The notes beneath the pieces are model-generated. The model had not been told where the DNA came from. It did no database searches and saw only the letters and a program-made list of their open reading frames with translations. Below are positions 1 to 64,000 of a DNA stretch of 64,000 nucleotides, piece by piece. Both the position numbers and the translations under genes were made by a program. The DNA comes from Xanthobacteraceae bacterium (GTDB taxonomy: Bacteria > Pseudomonadota > Alphaproteobacteria > Rhizobiales > Xanthobacteraceae). The stretch's first letter is position 1, and each line of letters opens with the position of its first letter. The stretch is taken from positions 62,001 to 126,000 of the forward strand of contig JALHRD010000006.1 of assembly GCA_022841625.1 (NCBI GenBank). Reading direction: 5' to 3'.

Positions 1-1
1 C

Positions 2-574
2 ACGAATCTCGCCGCGTTCGTCGCTTACGCCAAGGCCAACCACAGCAAGATGCAGTACGGCTCCGCTGGCGCCGGCTCCGGCACGCATGTTTGCGCGGTG
101 TTGCTCGATGTCGCCATGGGCACCAAGATCACCCATGTGCCCTATCGCGGCGCCGCCCCCGCGATGCAGGATCTGATCGCCGGGCGGATCGATTTCATCG
201 CTGAGCAGATTTCAACGGCGCTGCCGCAGATCCAAGGCGGCAAGGTCAAGGCGATCGCAACGCTCGGGCTCGACCGCGCGCCCGGCCTCGAAAATCTCGC
301 GACCGCGGAGGAGACAGGATTGAAGGGCCTCGACTGCGGTTCCTGGGGCTCGTTCTCGTTCCCGAAAGGCACGCCCGAACCGATCGTGCAGCGGCTGGCG
401 CAGGCATCCAATGAGGCGGTCGAGTCGGCGATGGTGCGCGACCGTTTCCGGGCGATCGGCGTGGTGGTGCCGGCTAAAGAACGCCGAACCATTGCCTATC
501 TCCGCAAATTCGTCGCGACCGAGACCGAGCGCTGGGCGGCCCCAATCAGGAACAGCGGCGCAGTGATCGACTGA
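2..574 (+). CDS. Bug/TctC-family periplasmic binding protein (5' truncated)
   Basis: C-terminal half of a tripartite tricarboxylate transporter (TTT) receptor. The reading frame is open from base 2, so the N-terminus with its signal peptide lies outside the window. Visible family motifs are HVPYRG, followed by PAMQDLIAGRIDF (the segment contacting the ligand cleft) and FPKGTPEPIVQRL near the C-terminus. Known role of the family: high-affinity capture of organic acids in the periplasm. The next gene starts 28 bases downstream on the same strand and is a clear paralogue, sharing MQYGSAG, THVPYRG and the RLVATE/KFVATE tail, so the pair looks like a tandem duplication. No TctA/TctB gene is visible. 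The ligand is unknown. Confidence 0.9.
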   Translation, partial: TNLAAFVAYAKANHSKMQYGSAGAGSGTHVCAVLLDVAMGTKITHVPYRGAAPAMQDLIAGRIDFIAEQISTALPQIQGGKVKAIATLGLDRAPGLENLATAEETGLKGLDCGSWGSFSFPKGTPEPIVQRLAQASNEAVESAMVRDRFRAIGVVVPAKERRTIAYLRKFVATETERWAAPIRNSGAVID

Positions 575-602
575 TCGCACACGCGGAGCCAGGGAGAAGC
601 CA

Positions 603-1580
603 ATGCCAAAACGCGTGATCGTGGCACTCTCGGCGCTTGCGCTGGCTTGGCATGGCGCCGCCCATGCGCAGGATTGGCCGACCCGGCCGATCACCATGGT
701 GGTGCCGTTCCCCGCCGGCGGACCGATCGATTTCATTGGCCGGCTGATGGCGCAGAAACTCACCGAAAGCCTCGGCCAACAGGTGATTGTTGAGAATGTC
801 GGCGGTGCCGGCGGCATGAATGGCGCAGCGCGCGTTGCCAAATCAACGCCCGACGGCTCGATATTCCTGTTCGGCAACCAGGGTACTCATACTTTCAGCC
901 AGATGCTCTACAAAAAGCCGTTGTATAACGCCGTCGCCGATTTCACACCGGTCGCAGTGGTGGTCGAGAACGTCAAGTTCCTGGCGGTCCGCAAGGACTT
1001 CCCCGCCAATAATCTAAGCGAATTCATCGCCCACGCCAAAGCCAACCAGAAGACTATGCAATACGGCTCGGCGGGAATCGGCTCAGCCACCCACGTTACT
1101 TGCGTGCTGCTCAATCATTCGATTGGCGTCGACATTACCCATGTGCCCTATCGCGGCACCGGACCGGCCTTGCAAGACATGATTGCCGGCCGGATCGATT
1201 ACATGTGCGAGGTGACTTCAACCGGCGCGCCGCACGTCCACGTCAATGCGATCAAGGCGCTCGCGATCCTATCGCCGTCGCGCAACAGCGCCATGCCGGA
1301 TATTCCGACCGCGCATGAACAAGGCTTGGCCAATTTTGACGCCGACGGTTGGAACGCCTTCTTCTTCCCGCGCGGAACTCCCGCGGCAATCGTGCGCAAG
1401 CTCGCCCAAGCGACATCGGCCATCCTTGACGTGCCCGATATGCGCGTGCGACTGGAGAAGGCCGGTCTCAATGTTGCAGTGCCGGAACGACGTAACCCGG
1501 ATTATCTCGGCAGGCTCGTGGCCACCGAATTGGACAAATGGGGTCCACCGGTTCGCGCCAGTGGCGTTAGCGCGGATTAA
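603..1580 (+). CDS. Bug/TctC-family periplasmic binding protein
   Basis: Full-length (325 aa) TTT receptor. A Sec signal peptide covers about residues 1-22 (hydrophobic core ending AHAQ). It is followed by the Bug N-terminal motif PTRPITMVVPFPAGGPIDF, then VENVGGAGG, HVPYRG and FPRGTPAAIV. The ATG at 603 is preceded by GGGAGAAGCCA, a good ribosome site. It lies 28 bases after a paralogue and is probably cotranscribed with it. The segment before KALAIL is about two residues shorter than in its neighbour, where paralogues have a GGKVKA turn. Convergent with rsmD. The substrate cannot be told from sequence. Confidence 0.92.
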   Translation: MPKRVIVALSALALAWHGAAHAQDWPTRPITMVVPFPAGGPIDFIGRLMAQKLTESLGQQVIVENVGGAGGMNGAARVAKSTPDGSIFLFGNQGTHTFSQMLYKKPLYNAVADFTPVAVVVENVKFLAVRKDFPANNLSEFIAHAKANQKTMQYGSAGIGSATHVTCVLLNHSIGVDITHVPYRGTGPALQDMIAGRIDYMCEVTSTGAPHVHVNAIKALAILSPSRNSAMPDIPTAHEQGLANFDADGWNAFFFPRGTPAAIVRKLAQATSAILDVPDMRVRLEKAGLNVAVPERRNPDYLGRLVATELDKWGPPVRASGVSAD

Positions 1581-1597
1581 CGCGCATTGGCGGAGCG

Positions 1598-2146
1598 TCA
1601 GCGCAAGAACACGAGTTCGGTATCGCCATAGCGGCGGCGCTCGATCTCACTGAAGCCGTCCGGCGCGATCGACGGCGTCTCAGCCGCCTCCTCGACCACG
1701 ATCAACGCATTGGGCGCAAGCCAACCACCGGCGCGCGCCGCGACCAAAGTCGGGCCGGCCAGTCCGCGGCCATAAGGCGGGTCGAGAAACACCAGCGAAA
1801 ACGGCTCGATTGGGTGGGCCGGACCGAGTTTGGTCGCGTCGCGTCGATAGACTTTGGTAACGCCGCCAAGCCCGAGCGCATCGATATTGGCGCGGATCAA
1901 GGCGCGCGCCTCCGATCCGTCATCGACAAACAGCGCAAACGCCGCGCCGCGCGACAGCGCCTCAAGCCCGAACGCGCCGGTGCCGGCGAACAGGTCCAGC
2001 ACCCGTGCCCCCGTTACCGGATCGCCATGGCCATGGATCAGAATATTAAACAGGCTTTCGCGCAGGCGATCGGCGGTCGGCCGGATATCATGGCTACGCG
2101 GCGTCGCAAGCGTCCGCCCGCGATACTGGCCGCCGACAATGCGCAT
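1598..2146 (-). CDS. rsmD: 16S rRNA (guanine(966)-N(2))-methyltransferase RsmD
   Basis: A 182-aa Rossmann-fold methyltransferase that modifies G966 of 16S rRNA during 30S assembly in the cytoplasm. It starts MRIVGGQYRGR, typical of RsmD. The SAM-binding motif DLFAGTGAFGLEALSRG lies at about 51-67 and the N6/N2-amino methyltransferase motif DPPY at 122-125. Length matches the family. Its ATG overlaps the stop codon of the upstream pseudouridine synthase gene by one base (TGATG), so the two rRNA-modification genes are translationally coupled. Confidence 0.95.
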   Translation of the reverse strand: MRIVGGQYRGRTLATPRSHDIRPTADRLRESLFNILIHGHGDPVTGARVLDLFAGTGAFGLEALSRGAAFALFVDDGSEARALIRANIDALGLGGVTKVYRRDATKLGPAHPIEPFSLVFLDPPYGRGLAGPTLVAARAGGWLAPNALIVVEEAAETPSIAPDGFSEIERRRYGDTELVFLR

Positions 2147-3216
2147 CAGCGTGGCTTGCCCCGGAACGGCCGCCGGCGCCGCTCCTGCCGCGCCAATTCC
2201 GGCTCGCCCACGCGACCGGGACCGTGCCGGCGCTTCGGTCGTTCGCCGCGCACTTTCTTCTGCCTGTCGCTGCCATCCTGAACTGGTTTCTTCCGAGTGC
2301 CGTCATCCAGAGCTGGTCGCGCGCGTGCGCGGACCTCGGAGGATCCCCGGCCCGCCCCGTCGGCCTTCGAGGCTTTCTGCCCGCGCGCCTCAGGGTGACG
2401 GGGTAATGCCGGCGCGCGTGCGGGCTCTTGCTCCCCGACCGGCCCCGCGAAATCGAGACCTGCCGCCGCGGAAATCCGCTCGCCAAGTTGCTCGCGCAGA
2501 TGCCGCGTGCGCACTTCCTCGACCGCGCCCGCCGTCAGATCGCCGAGCTGGAATGGACCGAACGACACCCGAATGAGTCGATTGACCGCCAGGCCGAGAT
2601 GTCCCAGCACGTTTTTCACCTCGCGGTTCTTGCCCTCGCGCATGGCGAAGGTGAGCCACACATTGGCGCCTTGTTCGCGGTCAAGCCGCGCCTCGATCGG
2701 CGCGTAGCGCACGCCGTCGATCTCGATGCCATGGCGCAACCGGTCGAGCCGCAATTGGGTGACCGTGCCGTTGGCGCGCACGCGGTAGCGGCGCGTCCAG
2801 CCCGTGGCGGGCAGTTCCAGCAAACGCGCCAGGCCGCCGTCATTGGTCAGCAGCAGCAATCCCTCGGTATTGGCATCGAGCCGCCCGACGCTGATCACGC
2901 GCGGCAGATGCTTTGGCAGCACGCTGAATACGGTTGGCCGCCCCTGCGGGTCGACATGGGTCGTCACCAGGCCGCGCGGCTTGTGAAACAAGAACAACCG
3001 CGTCCGTTCGCGCACCGGCAGCGGCTTGCCATCAACCGCGATGCGGTCCTCCGGCGTCACATTAAGCGCGGGCGAGGCGATGGTTTCACCGTTAACCGAG
3101 ACGCGGCGGGCCGCAATCCAGGCCTCGGCCTCGCGCCGCGAGGCCAGCCCGGCACGGGCAATGGCCTTGGCGATCCGTTCGCCGTCGTGGACTTTGTCGC
3201 TGCTCTTGCGTGTCAT
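2146..3216 (-). CDS. rluB: rRNA pseudouridine synthase, RsuA/RluB family, with a repeat inside the coding sequence
   Basis: Isomerises a specific uridine of rRNA. An S4 RNA-binding domain covers about residues 13-60. The catalytic motif GRLDANTEGLLLLTNDG gives Asp114. I start at the ATG at 3216 (MTRKSSDK, 356 aa) because the longer open frame upstream runs antisense into tadA and has no family homology in its translation. The conserved core ends near residue 260; the tail is Arg/Lys-rich low complexity. Residues about 272-306 are encoded by a copy of the CGTCACCCTGAGG palindromic repeat found between genes elsewhere in this window. Coupled to rsmD, divergent from tadA with 67 bases between starts. 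RluB rather than RsuA or RluE is by general resemblance. Confidence 0.88.
   Translation of the reverse strand: MTRKSSDKVHDGERIAKAIARAGLASRREAEAWIAARRVSVNGETIASPALNVTPEDRIAVDGKPLPVRERTRLFLFHKPRGLVTTHVDPQGRPTVFSVLPKHLPRVISVGRLDANTEGLLLLTNDGGLARLLELPATGWTRRYRVRANGTVTQLRLDRLRHGIEIDGVRYAPIEARLDREQGANVWLTFAMREGKNREVKNVLGHLGLAVNRLIRVSFGPFQLGDLTAGAVEEVRTRHLREQLGERISAAAGLDFAGPVGEQEPARAPALPRHPEARGQKASKADGAGRGSSEVRARARPALDDGTRKKPVQDGSDRQKKVRGERPKRRHGPGRVGEPELARQERRRRPFRGKPR
2300..2401 (-). repeat. Palindromic intergenic repeat copy lying inside the rluB-like coding sequence
   Basis: Read on the minus strand this 102-base stretch begins CCGTCACCCTGAGG and ends CTGGATGACGG, with internal CCTCGAAGG and GGATCCTCCGAGG. 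This is the same order of landmarks as the intergenic copies at 29140-29252 and 34680-34780. It is 34 codons long and keeps the reading frame open, adding a stretch beginning RHPEARGQKASKAD. It is more diverged than the other two copies (CTCTGGATGACGG instead of CTCAGGATGACGG). Confidence 0.75.
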
Positions 3217-3283
3217 GACCGCGGCCTGATAGCAGAACCGGTGCCGCATGTCCTGATTTGCGGCATGCCGCGCAAAGAACGCT

Positions 3284-3724
3284 ATGGCCACTTTCATGGA
3301 CCTCGCCCTGGAGGATGCCCGCGCCGCCAAGGCGGCAGGTGAGGTCCCGGTCGGCTGCGTGATCGTCCGTGACGGCGAGGTCATTGCACGGGCGCATAAC
3401 CGCACGCTGACCGATCGTGATCCCACCGCCCATTGCGAGATGTTGGCGATTCGGCATGCGGCAGCGACCCTTGCCTCGGAACGTCTCGTTGGCTGCGACC
3501 TTTACGTGACGCTCGAGCCCTGCGCGATGTGTGCGGCGGCGATTTCCTTGGCGCGAATCCGACGGCTGTATTACGGCGCCGCCGACACCAAAGGCGGCGC
3601 AGTCGAGAATGGTGTTCGCTATTTTGCGTCACCGACCTGCCACCACCGCCCCGAGGCCTATGGCGGGCTGGCCGAGGCGGAGGCCGCCGCACTGCTCAAG
3701 GAATTTTTCCGCGCGCGACGATAG
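3284..3724 (+). CDS. tadA: tRNA-specific adenosine deaminase TadA
   Basis: Zinc-dependent deaminase (146 aa) converting A34 to inosine in tRNA-Arg(ACG), essential in most bacteria. The zinc and proton-shuttle motif H50-C51-E52 and the PCAMC motif (Cys80, Cys83) are intact; HCE instead of the common HAE is a mild variation. The C-terminal part has the expected GGAVENGVRYF segment and a short basic tail. Divergent from the rluB-like gene, an arrangement common in related genomes. A degenerate palindromic repeat follows directly after the stop codon. Confidence 0.95.
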   Translation: MATFMDLALEDARAAKAAGEVPVGCVIVRDGEVIARAHNRTLTDRDPTAHCEMLAIRHAAATLASERLVGCDLYVTLEPCAMCAAAISLARIRRLYYGAADTKGGAVENGVRYFASPTCHHRPEAYGGLAEAEAAALLKEFFRARR

Positions 3725-3731
3725 CGCGAGC

Positions 3732-3769
3732 TCCCGAAAAGGCGGAACCGGCTTCGGATAAGATCACGC
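3732..3769. repeat. Degenerate copy of the CCCGAAAAGTGGGAACCGG repeat
   Basis: Starts with CCCGAAAAGGCGGAACCGG and continues with CTTCGGATAAGATCACGC, which matches the copy at 8153-8197 with a few substitutions and one deletion. It is an imperfect palindrome (GAACCGG...CTTCGGATAAGATC) lying just after the tadA stop. Similar short elements are widespread in rhizobial intergenic DNA. It may act in 3'-end formation, which is inference. Confidence 0.6.
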
Positions 3770-3773
3770 GCCG

Positions 3774-4016
3774 TTAGAAGGTCGCGCCGCTATGCCGCAA
3801 ACGATTGCGCACACAGCGCTCGATAATGCGCAGTCGCGCACGCTGTGAGATCGCCCGGGTTGGGTTGCGAGCAAACGATTGATTGCAACATTCCGCCCAC
3901 ACCCGGCCGCGTTCCGCCAGCGGCCGGCAGGTGGTGGCCCGATCCTGCGCCAAGGCCGGCCCGCCAAAAACGAGCGCCCAAACCGCGAATAATAGAACCC
4001 GAGCAACCGTCCGCAT
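3774..4016 (-). CDS. Small putative secreted protein
   Basis: An 80-aa open frame with an obvious Sec signal peptide (MRTVARVLLFAVWALVFGG, cleavage after ALAQ). The mature part of about 55 residues is basic and contains three cysteines (TTCRP, ECCNQ) plus ERCVRNR. No family recognised. It stands alone between tadA (convergent) and the patatin gene 126 bases upstream on the same strand. The signal peptide is the main reason for accepting it as real. Alternative: a spurious frame in GC-rich DNA. Confidence 0.5.
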   Translation of the reverse strand: MRTVARVLLFAVWALVFGGPALAQDRATTCRPLAERGRVWAECCNQSFARNPTRAISQRARLRIIERCVRNRLRHSGATF

Positions 4017-4142
4017 ACGATCTCCATGTCTGGTACCGAGAGCGACGGAACCAAAGCAGCGTAGTGTCTCACAGACACAGAAGTCCGCAAGGGCGAACGC
4101 GACCTGCCAAGCACTCGAACGCCCACCGATCCCGGCTTTAGG

Positions 4143-4970
4143 TCACGATAGCAATAACGCCGCCAACCGCTGCCTGATTTCGACCTTGGTGGCCTCGCAC
4201 ACCCGCAGGATCGCGCTCGCCTGGAAGAAATCGAGGGTCCGGAACAGGCCGACATTCGGCCGCACCAACAAATCGGGCGTACCAAGCTTCAACTTCTCCG
4301 TGGTAATGGCCTGCCCCATCACCAGGATGGTCGCCAGGGTCGCCTCCCAGGGCGATGGAATGTCTCGGCGCGACTCGTTCGGCTCGCCGGACACATCGAC
4401 CGCGACGACGATATCGGCACAGCCGCGCAGGTGATCGAACGGCAGCGGATTGGTGGCGCCGCCATCGATCAGCACCCGATTGTCGATTACCACCGGGCGC
4501 ACCAGCGTCGGCAGAGCCATCGAGGCCGCGACCGCCGGACGTAGCGCGCCCGACGACAGCACCACTTGCTGGCGTCGGTATAGATCGGACGCAATCACCA
4601 AAAGTGGAATTTTCAATTCATCAAAGTCCTGCGGCATGGCATCCGGCAAGAACTGCTCGCAGAATTTTTCGCCGTCGACCTGGGTGGCGCTGCCAAAGCC
4701 GCCCGAGAACAGGCTCGCAAAACTGCCGGCGCGCGACGCTAGTAGACGACGCAGCACCTCGCTGCGATTATGCGCGAGCGCAATCACATGACGGCGAATG
4801 TCGCGACCGGACAGGCCAGAGGCATAGGCCGCGCCAATCATGGCGCCGGCCGAGGTGCCGGCGATCACGGTCGGCCGCACGCCCAACTCGTCGAGCACTT
4901 CGAGCACCGCGATATGGGCAATGCCGCGGGCGCCGCCGCCGCCGAGCGCGATCGCGAGCGATCTGGTCAT
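4143..4970 (-). CDS. Patatin-like phospholipase
   Basis: A 275-aa serine acyl hydrolase with the Ser-Asp dyad of the patatin/RssA-YchK type. The oxyanion loop GGGGARG is at residues 10-16, the nucleophile motif GTSAGA gives Ser40, and DGG at 169-171 supplies the Asp. No signal peptide, so cytoplasmic or membrane-associated. The start ATG at 4970 overlaps the purD stop in an ATGA junction, indicating translational coupling; the longer frame upstream is a shadow of purD. Known family activity is release of fatty acids from phospholipids or lysophospholipids. The physiological substrate here is unknown. Confidence 0.92.
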
Positions 4971-6247
4971 GGCGCTCGCGCCCGTTCGACCGCGCGCCAG
5001 CCAATGTCGCGCCGGCAGAAACCATCCGGCCATTGGATGCGATCGACGGCGGCATAGGCGCGGGCCTGGGCCTCGGCGACGTTCTTGCCCAATGCGCAGA
5101 TATTGAGCACGCGGCCGCCCGTGGCGACAATTCGCCCGTCCTGCGTAGCCGTGCCGGCATGAAAGATTTCGACCCCCTCGACCTGCGCCGCGGCGTCGAG
5201 CCCGGCAATGGCCGAGCCCTTGTCGTAGCGGCCGGGATAGCCGTTGGCCGCCATCACCACCGTGAGCGCGGTGTCGGACGACCAGCGCAAGTCGAAATTG
5301 CGCAATTGCCCATCCGCCGACGCCAGCAGCGCCGGGACGAGATCCGACGTCAGCCGCAGCATCAGCACTTGGCACTCCGGATCGCCGAAGCGCACATTGT
5401 ATTCGATCAGCTTCGGCCCAGTGGCCGTGATCATCAACCCGAGATAGAGCACGCCGGTGAACGGCATGCCCTTGGCCTTCATGGCCGCAACCGTCGGCAG
5501 CACGAAATCGTCCATGGCGCGGCGCTCCACGGCCGCGGTCATCGCCGGCACCGGCGAATAGGCACCCATGCCGCCGGTGTTGGGGCCTTGATCGCCGTCG
5601 AACGCCCGTTTGTGGTCCTGCGCCGAAACCAAAGGGATTGCGGTCTCGCCGTCGCAAAGCGCAAAGAACGACGCCTCTTCGCCCGCGAGGAATTCCTCGA
5701 TCACCACCTCGGCGCCGGCCTCGCCCAACCCGCCGCCAAACATCATGTCGATCGCCGATTCCGCCTCTGCGAGCGTCTGCGCCACCACCACACCCTTGCC
5801 GGCAGCCAGCCCGTCGGCCTTGACCACAATGGGCGCGCCCTGGCTACGCACATAGGCCTTGGCCGGCGCCGCCGCCGAAAAGCGCTCGTAGCTGGCGGTC
5901 GGAATCCCGTATTCGCGGCACAGGTCCTTGGTGAACCCCTTGGAGGTTTCAAGCTGGGCCGCCGCCCGGCGCGCCCCAAAGGCCTTGATCCCAGCCACTG
6001 CCAGATCGTCGACCAGCCCGGCGCCCATTGGCCCTTCCGGCCCCACCACCACCAGATCGACCTTGTGCGAACGGCAGAACCCAATGACCGCAGCGTGATC
6101 GCCGGGGTCAATTGCGACCAATTCGCATTCACGGGCAATGCCGGCATTGCCCGGGGCGCAATACAGCCGCTCTACCAGGGGGCTCGCGGCGATCTTCCAA
6201 GCCAGCGCGTGTTCGCGGCCGCCGGAGCCGATGAGAAGGATGTTCAT
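4967..6247 (-). CDS. purD: Phosphoribosylamine-glycine ligase (GARS)
   Basis: Second step of de novo purine synthesis: ATP-dependent joining of 5-phosphoribosylamine and glycine. The 426-aa length matches monofunctional PurD. It begins [18 protein letters not shown] (N-domain). It has an ATP-grasp core ([15 protein letters not shown], then [17 protein letters not shown]) and the conserved [22 protein letters not shown] segment. It ends in an ATGA overlap with the patatin gene. Divergent from the DUF502 gene. Confidence 0.97.
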
Positions 6248-6355
6248 TGCCTAAAGTCGGATGCTGTTGGGCGCGGCGGTGGTGTATCATTGTACTGAAC
6301 GCCGCAATAGCCGCCGGGAGGCAGCGTTCCTACAATCTTCGCAGGTATCCCAATC

Positions 6356-7069
6356 ATGAGCCGTTTGACACGTACTTTTCTCGCTGGATTTCTGGTAGTT
6401 CTGCCGATTGCCCTGACCATCGTCCTGGTGGCCTGGGTCGGCAATATCATCATCAATTACGTCGGCCCAAACAGCGTGGTCGGCAAGATGCTGATCGCCA
6501 TTGGCTTTGGCCTCTCCGCCTCGACTTGGCTGGCTTACCTGATCGGGGTGCTGGTGGTGGCGTTCTGCATCTGGCTGCTCGGCGTGATGGTCGAGTCGCG
6601 CTTGGAGCACAGCGTCCATAACATCATCGGTACTGTGATGCAGCGGATCCCCTTGATCGGCTACATCTACGACATGGCCAAGCGCCTAACCGCGATCATC
6701 GAGCGCAAGGATAGCGGCGAATTCAAAGGCATGCGGCCGGTCTGGTGTTTTTTCGGCGGCGACGGCGGCGCGGCGGTGCTGGCCTTGTTGCCTTCGCCCG
6801 AGGCAATCATGCTGCAGGGCGAGCCGTATAACGTGGTCCTGGTGCCATCGGCGCCGGTGCCGGTGGGTGGCGCCTTGGTCTATGTTCCAACCAAGTGGAT
6901 AAAGCCCGCCGATATTGGAATCGAAGGGCTGATGAGCATCTATGTCGCGATGGGCGTCACGCCGCGGCAACCTGGCATCCTGCAGGCGGCCATCAAGCCG
7001 CCAATCGTGCCATCCGGCCCCACCGTCCCGGAACCAGGAGCGGGGCCGACGCCCACCAAACAGCCATAA
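6356..7069 (+). CDS. DUF502 family inner-membrane protein
   Basis: A 237-aa protein of the DUF502 family, related to the plant COV/LCV membrane proteins. Two transmembrane helices are visible near the N-terminus (about 8-30 and 55-80). Then come the family motif RIPLIGYIYDMAKRL and a soluble beta-rich part containing VLVPSAPVPVGGALVYVP. The C-terminus is proline-rich. Molecular function is not established. Divergent from purD; a Bug-family gene follows after 75 bases. Confidence 0.88.
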   Translation: MSRLTRTFLAGFLVVLPIALTIVLVAWVGNIIINYVGPNSVVGKMLIAIGFGLSASTWLAYLIGVLVVAFCIWLLGVMVESRLEHSVHNIIGTVMQRIPLIGYIYDMAKRLTAIIERKDSGEFKGMRPVWCFFGGDGGAAVLALLPSPEAIMLQGEPYNVVLVPSAPVPVGGALVYVPTKWIKPADIGIEGLMSIYVAMGVTPRQPGILQAAIKPPIVPSGPTVPEPGAGPTPTKQP

Positions 7070-7102
7070 GCCGCATTGGCGCGAGCGCCGCGGCACACGA
7101 TA

Positions 7103-7108
7103 TATAAT
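7103..7108 (+). promoter_or_regulatory. Possible -10 box (TATAAT) before the Bug gene at 7145
   Basis: An AT-rich patch (GATATATAATATTG) interrupts otherwise GC-rich DNA 37 bases before the start codon and contains a perfect TATAAT. The only -35-like hexamer (TTGGCG, 7076-7081) is 21 bases away, which is longer than ideal, so this is weak evidence. Confidence 0.25.
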
Positions 7109-7144
7109 ATTGCTGCCTGTTTGGCCTCCCAGGAGAGCACGCCA

Positions 7145-8149
7145 ATGAACCTGCTCGCACCCGCATATCGTCGCGCCCGCATTATCATCGCCGCATTTTG
7201 CGGAATCGTTTTGACAGTCGCCGGCCCGATCGGGACCGCGGCCGCCCAGGCGCCGTTTCCCAATCGGCCGATCCGCGTGCTGGTCACGATCCCGCCCGGC
7301 GGCGCGCCCGATATCTCCGCGCGACTCCTGGCGCAGCATTTGGGCGAGACGCTCAACTGGTCGATGGTGATCGAAAACCGTCCCGGAGCGAACGGCAATA
7401 TCGCCGCCGAACAAGTCGCAAAATCGCCGCCCGACGGTTACACGCTGCTGCTGCATGCCGACAGCGGCATCACCATCAATCCGCATGTCTATGGCAAGCT
7501 GCCGTTCGATCCGCTCAAGGATCTCCTGCCGGTTGCGAGCGTCGCGACCAACCAGTTCATGCTCTCGCTCAATCCGCAGGTGCCGGTCACGACGTTCCAG
7601 GAATTCATCGAATATGCCCGCAAGACCTCGCCACCGTTACCTTATGCGTCGGGCGGCAATGGCAGCCAGCACCAATTGATGATGGAAATGCTCAAGCAGC
7701 GCGCCAAGATCGACCTCCTGCATGTGCCGTTCCGGGGCGCCGCGCCGGCGACCCAGGCAACGGTTGCCGGCGATACAAAGGTATTGTTCTCCGGTTCGGC
7801 CAGCGCGGCGCTGATCCAAGCCGGTCAATTGCGCGCGGTCGCCACCAGCGGCAAAAAACGCGCGCCGCGTTTTCCGGATCTTCCGACCATCGGCGAATTT
7901 TATCCAGGTTTTGCCGTCGACATCTGGCTGGGGCTGTTCGCGCCCGCCGGCACGCCGGAACCGATTGTCACCAAATTGCGCACGGAAATCCACAAGCTGC
8001 TGTCCGACGCCACATTCGCAACCAAGCTCAATGTGTCCGGCAGCCTCGAACCGCTGGTGCTTTCGCCGATGGAATTTTCCAAATTGATCCAGGACGACTA
8101 CGAAAAATATGGCCAAATCGTCCGGCAGCTCGGCATCAAGATCAATTAG
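7145..8149 (+). CDS. Bug/TctC-family periplasmic binding protein
   Basis: A 334-aa TTT receptor. The signal peptide runs to about residue 35 (GTAAAQAP). Bug motifs are FPNRPIRVLVTIPPGGAPD, ENRPGANGNIAAE, PPDGYTLLL, HVPFRGAAPATQ and FAPAGTPEPIV. I start at the ATG at 7145, which has an AGGAG site eight bases upstream and gives the normal signal peptide; an earlier in-frame start adds residues without homology. It stands alone with no transporter subunits nearby, like the other receptors here. The ligand is unknown. Confidence 0.92.
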   Translation: MNLLAPAYRRARIIIAAFCGIVLTVAGPIGTAAAQAPFPNRPIRVLVTIPPGGAPDISARLLAQHLGETLNWSMVIENRPGANGNIAAEQVAKSPPDGYTLLLHADSGITINPHVYGKLPFDPLKDLLPVASVATNQFMLSLNPQVPVTTFQEFIEYARKTSPPLPYASGGNGSQHQLMMEMLKQRAKIDLLHVPFRGAAPATQATVAGDTKVLFSGSASAALIQAGQLRAVATSGKKRAPRFPDLPTIGEFYPGFAVDIWLGLFAPAGTPEPIVTKLRTEIHKLLSDATFATKLNVSGSLEPLVLSPMEFSKLIQDDYEKYGQIVRQLGIKIN

Positions 8150-8152
8150 AGA

Positions 8153-8197
8153 ATGATCCCGAAAAGTGGGAACCGGTTTTCGGAAAAGATCATGCTC
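8153..8197. repeat. CCCGAAAAGTGGGAACCGG palindromic repeat
   Basis: Begins GATCCCGAAAAGTGGGAACC and ends TTTTCGGAAAAGATCATGC just after the Bug gene stop. It is an imperfect inverted repeat with terminal GATC...GATC and TCCCGAAAAG/CTTTTCCGA-type arms. A second, degraded copy is at 3732-3769. Both copies lie within eight bases of a plus-strand stop codon. Confidence 0.7.
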
Positions 8198-8416
8198 AAA
8201 CAATTCAAACAATGAAGTCAGATCACGCTCAGTTCGATTGATCCGCCGCTACGCCGTATTCCCGCCAGCCGGCACAATGCGGATCAATTTGGCATTGTTC
8301 CATTAACCCATCCGAAAGCCTCGCGGTGGGAATGGCGCCATTTTTAGCGATCATCTCGACATTGCGTTCAGGCCGCCTCGCTAGCTTCGCCGCCATCACG
8401 GAACGGAGCCAACACC

Positions 8417-8680
8417 ATGCCGCTATTCCAACTGCAAAGAAAACCGCGCGAATTGCGCAGAAGCCCGCGTTACGACGTGCACTATCGCGGACTGATCGAA
8501 TCCGGCGACGGCGCGCAGCCGTTCAATTGCGTTATCAGCAACATTTCCTCGACCGGGGCTAAAATCACAACGGTTGGAACCGAGCCGATCAGCGACGAGT
8601 TCACGCTGGTGTTCCGGCGCCGATGCCGGGTGTTGCGGCGGGCGAACGGCCAGCTAGCGGTCAAATTCATCCCGTCATAA
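8417..8680 (+). CDS. PilZ-domain protein
   Basis: An 87-aa single-domain protein. The PilZ cyclic-di-GMP signature is visible: an arginine-rich ELRRSPRYDV near the N-terminus (RxxxR-type) and NISSTGAKI (the N/DxSxxG motif) about 30 residues later. It probably binds c-di-GMP and relays the signal to a partner, but no partner is encoded nearby. An isolated gene with about 265 bases upstream that hold only a short repeat. Confidence 0.85.
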   Translation: MPLFQLQRKPRELRRSPRYDVHYRGLIESGDGAQPFNCVISNISSTGAKITTVGTEPISDEFTLVFRRRCRVLRRANGQLAVKFIPS

Positions 8681-8834
8681 CCGCCGCTGGTAACCTTTGT
8701 GCCCGCGCCGCCACGACTTTGGCGCACAGCCGCCCCCTATTCAGCACGAAAATGTCGGATGCGGATGATGAAGTCAGTCCTTTGAGGCATTCACGGGACG
8801 TCAGGGAGCACGCGCGGGCACGCGTGGCGAGTTT

Positions 8835-9899
8835 ATGCGACGGGCCTCGATCGTCGTCATCTTCAACATTTTGTGCGTGCTGGCCGGCCTTTGGCCGGCG
8901 GCGGCGACGCAGCCGATGCGGCTGTTTGAACTGCTGACCCCGGATTCGGTGCTGCGCTGGATCAACACCTACCGGGCCAAGCCGGACCCCGCCGGCGTTC
9001 CAGAGGTGGTCAAGGCGCTCAGCCGGATGGGCGCGTTCAAGGACCCAGAGGCCGCCGGCCCCTATATCGGATTTATCGCCGGCGTGATCGCGGCCAATCC
9101 GGAGCGCGCCGAAGCGCTGATCGGCAAGATGTTTCCTTTGCCGGAGGAAAATCATTGGGTGATCGTGCGCGCGATTGCCTATTCGGCCCATCCGGACTGG
9201 AAACATCTGATGCGCCTATACGCGCCGCGCATGCCGACGCGCCAAGTCATGATTCAAAAATATCTCACCAATCAACTGCCGACCTTGTTCCAGATTGCGT
9301 CGCGTCGGGCGCCGACCACGGGCGAACGCGTGAGCTATTATTTTTCGTATGACACTTATTTCGGCGACGGAAAGAAAACCGGACGGCGCGAGGAGCTTGA
9401 GCCAACCCCCGAGCTGCTGGACACCTATTGGGGCTATTACTTTGCAACCGGCCGATATCGGCCGATTTCGCGCATCATTGCGATGCTGCCGTTTGCCAAC
9501 GATACCAACAGCATCGAACTCTTGACGCTCGGCAACATGGCCAAATTCACGCTCGCCAGTAACGCCGTGCGCGACTACCGGCTGTTGTCGATGCTCAAAC
9601 AAGCCAACCAACAGCAGCCCAAGGCGGTCACGGTCGTGCTCAAGGACGTTATCCATGCCGCCGAGACGGTCGAGACCTCGCGCCTGCGCAAGGAAGCGCT
9701 GGCCTCGATGGAGGAATTGCGCCGTAAAGGTCCGGCCTACCGACGCGACGTGTCGCGTTGGGGACAGATCGGGCTTGGCGCCCTGTCGCTCGGTTGCATC
9801 GGCGCTGCCGCAGTAGGCCAAATCGCGCTTGGGCTGCCATGCGTGGTGGGCGGCGCCATGACCCAGGCCGGCCTGCGTTACTGGGAGACCCAGCAGTAG
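8835..9899 (+). CDS. Conserved hypothetical exported protein
   Basis: A 354-aa protein with an N-terminal signal peptide or anchor (about residues 5-25, VVIFNILCVLAGLWPAAAT). The mature part is mostly alpha-helical, reading like a helical-repeat protein (segments such as VPEVVKALSRMGAF, AEALIGKMFPLPEENHW and VIVRAIAYSAHPDWK). A glycine- and alanine-rich hydrophobic stretch near the C-terminus (about 305-345) could be a second membrane segment. I do not recognise the family. The gene is monocistronic; the SEL1 gene follows after 95 bases. No function is proposed. Confidence 0.7.
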   Translation: MRRASIVVIFNILCVLAGLWPAAATQPMRLFELLTPDSVLRWINTYRAKPDPAGVPEVVKALSRMGAFKDPEAAGPYIGFIAGVIAANPERAEALIGKMFPLPEENHWVIVRAIAYSAHPDWKHLMRLYAPRMPTRQVMIQKYLTNQLPTLFQIASRRAPTTGERVSYYFSYDTYFGDGKKTGRREELEPTPELLDTYWGYYFATGRYRPISRIIAMLPFANDTNSIELLTLGNMAKFTLASNAVRDYRLLSMLKQANQQQPKAVTVVLKDVIHAAETVETSRLRKEALASMEELRRKGPAYRRDVSRWGQIGLGALSLGCIGAAAVGQIALGLPCVVGGAMTQAGLRYWETQQ

Positions 9900-9994
9900 T
9901 CCGCACAATTTTAATCAACTGCGCGCAATCGCCTTTAGCGTCTGACAAACCAAATTTGCTACGCCCTTGGCACCGCAGGAGCGGAAAGCTGGCA

Positions 9995-10681
9995 ATGCAA
10001 AAAGATGCACCGTTGTCTGAGCGGCGGCCCGCGGGCCTTGAGCGACACGCCGCGGCGGTGGCGGCCGGGCGCGCCTACGCCAGCAGCCGGGCGCAGTCCT
10101 TCGATCGCCAAAAGGCGGCGGCCTATTATCGACAAGCGGCGGAGGCCGGCGACCCCTCCGGCATGCACAATTATGGCGCGGCCTGCATCAACGGACAGGG
10201 CGTGCCGCACGATCCGGTCGCGGGCCGCGAATGGATTGAACGATCCGCCCATGCCGGCCTTGCCGCCGCGCAACACACCCTATCGGTGCTGGCGCGGCGT
10301 GGCGTCGGCGGCGAGCGCGACTTGGAGGCATTTGTCCGATGGGCGCAACGCGCGGCCGACCAAGGGGTTGCACCGGCGTTTTACGACCTTGGCATCTATT
10401 TCCTGGAACCGGACGGAGCGCATGACGCCGATCCGCCGCGTGCAGCCGAATATTTGCGCCAGGCCGCGCTGAAACAACATCCGGCCGCGCAATATTCCTA
10501 TGCGATGCTTTGCGAGCACGGCGTCGGCGTGCCAGCCAACAACATTCAAGCCTTTGTGTACTTCGCGCTGGCGCTACGCGGCGGCCAATCGGCTGCGCAA
10601 GAGCGGCTCGACAGGCTGCGCGCGCGCATGAACGCGCGCGAGTTGACGGCCGCTCAAAACCTGCTCGATACAGCAACGTAA
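9995..10681 (+). CDS. SEL1-repeat (tetratricopeptide-like) protein
   Basis: A 228-aa protein of tandem SEL1-like repeats: AAAYYRQAAEAGDPSGMHNYG, EWIERSAHAGLAAAQHTL, RWAQRAADQGVAPAFYDLG and EYLRQAALKQHPAAQYSYA, each with the alternating small-residue pattern of the repeat. No signal peptide. I start at ATG 9995; the longer frame upstream overlaps the previous gene in another frame. SEL1 proteins act as scaffolds. The last repeat (NIQAFVYFALALRGG) is the usual capping unit. Confidence 0.85.
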   Translation: MQKDAPLSERRPAGLERHAAAVAAGRAYASSRAQSFDRQKAAAYYRQAAEAGDPSGMHNYGAACINGQGVPHDPVAGREWIERSAHAGLAAAQHTLSVLARRGVGGERDLEAFVRWAQRAADQGVAPAFYDLGIYFLEPDGAHDADPPRAAEYLRQAALKQHPAAQYSYAMLCEHGVGVPANNIQAFVYFALALRGGQSAAQERLDRLRARMNARELTAAQNLLDTAT

Positions 10682-11157
10682 GACGTTCCGGCGCGGCGCC
10701 TCGCCAAACCGATCTCCGAACCCGACCGCGCAAGCAGTATGCGGGCGGTCTGGGTGGTCCAGCCCGAGCGGCCGCGTTCCATCGCGTCGGAGATGTAGAC
10801 GTCCCAACCTTGCCGCAGGAAGTAGTTCAGCCAGCCCGGCTTGCCGTCCGGCTTGGTCTCGTAGGTCACGCCCGACAGCCCACCGCCATGCCACATTAGC
10901 AGCGGCAGCTTTCCTTTGCGGTTCTGCACCAGAAAATACTGAGCTTACATTTGCTCGACTTGATAGGTGCCGTTGGGGTCGATCTTGGCCGGCACGCCAC
11001 CCGGCGTGAACACCACCTCCTTGGTCGGCTGTCCCTTGATCTCGATATGCCGGCCACCGACATGGAACGAACCCATGTCGCGCAGGGCAATCGGCTGCTG
11101 CGCAAGCGCCGACGCTGCAACAAGCGTGGACGCGACCACAACTGACAATCTCAACAC
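10654..11157 (-). pseudogene. Truncated alpha/beta-hydrolase gene with an internal stop
   Basis: The frame starts at 11157 with a clear signal peptide (MLRLSVVVASTLVAASALAQ) and runs to QVEQM, where a TAA at 10945-10947 interrupts it. The same frame then resumes as AQYFLVQNRKGKLPLLMWHGGG and continues to DAMERGRSGW, an alpha/beta-hydrolase N-terminal half with the HGGG oxyanion motif. A single base change (Tyr codon to TAA) would explain the break. After GRSGW the translation loses resemblance and ends. The nucleophile and His parts of the fold, roughly half of a normal protein, are missing. It converges on the SEL1 gene, so the 3' part was probably deleted. Confidence 0.75.
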
Positions 11158-11244
11158 GATCTCCTCCCCGTTTTGCCGATGTTTTTATTGCCCCCCACGC
11201 AAGGACCGCGAGTTTACGATGCTGGCCTTACTACAACAGCCGTC

Positions 11245-12252
11245 CTATTTGCCGATCCTGATGCCGGTCTCCTGCACCACGCGGCGCCATTTTTCGTAGT
11301 CGCGGCGGATCCAGGCGTCGAATTCCTGCGGCGTAACGATCGGCGACGCCACGGCGCCGAGTTCCTGCATTCGCTTCACGATCGCGCCCTCGCGCACGAA
11401 CTTGGCCAGCGGCGCGGCAATGCGGGCGCGGACAGCGGCAGACGTGCCCGCCGGCACCATGATGCCAAGCCAGGACATGACGTCGAATTCCGGCAGCGTC
11501 TCCGCAATTGCGGGAATATCCGGCAGGAACGGCACCCGCCCGGCGGTGGTGACGCCCAAAGCGCGCAGCTTACCCTCCTGCACCAGCGGCAACACCGACG
11601 GCAAGGTGTCAAACATCATGTCGACGTGGCCGCCCAGCAATGCTGGCAGCGCCGGTCCACTCCCAGTATAGGGCACATGCAAAATTTCGGTCTTGGTCAG
11701 CCGCTTGAACCATTCGGCGGACAGGTGCGGCGAAGCGCCAAAGCCGGAACTGGCATAGCTGAGTTTTCCAGGGGTCGCGCGCAAGAGCGCAATCAGCGCC
11801 GCAACGTCCTGGGCGGGAATCCCCGGCCGCACCACCAAAAGATTGGGAAAGCTCGCGATCAGCGTGACTGCGACCAGGTCGCGCAGCGAATCGTAAGGCA
11901 GATCGCTGCGCAGATGCGGCAGCAGCGTGGTGGCAGTGCCGGTGGCCATCAACAGCGTATGCCCATCGGCGGCGGCCTTGGCGCCGACGGCCGTGCCGGT
12001 CGCACCCGCGGCGCCGGAAACATTTTCGACCACCACCGGCCGGCCGAAATCGCCGCTCAACCGCTCCGCAACCAAACGCGCCAGAATATCGGTGGCGCCG
12101 CCGGCCGGGAACGGCACCACGATGCGAACGGTTTTTTCCGGATAGGCCAGTGCCGGCTGCGCCGATGACCGCTCGGCTGTTAAACCGAAGACGCCGGACC
12201 CGACGAGCGCCGCCGCCATGATCGCGATCCTGCCTAGGCGCGGCCGCCGCAT
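11245..12252 (-). CDS. Bug/TctC-family periplasmic binding protein
   Basis: A 335-aa TTT receptor. The signal peptide ends near AQPALA at about residue 35. Motifs: YPEKTVRIVVPFPAGGATD, VVENVSGAAGATG, HVPYTGSGPALPALLGGHVD and VPAGTSAAVRARI. The HVPYTG form (Thr for Arg) is a common variant. It lies 87 bases downstream of the broken hydrolase gene on the same strand, so hydrolase and receptor may once have formed a transcription unit read from higher to lower coordinates. The ligand is unknown. Confidence 0.92.
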   Translation of the reverse strand: MRRPRLGRIAIMAAALVGSGVFGLTAERSSAQPALAYPEKTVRIVVPFPAGGATDILARLVAERLSGDFGRPVVVENVSGAAGATGTAVGAKAAADGHTLLMATGTATTLLPHLRSDLPYDSLRDLVAVTLIASFPNLLVVRPGIPAQDVAALIALLRATPGKLSYASSGFGASPHLSAEWFKRLTKTEILHVPYTGSGPALPALLGGHVDMMFDTLPSVLPLVQEGKLRALGVTTAGRVPFLPDIPAIAETLPEFDVMSWLGIMVPAGTSAAVRARIAAPLAKFVREGAIVKRMQELGAVASPIVTPQEFDAWIRRDYEKWRRVVQETGIRIGK

Positions 12253-12315
12253 TACTATCTCCCCTGCTTGCGCGCAACTATTCTAACACTCACCTGGCCC
12301 CAGAGCGATCAAGCT

Positions 12316-12348
12316 AAAAACGCCATCGCCCGCTTACGCGGGCGATGG
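12316..12348 (-). terminator. Rho-independent terminator
   Basis: On the minus strand an 11-bp perfect stem (CCATCGCCCGC/GCGGGCGATGG, arms 12323-12333 and 12338-12348) with a 4-base loop is followed by a run of T (CGTTTTTAG). It sits 48 bases downstream of the small secreted-protein gene and would end its transcript. Confidence 0.75.
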
Positions 12349-12395
12349 TCAGCGAACCGGAGAACGGTGCGGTTGTCGCGTAGCGAGCAACACAC

Positions 12396-12698
12396 TCAGC
12401 AGGGGACGCGACCACCCGACCAATGCCGACGATGGCACCAGGCGTGGTGGTGGTGGTGGAACTGGGGAACAATCAGCACCGGTGGCGCAATGACGGCGCC
12501 GCGGCGGGCGCAACCGTCACGCCGCCGCCAATCGGTCGGAGTATGGTGCGGATGGCCTGGAACGCAATGCACCTGATCGACAACCGACAAATCTTGCAGC
12601 GCCGCAAGAAGTCCGGAATTGCCGAGCGTCGTGGCACCAGCCGGTGCACCCAATGCCATCAGAGCTGCGATCGCCATACCGGGAAGGATTCTTCGCAT
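12396..12698 (-). CDS. Small secreted His-rich protein
   Basis: A 100-aa protein beginning MRRILPGMAIAALMALGAP, with a signal peptide cleaved after about residue 22. The mature part has a Cys/His-rich segment (VHCVPGHPHHTP, then DGCARRG) and a C-terminal HHHHHAWCHRRHW cluster, suggesting metal binding. I choose the ATG at 12698 rather than the one nine codons earlier because it gives a canonical signal peptide. A strong terminator follows. Similar small secreted proteins with a GCxRG element occur in related bacteria; function unknown. Confidence 0.6.
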   Translation of the reverse strand: MRRILPGMAIAALMALGAPAGATTLGNSGLLAALQDLSVVDQVHCVPGHPHHTPTDWRRRDGCARRGAVIAPPVLIVPQFHHHHHAWCHRRHWSGGRVPC

Positions 12699-12819
12699 TA
12701 TTTTAGTCTCCCTAGGATTGGTCACCCACCGTGCCTAAACTGCATCAAACACTGTGGCCGCGCCAGCGATTTTTTTTCTGGCACGTGCAGTCGCCAGATT
12801 GATTCCACGAATCAGACAA

Positions 12820-14049
12820 TTACACCGCGCTGCGGGCCTTGAGCCGCGCCTTTTTGTCGTCCGACAGCAATGTGTCGAGTTTGAACAGCTTGCGCGCGTT
12901 TTCTCCCAGGATGTTCCGTTTAGCCTGCTGGCTGAGAAACGGCAGATCGTAGATCGTCGATGGCAGATCCATGTCCCAGTGCGGATAATCGGACGCATAG
13001 AGCAGCTGCGTCTCGGCGCTGATCATCTTGAACGTCTCTTGCAACATGGACTGGTTGCCGATCATCTCCATCGGCTGCGAGGTGTAAAACATCTCGCGCA
13101 TGTAATCGCTCGGCAAGCGTTTGAGCGTCGGCGCCTCCGAACTGCGCATCATATATTCGTTATCGAGGCGCTGCATCACGAACGGGATCCAGGCCAGGCC
13201 GCTCTCGATCCAGATTGACTTAAGCCCGGGGAAGCGCTCGGGAATGCCGTTCACCACCCAGTTGGTCATGTGCAGGATGTTGAACCACGCAAAGCCCAAT
13301 GCATGAATTGCAATGAACTTGTTCGAAATGTGCATGCTCTGGTCGCCCCAATTCGTCGCCGAATGGAACCCCAGCGGCAGACCGCGCTCTTCTAAAGCGG
13401 CATAAAGTTTCATGTAGGCATTGTCGTAGAGCGGCTTGTAGCGGACCGTGGTGATCAGGAATCCAACCACGCCTTTGCGACCGCCGAATTCCTCGACCAT
13501 TTTCAGCGCTGCGACCGGATCGTTCATCGGCAAGTAGAGCATGGACACCATGCGCGGTTCCTGCGCCAGAATCTTTTCGGTCAACCAGCGATTATAGGCG
13601 CGCGCATACTGCACCTCGACCTCTACCACCGGATTGAGGCCGAGCCCCAGCATCGGCGTCGGGAAGATGCAGGCGACATCGACACCGATGGCATCCATCC
13701 ATTTACGCGTCAGCCCGATGTCGCGATGCGGCGCGCCCGGCGGCACCTGCTCGGTGGCGCGATGCTGGTAGCGCGTGATGCGGCCCGCCATCTCCTGATA
13801 GCCGCCGGTCGAACGCGGATGCAGCGTCTGGCCCTTGGAATATTTGAACTGGTCGCGCATCACCGGATCGTCGATATAATCGAAAATCTCCTTGTAGGAA
13901 TTGGTCTCGTAGTGGTGGGAATCGACATCGATAATCATAAAGTCTTCGTAACAGCGATCGATCGCCTGCTGCTCGGCATTTGCGAGCAAGGTACGCGTGT
14001 CAAACGGTTGCTGGCTGGGATCGCGGACGATCGGCGTCATTACGTTCAT
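12820..14049 (-). CDS. Amidohydrolase (ACMSD-like, amidohydrolase_2 family)
   Basis: A 409-aa TIM-barrel metal hydrolase. The strand-1 metal motif appears as IIDVDSHHYE (residues 39-48). GFHSATNWGD supplies a mid-barrel His, and ASDYPHWD (about 352-359) the C-terminal Asp. This clade contains decarboxylases and hydrolases acting on carboxylated aromatics or related ring compounds, so either reaction is possible. It is the last gene of a minus-strand group with a Rieske ferredoxin and a small hypothetical protein, which hints at an oxygenase-linked pathway. Confidence 0.88.
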   Translation of the reverse strand: MNVMTPIVRDPSQQPFDTRTLLANAEQQAIDRCYEDFMIIDVDSHHYETNSYKEIFDYIDDPVMRDQFKYSKGQTLHPRSTGGYQEMAGRITRYQHRATEQVPPGAPHRDIGLTRKWMDAIGVDVACIFPTPMLGLGLNPVVEVEVQYARAYNRWLTEKILAQEPRMVSMLYLPMNDPVAALKMVEEFGGRKGVVGFLITTVRYKPLYDNAYMKLYAALEERGLPLGFHSATNWGDQSMHISNKFIAIHALGFAWFNILHMTNWVVNGIPERFPGLKSIWIESGLAWIPFVMQRLDNEYMMRSSEAPTLKRLPSDYMREMFYTSQPMEMIGNQSMLQETFKMISAETQLLYASDYPHWDMDLPSTIYDLPFLSQQAKRNILGENARKLFKLDTLLSDDKKARLKARSAV

Positions 14050-14101
14050 GGACGGCTTCCCTGTTCAAAGGCCCGCGTCCGCGGGCGATATCGCGTGAAG
14101 A

Positions 14102-14437
14102 TCAAGACTGCGGGGCATCGACCCGCTGATGCGGGGCGATGCAATTGCCGCTCATGGCCTGCCACATGCTGAGCTCAAACACCTGCACATTCAACGCATG
14201 CAGAAGGTCGGTCACGGCGAGCATGACTTCGGTGACCGTCAGGCCGCCGGCGCCGGGCGGCAGCGGTGTGCGCATGCCGTATTCCGCTTTGGCGGCGTAG
14301 AGCCGCACCACATTGGCAATCAGCGCCCGCAATTCAGGGTCGGGAATACGGTCGGGATCGTTGACCGCTGCCGCAAGCACATCGGCCGCGCGCGTCAACG
14401 CCTCGGCCGTATGATCGAGAACGTCAGATGACGACAT
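14102..14437 (-). CDS. Small hypothetical protein in the Rieske/amidohydrolase operon
   Basis: A 111-aa acidic, helical protein starting MSSSDVLDHTAEALTRAADVL; no membrane segment and no motif I recognise. Its start overlaps the end of the Rieske gene by 14 bases and its stop is 52 bases before the amidohydrolase gene, so it is almost certainly cotranscribed. The helical content and position suggest an accessory subunit of the neighbouring enzymes, which is inference only. Confidence 0.7.
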   Translation of the reverse strand: MSSSDVLDHTAEALTRAADVLAAAVNDPDRIPDPELRALIANVVRLYAAKAEYGMRTPLPPGAGGLTVTEVMLAVTDLLHALNVQVFELSMWQAMSGNCIAPHQRVDAPQS

Positions 14438-14789
14438 AGACCCCTCCCTCGCGCTGCACCACCTCATACCGCTTCAGCCGCAACTTCGGATCGGGCGCGC
14501 ATTCGCCGGTCTTCAGTTTGTATTCCCAACCATGCCAAGGGCAGATGATGTGAGGTTCGTTCTTGTCGTAGGTCTGGCCCATAAATGTCTTGTCCGGAGC
14601 GTAAAGGTCGACCACCTTGCCCCGCACGATGCCTTCGCAGGCAGGGCCGCCCTGGTGCAGACAGTGGTTACGGTAGGCGTAGAAGGCGCCTTCGTACCGA
14701 TAGACCCCAACCTCAATCCGATCTTGACGAACGATCCGGACGTCGCCGTCTTTCATTTCAACGTCCTTGCACACAAACACCTCAGCCAT
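14424..14789 (-). CDS. Rieske-type [2Fe-2S] ferredoxin
   Basis: A 121-aa stand-alone Rieske protein. Cluster ligands are C43-x-H45 (NHCLHQGGP) and C83-x2-H86 (CPWHGWEY). The 37-residue spacing between them is longer than in classic bacterial ferredoxins and includes an inserted loop (RGKVVDLYAPDKTF). I start at ATG 14789 (MAEVFVCKDVEM); the longer frame upstream has no homology. It would donate electrons to an oxygenase, but no oxygenase alpha subunit is encoded in this group. First gene of the operon with the small hypothetical protein and the amidohydrolase. Confidence 0.9.
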   Translation of the reverse strand: MAEVFVCKDVEMKDGDVRIVRQDRIEVGVYRYEGAFYAYRNHCLHQGGPACEGIVRGKVVDLYAPDKTFMGQTYDKNEPHIICPWHGWEYKLKTGECAPDPKLRLKRYEVVQREGGVYVVI

Positions 14790-15019
14790 CCTGACCGATC
14801 TCCCTATCGCAACCATAGTTTTGAGGCGGCACTGTAGACCATAAAGGCCGAGAGGCCATAGCACCTCGCTCGGGGTCAAAGGTTGAAATGCGCGGCCCTG
14901 TCACGCCCAACCAAAATTCCGCGCCTTCCCGATAATCGGCCGCTGCGGAATGGAATCCCTGTCGCTTGAGCGATTCCTGGTGCAGGATTGGCGCTGCATA
15001 AATGGGTAAGGGGGTTGCA

Positions 15020-16075
15020 ATGCTGACGTGGCTCACACACCGCCAGATCTGCGCGAGAACCGCGGGTTGCTGCTTCGCGATCCTGCTTGCGGCGACCACG
15101 CCCAGCCATGCGCAGTCAGTCGCGGATTTCTACCGCGGCAAGACCGTACAACTCCTGATCGGCTATACCGCTGGCGGCGGCTACGACCTCAATGCGCGGG
15201 TGCTCGCGCGTCATATGGGGAAGCACATCCCCGGCCAACCCAACATCGTGCCACAGAACATGGCGGGGGCCGGCAGCCTGCGGCTCGCCAATTTCCTCTA
15301 CAACGTCGCCCCCAAGGACGGCACCGCGATCGGCATGGTCGGCCGCGGCATGGCGATGGAGCCGCTGATCGGCGGCAGCGCCACCCAATACGACGCACGC
15401 CGCTACACCTGGATCGGCAGTGTCAGCGATCAGGTCAGCCTGTGCGCGACCTGGCACACGTCCAAGGTCAAGAACTGGGGCGACATGCTCAAGACCGAAT
15501 TCACCGTCGGCGGCGAAGGCTCGGGCTCCGACCCCGACATGTTCGCGATCATGATCCGCAGCATCTTTGGCGTGAAAATCCGCCTGGTGTCCGGCTATCC
15601 CGGCGGCAACGAAATCAATCTCGCAATGGAACGCGGCGAGGTCGACGGCCGCTGCGGCTGGTCGTGGTCGAGCATCAAGATCACCAAGCCGGACTGGCTG
15701 ACCAAGCAGCAGATCAACCTGCTGCTGCAAATGGCGCTCCACAAGAGCAGCGAACTGCCCGACATACCGCTGATCATCGATCTCGCCCGCAACGACCGCG
15801 AGCGACAAATCCTCAAGCTGGTGCTGAGCCGGCAGGAGATGGGCTGGCCATTCGTCGCGCCGCCGGATCTGCCGCGTGAGCGCGCGGACGCCCTACGCGC
15901 GGCCTTTGACGCCACCATGAAAGACCCCGACTATCTCGCCGAGGCCAGGCAACGCCGGCTTGACATCAATCCCATGAGCGGCAACGCCATCGACCGGCTG
16001 ATTGCCGATCTCTACGCCACGCCGCCGGACGTGGTCGCCGCAACCAAAGCCGCGATCTCGGAAGGCGCGAAGTAG
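15020..16075 (+). CDS. TctC-like periplasmic binding protein, Cys-pair class
   Basis: A 351-aa receptor of the second class in this window. The signal peptide ends AHAQ at about residue 32. It has VADFYRGKTVQLLIGYTAGGGYDLNAR, here as GYTAGGGYD at 48-56, then NMAGAGSLRLAN, ERGEVDGRCGWSWSS and an RLIADLY tail. Cys142 (LCATWHTS) and Cys212 (GRCGW) are 70 apart and probably form a disulfide. The ATG at 15020 follows AAGGGGG by six bases and is preferred to the one 18 bases upstream. It is divergent from the Rieske/amidohydrolase operon, separated by 230 bases, which suggests coregulation with those enzymes. Confidence 0.9.
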   Translation: MLTWLTHRQICARTAGCCFAILLAATTPSHAQSVADFYRGKTVQLLIGYTAGGGYDLNARVLARHMGKHIPGQPNIVPQNMAGAGSLRLANFLYNVAPKDGTAIGMVGRGMAMEPLIGGSATQYDARRYTWIGSVSDQVSLCATWHTSKVKNWGDMLKTEFTVGGEGSGSDPDMFAIMIRSIFGVKIRLVSGYPGGNEINLAMERGEVDGRCGWSWSSIKITKPDWLTKQQINLLLQMALHKSSELPDIPLIIDLARNDRERQILKLVLSRQEMGWPFVAPPDLPRERADALRAAFDATMKDPDYLAEARQRRLDINPMSGNAIDRLIADLYATPPDVVAATKAAISEGAK

Positions 16076-16261
16076 CGCGCCGAGTTCCGCCGTATGCGAT
16101 CTCAACCGCTCGTTAATAGAGCGAGCGTTCGGTCGACACCGATAGCCGGCATTTCTGGGCTGTCGCGAAGGGCCAGTGAACGTATCGAGAATGGCTCTAC
16201 TGAGCCATATTCCCTCCCCGGACGATTGCCGTAACCGCCAACGGGATTGAGACCGCACACC

Positions 16262-16870
16262 ATGACCGACCGTCTTCCGGGACTTTTTGAAGGGACTGAA
16301 ATGCCGACGGCAGGTTGGTGGGAGGCTCTGTGGCCTGATCCTGCCAAAGTGCTCCAGGCGGTCGGTTTGATGTCTGGCACGGACGTGATTGATCTGTGTT
16401 CTGGCGATGGCTGGTTCACATTGCAGATCGCCAAGATCGCGCGGCACGCTGTTGCTATCGATCTCGATCCCAAGCTGCTGGAAGTTACTCGACTACGTCT
16501 CAGTGAAGCGGGTATCTCGAACTGTAACTATGTGGCCGGCGATGCCTACGAGATTACGACGCTGGTACCGCAACGCGTCGATTTTGTCTTCCTGGCGAAC
16601 GCCTTCCACGGCGTCCCCGATCGGCTTCGATTGGCGCGTGCCGTGCGCGAGGTGCTCAAGCCGTCAGGCCGCTTCGCTATCGTCAATTGGCATCAGCGTC
16701 GGCGCGAGGAGACTACGATATTGGGAGAACCGCGAGGGCCTCGAACTGAACTGAGAATGTCGCCAGACCAAACGATTGCAGCTGTCGAGCCGGCTGGCCT
16801 GAAACTCTCACTGCTTGTCGAAGTGCCGCCCTACCACTATGCCGCTGTGTTCAAACCATCGGCCTCGTAA
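16262..16870 (+). CDS. Class I SAM-dependent methyltransferase
   Basis: A 202-aa Rossmann methyltransferase. Motif I is VIDLCSGDGWFT, with AIDLDPKLLEV as the acidic post-I loop, then VFLANAFHGVPDR and LKPSGRFAIVNWH, resembling UbiE/MenG-like small-molecule methyltransferases. The acceptor is unknown. I take ATG 16262 over an upstream TTG. The next methyltransferase begins 125 bases downstream on the same strand. The two share only fold-level motifs and are not recent duplicates. Confidence 0.85.
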   Translation: MTDRLPGLFEGTEMPTAGWWEALWPDPAKVLQAVGLMSGTDVIDLCSGDGWFTLQIAKIARHAVAIDLDPKLLEVTRLRLSEAGISNCNYVAGDAYEITTLVPQRVDFVFLANAFHGVPDRLRLARAVREVLKPSGRFAIVNWHQRRREETTILGEPRGPRTELRMSPDQTIAAVEPAGLKLSLLVEVPPYHYAAVFKPSAS

Positions 16871-16995
16871 TTGCGCGACACGATCAGCGAAGGCGCCATT
16901 GCCCTCTTGTGACGAAGCTCGAAAAAGGACATCATCACGTTCAGACTTCAGACCATCTGACGAAGCGCAGTTTAACCGAATTCGCGAGGTCTGCC

Positions 16996-17871
16996 ATGAG
17001 CAATGCCGAAGTCGCAGTGGCCCCAAGGAGTCAATACGTCGATTTCTGGAACAGTGTGCTCGTCCCGAAATTCGTTCGATGGCGCCATGTCCTCGTCGGT
17101 GGACTGACGCTACACAGCGCCAAGGTCTTCCCCACTCTCGCAGTGCGTCCGGGCGACAAGGTGGTGGATGCCGGATGCGGCTTCGGCGATACCGCAATCC
17201 AGCTAGCCCGTTTGGTCGGCCCGTCCGGCTCGGTTCTCGCCATGGATTGCTGCGATGGCTTCTTGCAGTACGGACGTCGGGACGCCGAGGCGGCCGGGGT
17301 CGAAAACATCACGTTCCTGGAAGCGGACGTGCAGACTTACCCGTTCAAGCCCATCCACGACTTTTGTTTCTCGCGCTTTGGAACGCAGTTCTTCGAGAAT
17401 CCGGTGGCAGGCCTGCGCAACATGCGTGCAAGTCTCAAGCCCGGCGGCATCATGACTATGATCGTCTGGCGCGGCATCAACGACAATCCGTGGCTCGGAT
17501 TTGCGAAACAGGTTGTGCTGCAATATCTGCCGCCGCCGGGCGAAAACGCGGCAACCTGCGGGCCAGGACCATTCTCCATGGCTGATACCGGTGTGGTAAC
17601 CAAACAGCTAGAAATCGCCGGCTACAAGAGCATTGAATTTGAGCAGGTAGATGCGCAAGTGTTCGTCGGCAAGGATCTGGACGACGCCGTGGCCTTCCAA
17701 CTTGCTGTAGGGCCAGCGGGCGAAGTTTATCGCGAGGCGGGTAAGCTGGGCGAACAGCGCCACGACGAGATCGCCCAAGCGCTCAAGGCCGAGCTCACTA
17801 AGTATCAGCGGCCCAACGGTATCATAATGGACTCGAGTTCCTGGAAGGTGACCGCCAAGAACCCGGAATAA
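16996..17871 (+). CDS. Class I SAM-dependent methyltransferase
   Basis: A 291-aa methyltransferase: motif I VVDAGCGFGDTAIQLA, post-I AMDCCDGFL, then EADVQTYPF and LKPGGIMTMIVWRG. The C-terminal part (about 190-290) is longer than in the previous gene and carries a FEQVDAQVFVGKDLDDA segment seen in ubiquinone-biosynthesis-like enzymes. The ATG at 16996 has a GAGG site seven bases upstream; a GTG at 16909 would add 29 unlikely residues. Substrate unknown. A gene-free kilobase follows. Confidence 0.87.
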   Translation: MSNAEVAVAPRSQYVDFWNSVLVPKFVRWRHVLVGGLTLHSAKVFPTLAVRPGDKVVDAGCGFGDTAIQLARLVGPSGSVLAMDCCDGFLQYGRRDAEAAGVENITFLEADVQTYPFKPIHDFCFSRFGTQFFENPVAGLRNMRASLKPGGIMTMIVWRGINDNPWLGFAKQVVLQYLPPPGENAATCGPGPFSMADTGVVTKQLEIAGYKSIEFEQVDAQVFVGKDLDDAVAFQLAVGPAGEVYREAGKLGEQRHDEIAQALKAELTKYQRPNGIIMDSSSWKVTAKNPE

Positions 17872-18123
17872 ATACCGGGAGGCAGACGCAAGATAGTCGT
17901 TGCTGCCCTTTTCTCGACAACAAGCAGCCGTCGTCCGCGTCGACCTTGCGCCAGCTATACTCTTTGTCTTCCTGCCACCGCCCTAGCGGTTTAGTACAAT
18001 AAATTTTTTGCGACGCCGCATATTTTTGCGACATAAAGGCGCCCGACTTCCGGGTTGGGTCAATCGCGTCGCGTCGTCGATGAGTGATGTCCGCACGGCT
18101 CAGATAGCGGAACCGCGTAAATG

Positions 18124-18170
18124 CAGAAGCCCGGATTGCGCGTCTGCAACACCGGGACGGTGGGCTTCTG
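18124..18170. repeat. Inverted repeat CAGAAGCCC...GGGCTTCTG
   Basis: Perfect 9-bp arms at 18124-18132 and 18162-18170 around a 29-base loop that holds a further TTGC/GCAA pairing. There is no T-run directly after the right arm; ATTTTTGG comes eight bases later, so a plus-strand terminator is conceivable but imperfect. Confidence 0.45.
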
Positions 18171-18412
18171 ATGTACGATTTTTGGGGATAGCGCGCATTG
18201 TTTCAGTTAGCGCTGCGGCATCGGCACTTCTCACGGGTTTGTGACGCGCGTTTTGAAAACTTATCAACATTGCCATATTCGCTGTGTCCACAATGGCGGA
18301 CCCCGCTTCATTGACTCACCACATTTTCATGCAAAGGGTTTCGTCGTTCCGTCCCCTGAGAGTGCTCGTCGCGAGGCATTGCACGGATAGGATGGAATGC
18401 GGTGTCCTGCGG

Positions 18413-18709
18413 GCTGCTCCATGCAAGCAGCACTCGGGAGGCCACGGGAAACGGACCCCCGCCACTAAGAGCGGACGCAAGGAGCTTGCAGGTGCCTCGG
18501 CGTTGTAGCGTGTAGACAACGCCGCCCACCGCGCCGTCCCGGGGTCAGCGTCAATGCCGCAGCGGGGCGCCGAGAGGCGAACATCCCGCGTCATGGGATG
18601 TGAGACGCCTCGCAAGCGTCTGCGGGCCTACGTTACTGGCCCGCCTAAGGGGTGCCGATGCACCCCGAGCGTCTTTCGGCGCTCCACTCCCTCATTGTCG
18701 AATGAGGGA
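18413..18709. ncRNA. Candidate structured RNA: array of consecutive hairpins
   Basis: Perfect stems follow one another: GCTGCT/AGCAGC (18413-18431), GGCGTTGT/ACAACGCC (18499-18523), GAGGCG..ACATCCC/GGGATGT..CGCCTC (18574-18611), GCGGGCC/GGCCCGC (18622-18644), GGGGTG/CACCCC (18649-18666), GAGCG/CGCTC (18667-18684) and TCCCTCATT/AATGAGGGA with a 4-base loop (18688-18709). Adjacent stems are often separated by only a few bases. The strand cannot be decided because every stem is symmetric. Alternative: a composite of mobile palindromic repeats. Confidence 0.4.
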
Positions 18710-18782
18710 CAATTAGCAAAGCTCGGAGGGTATGTCCTCGCGAGAACGATGAGGCATGAGTGAACTGTGCAGCGGAGTTTGC

Positions 18783-18864
18783 AGGGTGGGTTAAGCGTAA
18801 ACGAAACCCACCGTCTGTCAGCAAAAAAGGACACGGTGGGTTTCGCTAACGCTCAACCCACCCT
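18783..18864. repeat. 32-base inverted repeat (AGGGTGGGTTAAGCG...CGCTCAACCCACCCT)
   Basis: Arms 18783-18814 and 18833-18864 are complementary at 29 of 32 positions around an 18-base spacer containing AAAAAAGG. The core GGTGGGTTT(C/A)GC is of a kind common in Bradyrhizobium-type intergenic DNA. It sits 54 bases beyond the 3' end of the molybdenum hydroxylase gene and could end transcription from either side. Confidence 0.65.
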
Positions 18865-18917
18865 TTGTAAGCTTACGCGGGAATGAGCGGGATAGGCCGG
18901 TGATCACATCATACACC

Positions 18918-21242
18918 CTACGACGGCCGCGCCTCATGGATCGCCCGCCACACCCGCTCCGGCGTCGCCGGCATTTCAATGTGGCGGACGCCGTAAACCG
19001 ACAGCGCATCGACGATGGCATTGGCCACCGCCGGCATGGCGCCGACGCAACCGGCCTCGCCGCAGCCCTTGACACCGAGCGGATTGGTCGGCGTCGGCAC
19101 CGGGTTGGAGTGGATGTTCAGCGCACTCATATTGTCGGCGCGCGGCATCGCATAATCCATGAACGAGCCGGTGGTGAGCTGACCGGACTCGCGATCGAAA
19201 TGGATATCCTCCATCAGGATCTGCCCGATGCCCTGCGCAACGCCACCGGTGATCTGACCATAGACCAGGAGCGGGTTGATCACCGTACCGACATCGTCGA
19301 CTACGCTGTAGCCCACGATATCGACCTGCCCGGTCTCCTCGTCGATCTCGACCTCACAGACATGGGCGCCATTGGGGAAATTCTCGACATCCGCATAGAA
19401 CACCGACGTGGCGATCAAGCCGGCTTCCATGCCTTTCGGCAACTTGGCTGGATTGGCGGCGGTGCGCGCCACATCGCCAATTGTCATCGTCTGGTTGGAC
19501 TTTGCGGACGAGAAGATGCCGTCCTCAAATTTGATGTCCTCGATGGCCACCTTGAACGCATGCGCGGCGATTTTCTTGCCCTTTTCGATCACCTTGCCGG
19601 CCGCGCCCGCGACCGCTGAGCCGCCGAGCGTGGCGGAACGCGAACCACCGGTACCTTCGCCGTAAAACACCGTGTCGGTATCGCCTGAGATATAAGTGAT
19701 GTCCTTCGGATCGACGCCGAGACGGTCGCACACAATCTGCTTGAACGCGGTCTCATGGCCCTGGCCCTGATTGTTCGAGCCGGAGAACAGCGTGATCGTG
19801 CCGGAGCGATCGAACCGAATTTCCGCGCCTTCGGAACTTGGCGCGGCGGCGCGTTCGATGGTGTTGGAGAAGCCGAGCCCGCGCAGCTTGCCGCGCTTGC
19901 GCGATTCGGCGCGGCGCTTCTCGAAGTTCTTGGCGTCGCCCATATGCAGGGCCTCGTCCATGTTCTTTGCGAACTCGCCGGAATCGTAAGTGAAGGTGAG
20001 GCCGGTCTTGTAGGGCATCGCCTCCGGCGGAATTGAATTCTTCCGCCGCAACACCGCTGGGTCGATCCCGAGTTCGTCGGCGGCGACGTCGACCATGCGC
20101 TCGATCACATAGGCGGATTCGGGCCGGCCATTGCCGCGATAAGGCCGCACCGGATTGGTGTTGGTAAACACCGCCGTCACGTCGACATAGACCGCGGGTG
20201 TCTTGTAGACACCCGCCAGCGTGCCAAGATTGCCGACAAAAGATTGCCCGCCGACCTGCAGGAATGCGCCGACATTGGCGATGGTTTTGACGCGCAGCCC
20301 CAGGAAGTTGCCCTCCTTATCGAGCGCCAGTTCAGCGTCGGTGACATTGTCGCGCGCCTGACCGTCACTGAGGAAAGCCTCGGAGCGCGTGCTGATCCAT
20401 TTCACCGGCCGACCGGTGACTTTGGCCGCCCACAGCACCAGCGCGACCTCATTATAGACCGCGCTCTTCATGCCGAAGGAACCACCGATATCGCCCGATA
20501 CTACCCGCACTTTGTGCTCCGGAACCTTCAGCACGAATTTGCAAAGTTCCTCACGAAACGTGAAATTGCGCTGCAACGTGGTGTAAATTGTGTAGTGATC
20601 GTCATAGGGACGATAGATTCCGATCGAGCCGCGCGGCTCCATGCTGGCGGCGGTGACGCGGTTGATCACAAAGCTGTGCTTCACCACATGCGCCGCCTGG
20701 GCGAAGGCTGCGTCGGTTTTGGCTTTGTCGCCTTCGAGATGCACGAAGCAGATGTTGTTGGGGCAATCGTCCCACACCAGCGGCTTGCCCGGATTGATTG
20801 CGTCCGCGGTCGCGACAATCGCCGGCAGCGCCTCGTAGTCAACCTCGATCAATTCCGCCGCATCCATCGCCTGGTGCGTGGTCTCGGCCACGACAAAGGC
20901 CACATAATCGCCAACCCAGCGCACGCGGTCGCGGGCGAGCGCCCGATAGCGCGGCCGGTACAGCGGGGAGCCATCACGCCGTTTCGGACCGGACGGCACT
21001 GGAAGGTCGCCAAACCCGGAATTGTCCCAGTCCTCGCCGGTCAGCACCGCCAGGACGCCAGGGGCGGCCTTCGCCTTGGACACGTCGATTCGCTTGATCC
21101 GCGCATGGGCGTGCGGCGAACGCAGCACATAGCCCGGCACGGTGCCTGGGAACATCATGTCGCCGACATAATTGCCCTCGCCCCTGATCAGCCGCGGATC
21201 TTCAAATCGCGGGACCGGTTGACCAATTCCCCATTCACCCAC
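18918..21242 (-). CDS. Xanthine dehydrogenase-family molybdopterin-binding large subunit
   Basis: A 774-aa CoxL-like catalytic subunit of a molybdenum hydroxylase. It opens GIGQPVPRFEDPRLIRGEG. The active-site loop reads PYRGNGRPE (form II-like AYRGAGR pattern, not the AYxCSFR of true CO dehydrogenase). KGCGEAGC near the C-terminus carries the catalytic Glu. Such enzymes hydroxylate purines, N-heterocycles or aromatic thioesters; CO oxidation is unlikely. I start at GTG 21242, seven bases after AGAGG, rather than an upstream TTG. It is separated from medium and small subunit genes by 3.5 kb or more; the M and S at 27750-29122 are likely partners. Divergent from a TctC-like gene. Confidence 0.92.
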   Translation of the reverse strand: MGEWGIGQPVPRFEDPRLIRGEGNYVGDMMFPGTVPGYVLRSPHAHARIKRIDVSKAKAAPGVLAVLTGEDWDNSGFGDLPVPSGPKRRDGSPLYRPRYRALARDRVRWVGDYVAFVVAETTHQAMDAAELIEVDYEALPAIVATADAINPGKPLVWDDCPNNICFVHLEGDKAKTDAAFAQAAHVVKHSFVINRVTAASMEPRGSIGIYRPYDDHYTIYTTLQRNFTFREELCKFVLKVPEHKVRVVSGDIGGSFGMKSAVYNEVALVLWAAKVTGRPVKWISTRSEAFLSDGQARDNVTDAELALDKEGNFLGLRVKTIANVGAFLQVGGQSFVGNLGTLAGVYKTPAVYVDVTAVFTNTNPVRPYRGNGRPESAYVIERMVDVAADELGIDPAVLRRKNSIPPEAMPYKTGLTFTYDSGEFAKNMDEALHMGDAKNFEKRRAESRKRGKLRGLGFSNTIERAAAPSSEGAEIRFDRSGTITLFSGSNNQGQGHETAFKQIVCDRLGVDPKDITYISGDTDTVFYGEGTGGSRSATLGGSAVAGAAGKVIEKGKKIAAHAFKVAIEDIKFEDGIFSSAKSNQTMTIGDVARTAANPAKLPKGMEAGLIATSVFYADVENFPNGAHVCEVEIDEETGQVDIVGYSVVDDVGTVINPLLVYGQITGGVAQGIGQILMEDIHFDRESGQLTTGSFMDYAMPRADNMSALNIHSNPVPTPTNPLGVKGCGEAGCVGAMPAVANAIVDALSVYGVRHIEMPATPERVWRAIHEARPS

Positions 21243-21347
21243 TGCACAACCTCTCGCCTGTGAAGCCAATATTTAATCATAAGCGCCAGCTTGCCTCATG
21301 CCACCGGCAAATGCGAGCGTCCAGTCGGCCCCCTGTCGACGGGCCGC

Positions 21348-21374
21348 CACGGCCTTTGCTAAAGGAAGGCCGTG
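21348..21374 (+). promoter_or_regulatory. Hairpin in the leader of the TctC-like gene at 21391
   Basis: CACGGCCTT (21348-21356) pairs perfectly with AAGGCCGTG (21366-21374); an overlapping CCTTT/AAAGG pairing gives an alternative fold. It ends 16 bases before the start codon, just upstream of the GGAGGG ribosome site, so it could be an operator or a translation-control stem. Confidence 0.35.
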
Positions 21375-21390
21375 AAGCTGGAGGGTTACT

Positions 21391-22407
21391 ATGCGTCGAT
21401 GGGTAAGTTGGGGATTGTGCTTGGCCGCCTCGGCGATGCCGGCGGGCGCCCAGGCACAGTCGGTGGCCGACTTCTACAAAGGCAAGACCATCACCGTGAT
21501 CGTCGGCTACACCGCCGGCGGCGGCTATGACCTTTACGCCCGGGCGCTGGCACGCCACATGGGACGCCACCTCCCCGGCAATCCGAATTTCATCATCCAG
21601 AACCTCACCGGCGCCGGCAGCCTGAACGCCGCCAACAACATCTACAACGTGGCCGCCAAAGACGGCACGGTGTTCGGCACATTCGCGCGCGGACTGCCGA
21701 TTGAGCCGCTGATCGGCACCGCCCGGGTGCAATTCGAAGCGGCCAAATTCACCTGGCTCGGCAGCGGCACCAACGAGATTTCGATTTGTGCGACCTGGCA
21801 CACCTCGCCGATCAAGACGTGGCAGGACGCCCTGGGCAGACAATTCGCGGTCGGCGGCGAAGGCGCCGGCTCCGACCCCGACACTTACTCGGCGTTCGTG
21901 CGCAACGTGTTTGGCGTCAAGCTGAAACTGGTCACCGGCTATCACGGCACTTCCGATATCATCCTGGCCATCGAGCGCGGCGAGGTCGACGGCCGCTGCG
22001 GCTGGTCGTGGTCGAGCATCAAGTCGACCCGCGCCGCCTGGATCAAGGAAAAGAAGCTCAATTATCTTATCCATATGTCCGAGAGCAAAGCGCCGGAACT
22101 GCCGGACGTACCGCTGATTGCCGACTTCGCCAATGACCGGCAGAAGCAGATCCTGAAGCTTGTTACCAGCCGTCAGATCATGGGCCGCCCATTTGCCGCA
22201 CCGCCCGGCGTCCCCGCCGATCGCCGGCAGGCGCTGCGGCGCGCCTTCGATGCAACGCTCAAGGATCCCGCGTTCCTTGCGGACGCCGACAAGCTCCAGC
22301 TCGACGTCAATCCAGTCACCGGCGAAGAGATCGATCGGCTGATTGCCGAACTTTACACCACGCCGAATGACGTCGTCGAAGAGGCGCGCGCCGCGATCAA
22401 GCCATAA
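21391..22407 (+). CDS. TctC-like periplasmic binding protein, Cys-pair class
   Basis: A 338-aa receptor closely related to the one at 15020. The signal peptide ends GAQAQ at about 23. Motifs: GYTAGGGYDLYAR, NLTGAGSLNAANNIYNVA, ICATWHTSP and ERGEVDGRCGWSWSSIK. Cys133 and Cys203 are 70 residues apart. Strong ribosome site GGAGGG. It is placed between two molybdenum hydroxylase large-subunit genes, divergent from one and convergent with the other (4 bases to the next stop), which argues that it delivers the substrate or a precursor for those enzymes. Confidence 0.9.
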   Translation: MRRWVSWGLCLAASAMPAGAQAQSVADFYKGKTITVIVGYTAGGGYDLYARALARHMGRHLPGNPNFIIQNLTGAGSLNAANNIYNVAAKDGTVFGTFARGLPIEPLIGTARVQFEAAKFTWLGSGTNEISICATWHTSPIKTWQDALGRQFAVGGEGAGSDPDTYSAFVRNVFGVKLKLVTGYHGTSDIILAIERGEVDGRCGWSWSSIKSTRAAWIKEKKLNYLIHMSESKAPELPDVPLIADFANDRQKQILKLVTSRQIMGRPFAAPPGVPADRRQALRRAFDATLKDPAFLADADKLQLDVNPVTGEEIDRLIAELYTTPNDVVEEARAAIKP

Positions 22408-22411
22408 GCCA

Positions 22412-24760
22412 TCAACGGCGCAACAAGTCCCTGATCCGTTGCGGCGTTACTGGCAGCCGCGTGATGGCGCCGGACATCTGCAATGCATCGTCGATGGCGG
22501 AGGCGATGACGCCGCCGGCGCCATTGATACCGCCCTCGCCCGCGCCCTTGAGGCCGAGCGGATGACGCGGCGACGGCGCATCCTCGGTCAACAACACTTC
22601 GACGTCCGGCACGTCATGCACGGTCGGCATCAGGTAGTCGGCGAAGGTTGCCGACAACGGCTCGCCGGCCTCGTCATAAACGAACTCCTCCGACAACGCG
22701 CCACCCAACCCCTGCACGCAGCCACCGACCAATTGGCCCTCGATCAGCAGCGGATTGACGGCGCGACCCACGTCGTAAGCGACCATGAAACGCTCGACCG
22801 CAACCCGGCCCGTGTCGCGATCGACGCACGCGACCGCAAGATGCACGCCATAAGGAAATACCGTGTGGTCGGTGTTGTACCAGCCATGCGCCGCCAGCTG
22901 CGGATCGCGGCCGCGCAGAAGCTTTGAGCCAGGCGCAAGGCGCTTGGCGAGGTCGCCGAGGGCAATCGACGGGCCGCCCTTGGTGTCGCGGCGCATCACC
23001 ATGCCATCGACAATGTCGAGATCGTCGGCCGGCGTCTGCAACAGTTCGGACGCAAATTCGAGCGCCTTGTCGCGCACCATGGTCGCGGTCACATGCACCG
23101 CGCCACCGGTCAGCACCGTGGCGCGCGCCGCATGCGCGCCGATGCCATGGTCGATCAGGTCGGTCTGACCATGGATCACCCGCACGCGTCGATAATCGAC
23201 CCCGAGCGCCTCGGCGCATATCTGCGCCATCACGGTCTCGAATCCCTGTCCAAGCGACGCGCCGCCGGTGATCAGCTCCACCGTGCCGTCGGGATCGACC
23301 TTGATCTTGGCATTGTCGCTCGGACCGCGGCCGCTCTCCTCCATAAAAATTGCAACGCCGGCGCCGACCAGTTCGCCGGCGGCGCGGCGACGTTTTAGAT
23401 CGGCTTGCAGCTTGTCCCAGCCGAACGCCTTGAGCGCCTTCTCAAGCAATGCGGGAAAGTCGCCGGAATCGAATTCCAACGCCTCAACGCCGGGCTCATC
23501 AAACGCAATAACGTAAGGCATCTCCTGCGCAGTGATGAGATTGCGCCGCCGCACCTCGACCGGATCGATACCGAGCTTGGCGGCGACCGCATCCATCAGG
23601 CGCGAGCGCACGAAGGTGCTCTCGTAACGCCCGGGCGCGCGGTAAGTCGCCGCCGGCGTCTTGTTGGTGAGCCTGACTCTGGCCTTTGCCCGATAGGCCG
23701 GTACCTTATAGGCGCCGGTCATCATGCACATCGTCCGATTCGGAACGTTCACGCCATGGGTGCGGATATAGGCGCCCTGATCGTGGAAGATTTCGTCCTC
23801 GATGCCCAGAATGTGGCCATCCCGATCGACCGCGATGCGCGCGCGATGGCGCTGCTCGCGACCCTGATTGGCGCACATCAGATGCTCGCGCCGGTCCTCG
23901 ATCCATTTTACCGGGCGCTCAAACCGCATGGCGGCGACCAGCACCAGGACATCCTCGGGATAGAGTTCGCCGCGAATGCCAAAGCCGCCGCCGACATGGC
24001 TTTCGTGCAGATGCAATGATGACGGAGCGCGGTTGAGCATCCGGCAGAGCGTTTCGCGATTGCGGTGCGGAATTTTCGCCGCGCCGTGCAGTTCCAAGAG
24101 ATCCTTGGCCGCATCATAGACGCCAATTGCACCGCGGGTTTCCAGCGGCACGCCGGAATGCCGGCCGGTTTGCAGGTCGAGTTCAATCACCGCATGGGCG
24201 TTCCGAAACGCCGCTTCGACGTCGCCAAAGCTATGATGCAGCACGATCGCTTCGCTGGAACGACCGGGTTCAAACTCGCCAGGCGGATCGCTCGCTGACA
24301 TGACCACCGGCAGAGCCTCGATTGCGAGCGCAACCTGTTCGGCGGCGTCTTCGGCGACATAGGGATCGTCGGCAAACACCGCCGCCACCGGATCGCCGAT
24401 ATAACGCACATAGGTCTGGGCCAGCGCCGGCTGGCGGAATTCGCGGATGCCAGTGGCGTTCTTGTCGGCGCGGAAATCGATCGGCGACAGTTCGGCGATA
24501 TCGGCATTGGTCCAGACCGCGAGCACGCCCGGCATCGCCAGTGCGGCAGACGCGTCAACCGAAAGAATTTTGCCGTGCGCGTTGGGCGAACGCACAATCC
24601 GCATGTGGAGCTGGTGCGGAAAATTGATGTCGCCGGCATAGCGCCCGCGGCCGGTGACCAGGGGCCGATCCTCGATGCGGGCGACTGCGTGGCCCAGTAC
24701 GCGCCGCGCCGAGGACGGCGGCGGGGTCGGATAGCCGTGCGCGTTACCGCCGTGGCTCAT
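22412..24760 (-). CDS. Xanthine dehydrogenase-family molybdopterin-binding large subunit
   Basis: A 782-aa catalytic subunit. It has LGHAVARIEDRPLVTGRGRY at the N-terminus, the active-site loop TYRAPGRYE, GGGFGIRGELYPED and KGAGEGGINGAGG with the catalytic Glu. It is distinct from the subunit at 18918 (loop TYRAPGR versus PYRGNGR), so the two enzymes probably differ in substrate. Last gene of the minus-strand operon M-UbiD-S-L; its ATG overlaps the small-subunit stop in ATGA. The complete heterotrimer is therefore encoded together. Confidence 0.93.
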   Translation of the reverse strand: MSHGGNAHGYPTPPPSSARRVLGHAVARIEDRPLVTGRGRYAGDINFPHQLHMRIVRSPNAHGKILSVDASAALAMPGVLAVWTNADIAELSPIDFRADKNATGIREFRQPALAQTYVRYIGDPVAAVFADDPYVAEDAAEQVALAIEALPVVMSASDPPGEFEPGRSSEAIVLHHSFGDVEAAFRNAHAVIELDLQTGRHSGVPLETRGAIGVYDAAKDLLELHGAAKIPHRNRETLCRMLNRAPSSLHLHESHVGGGFGIRGELYPEDVLVLVAAMRFERPVKWIEDRREHLMCANQGREQRHRARIAVDRDGHILGIEDEIFHDQGAYIRTHGVNVPNRTMCMMTGAYKVPAYRAKARVRLTNKTPAATYRAPGRYESTFVRSRLMDAVAAKLGIDPVEVRRRNLITAQEMPYVIAFDEPGVEALEFDSGDFPALLEKALKAFGWDKLQADLKRRRAAGELVGAGVAIFMEESGRGPSDNAKIKVDPDGTVELITGGASLGQGFETVMAQICAEALGVDYRRVRVIHGQTDLIDHGIGAHAARATVLTGGAVHVTATMVRDKALEFASELLQTPADDLDIVDGMVMRRDTKGGPSIALGDLAKRLAPGSKLLRGRDPQLAAHGWYNTDHTVFPYGVHLAVACVDRDTGRVAVERFMVAYDVGRAVNPLLIEGQLVGGCVQGLGGALSEEFVYDEAGEPLSATFADYLMPTVHDVPDVEVLLTEDAPSPRHPLGLKGAGEGGINGAGGVIASAIDDALQMSGAITRLPVTPQRIRDLLRR

Positions 24761-25245
24761 GTCGCCTTCGCGCCGCGCATCTCGTCCCGAGCGGCGCGCA
24801 CCGCCTTGATGATGTTCTGGTAGCCGGTGCAGCGGCAGAGGTTGGAGGCCAGCACGTCAAGCAGTTCGTCATCGCCGATGTTCGGATTGTGCTCGAGCGC
24901 ATTCACCGCCAGCATCAGGAAGCCGGGCGTGCAGAAGCCGCATTGCAGACCGTGGTGGGTAATGAAGGCTTGCTGCAACGGGTGCAGCGTCTCACCGTCG
25001 GCCAATCCCTCGACCGTTCGAATGTGCCGGCCATCCGCCTGCACCGCGAACATCAGGCAGGAACGGACCGCGTCACCGTCGAGAATGATGGTGCAGGTCC
25101 CGCAAATGCCGTGCTCGCAACCGATATGCGTGCCGGTCTGGCCGCAGTCGTCGCGGATCGCATCGACCAGCGTCTTGCGCGGCTCGACGCTGATTGCATG
25201 CGCCCGCCCGTTAATAATGAGGATGATGTCGGTCTTATCGGTCAT
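24757..25245 (-). CDS. Molybdenum hydroxylase (2Fe-2S) small subunit
   Basis: A 162-aa CoxS-type iron-sulfur subunit carrying two [2Fe-2S] clusters. Plant-type cluster ligands are C43, C48, C51 and C63 (IGCEHGICGTC..SC). The second, all-alpha cluster is in LQCGFCTPG and NLCRCTGYQN. It passes electrons from the molybdenum centre to FAD. Coupled at both ends: its ATG shares one base with the UbiD stop (TGATG) and its stop overlaps the large-subunit start. Confidence 0.95.
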   Translation of the reverse strand: MTDKTDIILIINGRAHAISVEPRKTLVDAIRDDCGQTGTHIGCEHGICGTCTIILDGDAVRSCLMFAVQADGRHIRTVEGLADGETLHPLQQAFITHHGLQCGFCTPGFLMLAVNALEHNPNIGDDELLDVLASNLCRCTGYQNIIKAVRAARDEMRGAKAT

Positions 25246-26711
25246 CAGCGCGGCAGAATGTCCTTGAACCGCGCCAGGATTTTCTGGTCGAGTTCCGTTG
25301 AATTGCGCACGACGCGCGGGAAGGTGTCGCGCCGCCCGAACGGCTTGCAGGCATCGATCACCACCCGCGCGTTGCGCGGGTCGGTTTCGCTATAGCACAT
25401 CGGATCAAGCACCGTGCTCCAGCAGCCGCGCAGAATTTCCAGGCCCTCGCGCGGCTCAAACCGCGTGCACATCGCCCACATCACCTTGTTCATGTCGGAA
25501 GGGTCGATGTCGTCGTCGACCACCACCACGAAGCGGTTGGCATAGGCCCCGGCGTGGCATTGCGAGGCGATCAGACCGGCTTGCTTGGAATGGCCGGGAT
25601 ACATCTGCTTGATCGAGACGTTGAGCCAAAGCCGGCTGCCGCCGGTCTCATGCGACCACACGCCCTTCACCTCCGGGACGCCGGCGCCTTCGAGCTGGTT
25701 CCACACCGCGCCCGAGCGATAGGTGCAGCGATAGTAGCTGTCGTCGTCCGGTGGAATACCGGGCACCGCGCCGAGCAGCACCGGCTTGTCGCGATGCATG
25801 AAGCTCTCGACCCGGATCGCGGGCTCTTTCTTGTTGCCACCAGCGTAGTAGCCGGTCCATTCGCCCAGCGGTCCTTCGTCGATCAGATCGTCAAGCGAAA
25901 CATAACCCTCGAATGCGATCTCGGCATTGGCCGGGATCGGCAGGCCGGTGACCGGCCCGGGAATGGTCTCGACCGGCTCGCCCAAAAGTCCGCCAGCCGC
26001 ATCATATTCATTCTTGCCGTAGGGAATTTCGAGCCCCGCCACCATGAACAGCGCCGGGTGCATGCCGCACACCACCGCAATCGGGCATTTCTGGCCGAGT
26101 TCCTTGTAGCGATTGAGGATGATGTTGCCGTGCTTGCCCTTGGAGCACATCACCGACGCCAGCCGCTTGCCGTGCACCTGCACGCGATAGGCCCCGTAGT
26201 TGATCCAGCCGGTGTCGGGATGGCGCATGATGACCATGTCGCCGGTGCCGATGTAATAGCCGCCGTCGTGCTCATGCCATTTTGGCGCCGGGATCTTGGT
26301 GAGATCGATGTCGTCGCCGCGATAGACGTTCTCCAGCACCAGTCCGGTCGGCACCTGCACCGGCGGAACGGCCTTGTTGTCCTTCATGTATTTGCGCCAA
26401 AAGGCCACGATATCCATGTCGCTCGCGTCCGCCGGCAGACCAAGCGTCATCTTGATGCGTTTAGTCGATGTCAGGATATTGGCGAGCACCCGATAGCCCG
26501 ACGGATAGCCCGGAATGTCGTCAAACAGGACGGCGCGATTGCCGGTCCGGCGCTGGTAGAAATCGACAATGCCGCCGATTTCCGTGTCGCGATTGGCGCC
26601 GCGCACCAGCTGCACGTCATTGGCGGCCTCCAGTTGCGCAAGCCAGGTGCGCAGATCCTGCTTAGGGGCATTGGCGAGCGTTCGCGAGGTGAGATCGGCT
26701 GGCCGGTTCAT
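25245..26711 (-). CDS. UbiD-family decarboxylase (prenyl-FMN dependent)
   Basis: A 488-aa UbiD-fold enzyme that reversibly decarboxylates aromatic, heteroaromatic or alpha,beta-unsaturated acids. Residues matching the fungal Fdc1 set are present: Asn171 and Arg176 (INYGAYR), His194 (KGKHG) and Glu235 (KNEYDAAG) for metal/prFMN binding, with Glu279 and Glu284 (DEGPLGEWTGYY) as acid-base residues. It requires prenylated FMN from a UbiX; none is encoded in this window. It lies between the FAD and iron-sulfur subunit genes of a molybdenum hydroxylase and is coupled to the latter, so hydroxylation and decarboxylation probably act on one pathway. Ubiquinone synthesis is unlikely from this context. 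Confidence 0.92.
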   Translation of the reverse strand: MNRPADLTSRTLANAPKQDLRTWLAQLEAANDVQLVRGANRDTEIGGIVDFYQRRTGNRAVLFDDIPGYPSGYRVLANILTSTKRIKMTLGLPADASDMDIVAFWRKYMKDNKAVPPVQVPTGLVLENVYRGDDIDLTKIPAPKWHEHDGGYYIGTGDMVIMRHPDTGWINYGAYRVQVHGKRLASVMCSKGKHGNIILNRYKELGQKCPIAVVCGMHPALFMVAGLEIPYGKNEYDAAGGLLGEPVETIPGPVTGLPIPANAEIAFEGYVSLDDLIDEGPLGEWTGYYAGGNKKEPAIRVESFMHRDKPVLLGAVPGIPPDDDSYYRCTYRSGAVWNQLEGAGVPEVKGVWSHETGGSRLWLNVSIKQMYPGHSKQAGLIASQCHAGAYANRFVVVVDDDIDPSDMNKVMWAMCTRFEPREGLEILRGCWSTVLDPMCYSETDPRNARVVIDACKPFGRRDTFPRVVRNSTELDQKILARFKDILPR

Positions 26712-26745
26712 TGTCCACCTTCTTTCGGCATTGGCGTTCGACCGC

Positions 26746-27603
26746 TCAAACCGCCGCGCTATCGAGCGCGCGGCGGGTCATAGCGCGCACAAGATCGCGC
26801 CGATAGTCGGCGCTGGTGTGAAAATCCTCAAGCGGCGCGATCGCTGCGGCCGCCGCGACGGCAGCGGCATCGAACGCCGTGGCGCCCGGTGGCTTGCCGA
26901 TCAGCGCGGCCTCCGCCTCCGCGATACGGCGCGGAGACGGCTCGGCGCCGCCAATACCGACGCGCGCCGTGGCGATCTTGCCGCCCACGACCTGATAGGT
27001 CACCACCGCCATGCCGAGCGCGAAGTCGCCGGCGCGGCGCGAGAACTCCTGAAAACCGACGCGGGCATCGGCGGGCAACAATGGCAAGCGCACCTCGGTC
27101 AGCAGCTCATCCTCATCCAGCGCCGTGGTCATGATGCCGGCGAAGTAATCCTTCGCCGCAATCACGCGCTGGCCGCGTTTGCTCTGCGCCACCATCTCGC
27201 CATCGAGCATGGCCACCAGCGCACACCACTCGGAGGCCGGATCGGCATGCGCCACGCTGCCGCAAAAAGTGCCGCGGGTGCGGATTGGATGATGGGCGAT
27301 GCTGCGCACCACCGTCGCCAAGAGCTTGCCCAAGGGCCCGTCACAGACCGGCTGGTAAAACGCCGCATGGCGGACGCAGGCGCCGATTTTGAGCTTGCCA
27401 TCGGCAACCGTGACCCGCGCCAATTCCGAGATGCCGTTGATGTCAACCAGATGCGTCGGCTTGGCCAGCCGGAACGCCATGATCGGCACCAAGCTCTGCC
27501 CGCCGGCCAAGATCCGCCCGTCGTCGGATGCGACATCCGCCAGCACGGCAACCGCCTCCGCCAGCGTCTTGGGCGTATAGTAGCGAAAGGCGGCTGGTTT
27601 CAT
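26746..27603 (-). CDS. Molybdenum hydroxylase FAD-binding medium subunit
   Basis: A 285-aa CoxM-type subunit. FAD motifs are AGGQSLVPIMAFRLAKP and TRGTFCGSVAHADPASEW. Start at ATG 27603 (MKPAAFRYYTPKTLAEA), the normal family N-terminus. First gene of the operon M-UbiD-S-L, with 34 bases to UbiD. It faces a paralogous FAD subunit across a 146-base divergent intergenic region. Confidence 0.94.
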   Translation of the reverse strand: MKPAAFRYYTPKTLAEAVAVLADVASDDGRILAGGQSLVPIMAFRLAKPTHLVDINGISELARVTVADGKLKIGACVRHAAFYQPVCDGPLGKLLATVVRSIAHHPIRTRGTFCGSVAHADPASEWCALVAMLDGEMVAQSKRGQRVIAAKDYFAGIMTTALDEDELLTEVRLPLLPADARVGFQEFSRRAGDFALGMAVVTYQVVGGKIATARVGIGGAEPSPRRIAEAEAALIGKPPGATAFDAAAVAAAAAIAPLEDFHTSADYRRDLVRAMTRRALDSAAV

Positions 27604-27749
27604 CGGCTCAGGACTTTCGGGCACGGGGCGGGCCATCTCAAGGCGCGCGCCGTTTCATAATTGGGACTATTATATTTTTTTGGATTCAGGCACGGTTTTC
27701 CGGCTATGTAAAGGCGCGGCCCGCCAGCGACATATTCCGAAATAAAGCG
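27604..27749. promoter_or_regulatory. Divergent promoter region between two FAD-subunit genes
   Basis: Both flanking genes read outwards, so promoters in both directions must lie here. The centre (about 27653-27684) is unusually AT-rich for this DNA (TTTCATAATTGGGACTATTA, then TATTTTTTTGG) and could hold -10 elements. No clear inverted-repeat operator was seen. The XRE regulator encoded at 29273 is the obvious candidate to bind it, by position only. Confidence 0.45.
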
Positions 27750-28625
27750 ATGAAACCACCGCCCTTCAGTTACCACGATCCACGCACCGTCGGCGATGCC
27801 GTCGCGCTGCTCGGCCGGCTCGACAATGCCAAGCTCCTGGCAGGCGGGCAGTCGATGATGCCAATGCTTAATATGCGGTTTGTACAGCCTGACCACATCA
27901 TCGACCTCAACCGGGTCGACGGTCTTGCCTACATCCGGGAAGCCAATGGCGCGATCGAAATCGGCGCAATGACCCGCCAGCGCGACATCGAATTCTCCGA
28001 CCTCATTCGCAAGCGCTGCCCGCTGATGCACGAAGCGATCCAGCATGTCGGCCACCGCCAGACCCGCAATCGCGGCACCATCGGCGGCTCGCTCTGCCAT
28101 CTCGACCCATCCGCCGAGCTTGTGACCGTCGCCGCTGCGATGGACGCAACGGTTACGGTGCAGGGGCCGAATGGAGCACGCCAGATCGAATTCGCGGCCT
28201 TCCCGGTCGCCTTCATGACCCCGGCGATCGAATTGAACGAACTGGTGACGGCGGTGCGCTTTCCGGTCTGGCCGGATGCGCATGGCTATGGCTTTAGCGA
28301 GTTTTCGCGACGGCATGGCGATTTCGCCATCGTCTCGGCCGCGGCGCTATTGACCGAAGACTCTGCCGGCAAGATCACCCGCGCATCGGTCACGCTTGGC
28401 GGCATTGCGGTCGCGCCGGTGCGCGCCACCGAGGTCGAGCAGGCGCTGATCGGTCACGCGCCCGACGACAAATTGCTGCGCGAAGCCTGTGAAAGCTGCC
28501 GCAAATACGATGCGATCGAAGACATTCATGCTCCGGCCAATTACCGGCAGCATCTCGCCACCGTGATGTCGCGCCGCGCCCTGGAGCAGGCGCGCGCGCG
28601 GCTCAACAGCCACGCGAAACGTTGA
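27750..28625 (+). CDS. Molybdenum hydroxylase FAD-binding medium subunit
   Basis: A 291-aa CoxM-type subunit with AGGQSMMPMLNMRFVQP and RNRGTIGGSLCHLDPSAE flavin motifs. ATG 27750 (MKPPPFSYHDPRTVGDA) matches the family start; the long upstream extension has no homology. Followed 11 bases later by an iron-sulfur subunit gene. No large subunit follows, so the likely catalytic partner is the orphan large subunit at 18918-21242, or one outside the window. Confidence 0.94.
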   Translation: MKPPPFSYHDPRTVGDAVALLGRLDNAKLLAGGQSMMPMLNMRFVQPDHIIDLNRVDGLAYIREANGAIEIGAMTRQRDIEFSDLIRKRCPLMHEAIQHVGHRQTRNRGTIGGSLCHLDPSAELVTVAAAMDATVTVQGPNGARQIEFAAFPVAFMTPAIELNELVTAVRFPVWPDAHGYGFSEFSRRHGDFAIVSAAALLTEDSAGKITRASVTLGGIAVAPVRATEVEQALIGHAPDDKLLREACESCRKYDAIEDIHAPANYRQHLATVMSRRALEQARARLNSHAKR

Positions 28626-28636
28626 GTGGGCACGCC

Positions 28637-29122
28637 ATGACCGAAACCCGCAAGGTTGCCCTGACCGTCAATGGCAAGCGCTACGAGGCCGAGGCCGAGG
28701 TGCGATTGACCCTCGCCGATTTCCTGCGCCACACGCTTGGGCTGACCGGCACGCATCTTGGCTGCGAGCATGGCGTTTGCGGCGCCTGCACCGTCCTGCT
28801 TGACGGACAGACCGCCCGCTCCTGCCTAATGCTGGCGGTCCAGGCCGAGGGGCACGCCATCACCACGGTCGAAGGCCTCGCGCCGTCGGCCACCGAACTC
28901 AGCCCGTTGCAGGAGGCGTTCCGCGACAATCACGGCCTGCAATGCGGCTTCTGTACGCCGGGGATGCTGACCACGTTGACCGAATTCCTGCGCGACAATC
29001 CGAACCCGACCGAGCAGGAAGTGCGGATTGCGATCTCCGGAAATCTCTGCCGCTGCACCGGCTATCAGAACATCGTCCTCGCCGCACTCGATGCCGCCAA
29101 GCGATTGCAGGCGGCGCGATGA
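28637..29122 (+). CDS. Molybdenum hydroxylase (2Fe-2S) small subunit
   Basis: A 161-aa CoxS-type subunit. Plant-type cluster: LGCEHGVCGAC and the Cys of RSC. Second cluster: LQCGFCTPG and NLCRCTGYQN. I prefer ATG 28637 (MTETRKVALTVNG) to a TTG five codons earlier. It pairs with the FAD subunit immediately upstream and is followed by a palindromic repeat and an XRE regulator gene. Confidence 0.94.
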   Translation: MTETRKVALTVNGKRYEAEAEVRLTLADFLRHTLGLTGTHLGCEHGVCGACTVLLDGQTARSCLMLAVQAEGHAITTVEGLAPSATELSPLQEAFRDNHGLQCGFCTPGMLTTLTEFLRDNPNPTEQEVRIAISGNLCRCTGYQNIVLAALDAAKRLQAAR

Positions 29123-29139
29123 CGTGCACAAACATTGAT

Positions 29140-29252
29140 CCGTCACCCTGAGGTGGCCGCGCGAAGCGTGGCCCTCGAAGGGCGACGGCCCGGATCCGGG
29201 CCGTGCATCCTTCGAGGCTCGCCGCTACGCAGCTCGCACCTCAGGATGACGG
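29140..29252. repeat. CGTCACCCTGAGG...CCTCAGGATGACGG palindromic repeat
   Basis: A 113-base imperfect palindrome. The outer arms are CCGTCACCCTGAGGTG and CACCTCAGGATGACGG; inner arms CCTCGAAGG and CCTTCGAGG surround a GGCCCGGATCCGGGCC centre. It lies between the small-subunit stop and the XRE gene. The same element occurs at 34680-34780 and, degenerate, inside the rluB-like gene (2300-2401). Confidence 0.85.
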
Positions 29253-29272
29253 CGCGAGATTGTGAGCAAGCC

Positions 29273-30154
29273 ATGCCCATCCGCTTCGACGATATCGGCA
29301 ACCGACTGAAGGCGTTTCGCCTCGGCTCGGGATTATCCGCTGACGAAATCGCCAATCGGCTGGGCATTTCGCGGACCGCGCTCTACCGGTTCGAGAAGGG
29401 CGAACTCGCCAAGATCGAAACGCTCGAAAAACTGTCCGAGCTGCTGAGCGTGTCAGTCCCGACCCTGCTCGGCGTCGGAGTCGAATATATCGCCTCCTCG
29501 GTCGCCTATTTCGAGCGCATGCGCCAGATCGAGGAGACCTCCGAGCACATCATCGTGCTGGCCGGCCCGATCTCCTACCTGCTCGCCTCCGATGCGTTCG
29601 ACCGCGCGCTGGCGGATGTGCTGCGGGAAAGCCTGCCTGACGGCTATCACGGCCGCGCCCGGGCACTGGCGCAGGTCGACGAACTGATGGCGGTGCTGCG
29701 CCAACGCAAGGAGAGCTACCGCCGCCGCCAACCCGGCATCGTCAATCTGATCTCGGCCACCGAAATGGAACGCTTCCTGCGCAACGGTCTGGTCGGCCGT
29801 GACGACCTGCCGGACGCAACACGTGCAGAGCGCCGTGCGCTCGCCCGCGCCGAAGCCGCGCATTTCACCGCCATGATGGCCGACGAACCGATCGGCGTGC
29901 AGATCGGGATTGTGCCGGACACCCTGCCACACACCAGCTTTCAGATTTTTCGCCAACCCGACCGCCATCTGCTGGCACTGTCGCCGTTCCGGCTGGGCGA
30001 GCAGCCCAATATTCGGGTTGGGGTCGCCATGATCACCGCGGCGCCGGAGGCGCTGGCGCTACATGAGAAGATGGCCAAGGATTTATGGGCGCGCGCCCTC
30101 AAGGGACCGGCGGCGGTGGCCTTCATGCGCGAGCGACTGGAGCGGATCGATTAA
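29273..30154 (+). CDS. XRE-family transcriptional regulator
   Basis: A 293-aa protein with an N-terminal Cro/C1-type helix-turn-helix (about residues 8-62: RLKAFRLGSGLSADEIANRL, then GISRTALYRFEKGE). The remaining 230 residues have no motif I recognise, but their size and position suggest a ligand-sensing or oligomerisation domain. ATG 29273 is chosen because the frame upstream runs through a palindromic repeat. The most likely role is control of the adjacent molybdenum hydroxylase genes, inferred from position. Confidence 0.85.
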   Translation: MPIRFDDIGNRLKAFRLGSGLSADEIANRLGISRTALYRFEKGELAKIETLEKLSELLSVSVPTLLGVGVEYIASSVAYFERMRQIEETSEHIIVLAGPISYLLASDAFDRALADVLRESLPDGYHGRARALAQVDELMAVLRQRKESYRRRQPGIVNLISATEMERFLRNGLVGRDDLPDATRAERRALARAEAAHFTAMMADEPIGVQIGIVPDTLPHTSFQIFRQPDRHLLALSPFRLGEQPNIRVGVAMITAAPEALALHEKMAKDLWARALKGPAAVAFMRERLERID

Positions 30155-30179
30155 CCGCGGCAGGGCGCGACGGACCGCC

Positions 30180-31127
30180 TTACACGCCCACGGAAGCGGC
30201 GGCGAGCGTGTCGGTCTCCATGTCCTGGTCGCGCACGGCGCCGATCAGCTCCGTCACTTTCGTGATGCCGCGCTCGTCGCACCAGGCTGCGAGGTCATCG
30301 ATGATCGAGATCAGCGCCGTCGGATTGCGGAAACCGGCATAGCCGATGCCGACCGCGCTCGCGCCCGCCAGCATATATTCGACCACGTCCTCGGCCTTGG
30401 TGACGCCGCCGATGCCGATGATGGGAATTTTGACCTGCTTGGCCACCTGATAGACCATCCGCAGCACGATCGGCTTCAAAGCCGGTGAGACCAGGCCGCC
30501 GAATTTGTTGCCGAGCGCGGGACGGAAATTGTCGGTGCGGATTTTAAGCGAGAGGAACGTGTTGGCGATCACCAGCGCGTCGGCCCCGGCCGCTTCCGCC
30601 GCCTTGGCAATCGACACGATGTCTCCGGCATTGGGCGAGAGCTTGACCCATAGCGGCTTCTTGGTCTTGGCGCGGATCGCCTTGATGCAGTCGCGGGTAT
30701 AGTCCTCGTGCATCGCGAAATTGCCGCCGGTCGAATTGCGGGTCGGGCAGGAGATGTTGGCTTCGATGACATCGACATCCGGCACGCTCAGCTCTTCGGC
30801 CAAAGCGGCGAAATCCTCGATGGTTTCCGACGAAACGCTGACCACCAGCGGCGGCGTGAATTTGGCGTATTCGGGCACGATGTGCGCGATGAAATAATCG
30901 ATGCCTTTCCCCGGCAGCCCGATCGACTGGATGATGCCGGCCTCGGTCTCAGCCATGCGCGGCGTCGGATTGCCCAGGCGCGGCTCACGGCAGATGGTCT
31001 TGGCGACCAGCGCGCCGAGCCGGTTGAGATCGATAACGTCGTTGTATTCCCATGAAAATGCGCCGGACGCCGGCTGCACCGGATTCTGCAGGGTGATGTC
31101 GCCGATCTTGACGGAAAGATCTACCAT
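30180..31127 (-). CDS. pyrD: Dihydroorotate dehydrogenase, class 1B catalytic subunit
   Basis: A 315-aa FMN-dependent TIM barrel oxidising dihydroorotate to orotate. ANISCPT carries the catalytic Cys typical of class 1 enzymes (class 2 has Ser). LPGKGIDYF, WVKLSPNAGD and PIIGIGGVTKAEDVVEYMLAGA match class 1B. ATG 31127 overlaps the end of the PyrK gene by seven bases, and class 1B enzymes need PyrK. Class 1B is typical of Gram-positives and less usual in alphaproteobacteria, which mostly use membrane class 2. A dihydropyrimidine dehydrogenase PreA is less likely because the C-terminal 4Fe-4S domain is absent. Confidence 0.87.
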   Translation of the reverse strand: MVDLSVKIGDITLQNPVQPASGAFSWEYNDVIDLNRLGALVAKTICREPRLGNPTPRMAETEAGIIQSIGLPGKGIDYFIAHIVPEYAKFTPPLVVSVSSETIEDFAALAEELSVPDVDVIEANISCPTRNSTGGNFAMHEDYTRDCIKAIRAKTKKPLWVKLSPNAGDIVSIAKAAEAAGADALVIANTFLSLKIRTDNFRPALGNKFGGLVSPALKPIVLRMVYQVAKQVKIPIIGIGGVTKAEDVVEYMLAGASAVGIGYAGFRNPTALISIIDDLAAWCDERGITKVTELIGAVRDQDMETDTLAAASVGV

Positions 31128-31990
31128 CCGACCGCCTCCTGCATGTTGAAGACCGGACCCTCCCGGCACACACGCCTGAGCACGCGTTTGCCGTCGACCT
31201 CGAAGGTGCGCATACAAACATAGCAGGCGCCGAAACCGCAGACCATGATCTGCTCCATCGCGACCTGCCCCGGGATGTTGTGCTTCTTCCCGAGTCGCTG
31301 CGTTAGCTTCAGTAACCGGTTGGAGCCGCAGGTGAAGAAGGCATCCGCCTTGCGCGCAGCGATCAGTTCCTCAATGACCCGCTCGACATTCTCGACCGCG
31401 CTCGTCCCGTCCGAGTCGAGCACCGTGACGGTGCGCGCGCCGAGTTCCTCGAACAGCGCCTTCGACATCACGACGCCTTGGTGGCGCGCGCTCAGGATCG
31501 CAGTCACGCCGACGCCTTGCTCCGCCGCTAGCTGCGACAGCGGCGCGAGGGTCGCGAGCCCAACGCCGCGCCCGAGCACAACGATGTTTTTCCAAGCCGG
31601 CTCCAGCTTGAAGCCGGCACCCAGCGGACCCGCGATGTTGAATTCATCGCCCGGCTGCAGCTTCCCCATGCCGCGCGTGCCGCGGCCTTCAATCTTGTAG
31701 AGGAACTCGACCGCGCCTGCCGCTTTGTCGACCCGGTAGACGCTCATGGGGCGGCGCATCCACACCTCGGCGCCGTCTGGCGATGGACAGAGCAGATGGA
31801 ACATCTGGCCCGCATAGGCCTTGAGCGCCTGCTCATGCACCTTGACCACGATGTGCCGGTATTCGTCGTTGACCCCGGCATTGGACGCTACGATCCCGAT
31901 GAACTCGCCGACGCGCCGTCGCGGATAGCGGTCAACATCGCCGATCCGCAAGGCGGCGTTGGAATAGTTGTGGTTCGGATCGAGCGTCAT
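31121..31990 (-). CDS. pyrK: Dihydroorotate dehydrogenase electron-transfer subunit
   Basis: A 289-aa ferredoxin-reductase-like subunit holding FAD and [2Fe-2S], passing electrons from PyrD to NAD. The flavin motif is RRPMSVYRVD, the nucleotide-binding region VVLGRGVGLATLAPL, and the C-terminal cluster CGFGACYVCMRTF plus a downstream Cys before REGPVFN (C-x4-C-x2-C-x15-C type). ATG 31990 gives an N-terminus of about 30 residues before the FAD domain. Gene order pyrK-pyrD with overlap is the same as in Bacillus-type operons. Confidence 0.88.
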   Translation of the reverse strand: MTLDPNHNYSNAALRIGDVDRYPRRRVGEFIGIVASNAGVNDEYRHIVVKVHEQALKAYAGQMFHLLCPSPDGAEVWMRRPMSVYRVDKAAGAVEFLYKIEGRGTRGMGKLQPGDEFNIAGPLGAGFKLEPAWKNIVVLGRGVGLATLAPLSQLAAEQGVGVTAILSARHQGVVMSKALFEELGARTVTVLDSDGTSAVENVERVIEELIAARKADAFFTCGSNRLLKLTQRLGKKHNIPGQVAMEQIMVCGFGACYVCMRTFEVDGKRVLRRVCREGPVFNMQEAVGW

Positions 31991-32130
31991 CGATCGGGCA
32001 GTCTGATGAGGGGTTAGGCCGGGCCTGCACGCGTCACAGGCCTTACCGCTTGATATAGCGACGACAAACCGGTGTGTCAATTTTGGGACAGCGCGGAAAC
32101 GGCCCAATCCCAAGTGTCGCTTAGCAGCCT

Positions 32131-33444
32131 TTAGCCATACAGCAGCGTCAGATTTATCCTGTGATTCTCGTAATTTGACGCGAATTCTGGGCGATCCGAG
32201 TGGTGGAACAGCCGTGACCGGAAGAGCACGGCGCGGTTCTGGCGATAGGGCACAACGAGGCGGTCGGAAGCCTGTTGTTCCAAAAATGTTACGATACGCT
32301 CCCGATCCTGGTCGTAGTCCTTGATCGCCCAGTCGCCCGGCGGCGGTGCGCGGCAGACCACCAAGCCGCCGTGCTCCGGGTCGAGATTGGCTTCCGTGGG
32401 CGTGACCCAGAAATTGACGCTGACGGCGGCATCGTCGGCGTGAACATCGACCGCCGATTGCGCTTGCAGACCTTTGAAGGCCCAGGCCTGAGACAGGCGG
32501 TATTGGCCGAGAATCTCCGGAAACACACGCCGGAGTTCGTCCGCGATTTGCAGCAGCAGCGGGCACGCGAGGCCATCTTCGAGATAGGACGCAACGAAGC
32601 CCTCGATATGGGAAAAGTCGTGCCAGATCGTGCTCTCCAACAAGAACCGCCGCAGGGCATCGAGCGCCGCTGGCGTGAGCAGTTCGTCAACCCAGATCGC
32701 GCCCTGCTCCGCAAATTGGGCGGTCAGCGCCGCCCGATCCGCCCGTTGATTGACTGCGCCGGCCGTGACCTCGGGCGCAGCGCATAGATGGATCGGCGTG
32801 TTGTAGTCCGCACCCAATACATCGATCTGCGCATCGGACAACGAGGCGCCCGTCTCCGGGATCAGCGTCGCGATCGCGCGGTAGTTGCGCGCGAGCAATT
32901 CAAAGCGTAGGCGATCCCGCTTGCGCTGCGACAGATAGAGAAACTGCGCGGCATCATGTTCAAGCTTGTGGCGTGTCGCCCGCGTCAAAGATTGCAATGC
33001 GATGGCGGTCCGGTCGTCGCCGCGCCGGAGTTCGTAGGTGCGCGCAAAATGATCGAGCGCCCGGCCCCGTTCGCCTTGCGAGAGCCAGAGGAAGCCGAGG
33101 GCGCGGTGCGCTTCGTAATGCTCCGGCTCAAGCCGCGCGGCACGGCCGAAGGCCCGGATCGCCTGCTGGCATTCGCCAAGCGCCAGCAGCGCGACGGCCC
33201 GGTTGTAATGCGCCGAGACGAAGCCAGGATCGGCCCTGAGCGCCTCATCAAAACAGCCGATCGCATCCCCATGACGGGCCTGGGCCGCGATCGCTACGCC
33301 GAGGTTGTGCGTGACGGCGGGATCGCGCGGCACCATGGCCAGCGCGGCCCGATAGAGGCTCTCGGCCTGCGCCAGCCGCCCGCCTTGAAAATGGGTCATG
33401 GCGTCGGCAAAGAGCGCACGAAATTCGGCTGACTGCTTCGCCAT
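32131..33444 (-). CDS. TPR protein with C-terminal 2-oxoglutarate/Fe(II) oxygenase-like domain
   Basis: A 437-aa two-part protein. Residues about 5-140 are tetratricopeptide repeats (AESLYRAALAMVPRDPAVTHN, here from AESLYRAALAMVP; then CFDEALRADPGFVSAHYNRA). The C-terminal half has a plausible Fe(II) triad H335-x-D337 (VDVHADDAAV) and His414/415 (LFHHSD), with Arg429 (NHRINLTLLYG) for 2-oxoglutarate. Such proteins are usually peptidyl or glycan hydroxylases; the target is unknown. It stands between pyrK and pyrC with 140- and 174-base gaps, so it is probably not part of pyrimidine synthesis. Confidence 0.8.
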   Translation of the reverse strand: MAKQSAEFRALFADAMTHFQGGRLAQAESLYRAALAMVPRDPAVTHNLGVAIAAQARHGDAIGCFDEALRADPGFVSAHYNRAVALLALGECQQAIRAFGRAARLEPEHYEAHRALGFLWLSQGERGRALDHFARTYELRRGDDRTAIALQSLTRATRHKLEHDAAQFLYLSQRKRDRLRFELLARNYRAIATLIPETGASLSDAQIDVLGADYNTPIHLCAAPEVTAGAVNQRADRAALTAQFAEQGAIWVDELLTPAALDALRRFLLESTIWHDFSHIEGFVASYLEDGLACPLLLQIADELRRVFPEILGQYRLSQAWAFKGLQAQSAVDVHADDAAVSVNFWVTPTEANLDPEHGGLVVCRAPPPGDWAIKDYDQDRERIVTFLEQQASDRLVVPYRQNRAVLFRSRLFHHSDRPEFASNYENHRINLTLLYG

Positions 33445-33618
33445 GGGTTGCTCCCACAATCTTGTCTAGCAGCCCGCCGTACAAAAAATGGCGAAAATTT
33501 TGATTTTGGTACACGGGGCGCTAAACTGCTCGGCGCTCGATTTCGGCCACGGCCGACCCTCCGGGGCCCAAACCGCACCGGCCGCGGGTTCCTCCAGTGA
33601 TAGGTGTATCGGCCTTCC

Positions 33619-34665
33619 ATGACCACTCGAATTACCATTCGCAAACCTGACGACTGGCACCTGCATGTCCGCGACGGCGAGATGCTCAAGGCGGTACTGC
33701 CACACACGGCGAAGAATTTCGGCCGCGCAATCCTGATGCCGAACCTGATTCCGCCGGTGACAACCACCAAAGACGGCATCGCCTATCGCGAGCGCGCGCT
33801 GGCGGCGCTGCCCAAGGGTTCGACCTTCAAGCCGCTGATGACCTGTTATCTCACCGACGACACCGACCCCGACGATGTCGAGCGCGGCTTCAAAGACGGC
33901 GTATTCACCGGCGTCAAACTCTATCCGGCCAATGCCACCACCAATTCGGCCGCCGGCGTCACCGACTATCGCAAGGTCATGCGCGTGCTCGAGCGCATGG
34001 AAAAGATCGACATGCCGTTCCTGATGCACGGCGAGGACGTCGATCCCGCGATCGACATTTTCGACCGCGAGGCCATGTTCATCGAGCGCTATCTGTCGAA
34101 ATGGACCCGGCAGTTTCCCGGGCTGCGCATGATCTTGGAACACCTGTCGTCGAAGGACGGCGTCGATTTCGTGCGGAGCGCGGCACCGCAGGTCGGCGGC
34201 ACCATCACGCCCTATCACATGGTCCTCACCCGTACCGATTGGTTCGGCTGGGGGCTCAAGCCTTATATGTATGTGATGCCGGTGATCAAAACCGCGAAGG
34301 ATCGCACGGCGCTGCGCCAGGCCGCGACCTCGGGCGAAGCCTGCTACTTCCTCGGCACCGATTCCGCGCCGCATCCGGTCGCGAAGAAGCTGGCGCTCAA
34401 CGGCATCCCGGGCATTTTCAATGCGCCGGTGGCGATCGAAACCTATGCCGAGATCTTCGAGGAGGAAGGCGCGCTCGACAAGCTGGAAGCCTTCGCCTCG
34501 CTCAACGGACCCAGGCATTACAAATTGCCGCCCAATGAAGAACGGATCACGCTGGAAAAGTCGCCCTGGACCGCGCCCGACGAGGTCAAGGTGGCTGGCC
34601 CCGACGAACGGGCGCTGGTCTATCGCGGCGGCGAGACGATTGAATGGAAAGTGGTGCAGGATTGA
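33619..34665 (+). CDS. pyrC: Dihydroorotase
   Basis: A 348-aa zinc amidohydrolase that cyclises carbamoyl aspartate to dihydroorotate, one step before PyrD. The metal motif is H14-x-H16 (DDWHLHVRDGEML), GVKLYPANATTNS holds the carbamylated Lys, LMHGEDV and LEHLSSKDGVDF the later His residues, and GTDSAPHP the Asp. This is the E. coli-type dihydroorotase. ATG 33619 (MTTRITIRKP) is the normal start. Neighbouring PyrDK makes a loose pyrimidine cluster. Confidence 0.96.
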   Translation: MTTRITIRKPDDWHLHVRDGEMLKAVLPHTAKNFGRAILMPNLIPPVTTTKDGIAYRERALAALPKGSTFKPLMTCYLTDDTDPDDVERGFKDGVFTGVKLYPANATTNSAAGVTDYRKVMRVLERMEKIDMPFLMHGEDVDPAIDIFDREAMFIERYLSKWTRQFPGLRMILEHLSSKDGVDFVRSAAPQVGGTITPYHMVLTRTDWFGWGLKPYMYVMPVIKTAKDRTALRQAATSGEACYFLGTDSAPHPVAKKLALNGIPGIFNAPVAIETYAEIFEEEGALDKLEAFASLNGPRHYKLPPNEERITLEKSPWTAPDEVKVAGPDERALVYRGGETIEWKVVQD

Positions 34666-34679
34666 TCTAAGCCTCTCTC

Positions 34680-34780
34680 CGTCACCCTGAGGTGCGCGCG
34701 CAGCGCGCCTCGAAGGGTGCGGCCCGAGACGGGGCCGTTCATCCTTCGAGGGCCGCTTCGCGGCCACCTCAGGATGACGG
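34680..34780. repeat. CGTCACCCTGAGG...CCTCAGGATGACGG palindromic repeat
   Basis: A 101-base imperfect palindrome between pyrC and the TcuA-like gene. The outer arms are CCGTCACCCTGAGGTG and CACCTCAGGATGACGG, with internal CCTCGAAGG and CCTTCGAGG. It is similar in length and landmarks to 29140-29252 but with different central bases. Confidence 0.85.
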
Positions 34781-34806
34781 AGAAGGACATGGAGTAGGTG
34801 GAAGCA

Positions 34807-36288
34807 ATGTCAGAATACGATGTGATTGTAGTAGGCGGCGGCAATGCGGCGTTTTGCGCGGCACTGGCGGCGCAAGAGCAAGGCGCCAAAGTGCTGGTGC
34901 TGGAAGCAGCGCCCGAGGATGAAGCCGGCGGCAATAGCCGGTTCACCGCCGGCTCGATCCGCGTGGTGTACAACGGCGTCGATGACATCAAGACGCTGAT
35001 CCCCGACCTGACCGAGAAGGAGATCGAAGAGACCGATTTCGGCACTTACACCGCCGAGAAATTCTTCGACGATATGGCGCTGGTGACGCAGAACCGCGCC
35101 AATCCCGACCTGGTGGAACTCCTGGTGACCCGGAGTTTCGACACCCTCAACTGGATGCGCGAAAAAGGCGTGCGCTTCATTCCGATCTATGGCCGGCAGG
35201 CGTTCAAGATCGACGGCAAGTTCAAGTTCTGGGGCGGCCTGACGATCGAATCCGTCGGCGGCGGTCCGGGCCTGGTCAACATGCTTACCGAATCCGCCAA
35301 GAAACGCGGCATCGAAATCCGCTACCGCACCCGCGCGCTGTCGCTGATCCACACCGGCGACCGCGTCGAAGGCGTGCGGGTGCGCCACGACGGCCGCGAA
35401 AGCGAAATTCACGGCAAGGCGGTGGTCCTGGCGTCGGGCGGCTTCCAGGCCAACCCGGAATGGCGCACGCGCTATCTCGGCCCCGGCTGGGACCTCGCCA
35501 AGGTGCGCGGCACCCGCTTCAACACCGGCGACGGCATCCGCATGGCGCTGGAGATCGGCGCAAGCCCGTGCGGCAATTGGTCGGGCTGCCATGCCGTGCA
35601 ATGGGAGATGAACGCGCCCGAATTCGGCGACCTCGCGGTCGGCGACCAGTTCCAGAAGCACAGCTATCCGTTCGCGATGCTGGTCAACGCCACCGGCAAG
35701 CGCTTTGTCGACGAGGGCGCCGATTTTCGCAATTACACCTATGCCAAATACGGCCGCGTGGTGCTGGAACAGCCCGGTCAATTTGCTTGGCAGATATTCG
35801 ACCAGAAGGTGAAGAGCCTGCAACGCGATGAATACCGCATCCGCCAGATTACCAAGGTGACCGCCAACACGCTGGAAGAGTTCGCGGCAAAGCTCGAAGG
35901 CGTCAATGCCGCCGAATTCCTCAAGACCGTCGCCGAATGGAATAAGGCGGTACGCACCGACATTCCGTTCAATCCGAACGTGAAGGACGGCCGCTGCACC
36001 CAAGGGCTCGCGATCAACAAATCGAACTGGGCGAACACCCTCGATACGCCGCCCTATGAAGGCTATGCCGTAACCTGCGGCATTACCTTCACCTTCGGCG
36101 GCCTGCGCGTGAACACCGATTGCGAGGTTCTGAATACCGATTACCAGCCAATCCGCGGGCTCTATGCCGCGGGCGAACTGGTCGGCGGCGTCTTCTACTT
36201 CAACTATCCCGGCGGCTCGGGGCTGTGTTCAGGCGCGGTGTTCGGCAAGATCGCCGGCACCTCGGCCGGACGCGCCAAGGCGAATTAA
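34807..36288 (+). CDS. tcuA: FAD-dependent dehydrogenase, tricarballylate dehydrogenase (TcuA)-like
   Basis: A 493-aa flavoprotein of the fumarate-reductase/succinate-dehydrogenase family. The N-terminal dinucleotide motif is VIVVGGGNAAFCAALAAQEQG; then GGNSRFTAGSIRVVY and a C-terminal GLYAAGELVGGVFYFNYPGGSGL flavin segment, seen here from GLYAAGELVGG. TcuA oxidises tricarballylate to cis-aconitate. The closest family is TcuA-like, but the substrate is not proven and no tcuB is present. The ATG at 34807 follows AGGTGGA. It heads a plus-strand pair with an amidase and faces a block of MmgE/PrpD and TctC-like genes, consistent with di- or tricarboxylate use. Confidence 0.82.
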   Translation: MSEYDVIVVGGGNAAFCAALAAQEQGAKVLVLEAAPEDEAGGNSRFTAGSIRVVYNGVDDIKTLIPDLTEKEIEETDFGTYTAEKFFDDMALVTQNRANPDLVELLVTRSFDTLNWMREKGVRFIPIYGRQAFKIDGKFKFWGGLTIESVGGGPGLVNMLTESAKKRGIEIRYRTRALSLIHTGDRVEGVRVRHDGRESEIHGKAVVLASGGFQANPEWRTRYLGPGWDLAKVRGTRFNTGDGIRMALEIGASPCGNWSGCHAVQWEMNAPEFGDLAVGDQFQKHSYPFAMLVNATGKRFVDEGADFRNYTYAKYGRVVLEQPGQFAWQIFDQKVKSLQRDEYRIRQITKVTANTLEEFAAKLEGVNAAEFLKTVAEWNKAVRTDIPFNPNVKDGRCTQGLAINKSNWANTLDTPPYEGYAVTCGITFTFGGLRVNTDCEVLNTDYQPIRGLYAAGELVGGVFYFNYPGGSGLCSGAVFGKIAGTSAGRAKAN

Positions 36289-36324
36289 TCTCAACCGGCC
36301 TCACGACGGCGGATAGGGCGGGCC

Positions 36325-37605
36325 ATGTCCTCACTCAACCAACTCTCCGCCACTGCCATCGCCAAAGGCATCGCGGCCAAGACCTTCACCGCCGAGGCGG
36401 TGGTGCGCGACTGCCTCGACCGCATCGCCGCGCGCGAGCCGGTGGTCCACGCCTTCGCAACTGTCGATCCCGATTATGCGCTGATGCAGGCCCGCGCGCT
36501 CGACCGCATGCCATCACGCAAAGGCCTTCTGCATGGCGTGCCGATCGGCGTCAAAGACATTATCGACACCGAGCACCTGCCGACCGAGATGGGCTCACCG
36601 ATCTACAAGGGTCACCGCTCGTTTGGCGACGCTGCTTGCGTCGCCCTCGCGCGCATGGCCGGCGCGGTGATCCTCGGCAAGACGGTGACCGCCGAATTCG
36701 CCGGCATGTTCCCCGGCCCGACCGCCAATCCGCATAGTCCCGCGCACACGCCGGGCGGTTCGTCGTCCGGCTCGGCCGCGGCGGTCGCCGATTTCATGAC
36801 GCCGGTCGCCTATGGCACGCAGACCGGCGGCTCGGTGTTGCGCCCGGCCTCGTATTGCGGCTGCGTCGGCTACAAGCCGACCTTCAACCTGATTAATCGC
36901 CAAGGCATCAAATTCGCCGCCGAGACGCTCGACACCATTGGGCTGCTGACGCGCACCGTCGACGACGCCGAACTCGTCACCGCAGCGCTCATCAACAAGC
37001 CGCCGGCTTATCTTCGGCACGACTCCCCGCCGCGCTTTGGCCTCTGCCGCACGCCGCTGTGGGACACCGCCGAGGACGCGACCAAACAGGCCGTCGAAGA
37101 CGCGGCGAAGCGACTCGCCGGCGCCGGTGCGTCGGTCAAGGAAATCGTGCTGCCGGAAGAATTTTCCAAGCTCTATTACACCGCGCGCGAGACCATCAAC
37201 AATTACGAGCGCTCAAAGAGCATGGCGGCCGACTGGCAGCACCATCCGGACAAAATCAGCAAAGTATTGGGCGATCGCGTCAAGCAGGGCTTCGCCATGA
37301 AGCACGCGGACTACATCGCCGCGCTTGAATTGGCCGATCGCTGCCGCGCACGCATCGCCGACGCCTATGACGGCATCGATGCCATCATCTCGCCCTGCGT
37401 CAAGGGCGAGCCGCCCGAGGGCCTCGGCTTCACCGGCGAGCCGGCGTTCCAGCAGTTCTGGACGGTGCTCAACGGCCCGGCGATGTCGCTGCCAACCCAC
37501 ACTGGACCCCAGGGCCTGCCGGTCGGCATCCAGCTGGTGGCGCCGCGCTACCGCGACGACCAGTTGTTCGCCGGCGCGCGCTGGGTGATGGAGCGGCTGG
37601 CTTAA
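36325..37605 (+). CDS. Amidase (amidase signature family)
   Basis: A 426-aa amidase-signature hydrolase. The Ser-cisSer-Lys triad is in place: Lys in IGVKDIIDT, cis-Ser in PGGSSSGSAAAVA and nucleophile Ser in GTQTGGSVLRPA. It lacks the extended N-terminus of GatA and sits apart from gatB/gatC, so a catabolic amidase is more likely than the tRNA amidotransferase. It begins 36 bases after the TcuA-like gene and is probably cotranscribed. It ends seven bases from the stop of the convergent Bug gene. Confidence 0.9.
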   Translation: MSSLNQLSATAIAKGIAAKTFTAEAVVRDCLDRIAAREPVVHAFATVDPDYALMQARALDRMPSRKGLLHGVPIGVKDIIDTEHLPTEMGSPIYKGHRSFGDAACVALARMAGAVILGKTVTAEFAGMFPGPTANPHSPAHTPGGSSSGSAAAVADFMTPVAYGTQTGGSVLRPASYCGCVGYKPTFNLINRQGIKFAAETLDTIGLLTRTVDDAELVTAALINKPPAYLRHDSPPRFGLCRTPLWDTAEDATKQAVEDAAKRLAGAGASVKEIVLPEEFSKLYYTARETINNYERSKSMAADWQHHPDKISKVLGDRVKQGFAMKHADYIAALELADRCRARIADAYDGIDAIISPCVKGEPPEGLGFTGEPAFQQFWTVLNGPAMSLPTHTGPQGLPVGIQLVAPRYRDDQLFAGARWVMERLA

Positions 37606-37611
37606 TTGGCG

Positions 37612-38577
37612 CTACCGCACCAGCGTGGCGCCGGCCTGCTTCAGCACTACGCGCAATTGCGCCTCGTACTCGCTGAGAAACGCAATCGTATCCTTGGAAT
37701 TGAGATAAGCGCCTTCCAGCAGATTGTCCTTCAGGATCTTCTGCCAGGCCGCCGAGGTCGAGAGCTTCGCAAACAAAGTCTCGTAGTAGCTCACCGCCGC
37801 TGCCGGGATCTTGGGCGGCGCGATCAATCCACGCGCCTGCGGCACCTCCGGCACGTCGAAGCCGGCTTCCTTCAGCGTCGGCACGGCTTCGTAACCTGCG
37901 ACGCGTTTGCTGGTGACCTGGGCGACCGCACGCACCTTGCCGCTGCGGATCAGTTCGCCGGCCTCGCTCGGCTCCATCACCATCATATCGACATGGCCGC
38001 CGAGCAGCGCCGCGATCCGCTCCCCGCCGCCCGGAAACGAAACAAACGCCCAGCGCGCGCCGGTCGCCGCCTGCAGCGTCTGGCGCACCAGATTGTCGCG
38101 CGCCAGGATCGAGCCACCGGACTGCTTGAGCGCGCCGGGATTCTTGCGCGCGCCGTCGATGAAGTCCTTGAGCGTGTTGAACGGCGAATCCGCGCGCACC
38201 ACGATCACGCCCGGCTCGATGATCAGCCGCGAAATCGGCGTCATGTCGGTCATGCGGTGTTCGGCGAGTTTTTCGACCAGGGGATTGGAAATCCAAAGGC
38301 TAGTGAACACCGCGATCACATGCGGATCGCCGGCCTTGGACATCATGTAGTTCACCGCCGTAGTGCCGCCGCCGCCGACCCGGTTGGCGATCTGCATGCG
38401 CACCGGCGCGAGCTTCTCCTGCTCGATTGCGGCAATGACCGCGCGGCCGAACACGTCATTGCCGGCGCCGGGCCCCGAATGCACCACGACTTCGATCGGC
38501 TTGGTCGGAACAAATTGCGCCTGCGCCGTGCCGCCGAGGCAAGTTAACGCAACAGCAAGGGCCAATATCCGGGTCAT
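37612..38577 (-). CDS. Bug/TctC-family periplasmic binding protein
   Basis: A 321-aa TTT receptor. The signal peptide ends TAQAQ at about 21. It has PTKPIEVVVHSGPGAGND in place of the usual PFPAGG loop, then NRVGGGGTTAVNYMMSKAGD and LLGGHVDMMVMEPSEAGEL. The HSGPGAGND loop sets it apart from the other Bug proteins here and may mean a different ligand. ATG 38577 (MTRILALAVALT) gives the normal signal. Last gene of a minus-strand group with the SDR and an MmgE/PrpD protein. Confidence 0.9.
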   Translation of the reverse strand: MTRILALAVALTCLGGTAQAQFVPTKPIEVVVHSGPGAGNDVFGRAVIAAIEQEKLAPVRMQIANRVGGGGTTAVNYMMSKAGDPHVIAVFTSLWISNPLVEKLAEHRMTDMTPISRLIIEPGVIVVRADSPFNTLKDFIDGARKNPGALKQSGGSILARDNLVRQTLQAATGARWAFVSFPGGGERIAALLGGHVDMMVMEPSEAGELIRSGKVRAVAQVTSKRVAGYEAVPTLKEAGFDVPEVPQARGLIAPPKIPAAAVSYYETLFAKLSTSAAWQKILKDNLLEGAYLNSKDTIAFLSEYEAQLRVVLKQAGATLVR

Positions 38578-38633
38578 GATCGCTTCCTTCGAATGTTCGA
38601 TTGTAAGCATGCTCGCCGACCTTGCCGCCGGCA

Positions 38634-40016
38634 TCAAGCGCAAAGACCGATGATTTCGCGCGCATCGCCGAGCTTATCGAGTTGCCATGCCGTCGCGGCG
38701 ATTTGCCGCGCGCGGTCGTCGCCGAGCGCCAGTGTGGCATTGGCAATGAACTTATCCTCGAGCGCGCGGTCGGACATCGGATTATCGACGGTGCCGCTGG
38801 CATGGGCGACATGCGCCTCGATCCGCTCGCCGGAGGCGGTCACCAGCGTCGCCCGCGCCTCGTCCTTACGGAGGCTCTCGTCGGTCGACACCGTGATCTT
38901 GTCGCGCAGCGCCGCCACGTCGGCAGCCGCCGCCCGCGCATCCGAGAACTGAGCAATGCCGGCGCCGCGGTCGAGATAGGCCACCGCGCTGGCGTGATAG
39001 ATGCTGAATTTCGATTGCAGTCCCGTTTTGGGATCGCCGAGGCCGGTGATCCGCACCGCGATTGGGTGTACGCGCGCCTCAATCCGCCCAATCGCATCGG
39101 GTGTGAGCAGGCGTTTGCCGCCGAGCGCCACCATCGCATCGAGGATCGGATGAAGCACAACGCCACAGGCATAGGGCTTGTAGCCGTTGCGGGTGATCTC
39201 CCAGCTTGTCCCGAGCGCGTCGAGCACCAATTCCGGCTTGGCAATATTGCTGTAGATCCGCGCGAAGCCACGTTTGCCCTCGACGATCTCTTCGGAACTG
39301 TCGACGCCCTGCTGCGCCAGCAATGCCGCCAGCAATCCATTCGACGCCGCGCGGCCGGCGTGGAACGACTTGCACATGGTGCCGCGGTTCTGCTGCATGC
39401 CGGCGGCCTGGGTCGCGGCAATACCGAGCGCATGGGTCATCTGCTGCGCGTCAAGACCGAGCAGCCGTCCACACGCTGCGCCGGCCGCGATCGTGCCGAG
39501 CGTGCCGGTGAGATGCCAGCCGCCATCGTGATGGCCGGGCGCCGCCTGCCCGACCCGCACGCCGGCCTCGAAGCCGGCAGCATAGGCCGCAATCAGCGCG
39601 CGACCATTGCAGCCGCCGCGTTCGGCGAGCGCAAACAACGCCGCCAGAATCGGCGACGATGCGTGTAGCACCACCCCGCCCATATGGGTGTCGTCGAAAT
39701 CGAGCATGTGGCCCATTTGCCCGTTGGCAATCGACGCTTCGGTCAGCCCAAGCTTGAGATTGCGGCCGAGCACCGTCGCCTGCGGTTGCGCATTCAACGC
39801 CTTCAGCACCGGCAGGAGTTTATCGACCGTCGGATGCCGACTACCGGCGAGCGCGCAGCCGATCCAATCGAGCACGCCTCGGCGCGCTTGATGCACGGCC
39901 GTCTCGGGCAGATCTTCAAATCGCAAGCGTGCCAGGAACGCCGCGAGGCCGCGCGTGACGCCAAGCCCCAACGGCACTGCGCCGTAATCGGACTTGCTAG
40001 CGGCTTGTGATGTCAT
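38634..40016 (-). CDS. MmgE/PrpD family protein
   Basis: A 460-aa member of the MmgE/PrpD family, which includes 2-methylcitrate dehydratase, cis-aconitate decarboxylase and iminodisuccinate epimerase. Characteristic parts: VLDWIGCALAGSRHPTVD, ANGQMGHMLDFDDTH (aspartate-rich active-site loop) and NGYKPYACGVVLHPILDA. I start at ATG 40016; upstream frame is shadow. It sits eight bases after the SDR stop and 57 bases before the Bug gene. The exact reaction cannot be assigned. Confidence 0.88.
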   Translation of the reverse strand: MTSQAASKSDYGAVPLGLGVTRGLAAFLARLRFEDLPETAVHQARRGVLDWIGCALAGSRHPTVDKLLPVLKALNAQPQATVLGRNLKLGLTEASIANGQMGHMLDFDDTHMGGVVLHASSPILAALFALAERGGCNGRALIAAYAAGFEAGVRVGQAAPGHHDGGWHLTGTLGTIAAGAACGRLLGLDAQQMTHALGIAATQAAGMQQNRGTMCKSFHAGRAASNGLLAALLAQQGVDSSEEIVEGKRGFARIYSNIAKPELVLDALGTSWEITRNGYKPYACGVVLHPILDAMVALGGKRLLTPDAIGRIEARVHPIAVRITGLGDPKTGLQSKFSIYHASAVAYLDRGAGIAQFSDARAAAADVAALRDKITVSTDESLRKDEARATLVTASGERIEAHVAHASGTVDNPMSDRALEDKFIANATLALGDDRARQIAATAWQLDKLGDAREIIGLCA

Positions 40017-40023
40017 CGCTCGA

Positions 40024-40764
40024 TCATGGCATAAACAGGCCGCCGCTGATATGGATGGTCTGGCCGGTGACGAAGCCATTGTCGGGCTGGCACAACAGCC
40101 GCACCAGCGACGACACATCCTCGAACGTGCCTTCGCGGCCGACCGGCGGATTGTGGCCGATGCCCTGCCCCGACGTCGCCGAACGCTGGCCACCGATCCG
40201 GCCCGGCACGATGCAATTCACGGTGATGCCGTGCGGCGCGAATTCCGACGCCAGCGCCCGGGTGAAACCTACAATGCCGGCTTTTCCGGCGCCGACATGG
40301 GCGCGGCCGGGCGCGCCGAGATGGCTCGATACGCCGCCCATATTGATGATGCGCCCGAACTTGTTCTTGACCATGTGCGGCAGCGCCGCCCGCGAGCAAA
40401 GGAACGCGCCATCCAGGATCACGCCCAGGATATCGCGCCATTGCTTGTAGGTCATTTGCAGGAACGGCGCTTCGGCGCGATTGGCGGCATTATTGACCAG
40501 GATGTCGACGCGGCCGAGTTTCGCCACCACCGCCTCGACCATCTGGTTGACGGCGGCCTCATCGGTCACGTCGGCGATGTGCACCATCGCCTTGCCGCCG
40601 GCGGCCTCGACCTCAGCGGCGGCTTTTTCGGCCTCGTCGCGCGAGGCGCGCGCATTAATCACCACCGAGGCACCGTCGCGGGCGAACGCCAGCGCCATGC
40701 CCTTGCCGAGCCGCCGCACCCCGCCGGTGACGATGGCGACTTTGCCTTCCAATGGACGTTCCAT
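40024..40764 (-). CDS. SDR-fold protein lacking the catalytic Tyr
   Basis: A 246-aa classical short-chain dehydrogenase fold: VAIVTGGVRRLGKGM cofactor loop, NNAA at 91-94 and a C-terminal GQTIHISGG. The active site is altered. In RAHVGAGKAG the Lys161 is present but the residue four before it, normally Tyr, is Val157, and the Asn of the usual VNLxG is Ile116 (GVILDGAF). Ser146/147 remain. It may use neighbouring His156, or may not be an ordinary dehydrogenase. ATG 40764 chosen (MERPLEGKVA). First gene of the SDR-MmgE/PrpD-Bug group, divergent from a second MmgE/PrpD gene. Confidence 0.85.
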   Translation of the reverse strand: MERPLEGKVAIVTGGVRRLGKGMALAFARDGASVVINARASRDEAEKAAAEVEAAGGKAMVHIADVTDEAAVNQMVEAVVAKLGRVDILVNNAANRAEAPFLQMTYKQWRDILGVILDGAFLCSRAALPHMVKNKFGRIINMGGVSSHLGAPGRAHVGAGKAGIVGFTRALASEFAPHGITVNCIVPGRIGGQRSATSGQGIGHNPPVGREGTFEDVSSLVRLLCQPDNGFVTGQTIHISGGLFMP

Positions 40765-40864
40765 AGCCAAGCCACCCTCCACGGCGCCGCCGGGCGCCAC
40801 AATTGTCATTCGGCATCGCCGCAAGCACAATGCGCGCGGCGAACAACCCATAGCGTGAGGTGAT

Positions 40865-42241
40865 ATGAGCGTTCAATCCGATAGTGCGGTTACCCCGATG
40901 ACCCGGGCTCTGTCCGAATACATCGCCACCGCCGCCACAACCCCCCTGCCGCCGGCGGTTGCGGAGAAAACCCAGCATCACATCCTGGATTCGCTTGCGG
41001 CCATCGTCTCGGGTTCGCGGCTCAGGGCCGGCGAACGCGCAATCGCTTACGTCAAACGGCTCGCTGGCGCAGCCGAGGCGACCTTGATCGGCACTTCGCT
41101 GGTGGTGCCGGTCGAGAGCGCGGCGCTCGCCAATGCCATGGCCGGCCACGCCGACGAAACCGACGATTCGCATTTGCGCGGCCGCTATCATCCTGGCTGC
41201 GGCATCGTCCCCGCCGCGCTCGCGGTCGCCGAATTCGCCGACCGTAGCGGCGCCGATTTCATGCGCGCGGTGGCACTTGGCTATGACATCGGCACCCGCT
41301 TCAACATGTCGCTCGGCTATCCAAACCCCAATGCCGCGACCCACTCCACCCACACCATTGGTGTGAACTTCGGCGCGGCGGCGGCCGCGGCGGCGCTGCT
41401 GCGCTTCGATCCTCAAAAGGTGCGTTACGTCTTGTCCTATGCGGTGCAGCAGGCATCCGGCTGCCCCTACTGGTATCGCGACAGCGACCACGTCGAGAAA
41501 GCGTTCGACTTCGGCGGCATGGGCGCACGCAACGGCGTCGCCGGCGCGATGATGGTGGCCGCCGGCATGACCGGCGTCGAGGAGCCGTTCACCGGCCAGG
41601 GCAATTTTTTTGATGGCTTCGCGCTCAAGGCCAATCCCGCCATGCTGATAGAAGAACTCAGCAGCCGGTTCGAAATCATGGAAGCTTCGATCAAGAAATG
41701 GTGCGTCGGCTCCCCGATCCAATCGGTCCTGGATGCGACCCAGGCGCTGATCGACGAACATGGCGTGCGTGCCGACAATGCCAAGCGCATCGTCATCACC
41801 ATGCCGGACGATCGCATGCATATCGTCAACAATGGCGCGATGCCGGATGTCTGCGTGCAGCATCTCGTCGCCATGGCGATTGTCGACGGCAGCGTGACCT
41901 TCGCCAGCGTGCACGATCACGACCGCATGCGCGATCCCGCGGTGCAGGCGGTGCGGCGCCATGTCGAACTCATCGGCAGCGCGGAACTGACATCCGCCAA
42001 ACCGGCCCGCCAGGGCATTGTCGAGGCCACGCTTGCCGACGGCCGCACGGTGCGCCATCACGCGGTCGCGGTGCGCGGCACGCCCGACAATCCGATGACC
42101 ACGAAGGAGATCGAAGCCAAGGCGATCGACCTCACGGCGCCAATTTTCGGCGAAGCCAAAGCCAAGGGCCTGGTGAAGGCGATCGACAATCTCGCCGCAT
42201 TGCGTTCCGTGCGGGAATTGCGCCCGCTGCTACAAGCGTAA
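40865..42241 (+). CDS. MmgE/PrpD family protein
   Basis: A 458-aa second member of the MmgE/PrpD family. Landmarks: HHILDSLAAIVSGSRLRAGE, ANAMAGHADETDDSH (active-site loop), GYDIGTRFNMSLGY and KKWCVGSPIQSVLDA. It differs clearly from the 38634 protein in these loops (DETDDSH versus DFDDTH), so it probably has a different substrate or step. Divergent from the SDR gene across 100 bases. Its stop abuts the stop of the convergent TctC-like gene. Confidence 0.9.
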   Translation: MSVQSDSAVTPMTRALSEYIATAATTPLPPAVAEKTQHHILDSLAAIVSGSRLRAGERAIAYVKRLAGAAEATLIGTSLVVPVESAALANAMAGHADETDDSHLRGRYHPGCGIVPAALAVAEFADRSGADFMRAVALGYDIGTRFNMSLGYPNPNAATHSTHTIGVNFGAAAAAAALLRFDPQKVRYVLSYAVQQASGCPYWYRDSDHVEKAFDFGGMGARNGVAGAMMVAAGMTGVEEPFTGQGNFFDGFALKANPAMLIEELSSRFEIMEASIKKWCVGSPIQSVLDATQALIDEHGVRADNAKRIVITMPDDRMHIVNNGAMPDVCVQHLVAMAIVDGSVTFASVHDHDRMRDPAVQAVRRHVELIGSAELTSAKPARQGIVEATLADGRTVRHHAVAVRGTPDNPMTTKEIEAKAIDLTAPIFGEAKAKGLVKAIDNLAALRSVRELRPLLQA

Positions 42242-43258
42242 TTACTGCCCCTGCGCCAAGACTTTCCCGGCCCGCTCCACCAACGGACGTGGTGTGACAT
42301 AGGCATCTTCGAGAAACCGCTCGATCGCCTCGCCGCTGATTGGCGAAATATCGAGCCGCAGCTTGGCGGCGTCGGTCAAGAAGGCCGGGTCGCGCATGGT
42401 CAGGTCAAACGCCCGGCGCAGCGCGTGCTTGCGATCGTCCGGGACGCCGGGCGGCGCAAGATAGGGCCGCCCCATGATGGTCCACCCGACCAACAACCGC
42501 AGCACGCTACGGTCATTGTCGGTCTTGGCAAAGTCCATGACGAACGGGACGCCGGCAAGCTTGTCGTTGCGCGCAAGGCCGATCTGCATCAGCGTGCGCA
42601 CCTTGCTTTCGGTCAGCCAATCCGGATGCGAGGTCTGCACCCCGGCATAGACCATGCCGCACATGCCCTGGATCTCGCCGCGCTCCATCGCCAGCATGAT
42701 CGCGGACGAACCGTTATAGCCGCGCACGATCCTGATCTTGGTGCCGAGCACCGCATTGAGCGCCAGCGGGAAATCGAGATTCGACGTGCCCGAGGCGCCC
42801 AGGATCATTTCCTTATCGAACAAGTCGCGCGCGCTCACGATCGGACTCGTATGCCAAGAAAAGCAAACGCCGGGCTCATCATTGGCGCTGCCGAGCCAAG
42901 TGAATTTCTGACCCTCGAATTGCGTGGGCCGCACGCCAAACATCGGTTCAAGCGCGGCGCTGCCAGCGATCAGGCCCAATTCGGAGCCGTCCCTGGGCGC
43001 GACCTTGTAGAGATAGTTGGCGGCCCGCACGCTGCCGGCGCCCTGCATGTTCTTGACCACGATGTCGGGCGCGCCCGGCAGATGCTTCGGCAGATGCCGC
43101 GCCAGCATGCGCGCATAGGGATCGTAGGCGCCGCCAGGATTGAAGCCGACGATCAGGTTGACCTGCCGGCCTTTGTAGAACTGCTGCACGCTTTGCGCCT
43201 GCGCCGGCGCCGATAGAATTCCGGCCAAGGCCAATGCTGCGAAAAGCCCGCTGCGCAT
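42242..43258 (-). CDS. TctC-like periplasmic binding protein, Cys-pair class (third of a tandem)
   Basis: A 338-aa receptor. The signal peptide ends PAQAQ at about 22. GFNPGGAYDPYAR, KNMQGAGSVRAANYLY, VCFSWHTSP and ERGEIQGMCGMVYAG are the class landmarks; Cys132 and Cys200 are 68 apart. Downstream member of three consecutive paralogous genes, two bases after the stop of the one before. It is very similar to the middle gene (KHLPGAP, RDGSELG), so that duplication looks recent. Confidence 0.9.
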   Translation of the reverse strand: MRSGLFAALALAGILSAPAQAQSVQQFYKGRQVNLIVGFNPGGAYDPYARMLARHLPKHLPGAPDIVVKNMQGAGSVRAANYLYKVAPRDGSELGLIAGSAALEPMFGVRPTQFEGQKFTWLGSANDEPGVCFSWHTSPIVSARDLFDKEMILGASGTSNLDFPLALNAVLGTKIRIVRGYNGSSAIMLAMERGEIQGMCGMVYAGVQTSHPDWLTESKVRTLMQIGLARNDKLAGVPFVMDFAKTDNDRSVLRLLVGWTIMGRPYLAPPGVPDDRKHALRRAFDLTMRDPAFLTDAAKLRLDISPISGEAIERFLEDAYVTPRPLVERAGKVLAQGQ

Positions 43259-43260
43259 GG

Positions 43261-44289
43261 CTATTGCCCCTGCGCCAGGATTTTGGCCGCGCGCTCGATC
43301 AGCGGTTTGGGCATTGCATAGACCTCAGCCAGGAAGCGATCGATCTGCGCGCCGTCAATCGGCGCAATCTCAAGCCGCTGCCTGGCCGCATCCTCCAAAA
43401 AAGCCGGATCGCGCATGGTGGCGTCGAACGCCTTGACCAGCGCGGCCTTGCGGTCCTCGGGAATCCCGGGCGGCGCCAGGAATGGCCGCCCCATGATGGT
43501 CCAGCCGAAAATCATCCGCAGCACACGTTTGTCGTCGTCGGTCTTGGCGAAATCCATCACGAACGGCCGTTCGCCCATGCGCGCGGTGCGCTCAAGCCCG
43601 ATCTGCACCAGGATGCGGACCTTCTGGTCGCGCAGCCAATCCGGCCGTTGCGCTCCGACAATCGTGTTGACCATGCCGCACATGCCCTGCACCTCACCGC
43701 GCTCGAGCGCGAGCAGGATGTCGACCGGACCGCGATAGCCGCGCACCAGCTTCATCCGGGTTCCGAGCACCATATTCATGGCGGTGGGGAATTCGAGGTT
43801 CGAAGCGCCCGACGCGCCGGTAATCATTTCCTGCGCGAACAGATCGGCCATGGTCTTGAACGGCGCACTGTGCCAGGCCAGACAACCGGCAATCTCTTCA
43901 TTGGCGCTGCCGAGCCAGGTGAAGTGGCGGCCGTCAAACTGCGCGTTCTTCTTGCCGTAGAGCGGCTCAAGCGCGGCACCGCCGGCAATCACGCCGAGTT
44001 CAGACCCGTCGCGCGACGCGACATTGTAGAGATGATTGGCGGCGATCACGCTGCCGGCGCCCTGCATATTCTTGATCACGATATTGGGCGCGCCCGGCAG
44101 ATGTTTCGGCAGATGCCGCGCCACCGTCCGCGCATAGGGATCATACGCGCCGCCAGGATTGAAACCCACGACAATGCTGACTTGACGGCCGGCGTAGAAT
44201 TGCTCGACCGATTGCGCCGTGGCCGGCGTCGCCAGCATTGTCACACCGATCGATCCAAAAACCGCCGCGATCCGCACCGCCTGTCCCAT
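43261..44289 (-). CDS. TctC-like periplasmic binding protein, Cys-pair class (second of a tandem)
   Basis: A 342-aa receptor with signal peptide ending TATAQ at about 26. Landmarks: VGFNPGGAYDPYAR, KNMQGAGSVIAANHLYNV, GCLAWHSAP and ERGEVQGMCGMVNTI; Cys136 and Cys204 are 68 apart. It lies two bases after the first tandem gene. Near-identical loops with the 42242 protein around the first cleft but different residues after the second Cys (MVNTIV versus MVYAGV), which fits divergence in ligand choice. Confidence 0.9.
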   Translation of the reverse strand: MGQAVRIAAVFGSIGVTMLATPATAQSVEQFYAGRQVSIVVGFNPGGAYDPYARTVARHLPKHLPGAPNIVIKNMQGAGSVIAANHLYNVASRDGSELGVIAGGAALEPLYGKKNAQFDGRHFTWLGSANEEIAGCLAWHSAPFKTMADLFAQEMITGASGASNLEFPTAMNMVLGTRMKLVRGYRGPVDILLALERGEVQGMCGMVNTIVGAQRPDWLRDQKVRILVQIGLERTARMGERPFVMDFAKTDDDKRVLRMIFGWTIMGRPFLAPPGIPEDRKAALVKAFDATMRDPAFLEDAARQRLEIAPIDGAQIDRFLAEVYAMPKPLIERAAKILAQGQ

Positions 44290-44291
44290 CG

Positions 44292-45329
44292 CTATTTCGT
44301 GCGCCCAAGGATTTGCGCCGCACGGGCCGCAACCGCAGTCGGCGTCCGCGACGCATCATCGACGAATTTCGCGATCGCCTCCCCGCTCATTGGCTCAATC
44401 CCGACATTCATTTTCTCCGCGTCCGCCAGCAGTGCCGGGTCCTTCATCGCCCGATCGAACCCCTCACGCAGCGCTTGTACGCGGTCTGCGGGCGTGCCCG
44501 GCGGCGCCGCAATCGGACGCTCCAGATCGAGCCAGCCGAACACCAAAGTGAAAATCTGGCGATCCTGATCGGTCTTGGCATAGTCGAAAATGAACGGCAC
44601 TTTTGGCATCTCGGGATTCTTCGACAGGCCGACCTGCACCAGGATATTGGCTTTGTCGGGGGCCAGCATCCCCGCGGTGCGCATCGAATTATAGCCGACG
44701 CCGCAGAAGCCTTCGATCTCGCCGCGCTCCATCGCCAGCCGCAGCGCCGCGCTGCCGGCATAGCCCTTGACCAACTTGAACTTGGTGCCAATGACATTGT
44801 TCATGGTCAGCGGAAAATCGAGCGTCGAAGTACCCGAGGTGCCGGTGATCATTTCCCGCGTCAGGGCGTCGTCGATCGACTTGAACGTGGTGTTCGGCGA
44901 CGACAAACAGACATTAGAGTCCGAGGACGGCGCGCCGATCCAGTGGAAGGCGCGCGCCTCGTATTTGTGCTGGGTTCCGCCAATCAGCGGGTCGATGACG
45001 ATATTGCCGGCGAACAGGCCAAGCTCCAGCCCATCTTTGGGCGACACGTTGAACACGTAATTGGCCGCGATCACGCTGCCGGCGCCCTGCATGTTGCGAA
45101 CCACCACTGTCGGATTGCCAGCCACATGGCGGCCGAGATGGCGCGCCACCAGCCGCGCATAGGTGTCGGCGCCACCGCCCGGATTGAACCCAGCGATCAA
45201 ATTAATGGTCCTGCCGCGGTAGAAGTCCCCGGCATTCTGCGCCGACGCAATCTGGCATAATAGGAGCATCGCCAAAGCCGCCGATAGGACGACGCGAGAC
45301 GCGCAGCAGGTATGGTCGCGTGACGGCAT
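44292..45329 (-). CDS. TctC-like periplasmic binding protein, Cys-pair class (first of a tandem)
   Basis: A 345-aa receptor. The signal region runs to about residue 31 (LLLCQIASAQ), with two adjacent Cys at 8-9 ahead of the hydrophobic core. Landmarks: GFNPGGGADTYAR, RNMQGAGSVIAANYVFNV and ERGEIEGFCGVGYNS; Cys141 and Cys209 are 68 apart. The Trp-His after the first Cys, present in the others, is replaced by LSSPN, so it is the most diverged of the three. The ATG at 45329 follows GAGAGGAAA. Divergent from a flavin monooxygenase gene across 122 bases. Confidence 0.88.
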   Translation of the reverse strand: MPSRDHTCCASRVVLSAALAMLLLCQIASAQNAGDFYRGRTINLIAGFNPGGGADTYARLVARHLGRHVAGNPTVVVRNMQGAGSVIAANYVFNVSPKDGLELGLFAGNIVIDPLIGGTQHKYEARAFHWIGAPSSDSNVCLSSPNTTFKSIDDALTREMITGTSGTSTLDFPLTMNNVIGTKFKLVKGYAGSAALRLAMERGEIEGFCGVGYNSMRTAGMLAPDKANILVQVGLSKNPEMPKVPFIFDYAKTDQDRQIFTLVFGWLDLERPIAAPPGTPADRVQALREGFDRAMKDPALLADAEKMNVGIEPMSGEAIAKFVDDASRTPTAVAARAAQILGRTK

Positions 45330-45451
45330 AAAGGTTTCCTCTCCCGCCGGCTGATGCAGCACTCACGGCTTGAGGCCGGTTTGCGCCGCATGCTACCAGC
45401 AATCTGAGCAAGCAAGATTGGCATAAAGGACGCACCTTTGTCAGGGAAACG

Positions 45452-46663
45452 ATGAGCGAAGCACGGACCATCGCGGTTGTCGGGGGCGGGCTTGGTGGCC
45501 TCACCGCCGCCATTGCGCTGCGCCAGCGTGGCTTTGAGGTGACCGTCTATGAACAGGCGGCACAGCTTGGCGAAATCGGCGCCGGCATCCAGCTCAGTCC
45601 CAATGCCATGCGCGTCCTGATCGGACTCGGCCTGGATCAAAACTTCGAGGCGATCGCATTCGAGCCCAATCGCCATGTCGTGCGCAGCTGGAAAAGCGGC
45701 GCATTGGTTTCGGCGACCCAAATGAAGGACGTGTTCCGCGCGCAATACCAAGCCGGCTATTTCGGCGCGCATCGCGCCGATTTACATGCCGTGCTTCAGC
45801 AAGTGCTGCCACCTGAATGCGTACGGCTTTCGGCGCGCTGTACCGGCGTGACGCAAAATCCCGATGGCGCCACGCTCGCCTTTGCCGATGGCCGCACCGC
45901 CACCGCCGATATTGTCGTCGGCGCCGATGGCATCCGCTCGGCGGTGCGCGAGAGCCTGTTCGGGCCCGACGCCCCGCGGTTCACCGGACATATCGTGTGG
46001 CGCGGCCTGGTGCCGGCGGCTGCCTTGCCGCGAGGCTTGATCGATCCCGACATGACTGCCTGGTTTGGGCCCAACGGCACCGTGGTGCATTATTATGTGC
46101 GGCGCGGCGAATTGGTGAATTGGATTGCGCATTTCGAAACTGACTGGCGCAATGAATCCTGGTCGGTCGAATCTGATTGGCGCGAAGCCGCCGAAGCGTT
46201 TGCTGGCTGGCACCCAACGCTGGGTGAACTCTTCGCCCGCACCGAACGCTGCTACAAATGGGCGCTGTACGATCGCGATCCGCTGCCGCGCTGGACCTCC
46301 GGCCGGGTCACGCTGCTGGGCGACGCCGCCCATCCGATGCTGCCTTATCTCGCGCAAGGCGCCGCGCAATCGGTCGAAGACGCTTATGTGCTGGCCGATC
46401 TGCTGGCGCGACAGCGCCATGATGCACCGGCCGCGCTTGCAACCTACGAAGCCGAACGGCGGCCCCGCACGTCACGCATCCAGCTGCACGCCCGCGAGCG
46501 CGGCAAGATCAACAATACCACCTCGGCCTTCCAACGCTTCAAACGCGATCTCGGCTATCGACTCAAAAAACTGATCAAGCCGCAGCAGCACACCTATGGC
46601 ATCGAGTGGATCTACGGCCACGACGTAACCGCCGCCCGGAATGATGCATCGAAAGCGGCGTGA
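45452..46663 (+). CDS. FAD-dependent aromatic monooxygenase (salicylate / 3-hydroxybenzoate hydroxylase type)
   Basis: A 403-aa group A flavoprotein hydroxylase using NAD(P)H and O2. The GxGxxG motif is VVGGGLGGLTAAIAL, the DG motif VVGADGIRSAVRE and the second FAD motif GDAAHPMLPYLAQG, all intact. Closest in general to salicylate 1-monooxygenase and 3-hydroxybenzoate 6-hydroxylase, which hydroxylate phenolic acids. Divergent from the triple TctC-like operon, so those receptors may bring in its substrate. The specific substrate is not assignable. Confidence 0.87.
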   Translation: MSEARTIAVVGGGLGGLTAAIALRQRGFEVTVYEQAAQLGEIGAGIQLSPNAMRVLIGLGLDQNFEAIAFEPNRHVVRSWKSGALVSATQMKDVFRAQYQAGYFGAHRADLHAVLQQVLPPECVRLSARCTGVTQNPDGATLAFADGRTATADIVVGADGIRSAVRESLFGPDAPRFTGHIVWRGLVPAAALPRGLIDPDMTAWFGPNGTVVHYYVRRGELVNWIAHFETDWRNESWSVESDWREAAEAFAGWHPTLGELFARTERCYKWALYDRDPLPRWTSGRVTLLGDAAHPMLPYLAQGAAQSVEDAYVLADLLARQRHDAPAALATYEAERRPRTSRIQLHARERGKINNTTSAFQRFKRDLGYRLKKLIKPQQHTYGIEWIYGHDVTAARNDASKAA

Positions 46664-46666
46664 GCA

Positions 46667-47653
46667 TTAAGGCTTGATGTTCGCCGCCTTGATAACCGGC
46701 CACCACCTTTCGATCTCGGCCTTTTGCAGTGCGCCGAGCGCCTCCGGCGTCTGCAGCTCGCGCGCGGGAATCTCCTGCCCGAGATCGGCGAACCGCCCAC
46801 GAACCACCGGATCAGCCAGGGCACGCACAGTGGCATCATTGAGCTTGGCGATCACATCCTTGGGCGTGCCTCTGGGCGCCCAAAGCCCGCGCCAATTCGA
46901 AAGGTAGAAACCGGGCAGTCCCGCTTCGTCCACCGTCGGAATTTCGGGAGCTGTGACCAAGCGGTGCTTGGACGTGACGGCATAGGCCTTGATGTTTCCG
47001 GCACGCGCCTGCGGCAGCGAATTGGCCGAGGTGTCGAACATCAGGTCGATCTGTCCGGCCACTAGATCTTGCATCGCCGGCCCGAGGCCGCGATAGGGCA
47101 CGAATTGGAATTCCGTGCCGGTCTGCTTTTGGAAAAAGACGCCGATGACGTGTCCGACACCACCAGCACCGGTGGTTCCCGCCGAAGCCTTGCCGGGGTT
47201 CGCTTTCAACCAAGCGATCAATCCCTTCAAGTCGGTCGGCGGCATGGCTTTCTTTGCCACGATGACAATCGGCTCGCTAGCCAGTTGCGCTATCGGCTCG
47301 AAATCATTCAGCACATCGTAAGGAAGCGCGTAGATCGCGCCGTTGAGGACATGGGTGGGCCAATTGCCAAAAATGAGCGTGTAACCATCACTGGCCGCGC
47401 GCGCGACGCGGCCCGTCCCGAGGCTGCCAGCGGCGCCTCCCACGTTCTCGATCACAATGGGCTGTCCCAGCGTTGCGCGCATGTGCTCCGCCAGGATTCG
47501 CGCCACCGTGTCGCCCGATCCTCCCGCGGCGAATGCTACAACCGCTGTGATCGGGCGCGACGGATAGGCCTGCGCCGCCGCGATGCGCGAGACCGCTGGC
47601 AGCGCGGCGGCGCCTGCGGCCAGATGCAAGAATTGGCGGCGGGGAAGTTTCAT
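46667..47653 (-). CDS. Bug/TctC-family periplasmic binding protein, Tat signal
   Basis: A 328-aa TTT receptor with a twin-arginine leader (LPRRQFLHLAAGAAALP), unlike the Sec signals of the other receptors here. Body motifs: YPSRPITAVVAFAAGGSGD, ENVGGAAGSLG, VPYRGLGPAMQDLVAGQIDL and APRGTPKDVI. Tat export suggests folding in the cytoplasm before export. It is last of a minus-strand group with the dihydroxyphthalate-decarboxylase-like and amine oxidase genes, 85 bases from the former. Confidence 0.9.
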   Translation of the reverse strand: MKLPRRQFLHLAAGAAALPAVSRIAAAQAYPSRPITAVVAFAAGGSGDTVARILAEHMRATLGQPIVIENVGGAAGSLGTGRVARAASDGYTLIFGNWPTHVLNGAIYALPYDVLNDFEPIAQLASEPIVIVAKKAMPPTDLKGLIAWLKANPGKASAGTTGAGGVGHVIGVFFQKQTGTEFQFVPYRGLGPAMQDLVAGQIDLMFDTSANSLPQARAGNIKAYAVTSKHRLVTAPEIPTVDEAGLPGFYLSNWRGLWAPRGTPKDVIAKLNDATVRALADPVVRGRFADLGQEIPARELQTPEALGALQKAEIERWWPVIKAANIKP

Positions 47654-47738
47654 GGTGGCGCCCTCTCAAAAAATTGCGCGGCCGATGATGTGCTGACCGT
47701 TCCACGCCAACCCACTGTACCGTGTTCGCACCCGCGAT

Positions 47739-48707
47739 CTACGTCCCTCGCACCGACTTTTCGAACAAATCATCCACCGCGAAACCGCCTTTGATCAGGC
47801 CCTGGTCGCGCGAATATTTGATGAACTGTTCGAGGTTCGCGCGATTCTTGGCGAGCCCGTTCGGCCAGATGTTTGCGCCGAACTTCTCCTTCTCGCGCTC
47901 GAAATAACGCCGGCCAAACGCCAGGCTCGACCAGTTGGGATCGGAGAAGTAATCGTCGGCAAGCGCGCGGGCCTGGCCATACATCTCCATCACCGCACGC
48001 GGCAGCGCCGGATCGCGCGCCACCGCGTCGTTGCGGATTGCCAGGATATGCATGATCGGCCAGTAGCCGTATTTCTTGAAATAGCGCAATTCCTCGGCAT
48101 CGGCGTCAGCAAACAGCCGCCGCACCGGCACCTCGCCGCCCATGATCGAATGCGGCGGATGCGGCTGGATCACTGCGTCGGCCTTGCCGTCGCGCAACAG
48201 ATGACCGACATCGGTGCCCTTCGGCAGGGTTTCGATTTTCACGCCGGGTTTTGGGGTGAATGCGATCTTTTCCTCGTCTTCCAGCAGCCAATGGATCTCC
48301 TCCCACGGTACGCCGTATTCGAATTTGAGATCGCCCTTGGCGAGCAGCGACAAGGTGGTCTGGAATGAGCGGATGGCGACACGCTTGCCCCTAAGCTCTG
48401 CCGGCTGGGTCAAGGCTGAGTTGGCGGGCACGAAGAACAACCCGGCGCTGAACAGCCGGCGCGGAAAGATCGGCACCCCGGTGATCGGTAGCTTGCGGTC
48501 GATCGCCATCAGATAGGTCGACATCGAAAACTCGGCCACATCGAATTCGCCCTTGAGCATGCGGCCGTGACGATCGAGACCGTCGCGCGCCGGGCTCGAT
48601 TGGCCGACCTGCATGGTGATGAGTTCAAGGCCCTTAGGCGGCTTCACGGTGCCGTCGAAGAACGGAAAATGGCGGTCGTAGCGTTCCAGCGCGATGGTGA
48701 GTTGCAT
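47739..48707 (-). CDS. 4,5-dihydroxyphthalate decarboxylase-like / substrate-binding-fold protein
   Basis: A 322-aa protein with the periplasmic-binding-protein fold used by 4,5-dihydroxyphthalate decarboxylase-like proteins (FDVAEFSMSTYLMAID, then PIFPRRLFSAGLFFV and LRGKRVAIRSFQTTLSL). No signal peptide at the N-terminus (MQLTIALERYDRHFPFFDG), so a cytoplasmic enzyme is more likely than a transport receptor. Similar proteins are often labelled ABC transporter binding proteins, and I cannot settle which. It lies 19 bases downstream of the amine oxidase gene. Confidence 0.75.
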   Translation of the reverse strand: MQLTIALERYDRHFPFFDGTVKPPKGLELITMQVGQSSPARDGLDRHGRMLKGEFDVAEFSMSTYLMAIDRKLPITGVPIFPRRLFSAGLFFVPANSALTQPAELRGKRVAIRSFQTTLSLLAKGDLKFEYGVPWEEIHWLLEDEEKIAFTPKPGVKIETLPKGTDVGHLLRDGKADAVIQPHPPHSIMGGEVPVRRLFADADAEELRYFKKYGYWPIMHILAIRNDAVARDPALPRAVMEMYGQARALADDYFSDPNWSSLAFGRRYFEREKEKFGANIWPNGLAKNRANLEQFIKYSRDQGLIKGGFAVDDLFEKSVRGT

Positions 48708-48726
48708 GCCAAGTCCTTATCGTCGT

Positions 48727-50343
48727 TCAGCCACGTTTCACGGCCGGATTAACCTGACGGTCGATCGACTTAACCGCCTCCCAGGCGCTGATGATGGCAC
48801 CTTCCTGCCAGCCGCTCCAGAACGTGATCTGGTCTCCGGCCTGGTGAAAACGCCCCTGCGGCGTGGCCAGCAATTCGGCATTCCCGCCAAAAGCCGGATC
48901 GGTCTCGTCGGCCCAGGCGAATCGGAAATGCTCCATCCGGTCCCAGCCAATCGCCACGCCATGCTCGACGAATTTGCCAAACCCTTCGTGCAGCCGCTCG
49001 CCCTGCTCGCGCGCGATATGCAGGCGTTCCTCGACCGGACGCGCATTGAAGACCTCGGCGTTTTTGCCATACATATAGGCGCCGGTCAGCACACCCTTGC
49101 GGCCGAGAAAGCCCGACGACGGATACCAGATCTGTCGGATGGTATCGGTGGTCCAGGAAATGCCGCCATAGATCTGGTCGCGCGTTTCCCAAAACCGCTC
49201 CGCTTGCCAGCCGACCTTGCCCGCCGCCTCGACCGGCAGATTGCGGGCGGCAGCCATATAGGCGGCGGAGAGATTGGTCTTCAGCCCCTTGAAGATCGGC
49301 ATCGGGATGGTCGAGATGCAAAAGTCGGCAGCGAGCGTGCGCGCCGAGCCGCTGTCGTCATAGGCAATGGTAACACGATCATTGCCCAGGCTGATCGCCG
49401 TCACCTTGGCGCCAAATCGCACCAATCCGTCGATGGTGCCTGTCTGCCGCCGCAGCGATTGCCGGCCGAACGCTCGCACGAAATGATCCATGCCGCCGAC
49501 CGGTTCCATCAACGATGCCTGCCACTGGATTTCGCCATCGCGGAAGATGAAATCGTTCCAAAGATCGGAACGCAGGATGTCATCGAGGGCGACCGGATTG
49601 AGCGGCACCAGAGGCTTGTTGCCAACGCCATGCGATCGCTCGAAACCGGCACGGCCAAATTCGTTCTTGTAAGAATAGCGGGTGGCGCCCGCCTGCGCCG
49701 ATTTGGTGAGGCCACCGAAGTTCGCGAGCAGGTTCTGGAATTTTTCGATATCGGTTTTGGTGAGCGGCAGATCGATGCCGTTGGTGCTGACGCATTTGCT
49801 GAGGAGTTCGGCGATGTGGCCCTGCAGATCGTGCACCGCCTGACGCATCTGCCAGGTCCGGCCATTGCCGACATGGCCGGTGTGCACGCGATTTGCGCGA
49901 CTCGTAAAAACATACGGCTGCAAGGCGACGCCAAATTGGCGACAGTAGTCAATGACATGGACGTGATGATGCGGGATGCGTCCGGGCCCGACATTGAGCC
50001 ACTGCCCCTCGTCGAATTCGCACAGCTGAGCCGGCGTGTGCAATTCCTTGAGCACATCGCCGCGCCGCAACGTGAGACTGCGGCCGCCGATGCGGCGCGA
50101 TGCTTCAAGAATCACGACATCGAAACCGGCGCGATCGAGCTCATAGGCGGCGCAAAGGCCGGCAACGCCGGCGCCGAGAATGGCGACCGTACGTCCCTTA
50201 CCAGCATCGTTCGGCAGTGCGAGCCCAGCCGCCATCGCCGGCGGCGGCTTCAGAAAATCGAACAGCACCAGGGCTTCATAGGCCGCGCCCGCGCCGCCGA
50301 GGCGGGCCATGGCGTTCAGAAGGCCGCGGCGGGTCATGGTCAT
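48727..50343 (-). CDS. Tat-exported flavin amine oxidase family protein
   Basis: A 538-aa flavoprotein with a twin-arginine leader (MTMTRRGLLNAM) and hydrophobic stretch ending AMAAG, so a periplasmic location is likely. FAD motifs: VAILGAGVAGLCAAYELDRAG, seen from VAILGAGVAGLC, with EASRRIGGRS and a C-terminal TFWSGWQEGAIISAWEAV. The amine-oxidase/L-amino-acid-oxidase fold is clear; the substrate is unknown. First gene of a putative operon with the decarboxylase-like and Bug genes. Confidence 0.88.
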   Translation of the reverse strand: MTMTRRGLLNAMARLGGAGAAYEALVLFDFLKPPPAMAAGLALPNDAGKGRTVAILGAGVAGLCAAYELDRAGFDVVILEASRRIGGRSLTLRRGDVLKELHTPAQLCEFDEGQWLNVGPGRIPHHHVHVIDYCRQFGVALQPYVFTSRANRVHTGHVGNGRTWQMRQAVHDLQGHIAELLSKCVSTNGIDLPLTKTDIEKFQNLLANFGGLTKSAQAGATRYSYKNEFGRAGFERSHGVGNKPLVPLNPVALDDILRSDLWNDFIFRDGEIQWQASLMEPVGGMDHFVRAFGRQSLRRQTGTIDGLVRFGAKVTAISLGNDRVTIAYDDSGSARTLAADFCISTIPMPIFKGLKTNLSAAYMAAARNLPVEAAGKVGWQAERFWETRDQIYGGISWTTDTIRQIWYPSSGFLGRKGVLTGAYMYGKNAEVFNARPVEERLHIAREQGERLHEGFGKFVEHGVAIGWDRMEHFRFAWADETDPAFGGNAELLATPQGRFHQAGDQITFWSGWQEGAIISAWEAVKSIDRQVNPAVKRG

Positions 50344-50400
50344 TGCAATGCTCCAATAGGCAGCGAAGGAGGCGGCCGGATCGATTTCGAAATTGAATCG

Positions 50401-51492
50401 CTAGCGATTGAGCCCAATATCGGCGACCAGCACCGGGATGGTGATGCGGCGACCGCCGCGAACAATCTCAAGTTGGATGGTGTTACCGATGCCTGCCTGT
50501 TCGAGCAGTCCGGTGAGCTCCGTCAGACGCCGCACCGACTTGCCGTTCGCCCCGACGATGACATCGCCGAGTTCGCCGGTCTGCGGATTGACGCCGCGCA
50601 GCCCAGCCCGCTCCGCCGGCAGGCCCGGCGCGACCCGAACGATCGCAACGCCTTCAATGCCGTTGCGGCTGCTCATCATGTCGTCGCCAGCCTGGATGCC
50701 GATCCCAGCTATCGGCACGCGCCCGTTCTGAATAAGCTGCGGCACGACGCGATTGACTACATCGACCGGGATCGCAAAGCCGATGCCCGCATAGGCGCCC
50801 GACGGCGAGTAGATCGCGGTGTTGACACCGATCAGTCGCCCCGCGGAATCGAGCAACGGTCCGCCCGAATTGCCGGGGTTGATGGCCGCATCGGTTTGAA
50901 TCACATTGGCGACCTCGCGCCCGCCACTGGTCGGCAACCGACGGCTGAGCGCGCTGATGACGCCGGTGGTGAGCGACTGGTCGAGCCCGAATGGATTGCC
51001 GATCGCGAATGCCGCCTGCCCGACCTTCAGATCGGCTGACGACCCAACCGGCAGCGGCGGTGGCAGATCGCGCACATTAACCGCGCGCAACACCGCTAGG
51101 TCGTAATTGGCGGAGCCGCCAACCAGCTTTGCGCGAACCACTTCACCGGAAGCGAAGCGAACCAGGATATCGGACGCCCCCTGCACCACGTGGTTGTTGG
51201 TGACGATATGGCCGGCCCGATCCCAGACGAACCCGGTGCCGCCCTGGGTCGCGCCGCTGTCCGGGTCGGCCAACGGCTTTGCCCCCGCCCGGCCGGCGAC
51301 CTGCACCACCGACGGCGCCGCCCGTTCGAAAATGTCGATGGTCAGCCGCTCGAATTCCGCAAGACTGCCGCGCGCTTCGATGGTGCGCGGCTGCATTTCG
51401 GCAAATAGCCGCCGTTCGATGAGCGGTCGCAGCAGATAAAGCCCGAGCGCAACCGCAACGATGGCGATGAGGACACCGGTACCGCGCCGCAT
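50401..51492 (-). CDS. HtrA/DegS-like serine protease with PDZ domain
   Basis: A 363-aa S1C protease. An N-terminal membrane anchor (about residues 7-22) replaces a cleavable signal. The catalytic triad is intact: His101 (TNNHVV), Asp131 (YDLAVL), Ser209 (GNSGGP). A single PDZ domain (about 260-360, IGIQAGDDMM to GRRITIPVLV) resembles DegS more than DegP, which has two. It acts in periplasmic protein quality control or regulated cleavage. It lies 57 bases upstream of the amine oxidase gene but probably independent of it. Confidence 0.9.
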   Translation of the reverse strand: MRRGTGVLIAIVAVALGLYLLRPLIERRLFAEMQPRTIEARGSLAEFERLTIDIFERAAPSVVQVAGRAGAKPLADPDSGATQGGTGFVWDRAGHIVTNNHVVQGASDILVRFASGEVVRAKLVGGSANYDLAVLRAVNVRDLPPPLPVGSSADLKVGQAAFAIGNPFGLDQSLTTGVISALSRRLPTSGGREVANVIQTDAAINPGNSGGPLLDSAGRLIGVNTAIYSPSGAYAGIGFAIPVDVVNRVVPQLIQNGRVPIAGIGIQAGDDMMSSRNGIEGVAIVRVAPGLPAERAGLRGVNPQTGELGDVIVGANGKSVRRLTELTGLLEQAGIGNTIQLEIVRGGRRITIPVLVADIGLNR

Positions 51493-51646
51493 ATGAACTC
51501 CGAGACCGCCGCTGACGGTCCGGAGATATAGCCGATCCGATCAACCACCGCCAGAAAAGGCGGTGGGTTCGGTCCGTGCTTGCGCGCCAGCGAGAGGCTG
51601 CCGCCAGCGCGACGCGCGGCAGAGCAGCGCTTGCGATGGTCGGGAG

Positions 51647-51916
51647 CTAGTTGGTCTTGAGCCAGGACCGCGCTGCGCGCTGTGCCGCGGCGATCTCGGT
51701 CTCGGACATCTCCGCGGCAACTTCCTGCCGCAGCCGTGCCGCATCGCGATTGCCCTGCATCGCTGCAAGGTTGAACCACTTGTGCGCGGTCACGTAGTCG
51801 ATCGGAACGCTGCGTCCGACCGAATACATCATGCCGAGATCAAACAGCATGTTGCCATGCACCGGGCCTTCGCCCAGGACGGCCTGATTGCCTTCATTCA
51901 GTTCAAATCGTGCCAT
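51647..51916 (-). CDS. Small SEL1-type repeat protein
   Basis: An 89-aa protein with one clear SEL1/TPR-like unit (LFDLGMMYSVGRSVPIDYVT, then AHKWFNLAAMQGN) and a following helix (AEMSETEIAAAQRAARSWL) that is the typical end of such proteins. Start at ATG 51916 (MARFELNEGN). No signal peptide. It lies 154 bases upstream of the protease gene on the same strand. Function beyond protein binding is unknown. Confidence 0.8.
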   Translation of the reverse strand: MARFELNEGNQAVLGEGPVHGNMLFDLGMMYSVGRSVPIDYVTAHKWFNLAAMQGNRDAARLRQEVAAEMSETEIAAAQRAARSWLKTN

Positions 51917-52317
51917 GTCGGCCTCCCCAATTCGCACGCACTCATTAAGTTGCGAGTTTCGTGCGAAGCGTCCCTCAGCCCCCGGCCGAGCGTCGCGACT
52001 ATCGCCGACAAAAATTGAATGGCATCATAAGGATCGACGTGAACCAAATCTGAATAACCTGGCCGCGACGCCACATACACTTTTGGTTAGGCAGAATATC
52101 GATGGAATTGCGCCGATAATCAGTAACAATGCCGCCTGATGTCGCGGGCTGTTGAAGGGGCGATAACCATCGCCGCAAAGTCCGAACGGCTGTGGCAAAC
52201 GCCACACGTCGGCGCGCGGACGCAATGTGACGTTACCAACGGTGTATTCCAAGTCCCGCTTTTCGTTTACGCTGCGGTAACTCCCGAGGCCGCCTACCTT
52301 GGCAAGCGAGAACTGCC
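51917..52317. other. Intergenic stretch without a convincing gene
   Basis: About 400 bases between two divergent genes. Short frames exist on both strands, but none has a good ribosome site plus recognisable protein pattern. Minus-strand frames in 52025-52250 read moderately protein-like; I cannot support them. Promoters for both neighbours must lie here. Confidence 0.4.
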
Positions 52318-52398
52318 ATGGCCCGACCTTCAACCGCCTTAGTCCTGATCGCCGCTTTCGGCGCGGACCCCGGACCGGCATTGGCACAGTCGCCATGA
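52318..52398 (+). CDS. Possible leader peptide or signal-peptide remnant before the DUF1232 gene
   Basis: A 26-codon frame (MARPSTALVLIAAFG..ALAQSP) that looks like an isolated signal peptide and stops in an ATGA overlap with the DUF1232 start at 52395. It could be a translationally coupled leader or the remnant of a lost secreted protein. No strong ribosome site. Confidence 0.3.
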   Translation: MARPSTALVLIAAFGADPGPALAQSP

Positions 52399-52829
52399 CA
52401 GCCTTCGCGCCAACGCCCCATCGCCCTACACCGATGGAACGCGCCAAGCAATGGACGCGCAACATCAAGCGCGACGTGCTCGCACTATGGATCGCAGCGC
52501 GCGACCCGCGCGTGGCGTGGTACGTCAAGCTGTTGGCGCTGGCGGTCGCCGCCTATGCGCTGAGCCCAATCGACCTCATTCCCGATTTCATTCCGGTGCT
52601 GGGTTACATCGACGACCTTTTGATCGTTCCCTTGGGCATCCTGCTGGTGGTGTGGCTGATCCCCGCCGGCCTGATGGCGGAGTTCCGCGCACAGGCGGCG
52701 ACGCTCGCAACCCACCCGCAAAGCCGCGCAGCAGCGGTCGTCATTGTGGTGGTTTGGATCGCGGCCGCGATCTTGCTAATGTGGTGGCTATTGCGGTTTT
52801 TTGACCGCATGTCCGTGAACTCCCCATGA
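52395..52829 (+). CDS. DUF1232 (YkvA-type) membrane protein
   Basis: A 144-aa protein. The DUF1232 signature YALSPIDLIPDFIPVLGYIDDLLIVP is centred at about residue 60 within a first hydrophobic region (seen here as SPIDLIPDFIPVLGYIDD), and a second transmembrane helix runs from about 115 to 137 (VVIVVVWIAAAILLMWWLL). Start 52395, or ATG 52434 (MERAKQW) if the first 13 residues are not used. Function unknown. Its stop overlaps the next gene's ATG (ATGA), so the TctC-like gene downstream is coupled to it. Confidence 0.83.
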   Translation: MTAFAPTPHRPTPMERAKQWTRNIKRDVLALWIAARDPRVAWYVKLLALAVAAYALSPIDLIPDFIPVLGYIDDLLIVPLGILLVVWLIPAGLMAEFRAQAATLATHPQSRAAAVVIVVVWIAAAILLMWWLLRFFDRMSVNSP

Positions 52830-53851
52830 TACTGGCTTCGTCCATCCTTCGTCTTGCCGCAGCCTTGTTGGTCGTCGCCCCCTCGGCCATGGCCGATGAG
52901 GTCGCCGATTTCTACAAGGGCAAAAACCTCAGCCTGTTCGTCGGCTATCCGCCAGGCGGCGGCTATGATGTCTATGCCCGCCTGATCGCCCGCTACATGA
53001 CCAAGCACATGCCGGGGCAGCCGCAGTTCACCGTGCGGCACAAGCCCGGCGCGGCCAGCCTCAATCTGGTCAGCGAGCTTTATAATGTGCTGCCGCGCGA
53101 CGGCACCGTGTTCGGCATGTTCTCACGCTCGGTGGCGATGGATCGCCTGCTCGGCCGCGCCGGCGCCAATTTCGATCCGGTGGCGTTCAATTGGATCGGC
53201 AGCGCCAATAACGAAGTATCGATCTGCGCGGTCTGGCATGCGGTCGGCGTTCGCACAATCGACGCCTTCATGGCGCGGCCGCTGACGTTCGCCGCCAATG
53301 CACCGGGCGCGGAATCCGATGTCTTCCCGCGCATCCTCAACAATCTCCTCGGCACAAAATTCAAGGTCGTCACCGGCTATCCCGGGGTCAACGATCTCAG
53401 CCTGGCGATGGAACGCGGCGAAACCGACGGCCGCTGCGGCTGGACCTGGTCCGCGGCCAAAGCTGCGCGCGGCGACTGGATCAGGGATGACAAAATTTAT
53501 GTCGCGGTTCAGTTTGCCACCGAAAAACATCCCGAACTGCAACATGTGCCACTGGTCACCGAGCTGGCGCGCAACGATCGGGAGCGCAGTGCGCTCGACT
53601 TGATCCTGTCGCAGCAGGCGATGGGGCGGCCATTTGCCGCGCCGCCCGGGGTCCCGCTGGCGCGGATCGACGCTTTGCGCGGTGCGTTCTCCCGCGCCGT
53701 CGCCGACCCCGATTTTCTGGCGGAGGCCATTAAGCAGCAGCTTGAGATCCGGCTGGTCGATGGCGAGGCCCTGCAAGCCCTGGTCGAGCGCATGTTCAAG
53801 GCGCCGGCAGAGGCGGTGGCCGCGGCCCGGACGGCGATCGCCCCGCGTTGA
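52826..53851 (+). CDS. TctC-like periplasmic binding protein, Cys-pair class
   Basis: A 341-aa receptor grouped with those at 15020 and 21391. The signal peptide ends SAMA at about 23. Landmarks: GYPPGGGYDVYAR, ICAVWHAV and ERGETDGRCGWTWSA, with Cys134 and Cys204 70 apart. The glycine-rich KPGAASLN replaces the NMxGAGS loop of its relatives. ATGA overlap with the DUF1232 gene makes translational coupling likely, an unusual partner for a receptor. Confidence 0.9.
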   Translation: MILASSILRLAAALLVVAPSAMADEVADFYKGKNLSLFVGYPPGGGYDVYARLIARYMTKHMPGQPQFTVRHKPGAASLNLVSELYNVLPRDGTVFGMFSRSVAMDRLLGRAGANFDPVAFNWIGSANNEVSICAVWHAVGVRTIDAFMARPLTFAANAPGAESDVFPRILNNLLGTKFKVVTGYPGVNDLSLAMERGETDGRCGWTWSAAKAARGDWIRDDKIYVAVQFATEKHPELQHVPLVTELARNDRERSALDLILSQQAMGRPFAAPPGVPLARIDALRGAFSRAVADPDFLAEAIKQQLEIRLVDGEALQALVERMFKAPAEAVAAARTAIAPR

Positions 53852-53906
53852 GTTTGTCGCCAGCTTCGGCTTAGCTATAGTTTGAACAGAACTGGGGAGG
53901 ATGACG

Positions 53907-54872
53907 ATGATACGCCTGGGAGCCGTCTGCGCTGCCGCAACCGCCATCCTGGCGCTGCCGCTCGGCCCGGCGCCGGCGGACGCGCAGACCCTTGCGGTCT
54001 TCACCAAAAGTCAGGGCAATCCGGTCGCGCGCGCAATCCGCATCGGCGCGGAAACCGCCGCGCGCGCCGAAAAGATGCTGGTGTTCAATTTCATCCCAAC
54101 CAGCGCCGACAATGTGCAGCAGCAGACCGCGCTCGCCGAAGAGGCGCTGCGCTCCAAACCGGACGCCGTTGTGTTCACCCCGACCGATTCCAAGGCGCTG
54201 GTGCCGATCGTGACTAAATTCACCGCAGCCGGCATTCCGGTCATCAATGTCAACGACCGGCTCGCCGATGGCGGTTCGACCGCCTATGTCGGCAGCGACG
54301 ATCTGGCAATTGCGCGCGCCACCGCGCGGGCGTTGTTCAAAGCGATGAACGGCACCGGCACGGTAGTCATCCTTGAGGGTACGCCGAAGGTCACATCGAG
54401 CCTGTTGCGGGTGCGCGGCTTCAATGAGGCGCTTAAGGAATTTCCGAACGTGAAGCTCCTGGCGTCGCAAACCGGCAACTACGCCCGCAAGTCCGCGTCC
54501 GAGACGATGAACAACCTGATCCGCAAATTTCCGCAGATCGACGGCGTGCTCGCCGCCAACGATCCGATGGCGCTCGGCGCACTCGATGCCCTCGGACCAA
54601 ACCGGCGAACCGCGCTGGTGGTCGGAATCAATGCCAGCCGCGAAGTCGCAGAACTCATTATTTCGGGCGCGATCGTGGCGAGCGGCGATTACAACGGCTT
54701 CGTCGAGGGCTGCGTCGCGGCGCATCTCGCCATTCGCGCCATCCGCAAGCAAGCCGTGCCCAAGGAAGCAATCCTGCGCACGGTCGTGGTCGACAAGAGC
54801 AATGTCGAACCCTATATGGCGCCGGTCGAAAAACGCAGCTGCCCGGCGTTCGAGGCCGCGGTCGCGAATTGA
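53907..54872 (+). CDS. RbsB-type (type 1) periplasmic sugar-binding protein, orphan
   Basis: A 321-aa periplasmic-binding-protein-like I receptor of the ribose family. The signal peptide ends ADAQ at about 27. Two-lobe landmarks: KPDAVVFTPTDSKALVP, GIPVINVNDRLADGG, YVGSDD, LEGTPKVTSSLLRVRGF and DGVLAANDPMALGAL. I start at ATG 53907 because GGGGAGG ends six bases before it; the ATG at 53901 would touch the ribosome site. No ABC ATPase or permease gene is nearby. The ligand is probably a sugar or polyol; not certain. Confidence 0.88.
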   Translation: MIRLGAVCAAATAILALPLGPAPADAQTLAVFTKSQGNPVARAIRIGAETAARAEKMLVFNFIPTSADNVQQQTALAEEALRSKPDAVVFTPTDSKALVPIVTKFTAAGIPVINVNDRLADGGSTAYVGSDDLAIARATARALFKAMNGTGTVVILEGTPKVTSSLLRVRGFNEALKEFPNVKLLASQTGNYARKSASETMNNLIRKFPQIDGVLAANDPMALGALDALGPNRRTALVVGINASREVAELIISGAIVASGDYNGFVEGCVAAHLAIRAIRKQAVPKEAILRTVVVDKSNVEPYMAPVEKRSCPAFEAAVAN

Positions 54873-54922
54873 GCGAATCGCCCTAGTATGAGGCTATGCT
54901 GTCCAGGTTGCCCTCGTGCCTC

Positions 54923-54976
54923 CGATTTGAAGTTCCTACAGCGGTTGCGGCAAATGCGGTTAGGAACTTCAAATCG
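54923..54976. repeat. 16-bp perfect palindrome, first of a pair
   Basis: CGATTTGAAGTTCCTA (54923-54938) and TAGGAACTTCAAATCG (54961-54976) are perfectly complementary around a 22-base loop. There is no T-run after either arm, so an ordinary terminator is unlikely. Confidence 0.75.
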
Positions 54977-55016
54977 AGATGTCGCACTGGAATCATAGCG
55001 TTGCTAGTGCCCCTTG

Positions 55017-55069
55017 GTTTCCGAAGTTCGTGTAAGTGGCTGCTGCGATTTATCACGAACTTCGGAAAC
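55017..55069. repeat. 16-bp perfect palindrome, second of a pair
   Basis: GTTTCCGAAGTTCGTG (55017-55032) and CACGAACTTCGGAAAC (55054-55069) pair perfectly around a 21-base loop. The stem shares the core GAAGTTC with the first palindrome 40 bases upstream and has the same stem and almost the same loop length. It ends 24 bases before the xseA start. Confidence 0.75.
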
Positions 55070-55093
55070 GGGCCACTGGTCCGGAGCCTGGCG

Positions 55094-56602
55094 ATGGCGA
55101 TGAACGAACCACGTCTCAACCTGATCGAGCTGACAGTCTCGGAACTGTCGGCGTCGCTCAAACGCACCGTTGAGGATGCGTTTGGCCATGTGCGCGTGCG
55201 CGGCGAATTGGGCAATGTCAAATATCACTCCAGCGGCCACGTCTATCTCGATCTCAAGGACGACAAGGCAAGCCTTGCCGGCGTGATCTGGCGCGGCAGC
55301 GCCGGTCGGATCCGGCTCAAGCTCGAGGCCGGGCTCGAAGTCGTCGTCACCGGCCGCCTCACCACCTATCCCGGACAATCCAAATATCAGATCGTGATCG
55401 AAACGCTGGAGCCGGCCGGGCTCGGCGCACTCATGGCGCTGGTCGAGGAGCGCAAGAAGAAACTTACCGCTGAGGGATTGTTCGATCCGTCGCGAAAGCA
55501 GTTGCTGCCGTTTCTGCCGACGGTGATCGGGGTCATCACCTCGCCAACCGGCGCCGTGATCCGCGACATTCTGCATCGCCTGGCCGACCGCTTCCCGCGC
55601 CGCGTGCTGGTATGGCCAGTGCGGGTGCAGGGCGAAGGTTCCGCCGAACAGATCGCGGCGGCGATTCACGGCTTCAACGCGCTCGACGTCCAAGGGCCGA
55701 TTCCGCGGCCCGATCTCTTGATCGTCGCCCGCGGCGGCGGCTCGCTCGAAGACCTCTGGTCGTTCAATGAAGAGATCGTGGTGCGCGCGGCTGCCGACAG
55801 CATGATCCCGCTGATTTCCGCGGTTGGCCACGAAACCGACGTGACGCTGATCGATTTCGCCGCCGACGTGCGCGCGCCGACGCCGACGGCCGCCGCCGAG
55901 ATGGCGGTGCCGGTGCGCACAGAACTCCTGGTGCGGATCGACAGTCTGGCGCGGCGCACATTGGCGAGTTGGCAGCGCAGCCATGAGGCACGCCGGACCG
56001 AATTGCGCGCCGCGACCCGAGCGCTACCGAGCGCGGATGCGCTGTTCGCTTTGGCGCGCCAGCGGCTCGACCACGCCACCGCGCGGCTGCCGCGCGCCTT
56101 GATCGCGAACACGCAGACCGACCGGGTCCGGTTTTCGCGGATCGCCGGCCGGATCGAACCGCGGCTGTTGGGCGCCCAGGTCGAACGACGGCGTGAGCGC
56201 CTCAGCAATGTCGCGCGCCTGCTGGCAAGCGCGCTCAAGACCTATCGGGACGCGCGCTTGACTGGCATTGCGCGCCACCGGGAACGCGTTACCGCCTTTG
56301 GCGAGCGCGCATTGCGCGCCATTTGTGGCCTGATCGACAATCGCGACCTGCGAACCGAACGGGCCGGACAGCTGTTAATGGCGTTCTCCTATCGCGGCGT
56401 TCTGGAACGCGGGTTTGCGCTGGTGCGTGATCGTGACGGCACCCCGCTGCGCCGCGCAGCGGCGATCCAAGCCGGACAAGGCCTGGAGATTGAATTCGCC
56501 GATGGCCGCGCACGCGCCACCGCCGACGGTGCGCCGGCGCTGACACCGCCCCCCCGGCGGCGCGGTGGCAGTGGCGGCCAGGGCAGCCTGTTCGACCCCT
56601 GA
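55094..56602 (+). CDS. xseA: Exodeoxyribonuclease VII large subunit
   Basis: A 502-aa large subunit of exonuclease VII, which degrades single-stranded DNA in both directions with XseB (not in this window). N-terminal OB-fold (about 8-105: [18 protein letters not shown], then [21 protein letters not shown]). The core contains [22 protein letters not shown], seen as [15 protein letters not shown], and [24 protein letters not shown] 55094 (or 55100) matches family starts. The frame stays open another 66 codons upstream through two palindromes, which I treat as untranslated. DUF2093 follows. Confidence 0.95.
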
Positions 56603-56691
56603 ACCCGCTTTGGACCTCCCAAAAGGGTGACATTCGCGAGCCAGCGATTATCTTGGGGTAGGCTATTTCAAAAGGCCGGTGGAGACTTGAC

Positions 56692-56919
56692 GTGCTAAAC
56701 CGTTTCGATCGCTCCTCCCCGATGGCGGGCGAAGCCGAGCTGAAATATCTCGATGGCGACTTCCGGGTGCTGCGGCCGGGCGCTTTTGTGCGCTGCGCGG
56801 TTACTGGCACCGTCATCCCGCTTGAGGAACTGAAATACTGGAGTGTCGATCTGCAGGAAGCCTATCTCTCGCCGGAGGTGGTGCTGAAGCGACATGCCCC
56901 GGACTGGACCGAGTGCTGA
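56692..56919 (+). CDS. DUF2093 family protein
   Basis: A 75-aa conserved alphaproteobacterial protein of unknown function, containing the family core ELKYLDGDFRVLRPGAFVRC and IPLEELKYWSVDLQEAY. It starts with GTG at 56692, with GGTGGAG nine bases upstream. The family is regularly found between xseA and lpxK as here. Single Cys residues at 35 and the C-terminus. Confidence 0.88.
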   Translation: MLNRFDRSSPMAGEAELKYLDGDFRVLRPGAFVRCAVTGTVIPLEELKYWSVDLQEAYLSPEVVLKRHAPDWTEC

Positions 56920-56928
56920 ACGCCCCGA

Positions 56929-57933
56929 TCAGCGCCCCGTACGCGCGAGCGCGCGCCGCAACAAGTTCTGAAATCCAACTTCGTCATCGAACGCCAGCGT
57001 AACCGGCAGTGCGCGCGACCGTGCCGCCAGTTGCGCGACCGCGTCATCGCCCTGCATCCGCGCCAAGTCTTTCTCGGTGGTCACCAAAACGAAGCCGGCG
57101 CGATCGGCTTGCGCGCACAACGCCTGCGCGTCAGCTTGCGTAAAGCGATAATGATCGCCGAAACTGCGGGTCGCCGCGACCGCGATGCCCGCGCCGCGTA
57201 GCGTTGCAAAGAACTTCTCGGGATCGCCGATACCGGCGAAGGCCAGCACCTGTTTACCGGCAAGCGCGTCGATCGTCGGCCGATCGGCGACAAGCTTCGC
57301 ACCGAACACCGCCAGGCCGCGAGCCTGCGCCGACGCCTTGATGTCGTTGGCCGGCTCGGAGCCGACCACGATCAAGGCCTGGGCGCGATCAAGCTGGCCA
57401 TCGAGCGGCGCGCGCAGCGGCCCCGCCGGAATCACCCGACCATTGCCGACGCCGCGCCGGGCGTCGACCACCAGCACGGAGAAATCTTTGATGAGCGCAG
57501 GATTCTGAAATCCATCGTCCATGACAATGACACTGGCGCCGGCCGCCGCCGCGGCCTGCGCGCCGCGTGCCCGATCGCGCGCCACCACGGTCGGCGCGGC
57601 GCGCGCCAGCAGAAACGGCTCATCGCCAACATCGAACGCGCGATGCCGCGACGGATCGACCAGGACCGGACCGGGCTGCCGCCCGCCATAGCCGCGGCTC
57701 AAGAACACTGGCGATTCGCCACCGGCCCGCAGCAAGCGCGCCACGGTCAGCGCGACCGGCGTCTTGCCGGCACCTCCGGCGGTCGGATTGCCGATGCAGA
57801 TCACCGGCACGCTCGCTCGCAATCCACTGCGCACCAGACGCCGTGCGGCGACCGCGCCATAGACGCCAGCCAATGGCGCAAGCAGCACGGCGGCAATGCC
57901 GGCCCGCCGCCACCAAAACCGCGGCTCACGCAT
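56929..57933 (-). CDS. lpxK: Tetraacyldisaccharide 4'-kinase
   Basis: Phosphorylates the 4' position of the lipid A precursor at the inner membrane. 334 aa. An N-terminal membrane helix (about 12-30, AGIAAVLLAPLAGVYGAVAA) is followed by the Walker A motif GNPTAGGAGKTP and FLSRGYGG. DDGFQNPALIKD holds the conserved DDGFQ. The ATG at 57933 overlaps the end of waaA by eight bases. Convergent with DUF2093. Confidence 0.95.
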   Translation of the reverse strand: MREPRFWWRRAGIAAVLLAPLAGVYGAVAARRLVRSGLRASVPVICIGNPTAGGAGKTPVALTVARLLRAGGESPVFLSRGYGGRQPGPVLVDPSRHRAFDVGDEPFLLARAAPTVVARDRARGAQAAAAAGASVIVMDDGFQNPALIKDFSVLVVDARRGVGNGRVIPAGPLRAPLDGQLDRAQALIVVGSEPANDIKASAQARGLAVFGAKLVADRPTIDALAGKQVLAFAGIGDPEKFFATLRGAGIAVAATRSFGDHYRFTQADAQALCAQADRAGFVLVTTEKDLARMQGDDAVAQLAARSRALPVTLAFDDEVGFQNLLRRALARTGR

Positions 57934-59233
57934 GGCTGCCGCGGCGTTCCAGCCGGATCTGCATGAAATAAGGATCGAGCGCGGCCAGAGTTCGCTCGAG
58001 CGCGCCGCCAAGTTGATCGACGGTCTTGCGCGCGGCGCCGGTGATCGCGGCGCGCGCGGTCGCATCGGTCAGCAGCGCATCAATCCGGGCCGTGAGACCA
58101 CCGACCTCTGTAATCTGCTCGGCGCCGCGCGCGCTATCGAGCGCCTCATACAATTCGGCAAAGTTCCAAACATGCGGTCCGTGCAGCACCGCCGCTCCAA
58201 GCTTGATCGGCTCCACCGGATTCTGGCCGCCGTGGCTCGCAAGCGACCCTCCCATGAACACGACCGGCGCCAAACGGTAGACCAGCCCGAGCTCGCCCAG
58301 CGTATCGAGCACATAGATCTCGTCCTGCGCATCGGGCAGCCGGCCGCGCGACCGCAGCGAAGCGGCGAGACCCGCGGCGCGCGCGATTTCGACAATGCCC
58401 GGTCCGCGATCCGGATGGCGCGGCGCAATGATGGTCAAGAGCCCCGGAAATGCGCGGCGCAAACGCCGGTGCGTCTCGATCAGCACCGCCTCTTCGCCGG
58501 CATGGGTCGAGGCTGCGGCAATCGTGGTGCGGCCGCCGACCGCGTCCCGCAACTGGCGTAGACTTTCTTGATCGGCGGGCGGCTCAGGCACATCGAGCTT
58601 GAGATTTCCGGTGGTCGAAATGCGCGGCGCGCCAAGATCGCGATAGCGCTCAGCATAGGCCGGCGACTGCGCCAGGCAAAGATCAAATCGGCGCAGCAGC
58701 GCCGCGATCAATCCGGGTGCAAAGCGCCAGCGATTAAACGAGCGCTCGGACACCCTGCCATTCACCAGGATCAGCGGTACGCGACGCTCCGCGCTCATCT
58801 GGATCAGATTCGGCCACAGATCGGACTCCGTAAACAGGCCGAGGTCCGGTTTCCAATGATCGAGAAAGCGCGCGATAAAGCGCGGCACGTCCAGCGGAAC
58901 AAATTGATGGATAACACCCGGCGGCAGCCGCTGATCGGCGAGTCTGGCCGAGGTCACCGTCCCCGATGTCAGGAGCACTTTGAAATCCTTGGCCACGATG
59001 CGTTCGATCAGCGGGATAATCGCGGCAACCTCGCCAACGCTCGCGCCGTGAATCCAAATCAGCGGACCATCCGGCCGGGCCACATGCGTTTCACCGCGCC
59101 GCTCGCCGAGCCGCGCAGCGTCTTCCTTCCCGCGCCGGAGGCGGTGCGAAAGCATGACACTGGCCAGCGGTGCGCCCGCCATCATTGCCAGCCGATAGGC
59201 CCGCAATGCGACCGGCAATGGCAGCACCGCCAT
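57926..59233 (-). CDS. waaA: 3-deoxy-D-manno-octulosonic acid (Kdo) transferase
   Basis: Adds Kdo to lipid A precursor using CMP-Kdo (GT30 family). 435 aa from ATG 59233; a TTG nine codons earlier is also possible. Short N-terminal anchor (about 8-30), WIHGASVGEVAAIIPL, LFTESDLWPNLI and the nucleotide-sugar region GGSLASHGGQNPVEPIKLG. Overlaps lpxK, so the two lipid A steps are coupled. In related genomes an acyltransferase gene often lies between waaA and DUF4170; it is absent here. Confidence 0.95.
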   Translation of the reverse strand: MAVLPLPVALRAYRLAMMAGAPLASVMLSHRLRRGKEDAARLGERRGETHVARPDGPLIWIHGASVGEVAAIIPLIERIVAKDFKVLLTSGTVTSARLADQRLPPGVIHQFVPLDVPRFIARFLDHWKPDLGLFTESDLWPNLIQMSAERRVPLILVNGRVSERSFNRWRFAPGLIAALLRRFDLCLAQSPAYAERYRDLGAPRISTTGNLKLDVPEPPADQESLRQLRDAVGGRTTIAAASTHAGEEAVLIETHRRLRRAFPGLLTIIAPRHPDRGPGIVEIARAAGLAASLRSRGRLPDAQDEIYVLDTLGELGLVYRLAPVVFMGGSLASHGGQNPVEPIKLGAAVLHGPHVWNFAELYEALDSARGAEQITEVGGLTARIDALLTDATARAAITGAARKTVDQLGGALERTLAALDPYFMQIRLERRGSHA

Positions 59234-59387
59234 CGGCCTTTCGACGACCCCCTGGGACAACCCCTACCCTCCGGCTCAGGCGCGCAGCGACAGTAGCGCC
59301 GATGGTGTCACGCTTCTAGGCCCACCATCTGCATCTCTCATGATCGGTTCCCATGCCGGATCGATCGTTGTGAAGCTGGGCAGACGA

Positions 59388-59639
59388 TCAAGCTTTCGCA
59401 TGCCCATCGGCTTCCGGCTCGAGCAGGCGATGCAGATGAACGATGAAGTAGCGCATGTGGGCGTTATCGACGGTCTGCTGAGCCTTCGCCTTCCAGGCGG
59501 CATAGGCCGTCGCATAATTGGGATAAATGCCGACGATATCGAGCCGGCTAACATCCCTGAAATCATGGCCGCTGAGATCGGCCAATTCACCGCCAAATAC
59601 CAAATGCAGCAGTTGCCCCCGTGGAGACTGATCGCTCAT
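59388..59639 (-). CDS. DUF4170 family protein
   Basis: An 83-aa protein of a conserved alphaproteobacterial family with LLHLVFGGELADLSGHDFRD, IVGIYPNYATAYAAWKAKAQ and YFIVHLHRLLEP. Function unknown. Located between waaA (154 bases downstream) and the inositol-monophosphatase-like gene (30 bases upstream), its usual place. Confidence 0.87.
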   Translation of the reverse strand: MSDQSPRGQLLHLVFGGELADLSGHDFRDVSRLDIVGIYPNYATAYAAWKAKAQQTVDNAHMRYFIVHLHRLLEPEADGHAKA

Positions 59640-59669
59640 CGACGCTCCTCACACCCATAACAACGATAT

Positions 59670-60470
59670 CTAGATGAAGCGCGCCTCGCGCTCCTGGACC
59701 AGCGCCAGTACAGAGCTATGGCGCGACCCGCCCGCGGCGACCAGCAGCGCGTGCACCGGCTGTGGACAATTATATTTCAACCGATCGCCATTGATGTCGG
59801 TCAGCCTACCGCCGGCTTCGTGCACCAATAGATCGGCCGCCGCAAGGTCCCAGTCGTGGCTATTGCCGCTGACGATGGCAATATCCACTTGGCCTTGCGC
59901 GATGCGGGCCAGCCTCAATGCCAACGAGCCGATTCGCGGCAGCGACACAACCGAGGGATCAAGTTCGGCGAGCGGATCCGTAAACCGCTTCGGACCGACC
60001 AGCTTTGCGCCTTCGAGCCCGGCGCCCGGCCCGACCTCGATCGGCACGCCATTGCAGGTTGCGCCCTCGCCAGCCACTGCAAAGAAAAATTCATCGGTCA
60101 CCGGCGCAAACACCGCAGCGAGCCGCGGCCGGCCACCCGAAGCCAGCGCGACCGAGACGACCCAATCGTCGCGGCCGTCAAGATAGGAGCGCGTTCCGTC
60201 GATTGGATCGATGATCCAGACCGCATCGGCTGCGAGTCGCCGTGGATCGTCCTCGGTTTCTTCCGACAGCCAGCCATGAGCCGGAAACGTATGACCCAGC
60301 CGCTCTCGCAGCAGCGCGTCGACCGCGACATCGGCCTCGCTGACTGGCGACGATTTGCCCTTGATCCATTGCCGCATCGGGCCACGGAAAGTCTTTAGCG
60401 CGAGTTCGCCAGCCGCGCGCACGGCGGCCGCCAATAGATCGCGTTCGGTGGGCCGCTCATCTGCCTGCAA
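59670..60470 (-). CDS. Inositol monophosphatase / 3'(2'),5'-bisphosphate nucleotidase family (CysQ-like)
   Basis: A 266-aa lithium-sensitive phosphatase fold. Metal-binding motifs: WLSEETEDD, DPIDGTRSYLDG and WDLAAADLLVHEAGG, all intact. Substrate is either inositol-1-phosphate or 3'-phosphoadenosine-5'-phosphate; context does not decide. It starts with TTG at 60470, inside the end of pmbA (14-base overlap), with a strong GGAGGGG site eight bases upstream; no in-frame ATG is available near the N-terminus. Confidence 0.9.
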   Translation of the reverse strand: MQADERPTERDLLAAAVRAAGELALKTFRGPMRQWIKGKSSPVSEADVAVDALLRERLGHTFPAHGWLSEETEDDPRRLAADAVWIIDPIDGTRSYLDGRDDWVVSVALASGGRPRLAAVFAPVTDEFFFAVAGEGATCNGVPIEVGPGAGLEGAKLVGPKRFTDPLAELDPSVVSLPRIGSLALRLARIAQGQVDIAIVSGNSHDWDLAAADLLVHEAGGRLTDINGDRLKYNCPQPVHALLVAAGGSRHSSVLALVQEREARFI

Positions 60471-61806
60471 TGGTCAGCCCCTCCACGCGAACGGTCGGCG
60501 CATCGACCGCATGGCGGAATTCAAGATCGTTGGCCGGCGTCAGGCTCGCGAACATGTCGACCAGATTACCGGCGATGGTGACTTCACTCACCGGATAGGT
60601 CGGCTTGCCGTTTTCAATCCAGAATCCCGCGGCGCCGCGGCTATAGTCGCCCGTGACCTGGTTGACGCCCATCCCAATCAGGCTGGTGACATAAAAGCCT
60701 TCACGGATATCGGCCATCAAGGCGTCGGGACTCAACGCGCCCGCTTCAAGATAGAGATTGGTGGCGCCCGGCGACGGCGCCGATGACACCCCGCGCTGGG
60801 CATGACCCGTGGTGGCGAGCCCGAGTTCGCGCGCGGTCGCGCTGTCGAGCAGCCAGGTCGTCAGCACGCCATCGTCAATCAGCGAACGCCGGCTGCCGGC
60901 GACGCCCTCGCCGTCGAACGGCCGCGAGCGTAGCCCGCGGCGGCGTAGCGGATCGTCGATCACGCGAATGCCCGCACGGAACAGGCGCTCGCCAAGCTTA
61001 TCCTTGAGAAAGCTGGTCTTGCGCGCGACCGCGCTGCCGTTGATCGCGCCGGCGAGATGTCCGAGCAGCGAGCTTGCCACGCGCTTGTCAAAGATGACCG
61101 GCGCCTTGGTGGTTTCGACCTTGCGCGGATTGAGTCGCGCCACCGCGCGCTCGCCCGCGGTGCGCCCGACCTTTTCCGGCGATTCCAAATCGGCGGCGTG
61201 CAGCGCGCTGGTGAAATCATAATCGGTCTCCATCCCGGTGCCTTCACCAGCGATGGCCGACATGCTGAAACCACAACGCGAGACCAGATAAGCGCCGCGA
61301 AATCCGTGGCTGGTCGCCAACACCATGCCGCCAATGCTGGCCGACGCGGACGCGCCCTCCGACTTGCTCACGCCTTTGACCGCAAGCCCGGCCGCTTCGG
61401 CGCGCAGCGCGCGATCCTCAAGCACCGAAACCGTCGCCAGATCCGGATCGAGCAAATCGAGTTCCGGCATTGCGCGCGCCAATGCCGCGGCATCGGCCAG
61501 GCCCGCGAATTTGTCCTCGGGCGCTACTTTAGCCATCGCCACCGCGCGCTCGGCGAGTGGCGCCACCTCGCTCGCAATATCGTTGGTCGACACCACCGCG
61601 CTGCGCCGGCCGACAAACACCCGTAGGCCGACATCGTCGCTTTCGGCGCGCTCGGATTGCTCCACCGCGCCGTCGCGCACCCCGACCGACAGCGACATCG
61701 AGCGCACCGCCACAGCATCGGCGGTATCGGCGCCTGCCCGGCGCGCGGCGGTGACAAGACGCTCGGCAATATCCGACAGCGCCGTTTGATCAAGAAGAGA
61801 TGACAT
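60457..61806 (-). CDS. pmbA: TldD/PmbA-family metalloprotease homologue (PmbA)
   Basis: A 449-aa protein of the TldD/PmbA family. TldD and PmbA (TldE) together process peptides and have been linked to microcin maturation and CcdA turnover; PmbA itself lacks the HExxH motif of TldD, and none is seen here. Family landmarks: RSMSLSVGVRDGAVEQSERAE, seen as SVGVRDGAVEQSE, FDGEGVAGSRRSLIDDGVL and TGDYSRGAAGFWIENGKP. tldD is not in the window. Overlaps the phosphatase gene downstream. Confidence 0.93.
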   Translation of the reverse strand: MSSLLDQTALSDIAERLVTAARRAGADTADAVAVRSMSLSVGVRDGAVEQSERAESDDVGLRVFVGRRSAVVSTNDIASEVAPLAERAVAMAKVAPEDKFAGLADAAALARAMPELDLLDPDLATVSVLEDRALRAEAAGLAVKGVSKSEGASASASIGGMVLATSHGFRGAYLVSRCGFSMSAIAGEGTGMETDYDFTSALHAADLESPEKVGRTAGERAVARLNPRKVETTKAPVIFDKRVASSLLGHLAGAINGSAVARKTSFLKDKLGERLFRAGIRVIDDPLRRRGLRSRPFDGEGVAGSRRSLIDDGVLTTWLLDSATARELGLATTGHAQRGVSSAPSPGATNLYLEAGALSPDALMADIREGFYVTSLIGMGVNQVTGDYSRGAAGFWIENGKPTYPVSEVTIAGNLVDMFASLTPANDLEFRHAVDAPTVRVEGLTIAGR

Positions 61807-61962
61807 TGCAGGGGTTCTAACTCGGTTGGCGCGGCAGCATTTTGCGCGATTGACGAGAAATTGACGAAACGTAGAAACGCCCCGTCAAGCATGAGCCGAA
61901 ACGCCCACATTGATAACGCAGATTAACCAGGAACCTTAAGCGAATTCCGAGGCCTTTGCGGC

Positions 61963-62625
61963 ATGATTGCGGCAACGAGCGGGGGACCAACTCCGACGGG
62001 GGCCAACGACCGGGGAAAACTCGGCGGGGAGCGCATTGTGAGGCGTCAAACAAACTTGAGCAGGGCAATGCCTGCCGGGTCGAGTCGCGTCGAGCGGCTC
62101 GACCCGTTCGCCTTACCGGCACGCTTTTCGGTCGCCGACACGGCCGCCGATGGCCGCGTGCGCCATGTCGAACTGACCCGGGATCGGGTGGTCGTGCGGC
62201 GCGCAATCCGCGGCATGAAGATGGCGGTTAATCTTCCACTCACGGTCTATCGCGGCATTGCGCTGCGCATGCAACCGCCCGCGGCCGACTCGCCGGGCAC
62301 GGTTTCCATTGTACTGGAGCATCACGACCGCGCTCTTTCACTTCCTCTGTTTCACGCCGACGACAACAGCGACATTGTCGCGGAATGGCAGTCGTGGTCG
62401 CGCGTTCTCGGTTTGCCGCTGCTGGTCGCCGACGCGGATGGATGCTTGCGTGAAGCGTTCGACCGCATTGGCGCCCTTCGCATCGACACTCCCGCTGCCC
62501 GACGTCGGCGCCGCACCGCGATCTGGAAGCGGCGGCCTTCGATCCTGCTGCGGCGCAAGGTCGGCCGCTCGCTCGACGGCGCCGCAGTGCATCGCGACGA
62601 GCGCGAGATTATCGCAAGGAATTGA
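61963..62625 (+). CDS. DUF6101-like conserved protein
   Basis: A 220-aa soluble basic protein. Landmarks: RLDPFALPARFSVAD, RDRVVVRRAIRGMKMAVNLP and VSIVLEHHDRALSLPLF. Proteins of this type are found beside ubiA in related genomes (family name from memory, DUF6101). ATG 61963 is the first start; the conserved part begins about 45 residues in, so a start at 62068 (MPAGSSRVERL) is possible. Convergent with ubiA (10 bases). Function unknown. Confidence 0.7.
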   Translation: MIAATSGGPTPTGANDRGKLGGERIVRRQTNLSRAMPAGSSRVERLDPFALPARFSVADTAADGRVRHVELTRDRVVVRRAIRGMKMAVNLPLTVYRGIALRMQPPAADSPGTVSIVLEHHDRALSLPLFHADDNSDIVAEWQSWSRVLGLPLLVADADGCLREAFDRIGALRIDTPAARRRRRTAIWKRRPSILLRRKVGRSLDGAAVHRDEREIIARN

Positions 62626-62635
62626 GGCCGCGGCC

Positions 62636-63574
62636 TCACCCGCCCGCGCGCTGGACCAGAACCTCAAGCACCATCGCACCAAACAAGATCAATCCGGCGT
62701 CGCGGTTGGACTTGAACAGCCGCAGGCACAAATCCGGTTCGCCAATCCGAAAGCGGCCGATCTGCCACGACAACTGCGCGGCAAACGCGAAGAGCCCGAT
62801 CGAAAACACGATGCCGCCGGCGGCGCCCCAGCCGGCCAGCGCCATCAGCGCCACCGCCAGCGTGTAGAACAAAGCCAGCATCGGCCGCGTATTCTCGCCG
62901 AACAGCAGCGCGGTCGACTTAATCCCGATCAACGCATCGTCTTCACGATCCTGGTGCGCATAGATGGTGTCGTAGCCGATCACCCAGGCAATCGATCCGG
63001 CATACAGCACCAATGCCGGCCAATCGAGCCGGCCGAACAGCGCCGGCCAGCCCATCAGCGCGCCCCAGGAGAATGCCAGGCCGAGCACGATCTGCGGCCA
63101 ATAAGTGATCCGCTTCATGAACGGATAAACCGCCACCACCGCAAGCGACGCCATACCGATGGCGATGGTGAAGCCGTTGAACTGTAACAGCACTGCAAGC
63201 CCGACCAGCGCCTGCGCGACCAGAAAGCCGGCGGCGGCCGGCACGCTCACTTGACCGGCCGGAATTGGCCGCCCGCGCGTGCGCTCGACCTTGCCGTCGA
63301 GATCGCGGTCGACAATGTCGTTCCAGGTGCAGCCGGCGCCGCGCATGGCAAAGGCGCCAATGAAAAACAGCACAACATGCCAGAGATCGACCGGCTGACC
63401 GGCGTGCATGGCGGCGAGCCCCGCCGACCACCAGCATGGGATCAACAGCAGCCACGCGCCGATTGGCCGATCAAACCGCGCGAGCCGCAAATAGGGCTTG
63501 AGCCACGCCGGCGCGTGACGATCGACCCAGTTGCCGGTCGAGTCGGCGACGCGCCCAGCCGCCGCCGGCGTCAT
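62636..63574 (-). CDS. ubiA: 4-hydroxybenzoate polyprenyltransferase
   Basis: Integral membrane prenyltransferase attaching the polyprenyl chain to 4-hydroxybenzoate in ubiquinone synthesis. 312 aa with about eight or nine transmembrane helices. Two Mg-diphosphate motifs: NDIVDRDLD (85-93) and DTIYAHQDREDD (202-213), both intact. The ATG overlaps the stop of the upstream hypothetical gene in ATGA. The preceding sequence RARFDRPIGAW-type (LARFDRPIGAWLLLIPC) is the normal UbiA entry. Confidence 0.96.
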   Translation of the reverse strand: MTPAAAGRVADSTGNWVDRHAPAWLKPYLRLARFDRPIGAWLLLIPCWWSAGLAAMHAGQPVDLWHVVLFFIGAFAMRGAGCTWNDIVDRDLDGKVERTRGRPIPAGQVSVPAAAGFLVAQALVGLAVLLQFNGFTIAIGMASLAVVAVYPFMKRITYWPQIVLGLAFSWGALMGWPALFGRLDWPALVLYAGSIAWVIGYDTIYAHQDREDDALIGIKSTALLFGENTRPMLALFYTLAVALMALAGWGAAGGIVFSIGLFAFAAQLSWQIGRFRIGEPDLCLRLFKSNRDAGLILFGAMVLEVLVQRAGG

Positions 63575-64000
63575 GGACGCGCGAACGGATTGCCGGTCAG
63601 GGTCTCAAAGGTGCCGGCGCCCTTCTTCTGGCTCAGGTCCGGCAGCACCGGCGAGGTTCCGAGCGCGTCGCTCAGCGTCGGGCCGGTGGGGGCCGGTCCG
63701 CGGGCCGCCGCTTCGCAAACCTTGGCGGCAATCTTCTGTACATGGGCCTGGCCGTCCCGCACCTGCTGCACGAGTTGCGGCGGCGCACCGCAGGCTGGAC
63801 CGTCCGCAGCCAGCGCCTTTATCGCCTTGCCGAACCCCGCCACAAAGTTGCGAAACAATTGGCAGGCGGTCTTCACATCCGCCTGGCGCTCGTTGGCGGC
63901 TTGGATGCCCTTGCCATGCTTTTCCAGGCTGTCGACCAATTCCTTGAGCGCGACGCATTGCGGCGGCGGCGCGGCCGGTGGGCCGCCGAACCCAGGGCTG
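63571..64000 (-). CDS. Conserved hypothetical protein (5' end beyond window)
   Basis: The frame is open to the window edge, so the N-terminus is missing; at least 143 codons are visible. A Pro/Gly/Ala-rich linker (GGPPAAPPPQC) precedes a helical, Cys-containing domain (KELVDSLEKHGKGIQAANER, DVKTACQLFRNFV, GPACGAPPQLVQQV). A short conserved tail follows, GPTLSDALGTSPVLPD and GTFETLTGNPFAR. Four cysteines and the linker suggest an exported protein with disulfides. No function recognised. Its stop overlaps the ubiA start, so the two are cotranscribed. Confidence 0.75.
   Translation of the reverse strand, partial: SPGFGGPPAAPPPQCVALKELVDSLEKHGKGIQAANERQADVKTACQLFRNFVAGFGKAIKALAADGPACGAPPQLVQQVRDGQAHVQKIAAKVCEAAARGPAPTGPTLSDALGTSPVLPDLSQKKGAGTFETLTGNPFARP

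Follow-up and report, generated by a model that had tools for sequence, protein, structure and literature searches.

OLE, ROOL and GOLLD are long, elaborately folded noncoding RNAs whose function is poorly understood. In the available part of PMC12286853, large structured bacterial RNAs are described as few, several of them without an assigned function; the ROOL RNA studied there has 659 nt, many GOLLD RNAs exceed 800 nt, and in one strain ROOL is reported to be as abundant as 16S rRNA. REP/BIME palindromes are intergenic, dispersed and rich in hairpins. HEARO likewise occurs as dispersed copies. The HEARO and OMEGA RNAs of IsrB and IscB also approach the locus described here in length, with 343 nt given for one of them in the same part of PMC12286853.

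The locus lies in a 64,000-nt stretch of a Xanthobacteraceae genome, the whole of which is termed the window. Like OLE, ROOL and GOLLD it appears to specify an elaborately folded noncoding RNA, but it differs from them in having only ~400 nt and many dispersed copies per genome, and their Rfam models do not match it. Unlike HEARO and OMEGA RNAs, it has no Rfam match, and the IscB domain PF14239 was found in none of eight carrier genomes, in a search without a positive control (also none of 14 control genomes). While it shares its intergenic position, dispersal and hairpins with REP/BIME palindromes, it differs from these in forming a coherent ~400-nt unit with long-range stems and a promoter-like element. 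The comparisons below make it probable that this unit is a stand-alone structured noncoding RNA gene, one copy of a dispersed multi-copy family whose RNA would act in trans.

Architecture of the unit

An earlier note on this DNA had called attention to seven consecutive perfect hairpins at 18499–18709. When perfect stems (≥5 bp, loops of 3–12) are collected greedily, exactly seven fall in this interval, totalling 49 bp. Across 1000 dinucleotide-preserving shuffles the averages are 2.1 hairpins and 11.4 bp, and neither seven hairpins nor 49 bp is ever attained. Across the whole 64 kb, none of 638 segments of 211 nt taken at steps of 100 nt attains 49 bp; the best starts at 18501 with 47 bp, and the segments starting at 39501 and 57701 also hold seven hairpins with fewer base pairs. 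The stretches 39401–39711 and 57601–58011, among the next highest in stem density after 18499–18709, are GC-rich and coding in appearance, with 5–7 short perfect stems in every 211 nt. The further hairpin noted at 18413 is present at 18412–18431. Folding of 18360–18780 as RNA gives z = −4.3 on the plus strand and −3.3 on the minus strand, beating shuffles on both strands and more strongly on the plus strand. The sole overlapping open reading frame of at least 80 aa is a 99-aa minus-strand frame at 18316–18615.

The hairpins are part of a larger coherent unit running from ~18347 to ~18760, an extent taken from the alignment of 15 segments (14 from the same genus and one from another); in DNA searches, relatives of parts of 18345–18758 are found mainly in the same genus. 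The unit is flanked by a methyltransferase-like gene ending at 17871 on the plus strand and, convergent to it on the minus strand, a xanthine-dehydrogenase-like gene whose end is at 18918, both named by reading their translations rather than from a search. All features of the unit lie on the plus strand, as does an upstream module (18171–18350) with TTATC/GTCCACA-like motifs and a promoter-like element at 18311–18339. This element consists of TTGACT (18311–18316), a 17-nt spacer and, at the −10 place, AAGGGT, which is a poor match, and it occupies the same position in homologues.

From its predicted 5′ end, the RNA would begin with stem P1 (18347–18354 paired with 18390–18397, spanning 18347–18397), which encloses P2 (18362–18384). 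The hairpin at 18412–18431 follows, then the short hairpin CCGC-CACTAAGA-GCGG (18459–18474), whose loop is CACTACGA in several relatives, the short hairpin GCAAGGAGCTTGC (18477–18489) and an 8-bp hairpin (18499–18523). A closing stem of 18 pairs, one of them a C-A mismatch in the window, joins 18562–18579 to 18670–18687. Within it lie HA (18581–18601, 7 bp perfect), HB (18603–18621, 6 bp perfect), HC (18622–18644, 7 bp) and HD (18649–18666, 7 bp), the last two of which are found in some relatives only. The count of seven given in the earlier note is correct, yet one member, the 5-bp hairpin at 18667–18684, does not stand as a conserved element. It overlaps the closing-stem 3′ arm at 18670–18687 and uses most of it, and is therefore an alternative to the conserved fold. 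Beyond the closing stem are a 9-bp hairpin of CCCTC..GAGGG type (18688–18709), a 3′ stem of the form CTCG-GAGG..CCTC-GCGAG (18722–18744) and a conserved 3′ segment beginning GAACGATGAGG (18744–18760), with likeness to relatives stopping at ~18758–18764.

Two repeats neighbour these features. At 18783–18864 a 32-nt inverted repeat of REP type, 91% complementary, has relatives in a number of the family's genomes, and at 18056–18160, upstream of the module, another repeat has relatives at two loci of the same genome.

Covariation and the conserved fold

Conservation of the fold was assessed in 56 representatives, which are what remains at below 90% identity of 64 matches counted after exclusion of same-place sense duplicates, and which were aligned with MAFFT without fitting to a structure. 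Over 32 pairs (closing stem 18, HA 8, HB 6), 93.8% of cells are paired, and two-sided changes occur in 206 cells at 18 pairs. In HA and HB all pairs show two-sided changes (8/8 and 6/6), with 86.0% and 92–95% of cells paired, respectively. Slid partners, used as a control, are paired in 33.8–53.1% of cells with 23–55 two-sided cells. Among 500 shuffles none equals the observed values on four measures and one does so for the count of pairs changed on both sides. The set was gathered with a model that already contained the closing stem, HA and HB. A count on the 53 rows left after removal of three representatives, two of them fitting the inner hairpins badly, gives the same picture, with 94.3% of cells paired and 205 two-sided cells. 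Compensatory changes of this kind, proposed as a check in the earlier note, are what a stand-alone structured noncoding RNA calls for, and its suggestion of a structured RNA is borne out by them.

The changes are also asymmetric between strands. Read on the plus strand and with one G-U-rich pair excluded, the stems contain 96 G-U cells as against 28 A-C cells. By stem, in the 53 rows, the ratio is 42/3 for the closing stem and 20/3 for HB, and just 27/18 for HA. Such a G-U excess is the expectation if selection acts on a plus-strand RNA.

The number of stems, whose free variation the earlier note had named as a refutation, varies in part. Relatives have between two and four hairpins inside the closing stem, HC and HD being present in some and absent in others, and the window's genome holds an internal deletion and short bodies, described below. 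Among the 56 representatives, gathered as stated with a model containing these stems, 97.2% of closing-stem cells are paired, as are 86–95% of those in the two common inner hairpins.

These data bear on whether the row of hairpins is a cluster of mobile palindromes of the REP/BIME kind, acting at the DNA level and having no RNA role. REP-like palindromes do lie beside the unit and inside hairpin loops of relatives, and to this extent the composite of mobile palindromes envisaged in the earlier note is retained, at the edges only (18783–18864 and the loops of some relatives). The strand-specific surplus of G-U relative to A-C, the long-range pairs of the closing stem and P1, and promoter-like words at a fixed spacing all run counter to a palindrome cluster, which we consider extremely improbable. 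In two loci, palindromic repeats of type AAGCGCGTTCACGCGCGTCTTCGACGCGC are inserted in hairpin loops and the stems are retained.

The ends of the predicted RNA and its adjacent genes

P1 lies outside the search model and is hence free of gathering bias. In 41 copies hand-picked from 82 for a recognisable 5′ motif at a plausible place, P1 is paired at 8/8 positions in 35 (33 distinct arm pairs, with the register left free), compared with a mean of 10.6 and a maximum of 17 of the 41 when the right-hand segment is letter-shuffled. The −35-like element is placed ~36 nt upstream of P1. A −35-like word, counted as TTGAC, TTGAT, TTGCA or TTTAC, starts 44–49 nt ahead of the 5′ motif in 30 of the 41 copies; of 164 control segments 75 nt long, 23 contain such a word at any position. 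TTGAC itself is present in 27 of the 41, at 40–62 nt. Given the usual spacing, transcription would start at the first bases of P1. Nine of the 41 copies have no −35-like word in the last 75 nt, several of them having TTATCCCC instead. A consensus scan did not report the window promoter TTGACT/AAGGGT, and no terminator-like site was found in 17860–18930.

Other words recur in this region. Seven loci carry TTATCCCC or TTATCAAC just upstream, at or before the −35 place. These words resemble DnaA boxes. At six further loci, repeated or palindromic words like ATTCCTA/TAGGAT overlap the promoter in the manner of a repressor operator.

At the 3′ end, the closing stem is followed in many copies by the CCCTC..GAGGG-type hairpin and then by a nested stem, at 18722–18744 in the window, or by another fold. 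In a number of other genomes the loop of the 3′ hairpin can instead pair with a downstream run, for example CCCC/GGGG or CCCG/CGGG. The resulting 3′ pseudoknot is only suggestive, as some candidate can be drawn in 49 of 82 rows, a count that includes several spurious ones and has no shuffle control. A word within two mismatches of GGCTGTTTGACA follows 21 of 80 distinct copies, and the reversed word follows none of the 80. We take a word of this type to be boxA, the site of NusB and NusE. Eight of these 21 copies come from a single genome of the family, G124, and its 16S leader holds GGGCTGTTTGACAGGTGAATCGG, which is nearly the same as the tails of many G124 copies.

The boxA of rRNA is the subject of PMC4807359 and PMC10250234, as far as their available parts go. 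The likeness to an rRNA leader extends to GGGCTGTTTGACA-NN-TGAATC, present in several G124 copies and in the G124 16S leader. The arrangement is nonetheless different, since here the word stands after a structured RNA and not before a ribosomal RNA, and no such word within two mismatches follows 59 of the 80 distinct copies, that of the window included. Its position after the unit in some genera suggests that elongation or maturation of the RNA may involve Nus factors.

A boxA-like word after about a quarter of copies would also fit a cis-acting leader, whether riboswitch or antitermination element, controlling the downstream gene. Shortly after several copies come an RBS-like word and a start codon that open a sense frame. 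Gene context was compiled for 84 rows, corresponding to 78 distinct places after removal, partly by hand, of six duplicates. The next downstream gene is sense at 43 places, antisense at 32 and of unknown orientation at three, so that sense is somewhat commoner. However, the consistent sense gene that a riboswitch or leader would have downstream was not found among the 78 places. The 32 antisense neighbours, the varied kinds of downstream frame and, in the window, a convergent next gene argue against a leader, and mixed orientation together with varied frames makes a general cis-regulatory role unlikely; we would give control of the downstream gene only a slim chance. At two places, in two genera, the frame just after the unit begins, by reading, like a GMC-type oxidoreductase. 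With a simple hexamer gene model applied to the 3′ domain only, this domain has no overlap with predicted genes in the 84 rows.

Distribution and spread of the copies

Of 198 genomes sampled from the same family, 83 are matched, often several times, by a covariance model of the 3′ domain built on nine sequences (R1); these carriers come from 27 of the 47 genera sampled. An exact-pattern scan of genome contigs returned 79 stretches. By hand count, 65 of them are confirmed by R1 at E ≤0.01, and the titles of these name Rhodoplanes, Pseudolabrys, Xanthobacteraceae, Bradyrhizobiaceae, Hyphomicrobiales and less closely placed (Alpha)proteobacteria. The 14 that were not confirmed include all those from Coriobacteriales, Rhodobacteraceae, Planctomycetota, Frankiales, Gammaproteobacteria, a delta proteobacterium and Acidobacteria, together with some alphaproteobacterial ones. 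Records of two named strains, Rhodoplanes elegans DSM 11907 and R. tepidamans DSM 9987, contain matches. Beyond the family, the model R2, run over 297 genomes of the order, matches three: that of the window itself, a second from its family and, at E 9e-4, a member of a different family. Among 337 genomes of the class, R1 matches only the window's own; with at most 10–11 candidates scored per genome, both are weak negatives. In viral contigs the closing-stem pattern and the boxA-tail pattern gave one stretch each, the latter with only 3348 of 34276 bases covered, and R1 confirmed neither (best E 0.26). Neither the window unit nor a G124 copy has a match in plasmid records.

No Rfam 15 family, HEARO, OLE, ROOL, GOLLD and BjrC included, matches the window at its gathering score, and no tRNA or tmRNA was found there. 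With E relaxed to 10, 17870–18920 has six matches, all below gathering, and the single one on the unit is Ms_AS-8 on the minus strand (E 6). At 23 distinct loci of relatives, Rfam searches with E up to 5 or 1 place none within the unit. The titles and abstract openings returned by literature searches contained no description of such an RNA, and the terms sought in PMC11109978 do not occur there. On this comparative evidence, the structured RNA family is real and is without an Rfam 15 match.

The behaviour of the copies is clearest in G124, which has at least 29. For 27 of them the nearest body is 93–99% identical over ~388 nt, and for the other two 78%; pairwise identities range from 69% to 99%. 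Excluding the two divergent copies, alignment columns 24–263 are nearly invariant, HA and HB are the most variable, and the first 24 columns and the 3′ hairpin vary moderately. A guide-like hypervariable segment is not indicated, as variation in HA and HB amounts to a few block types that keep the stems. The surroundings are far less alike: upstream flanks resemble each other in 2 of 406 pairs and downstream flanks in 79 of 406, where a repeat common to many copies follows. Three promoter types, distinguished by reading, do not track the bodies, and for all five copies with a type B promoter the nearest body is a type A copy. One copy is 5′-truncated, and no target duplication was recognised by eye. 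In the window's genus, no copy was present in the flanks fetched around the two closest homologues (85% identical) of the downstream gene and three weaker ones, or in those of an upstream-gene homologue. As homologues of the downstream gene occur in congeners without an adjoining copy, the site is not conserved. Because flanks and promoters differ, bodies are alike and sites are empty in congeners, the copies would appear to move or be lost while their bodies are homogenised, for which gene conversion is the simplest account.

The window's own genome differs in holding one full copy by R1. Parts of 18171–18355 are matched at 13 other places in it. At one, 18173–18351 is joined directly to 18680–18764, an exact internal deletion, and at other loci the upstream module precedes a short body, after which, in most cases, CTGTAAGATCG-like repeats come next. 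The family may therefore be shrinking in this genome. At eleven loci the upstream module is accompanied by a short GC-rich body, an A-rich tract and inverted CTGTAAGATCG-like repeats, and the exact CTGTAAGATCG 11-mer occurs 39 times in the window's genome, as against zero for its backward control.

The main rival to a trans-acting RNA is a selfish element: a mobile, non-autonomous unit without host function, whose structured RNA would promote the element's spread in the way of HEARO/OMEGA or intron-like RNAs. The dispersal of 29 or more copies in G124, most of whose upstream flanks are unrelated and one of which is truncated at its 5′ end, points in this direction, as do the unconserved site in the genus, the patchy occurrence with variable copy number and the internally deleted copy in the window's genome. 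Set against this, no gene was found inside the window's unit, PF14239 is missing from the carriers (as from the controls), and the reshuffling of bodies and promoters fits gene conversion as well. We regard a selfish element as unlikely, at a level that keeps it in contention. The stand-alone RNA gene is preferred, with support from the −35-like element ahead of P1, the plus-strand fold, the likeness of bodies within one genome despite differing promoters and upstream flanks, and a 3′ domain that does not overlap predicted genes. Against it stand the poor −10 and lack of a boxA in the window copy and the short bodies of related loci in its genome.

As a stand-alone gene, the unit would be transcribed from its own promoter into a stable RNA. 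The predicted plus-strand fold comprises P1/P2 and several 5′ hairpins, then the long closing stem with its two to four inner hairpins, and lastly either a 3′ stem or a possible pseudoknot. Bound by a protein or another RNA, the transcript may act in trans as a scaffold, and copies would spread to new sites and be kept alike by gene conversion. A bolder proposal, to which we attach rather low confidence, is a new class of large RNA with at least 29 copies in one genome, homogenised like a ribosomal gene family, transcribed with the rRNA-type boxA antitermination machinery and assembling in this bacterial family into an abundant particle of RNA, or of RNA and protein. The boxA tail raises a possible link between a non-ribosomal RNA and the factors of rRNA transcription. 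Strong covariation, the promoter-like element, a 5′ end that can be predicted, the many copies in some genomes and the matches in named strains make expression, structure and the effect of deletion directly testable.
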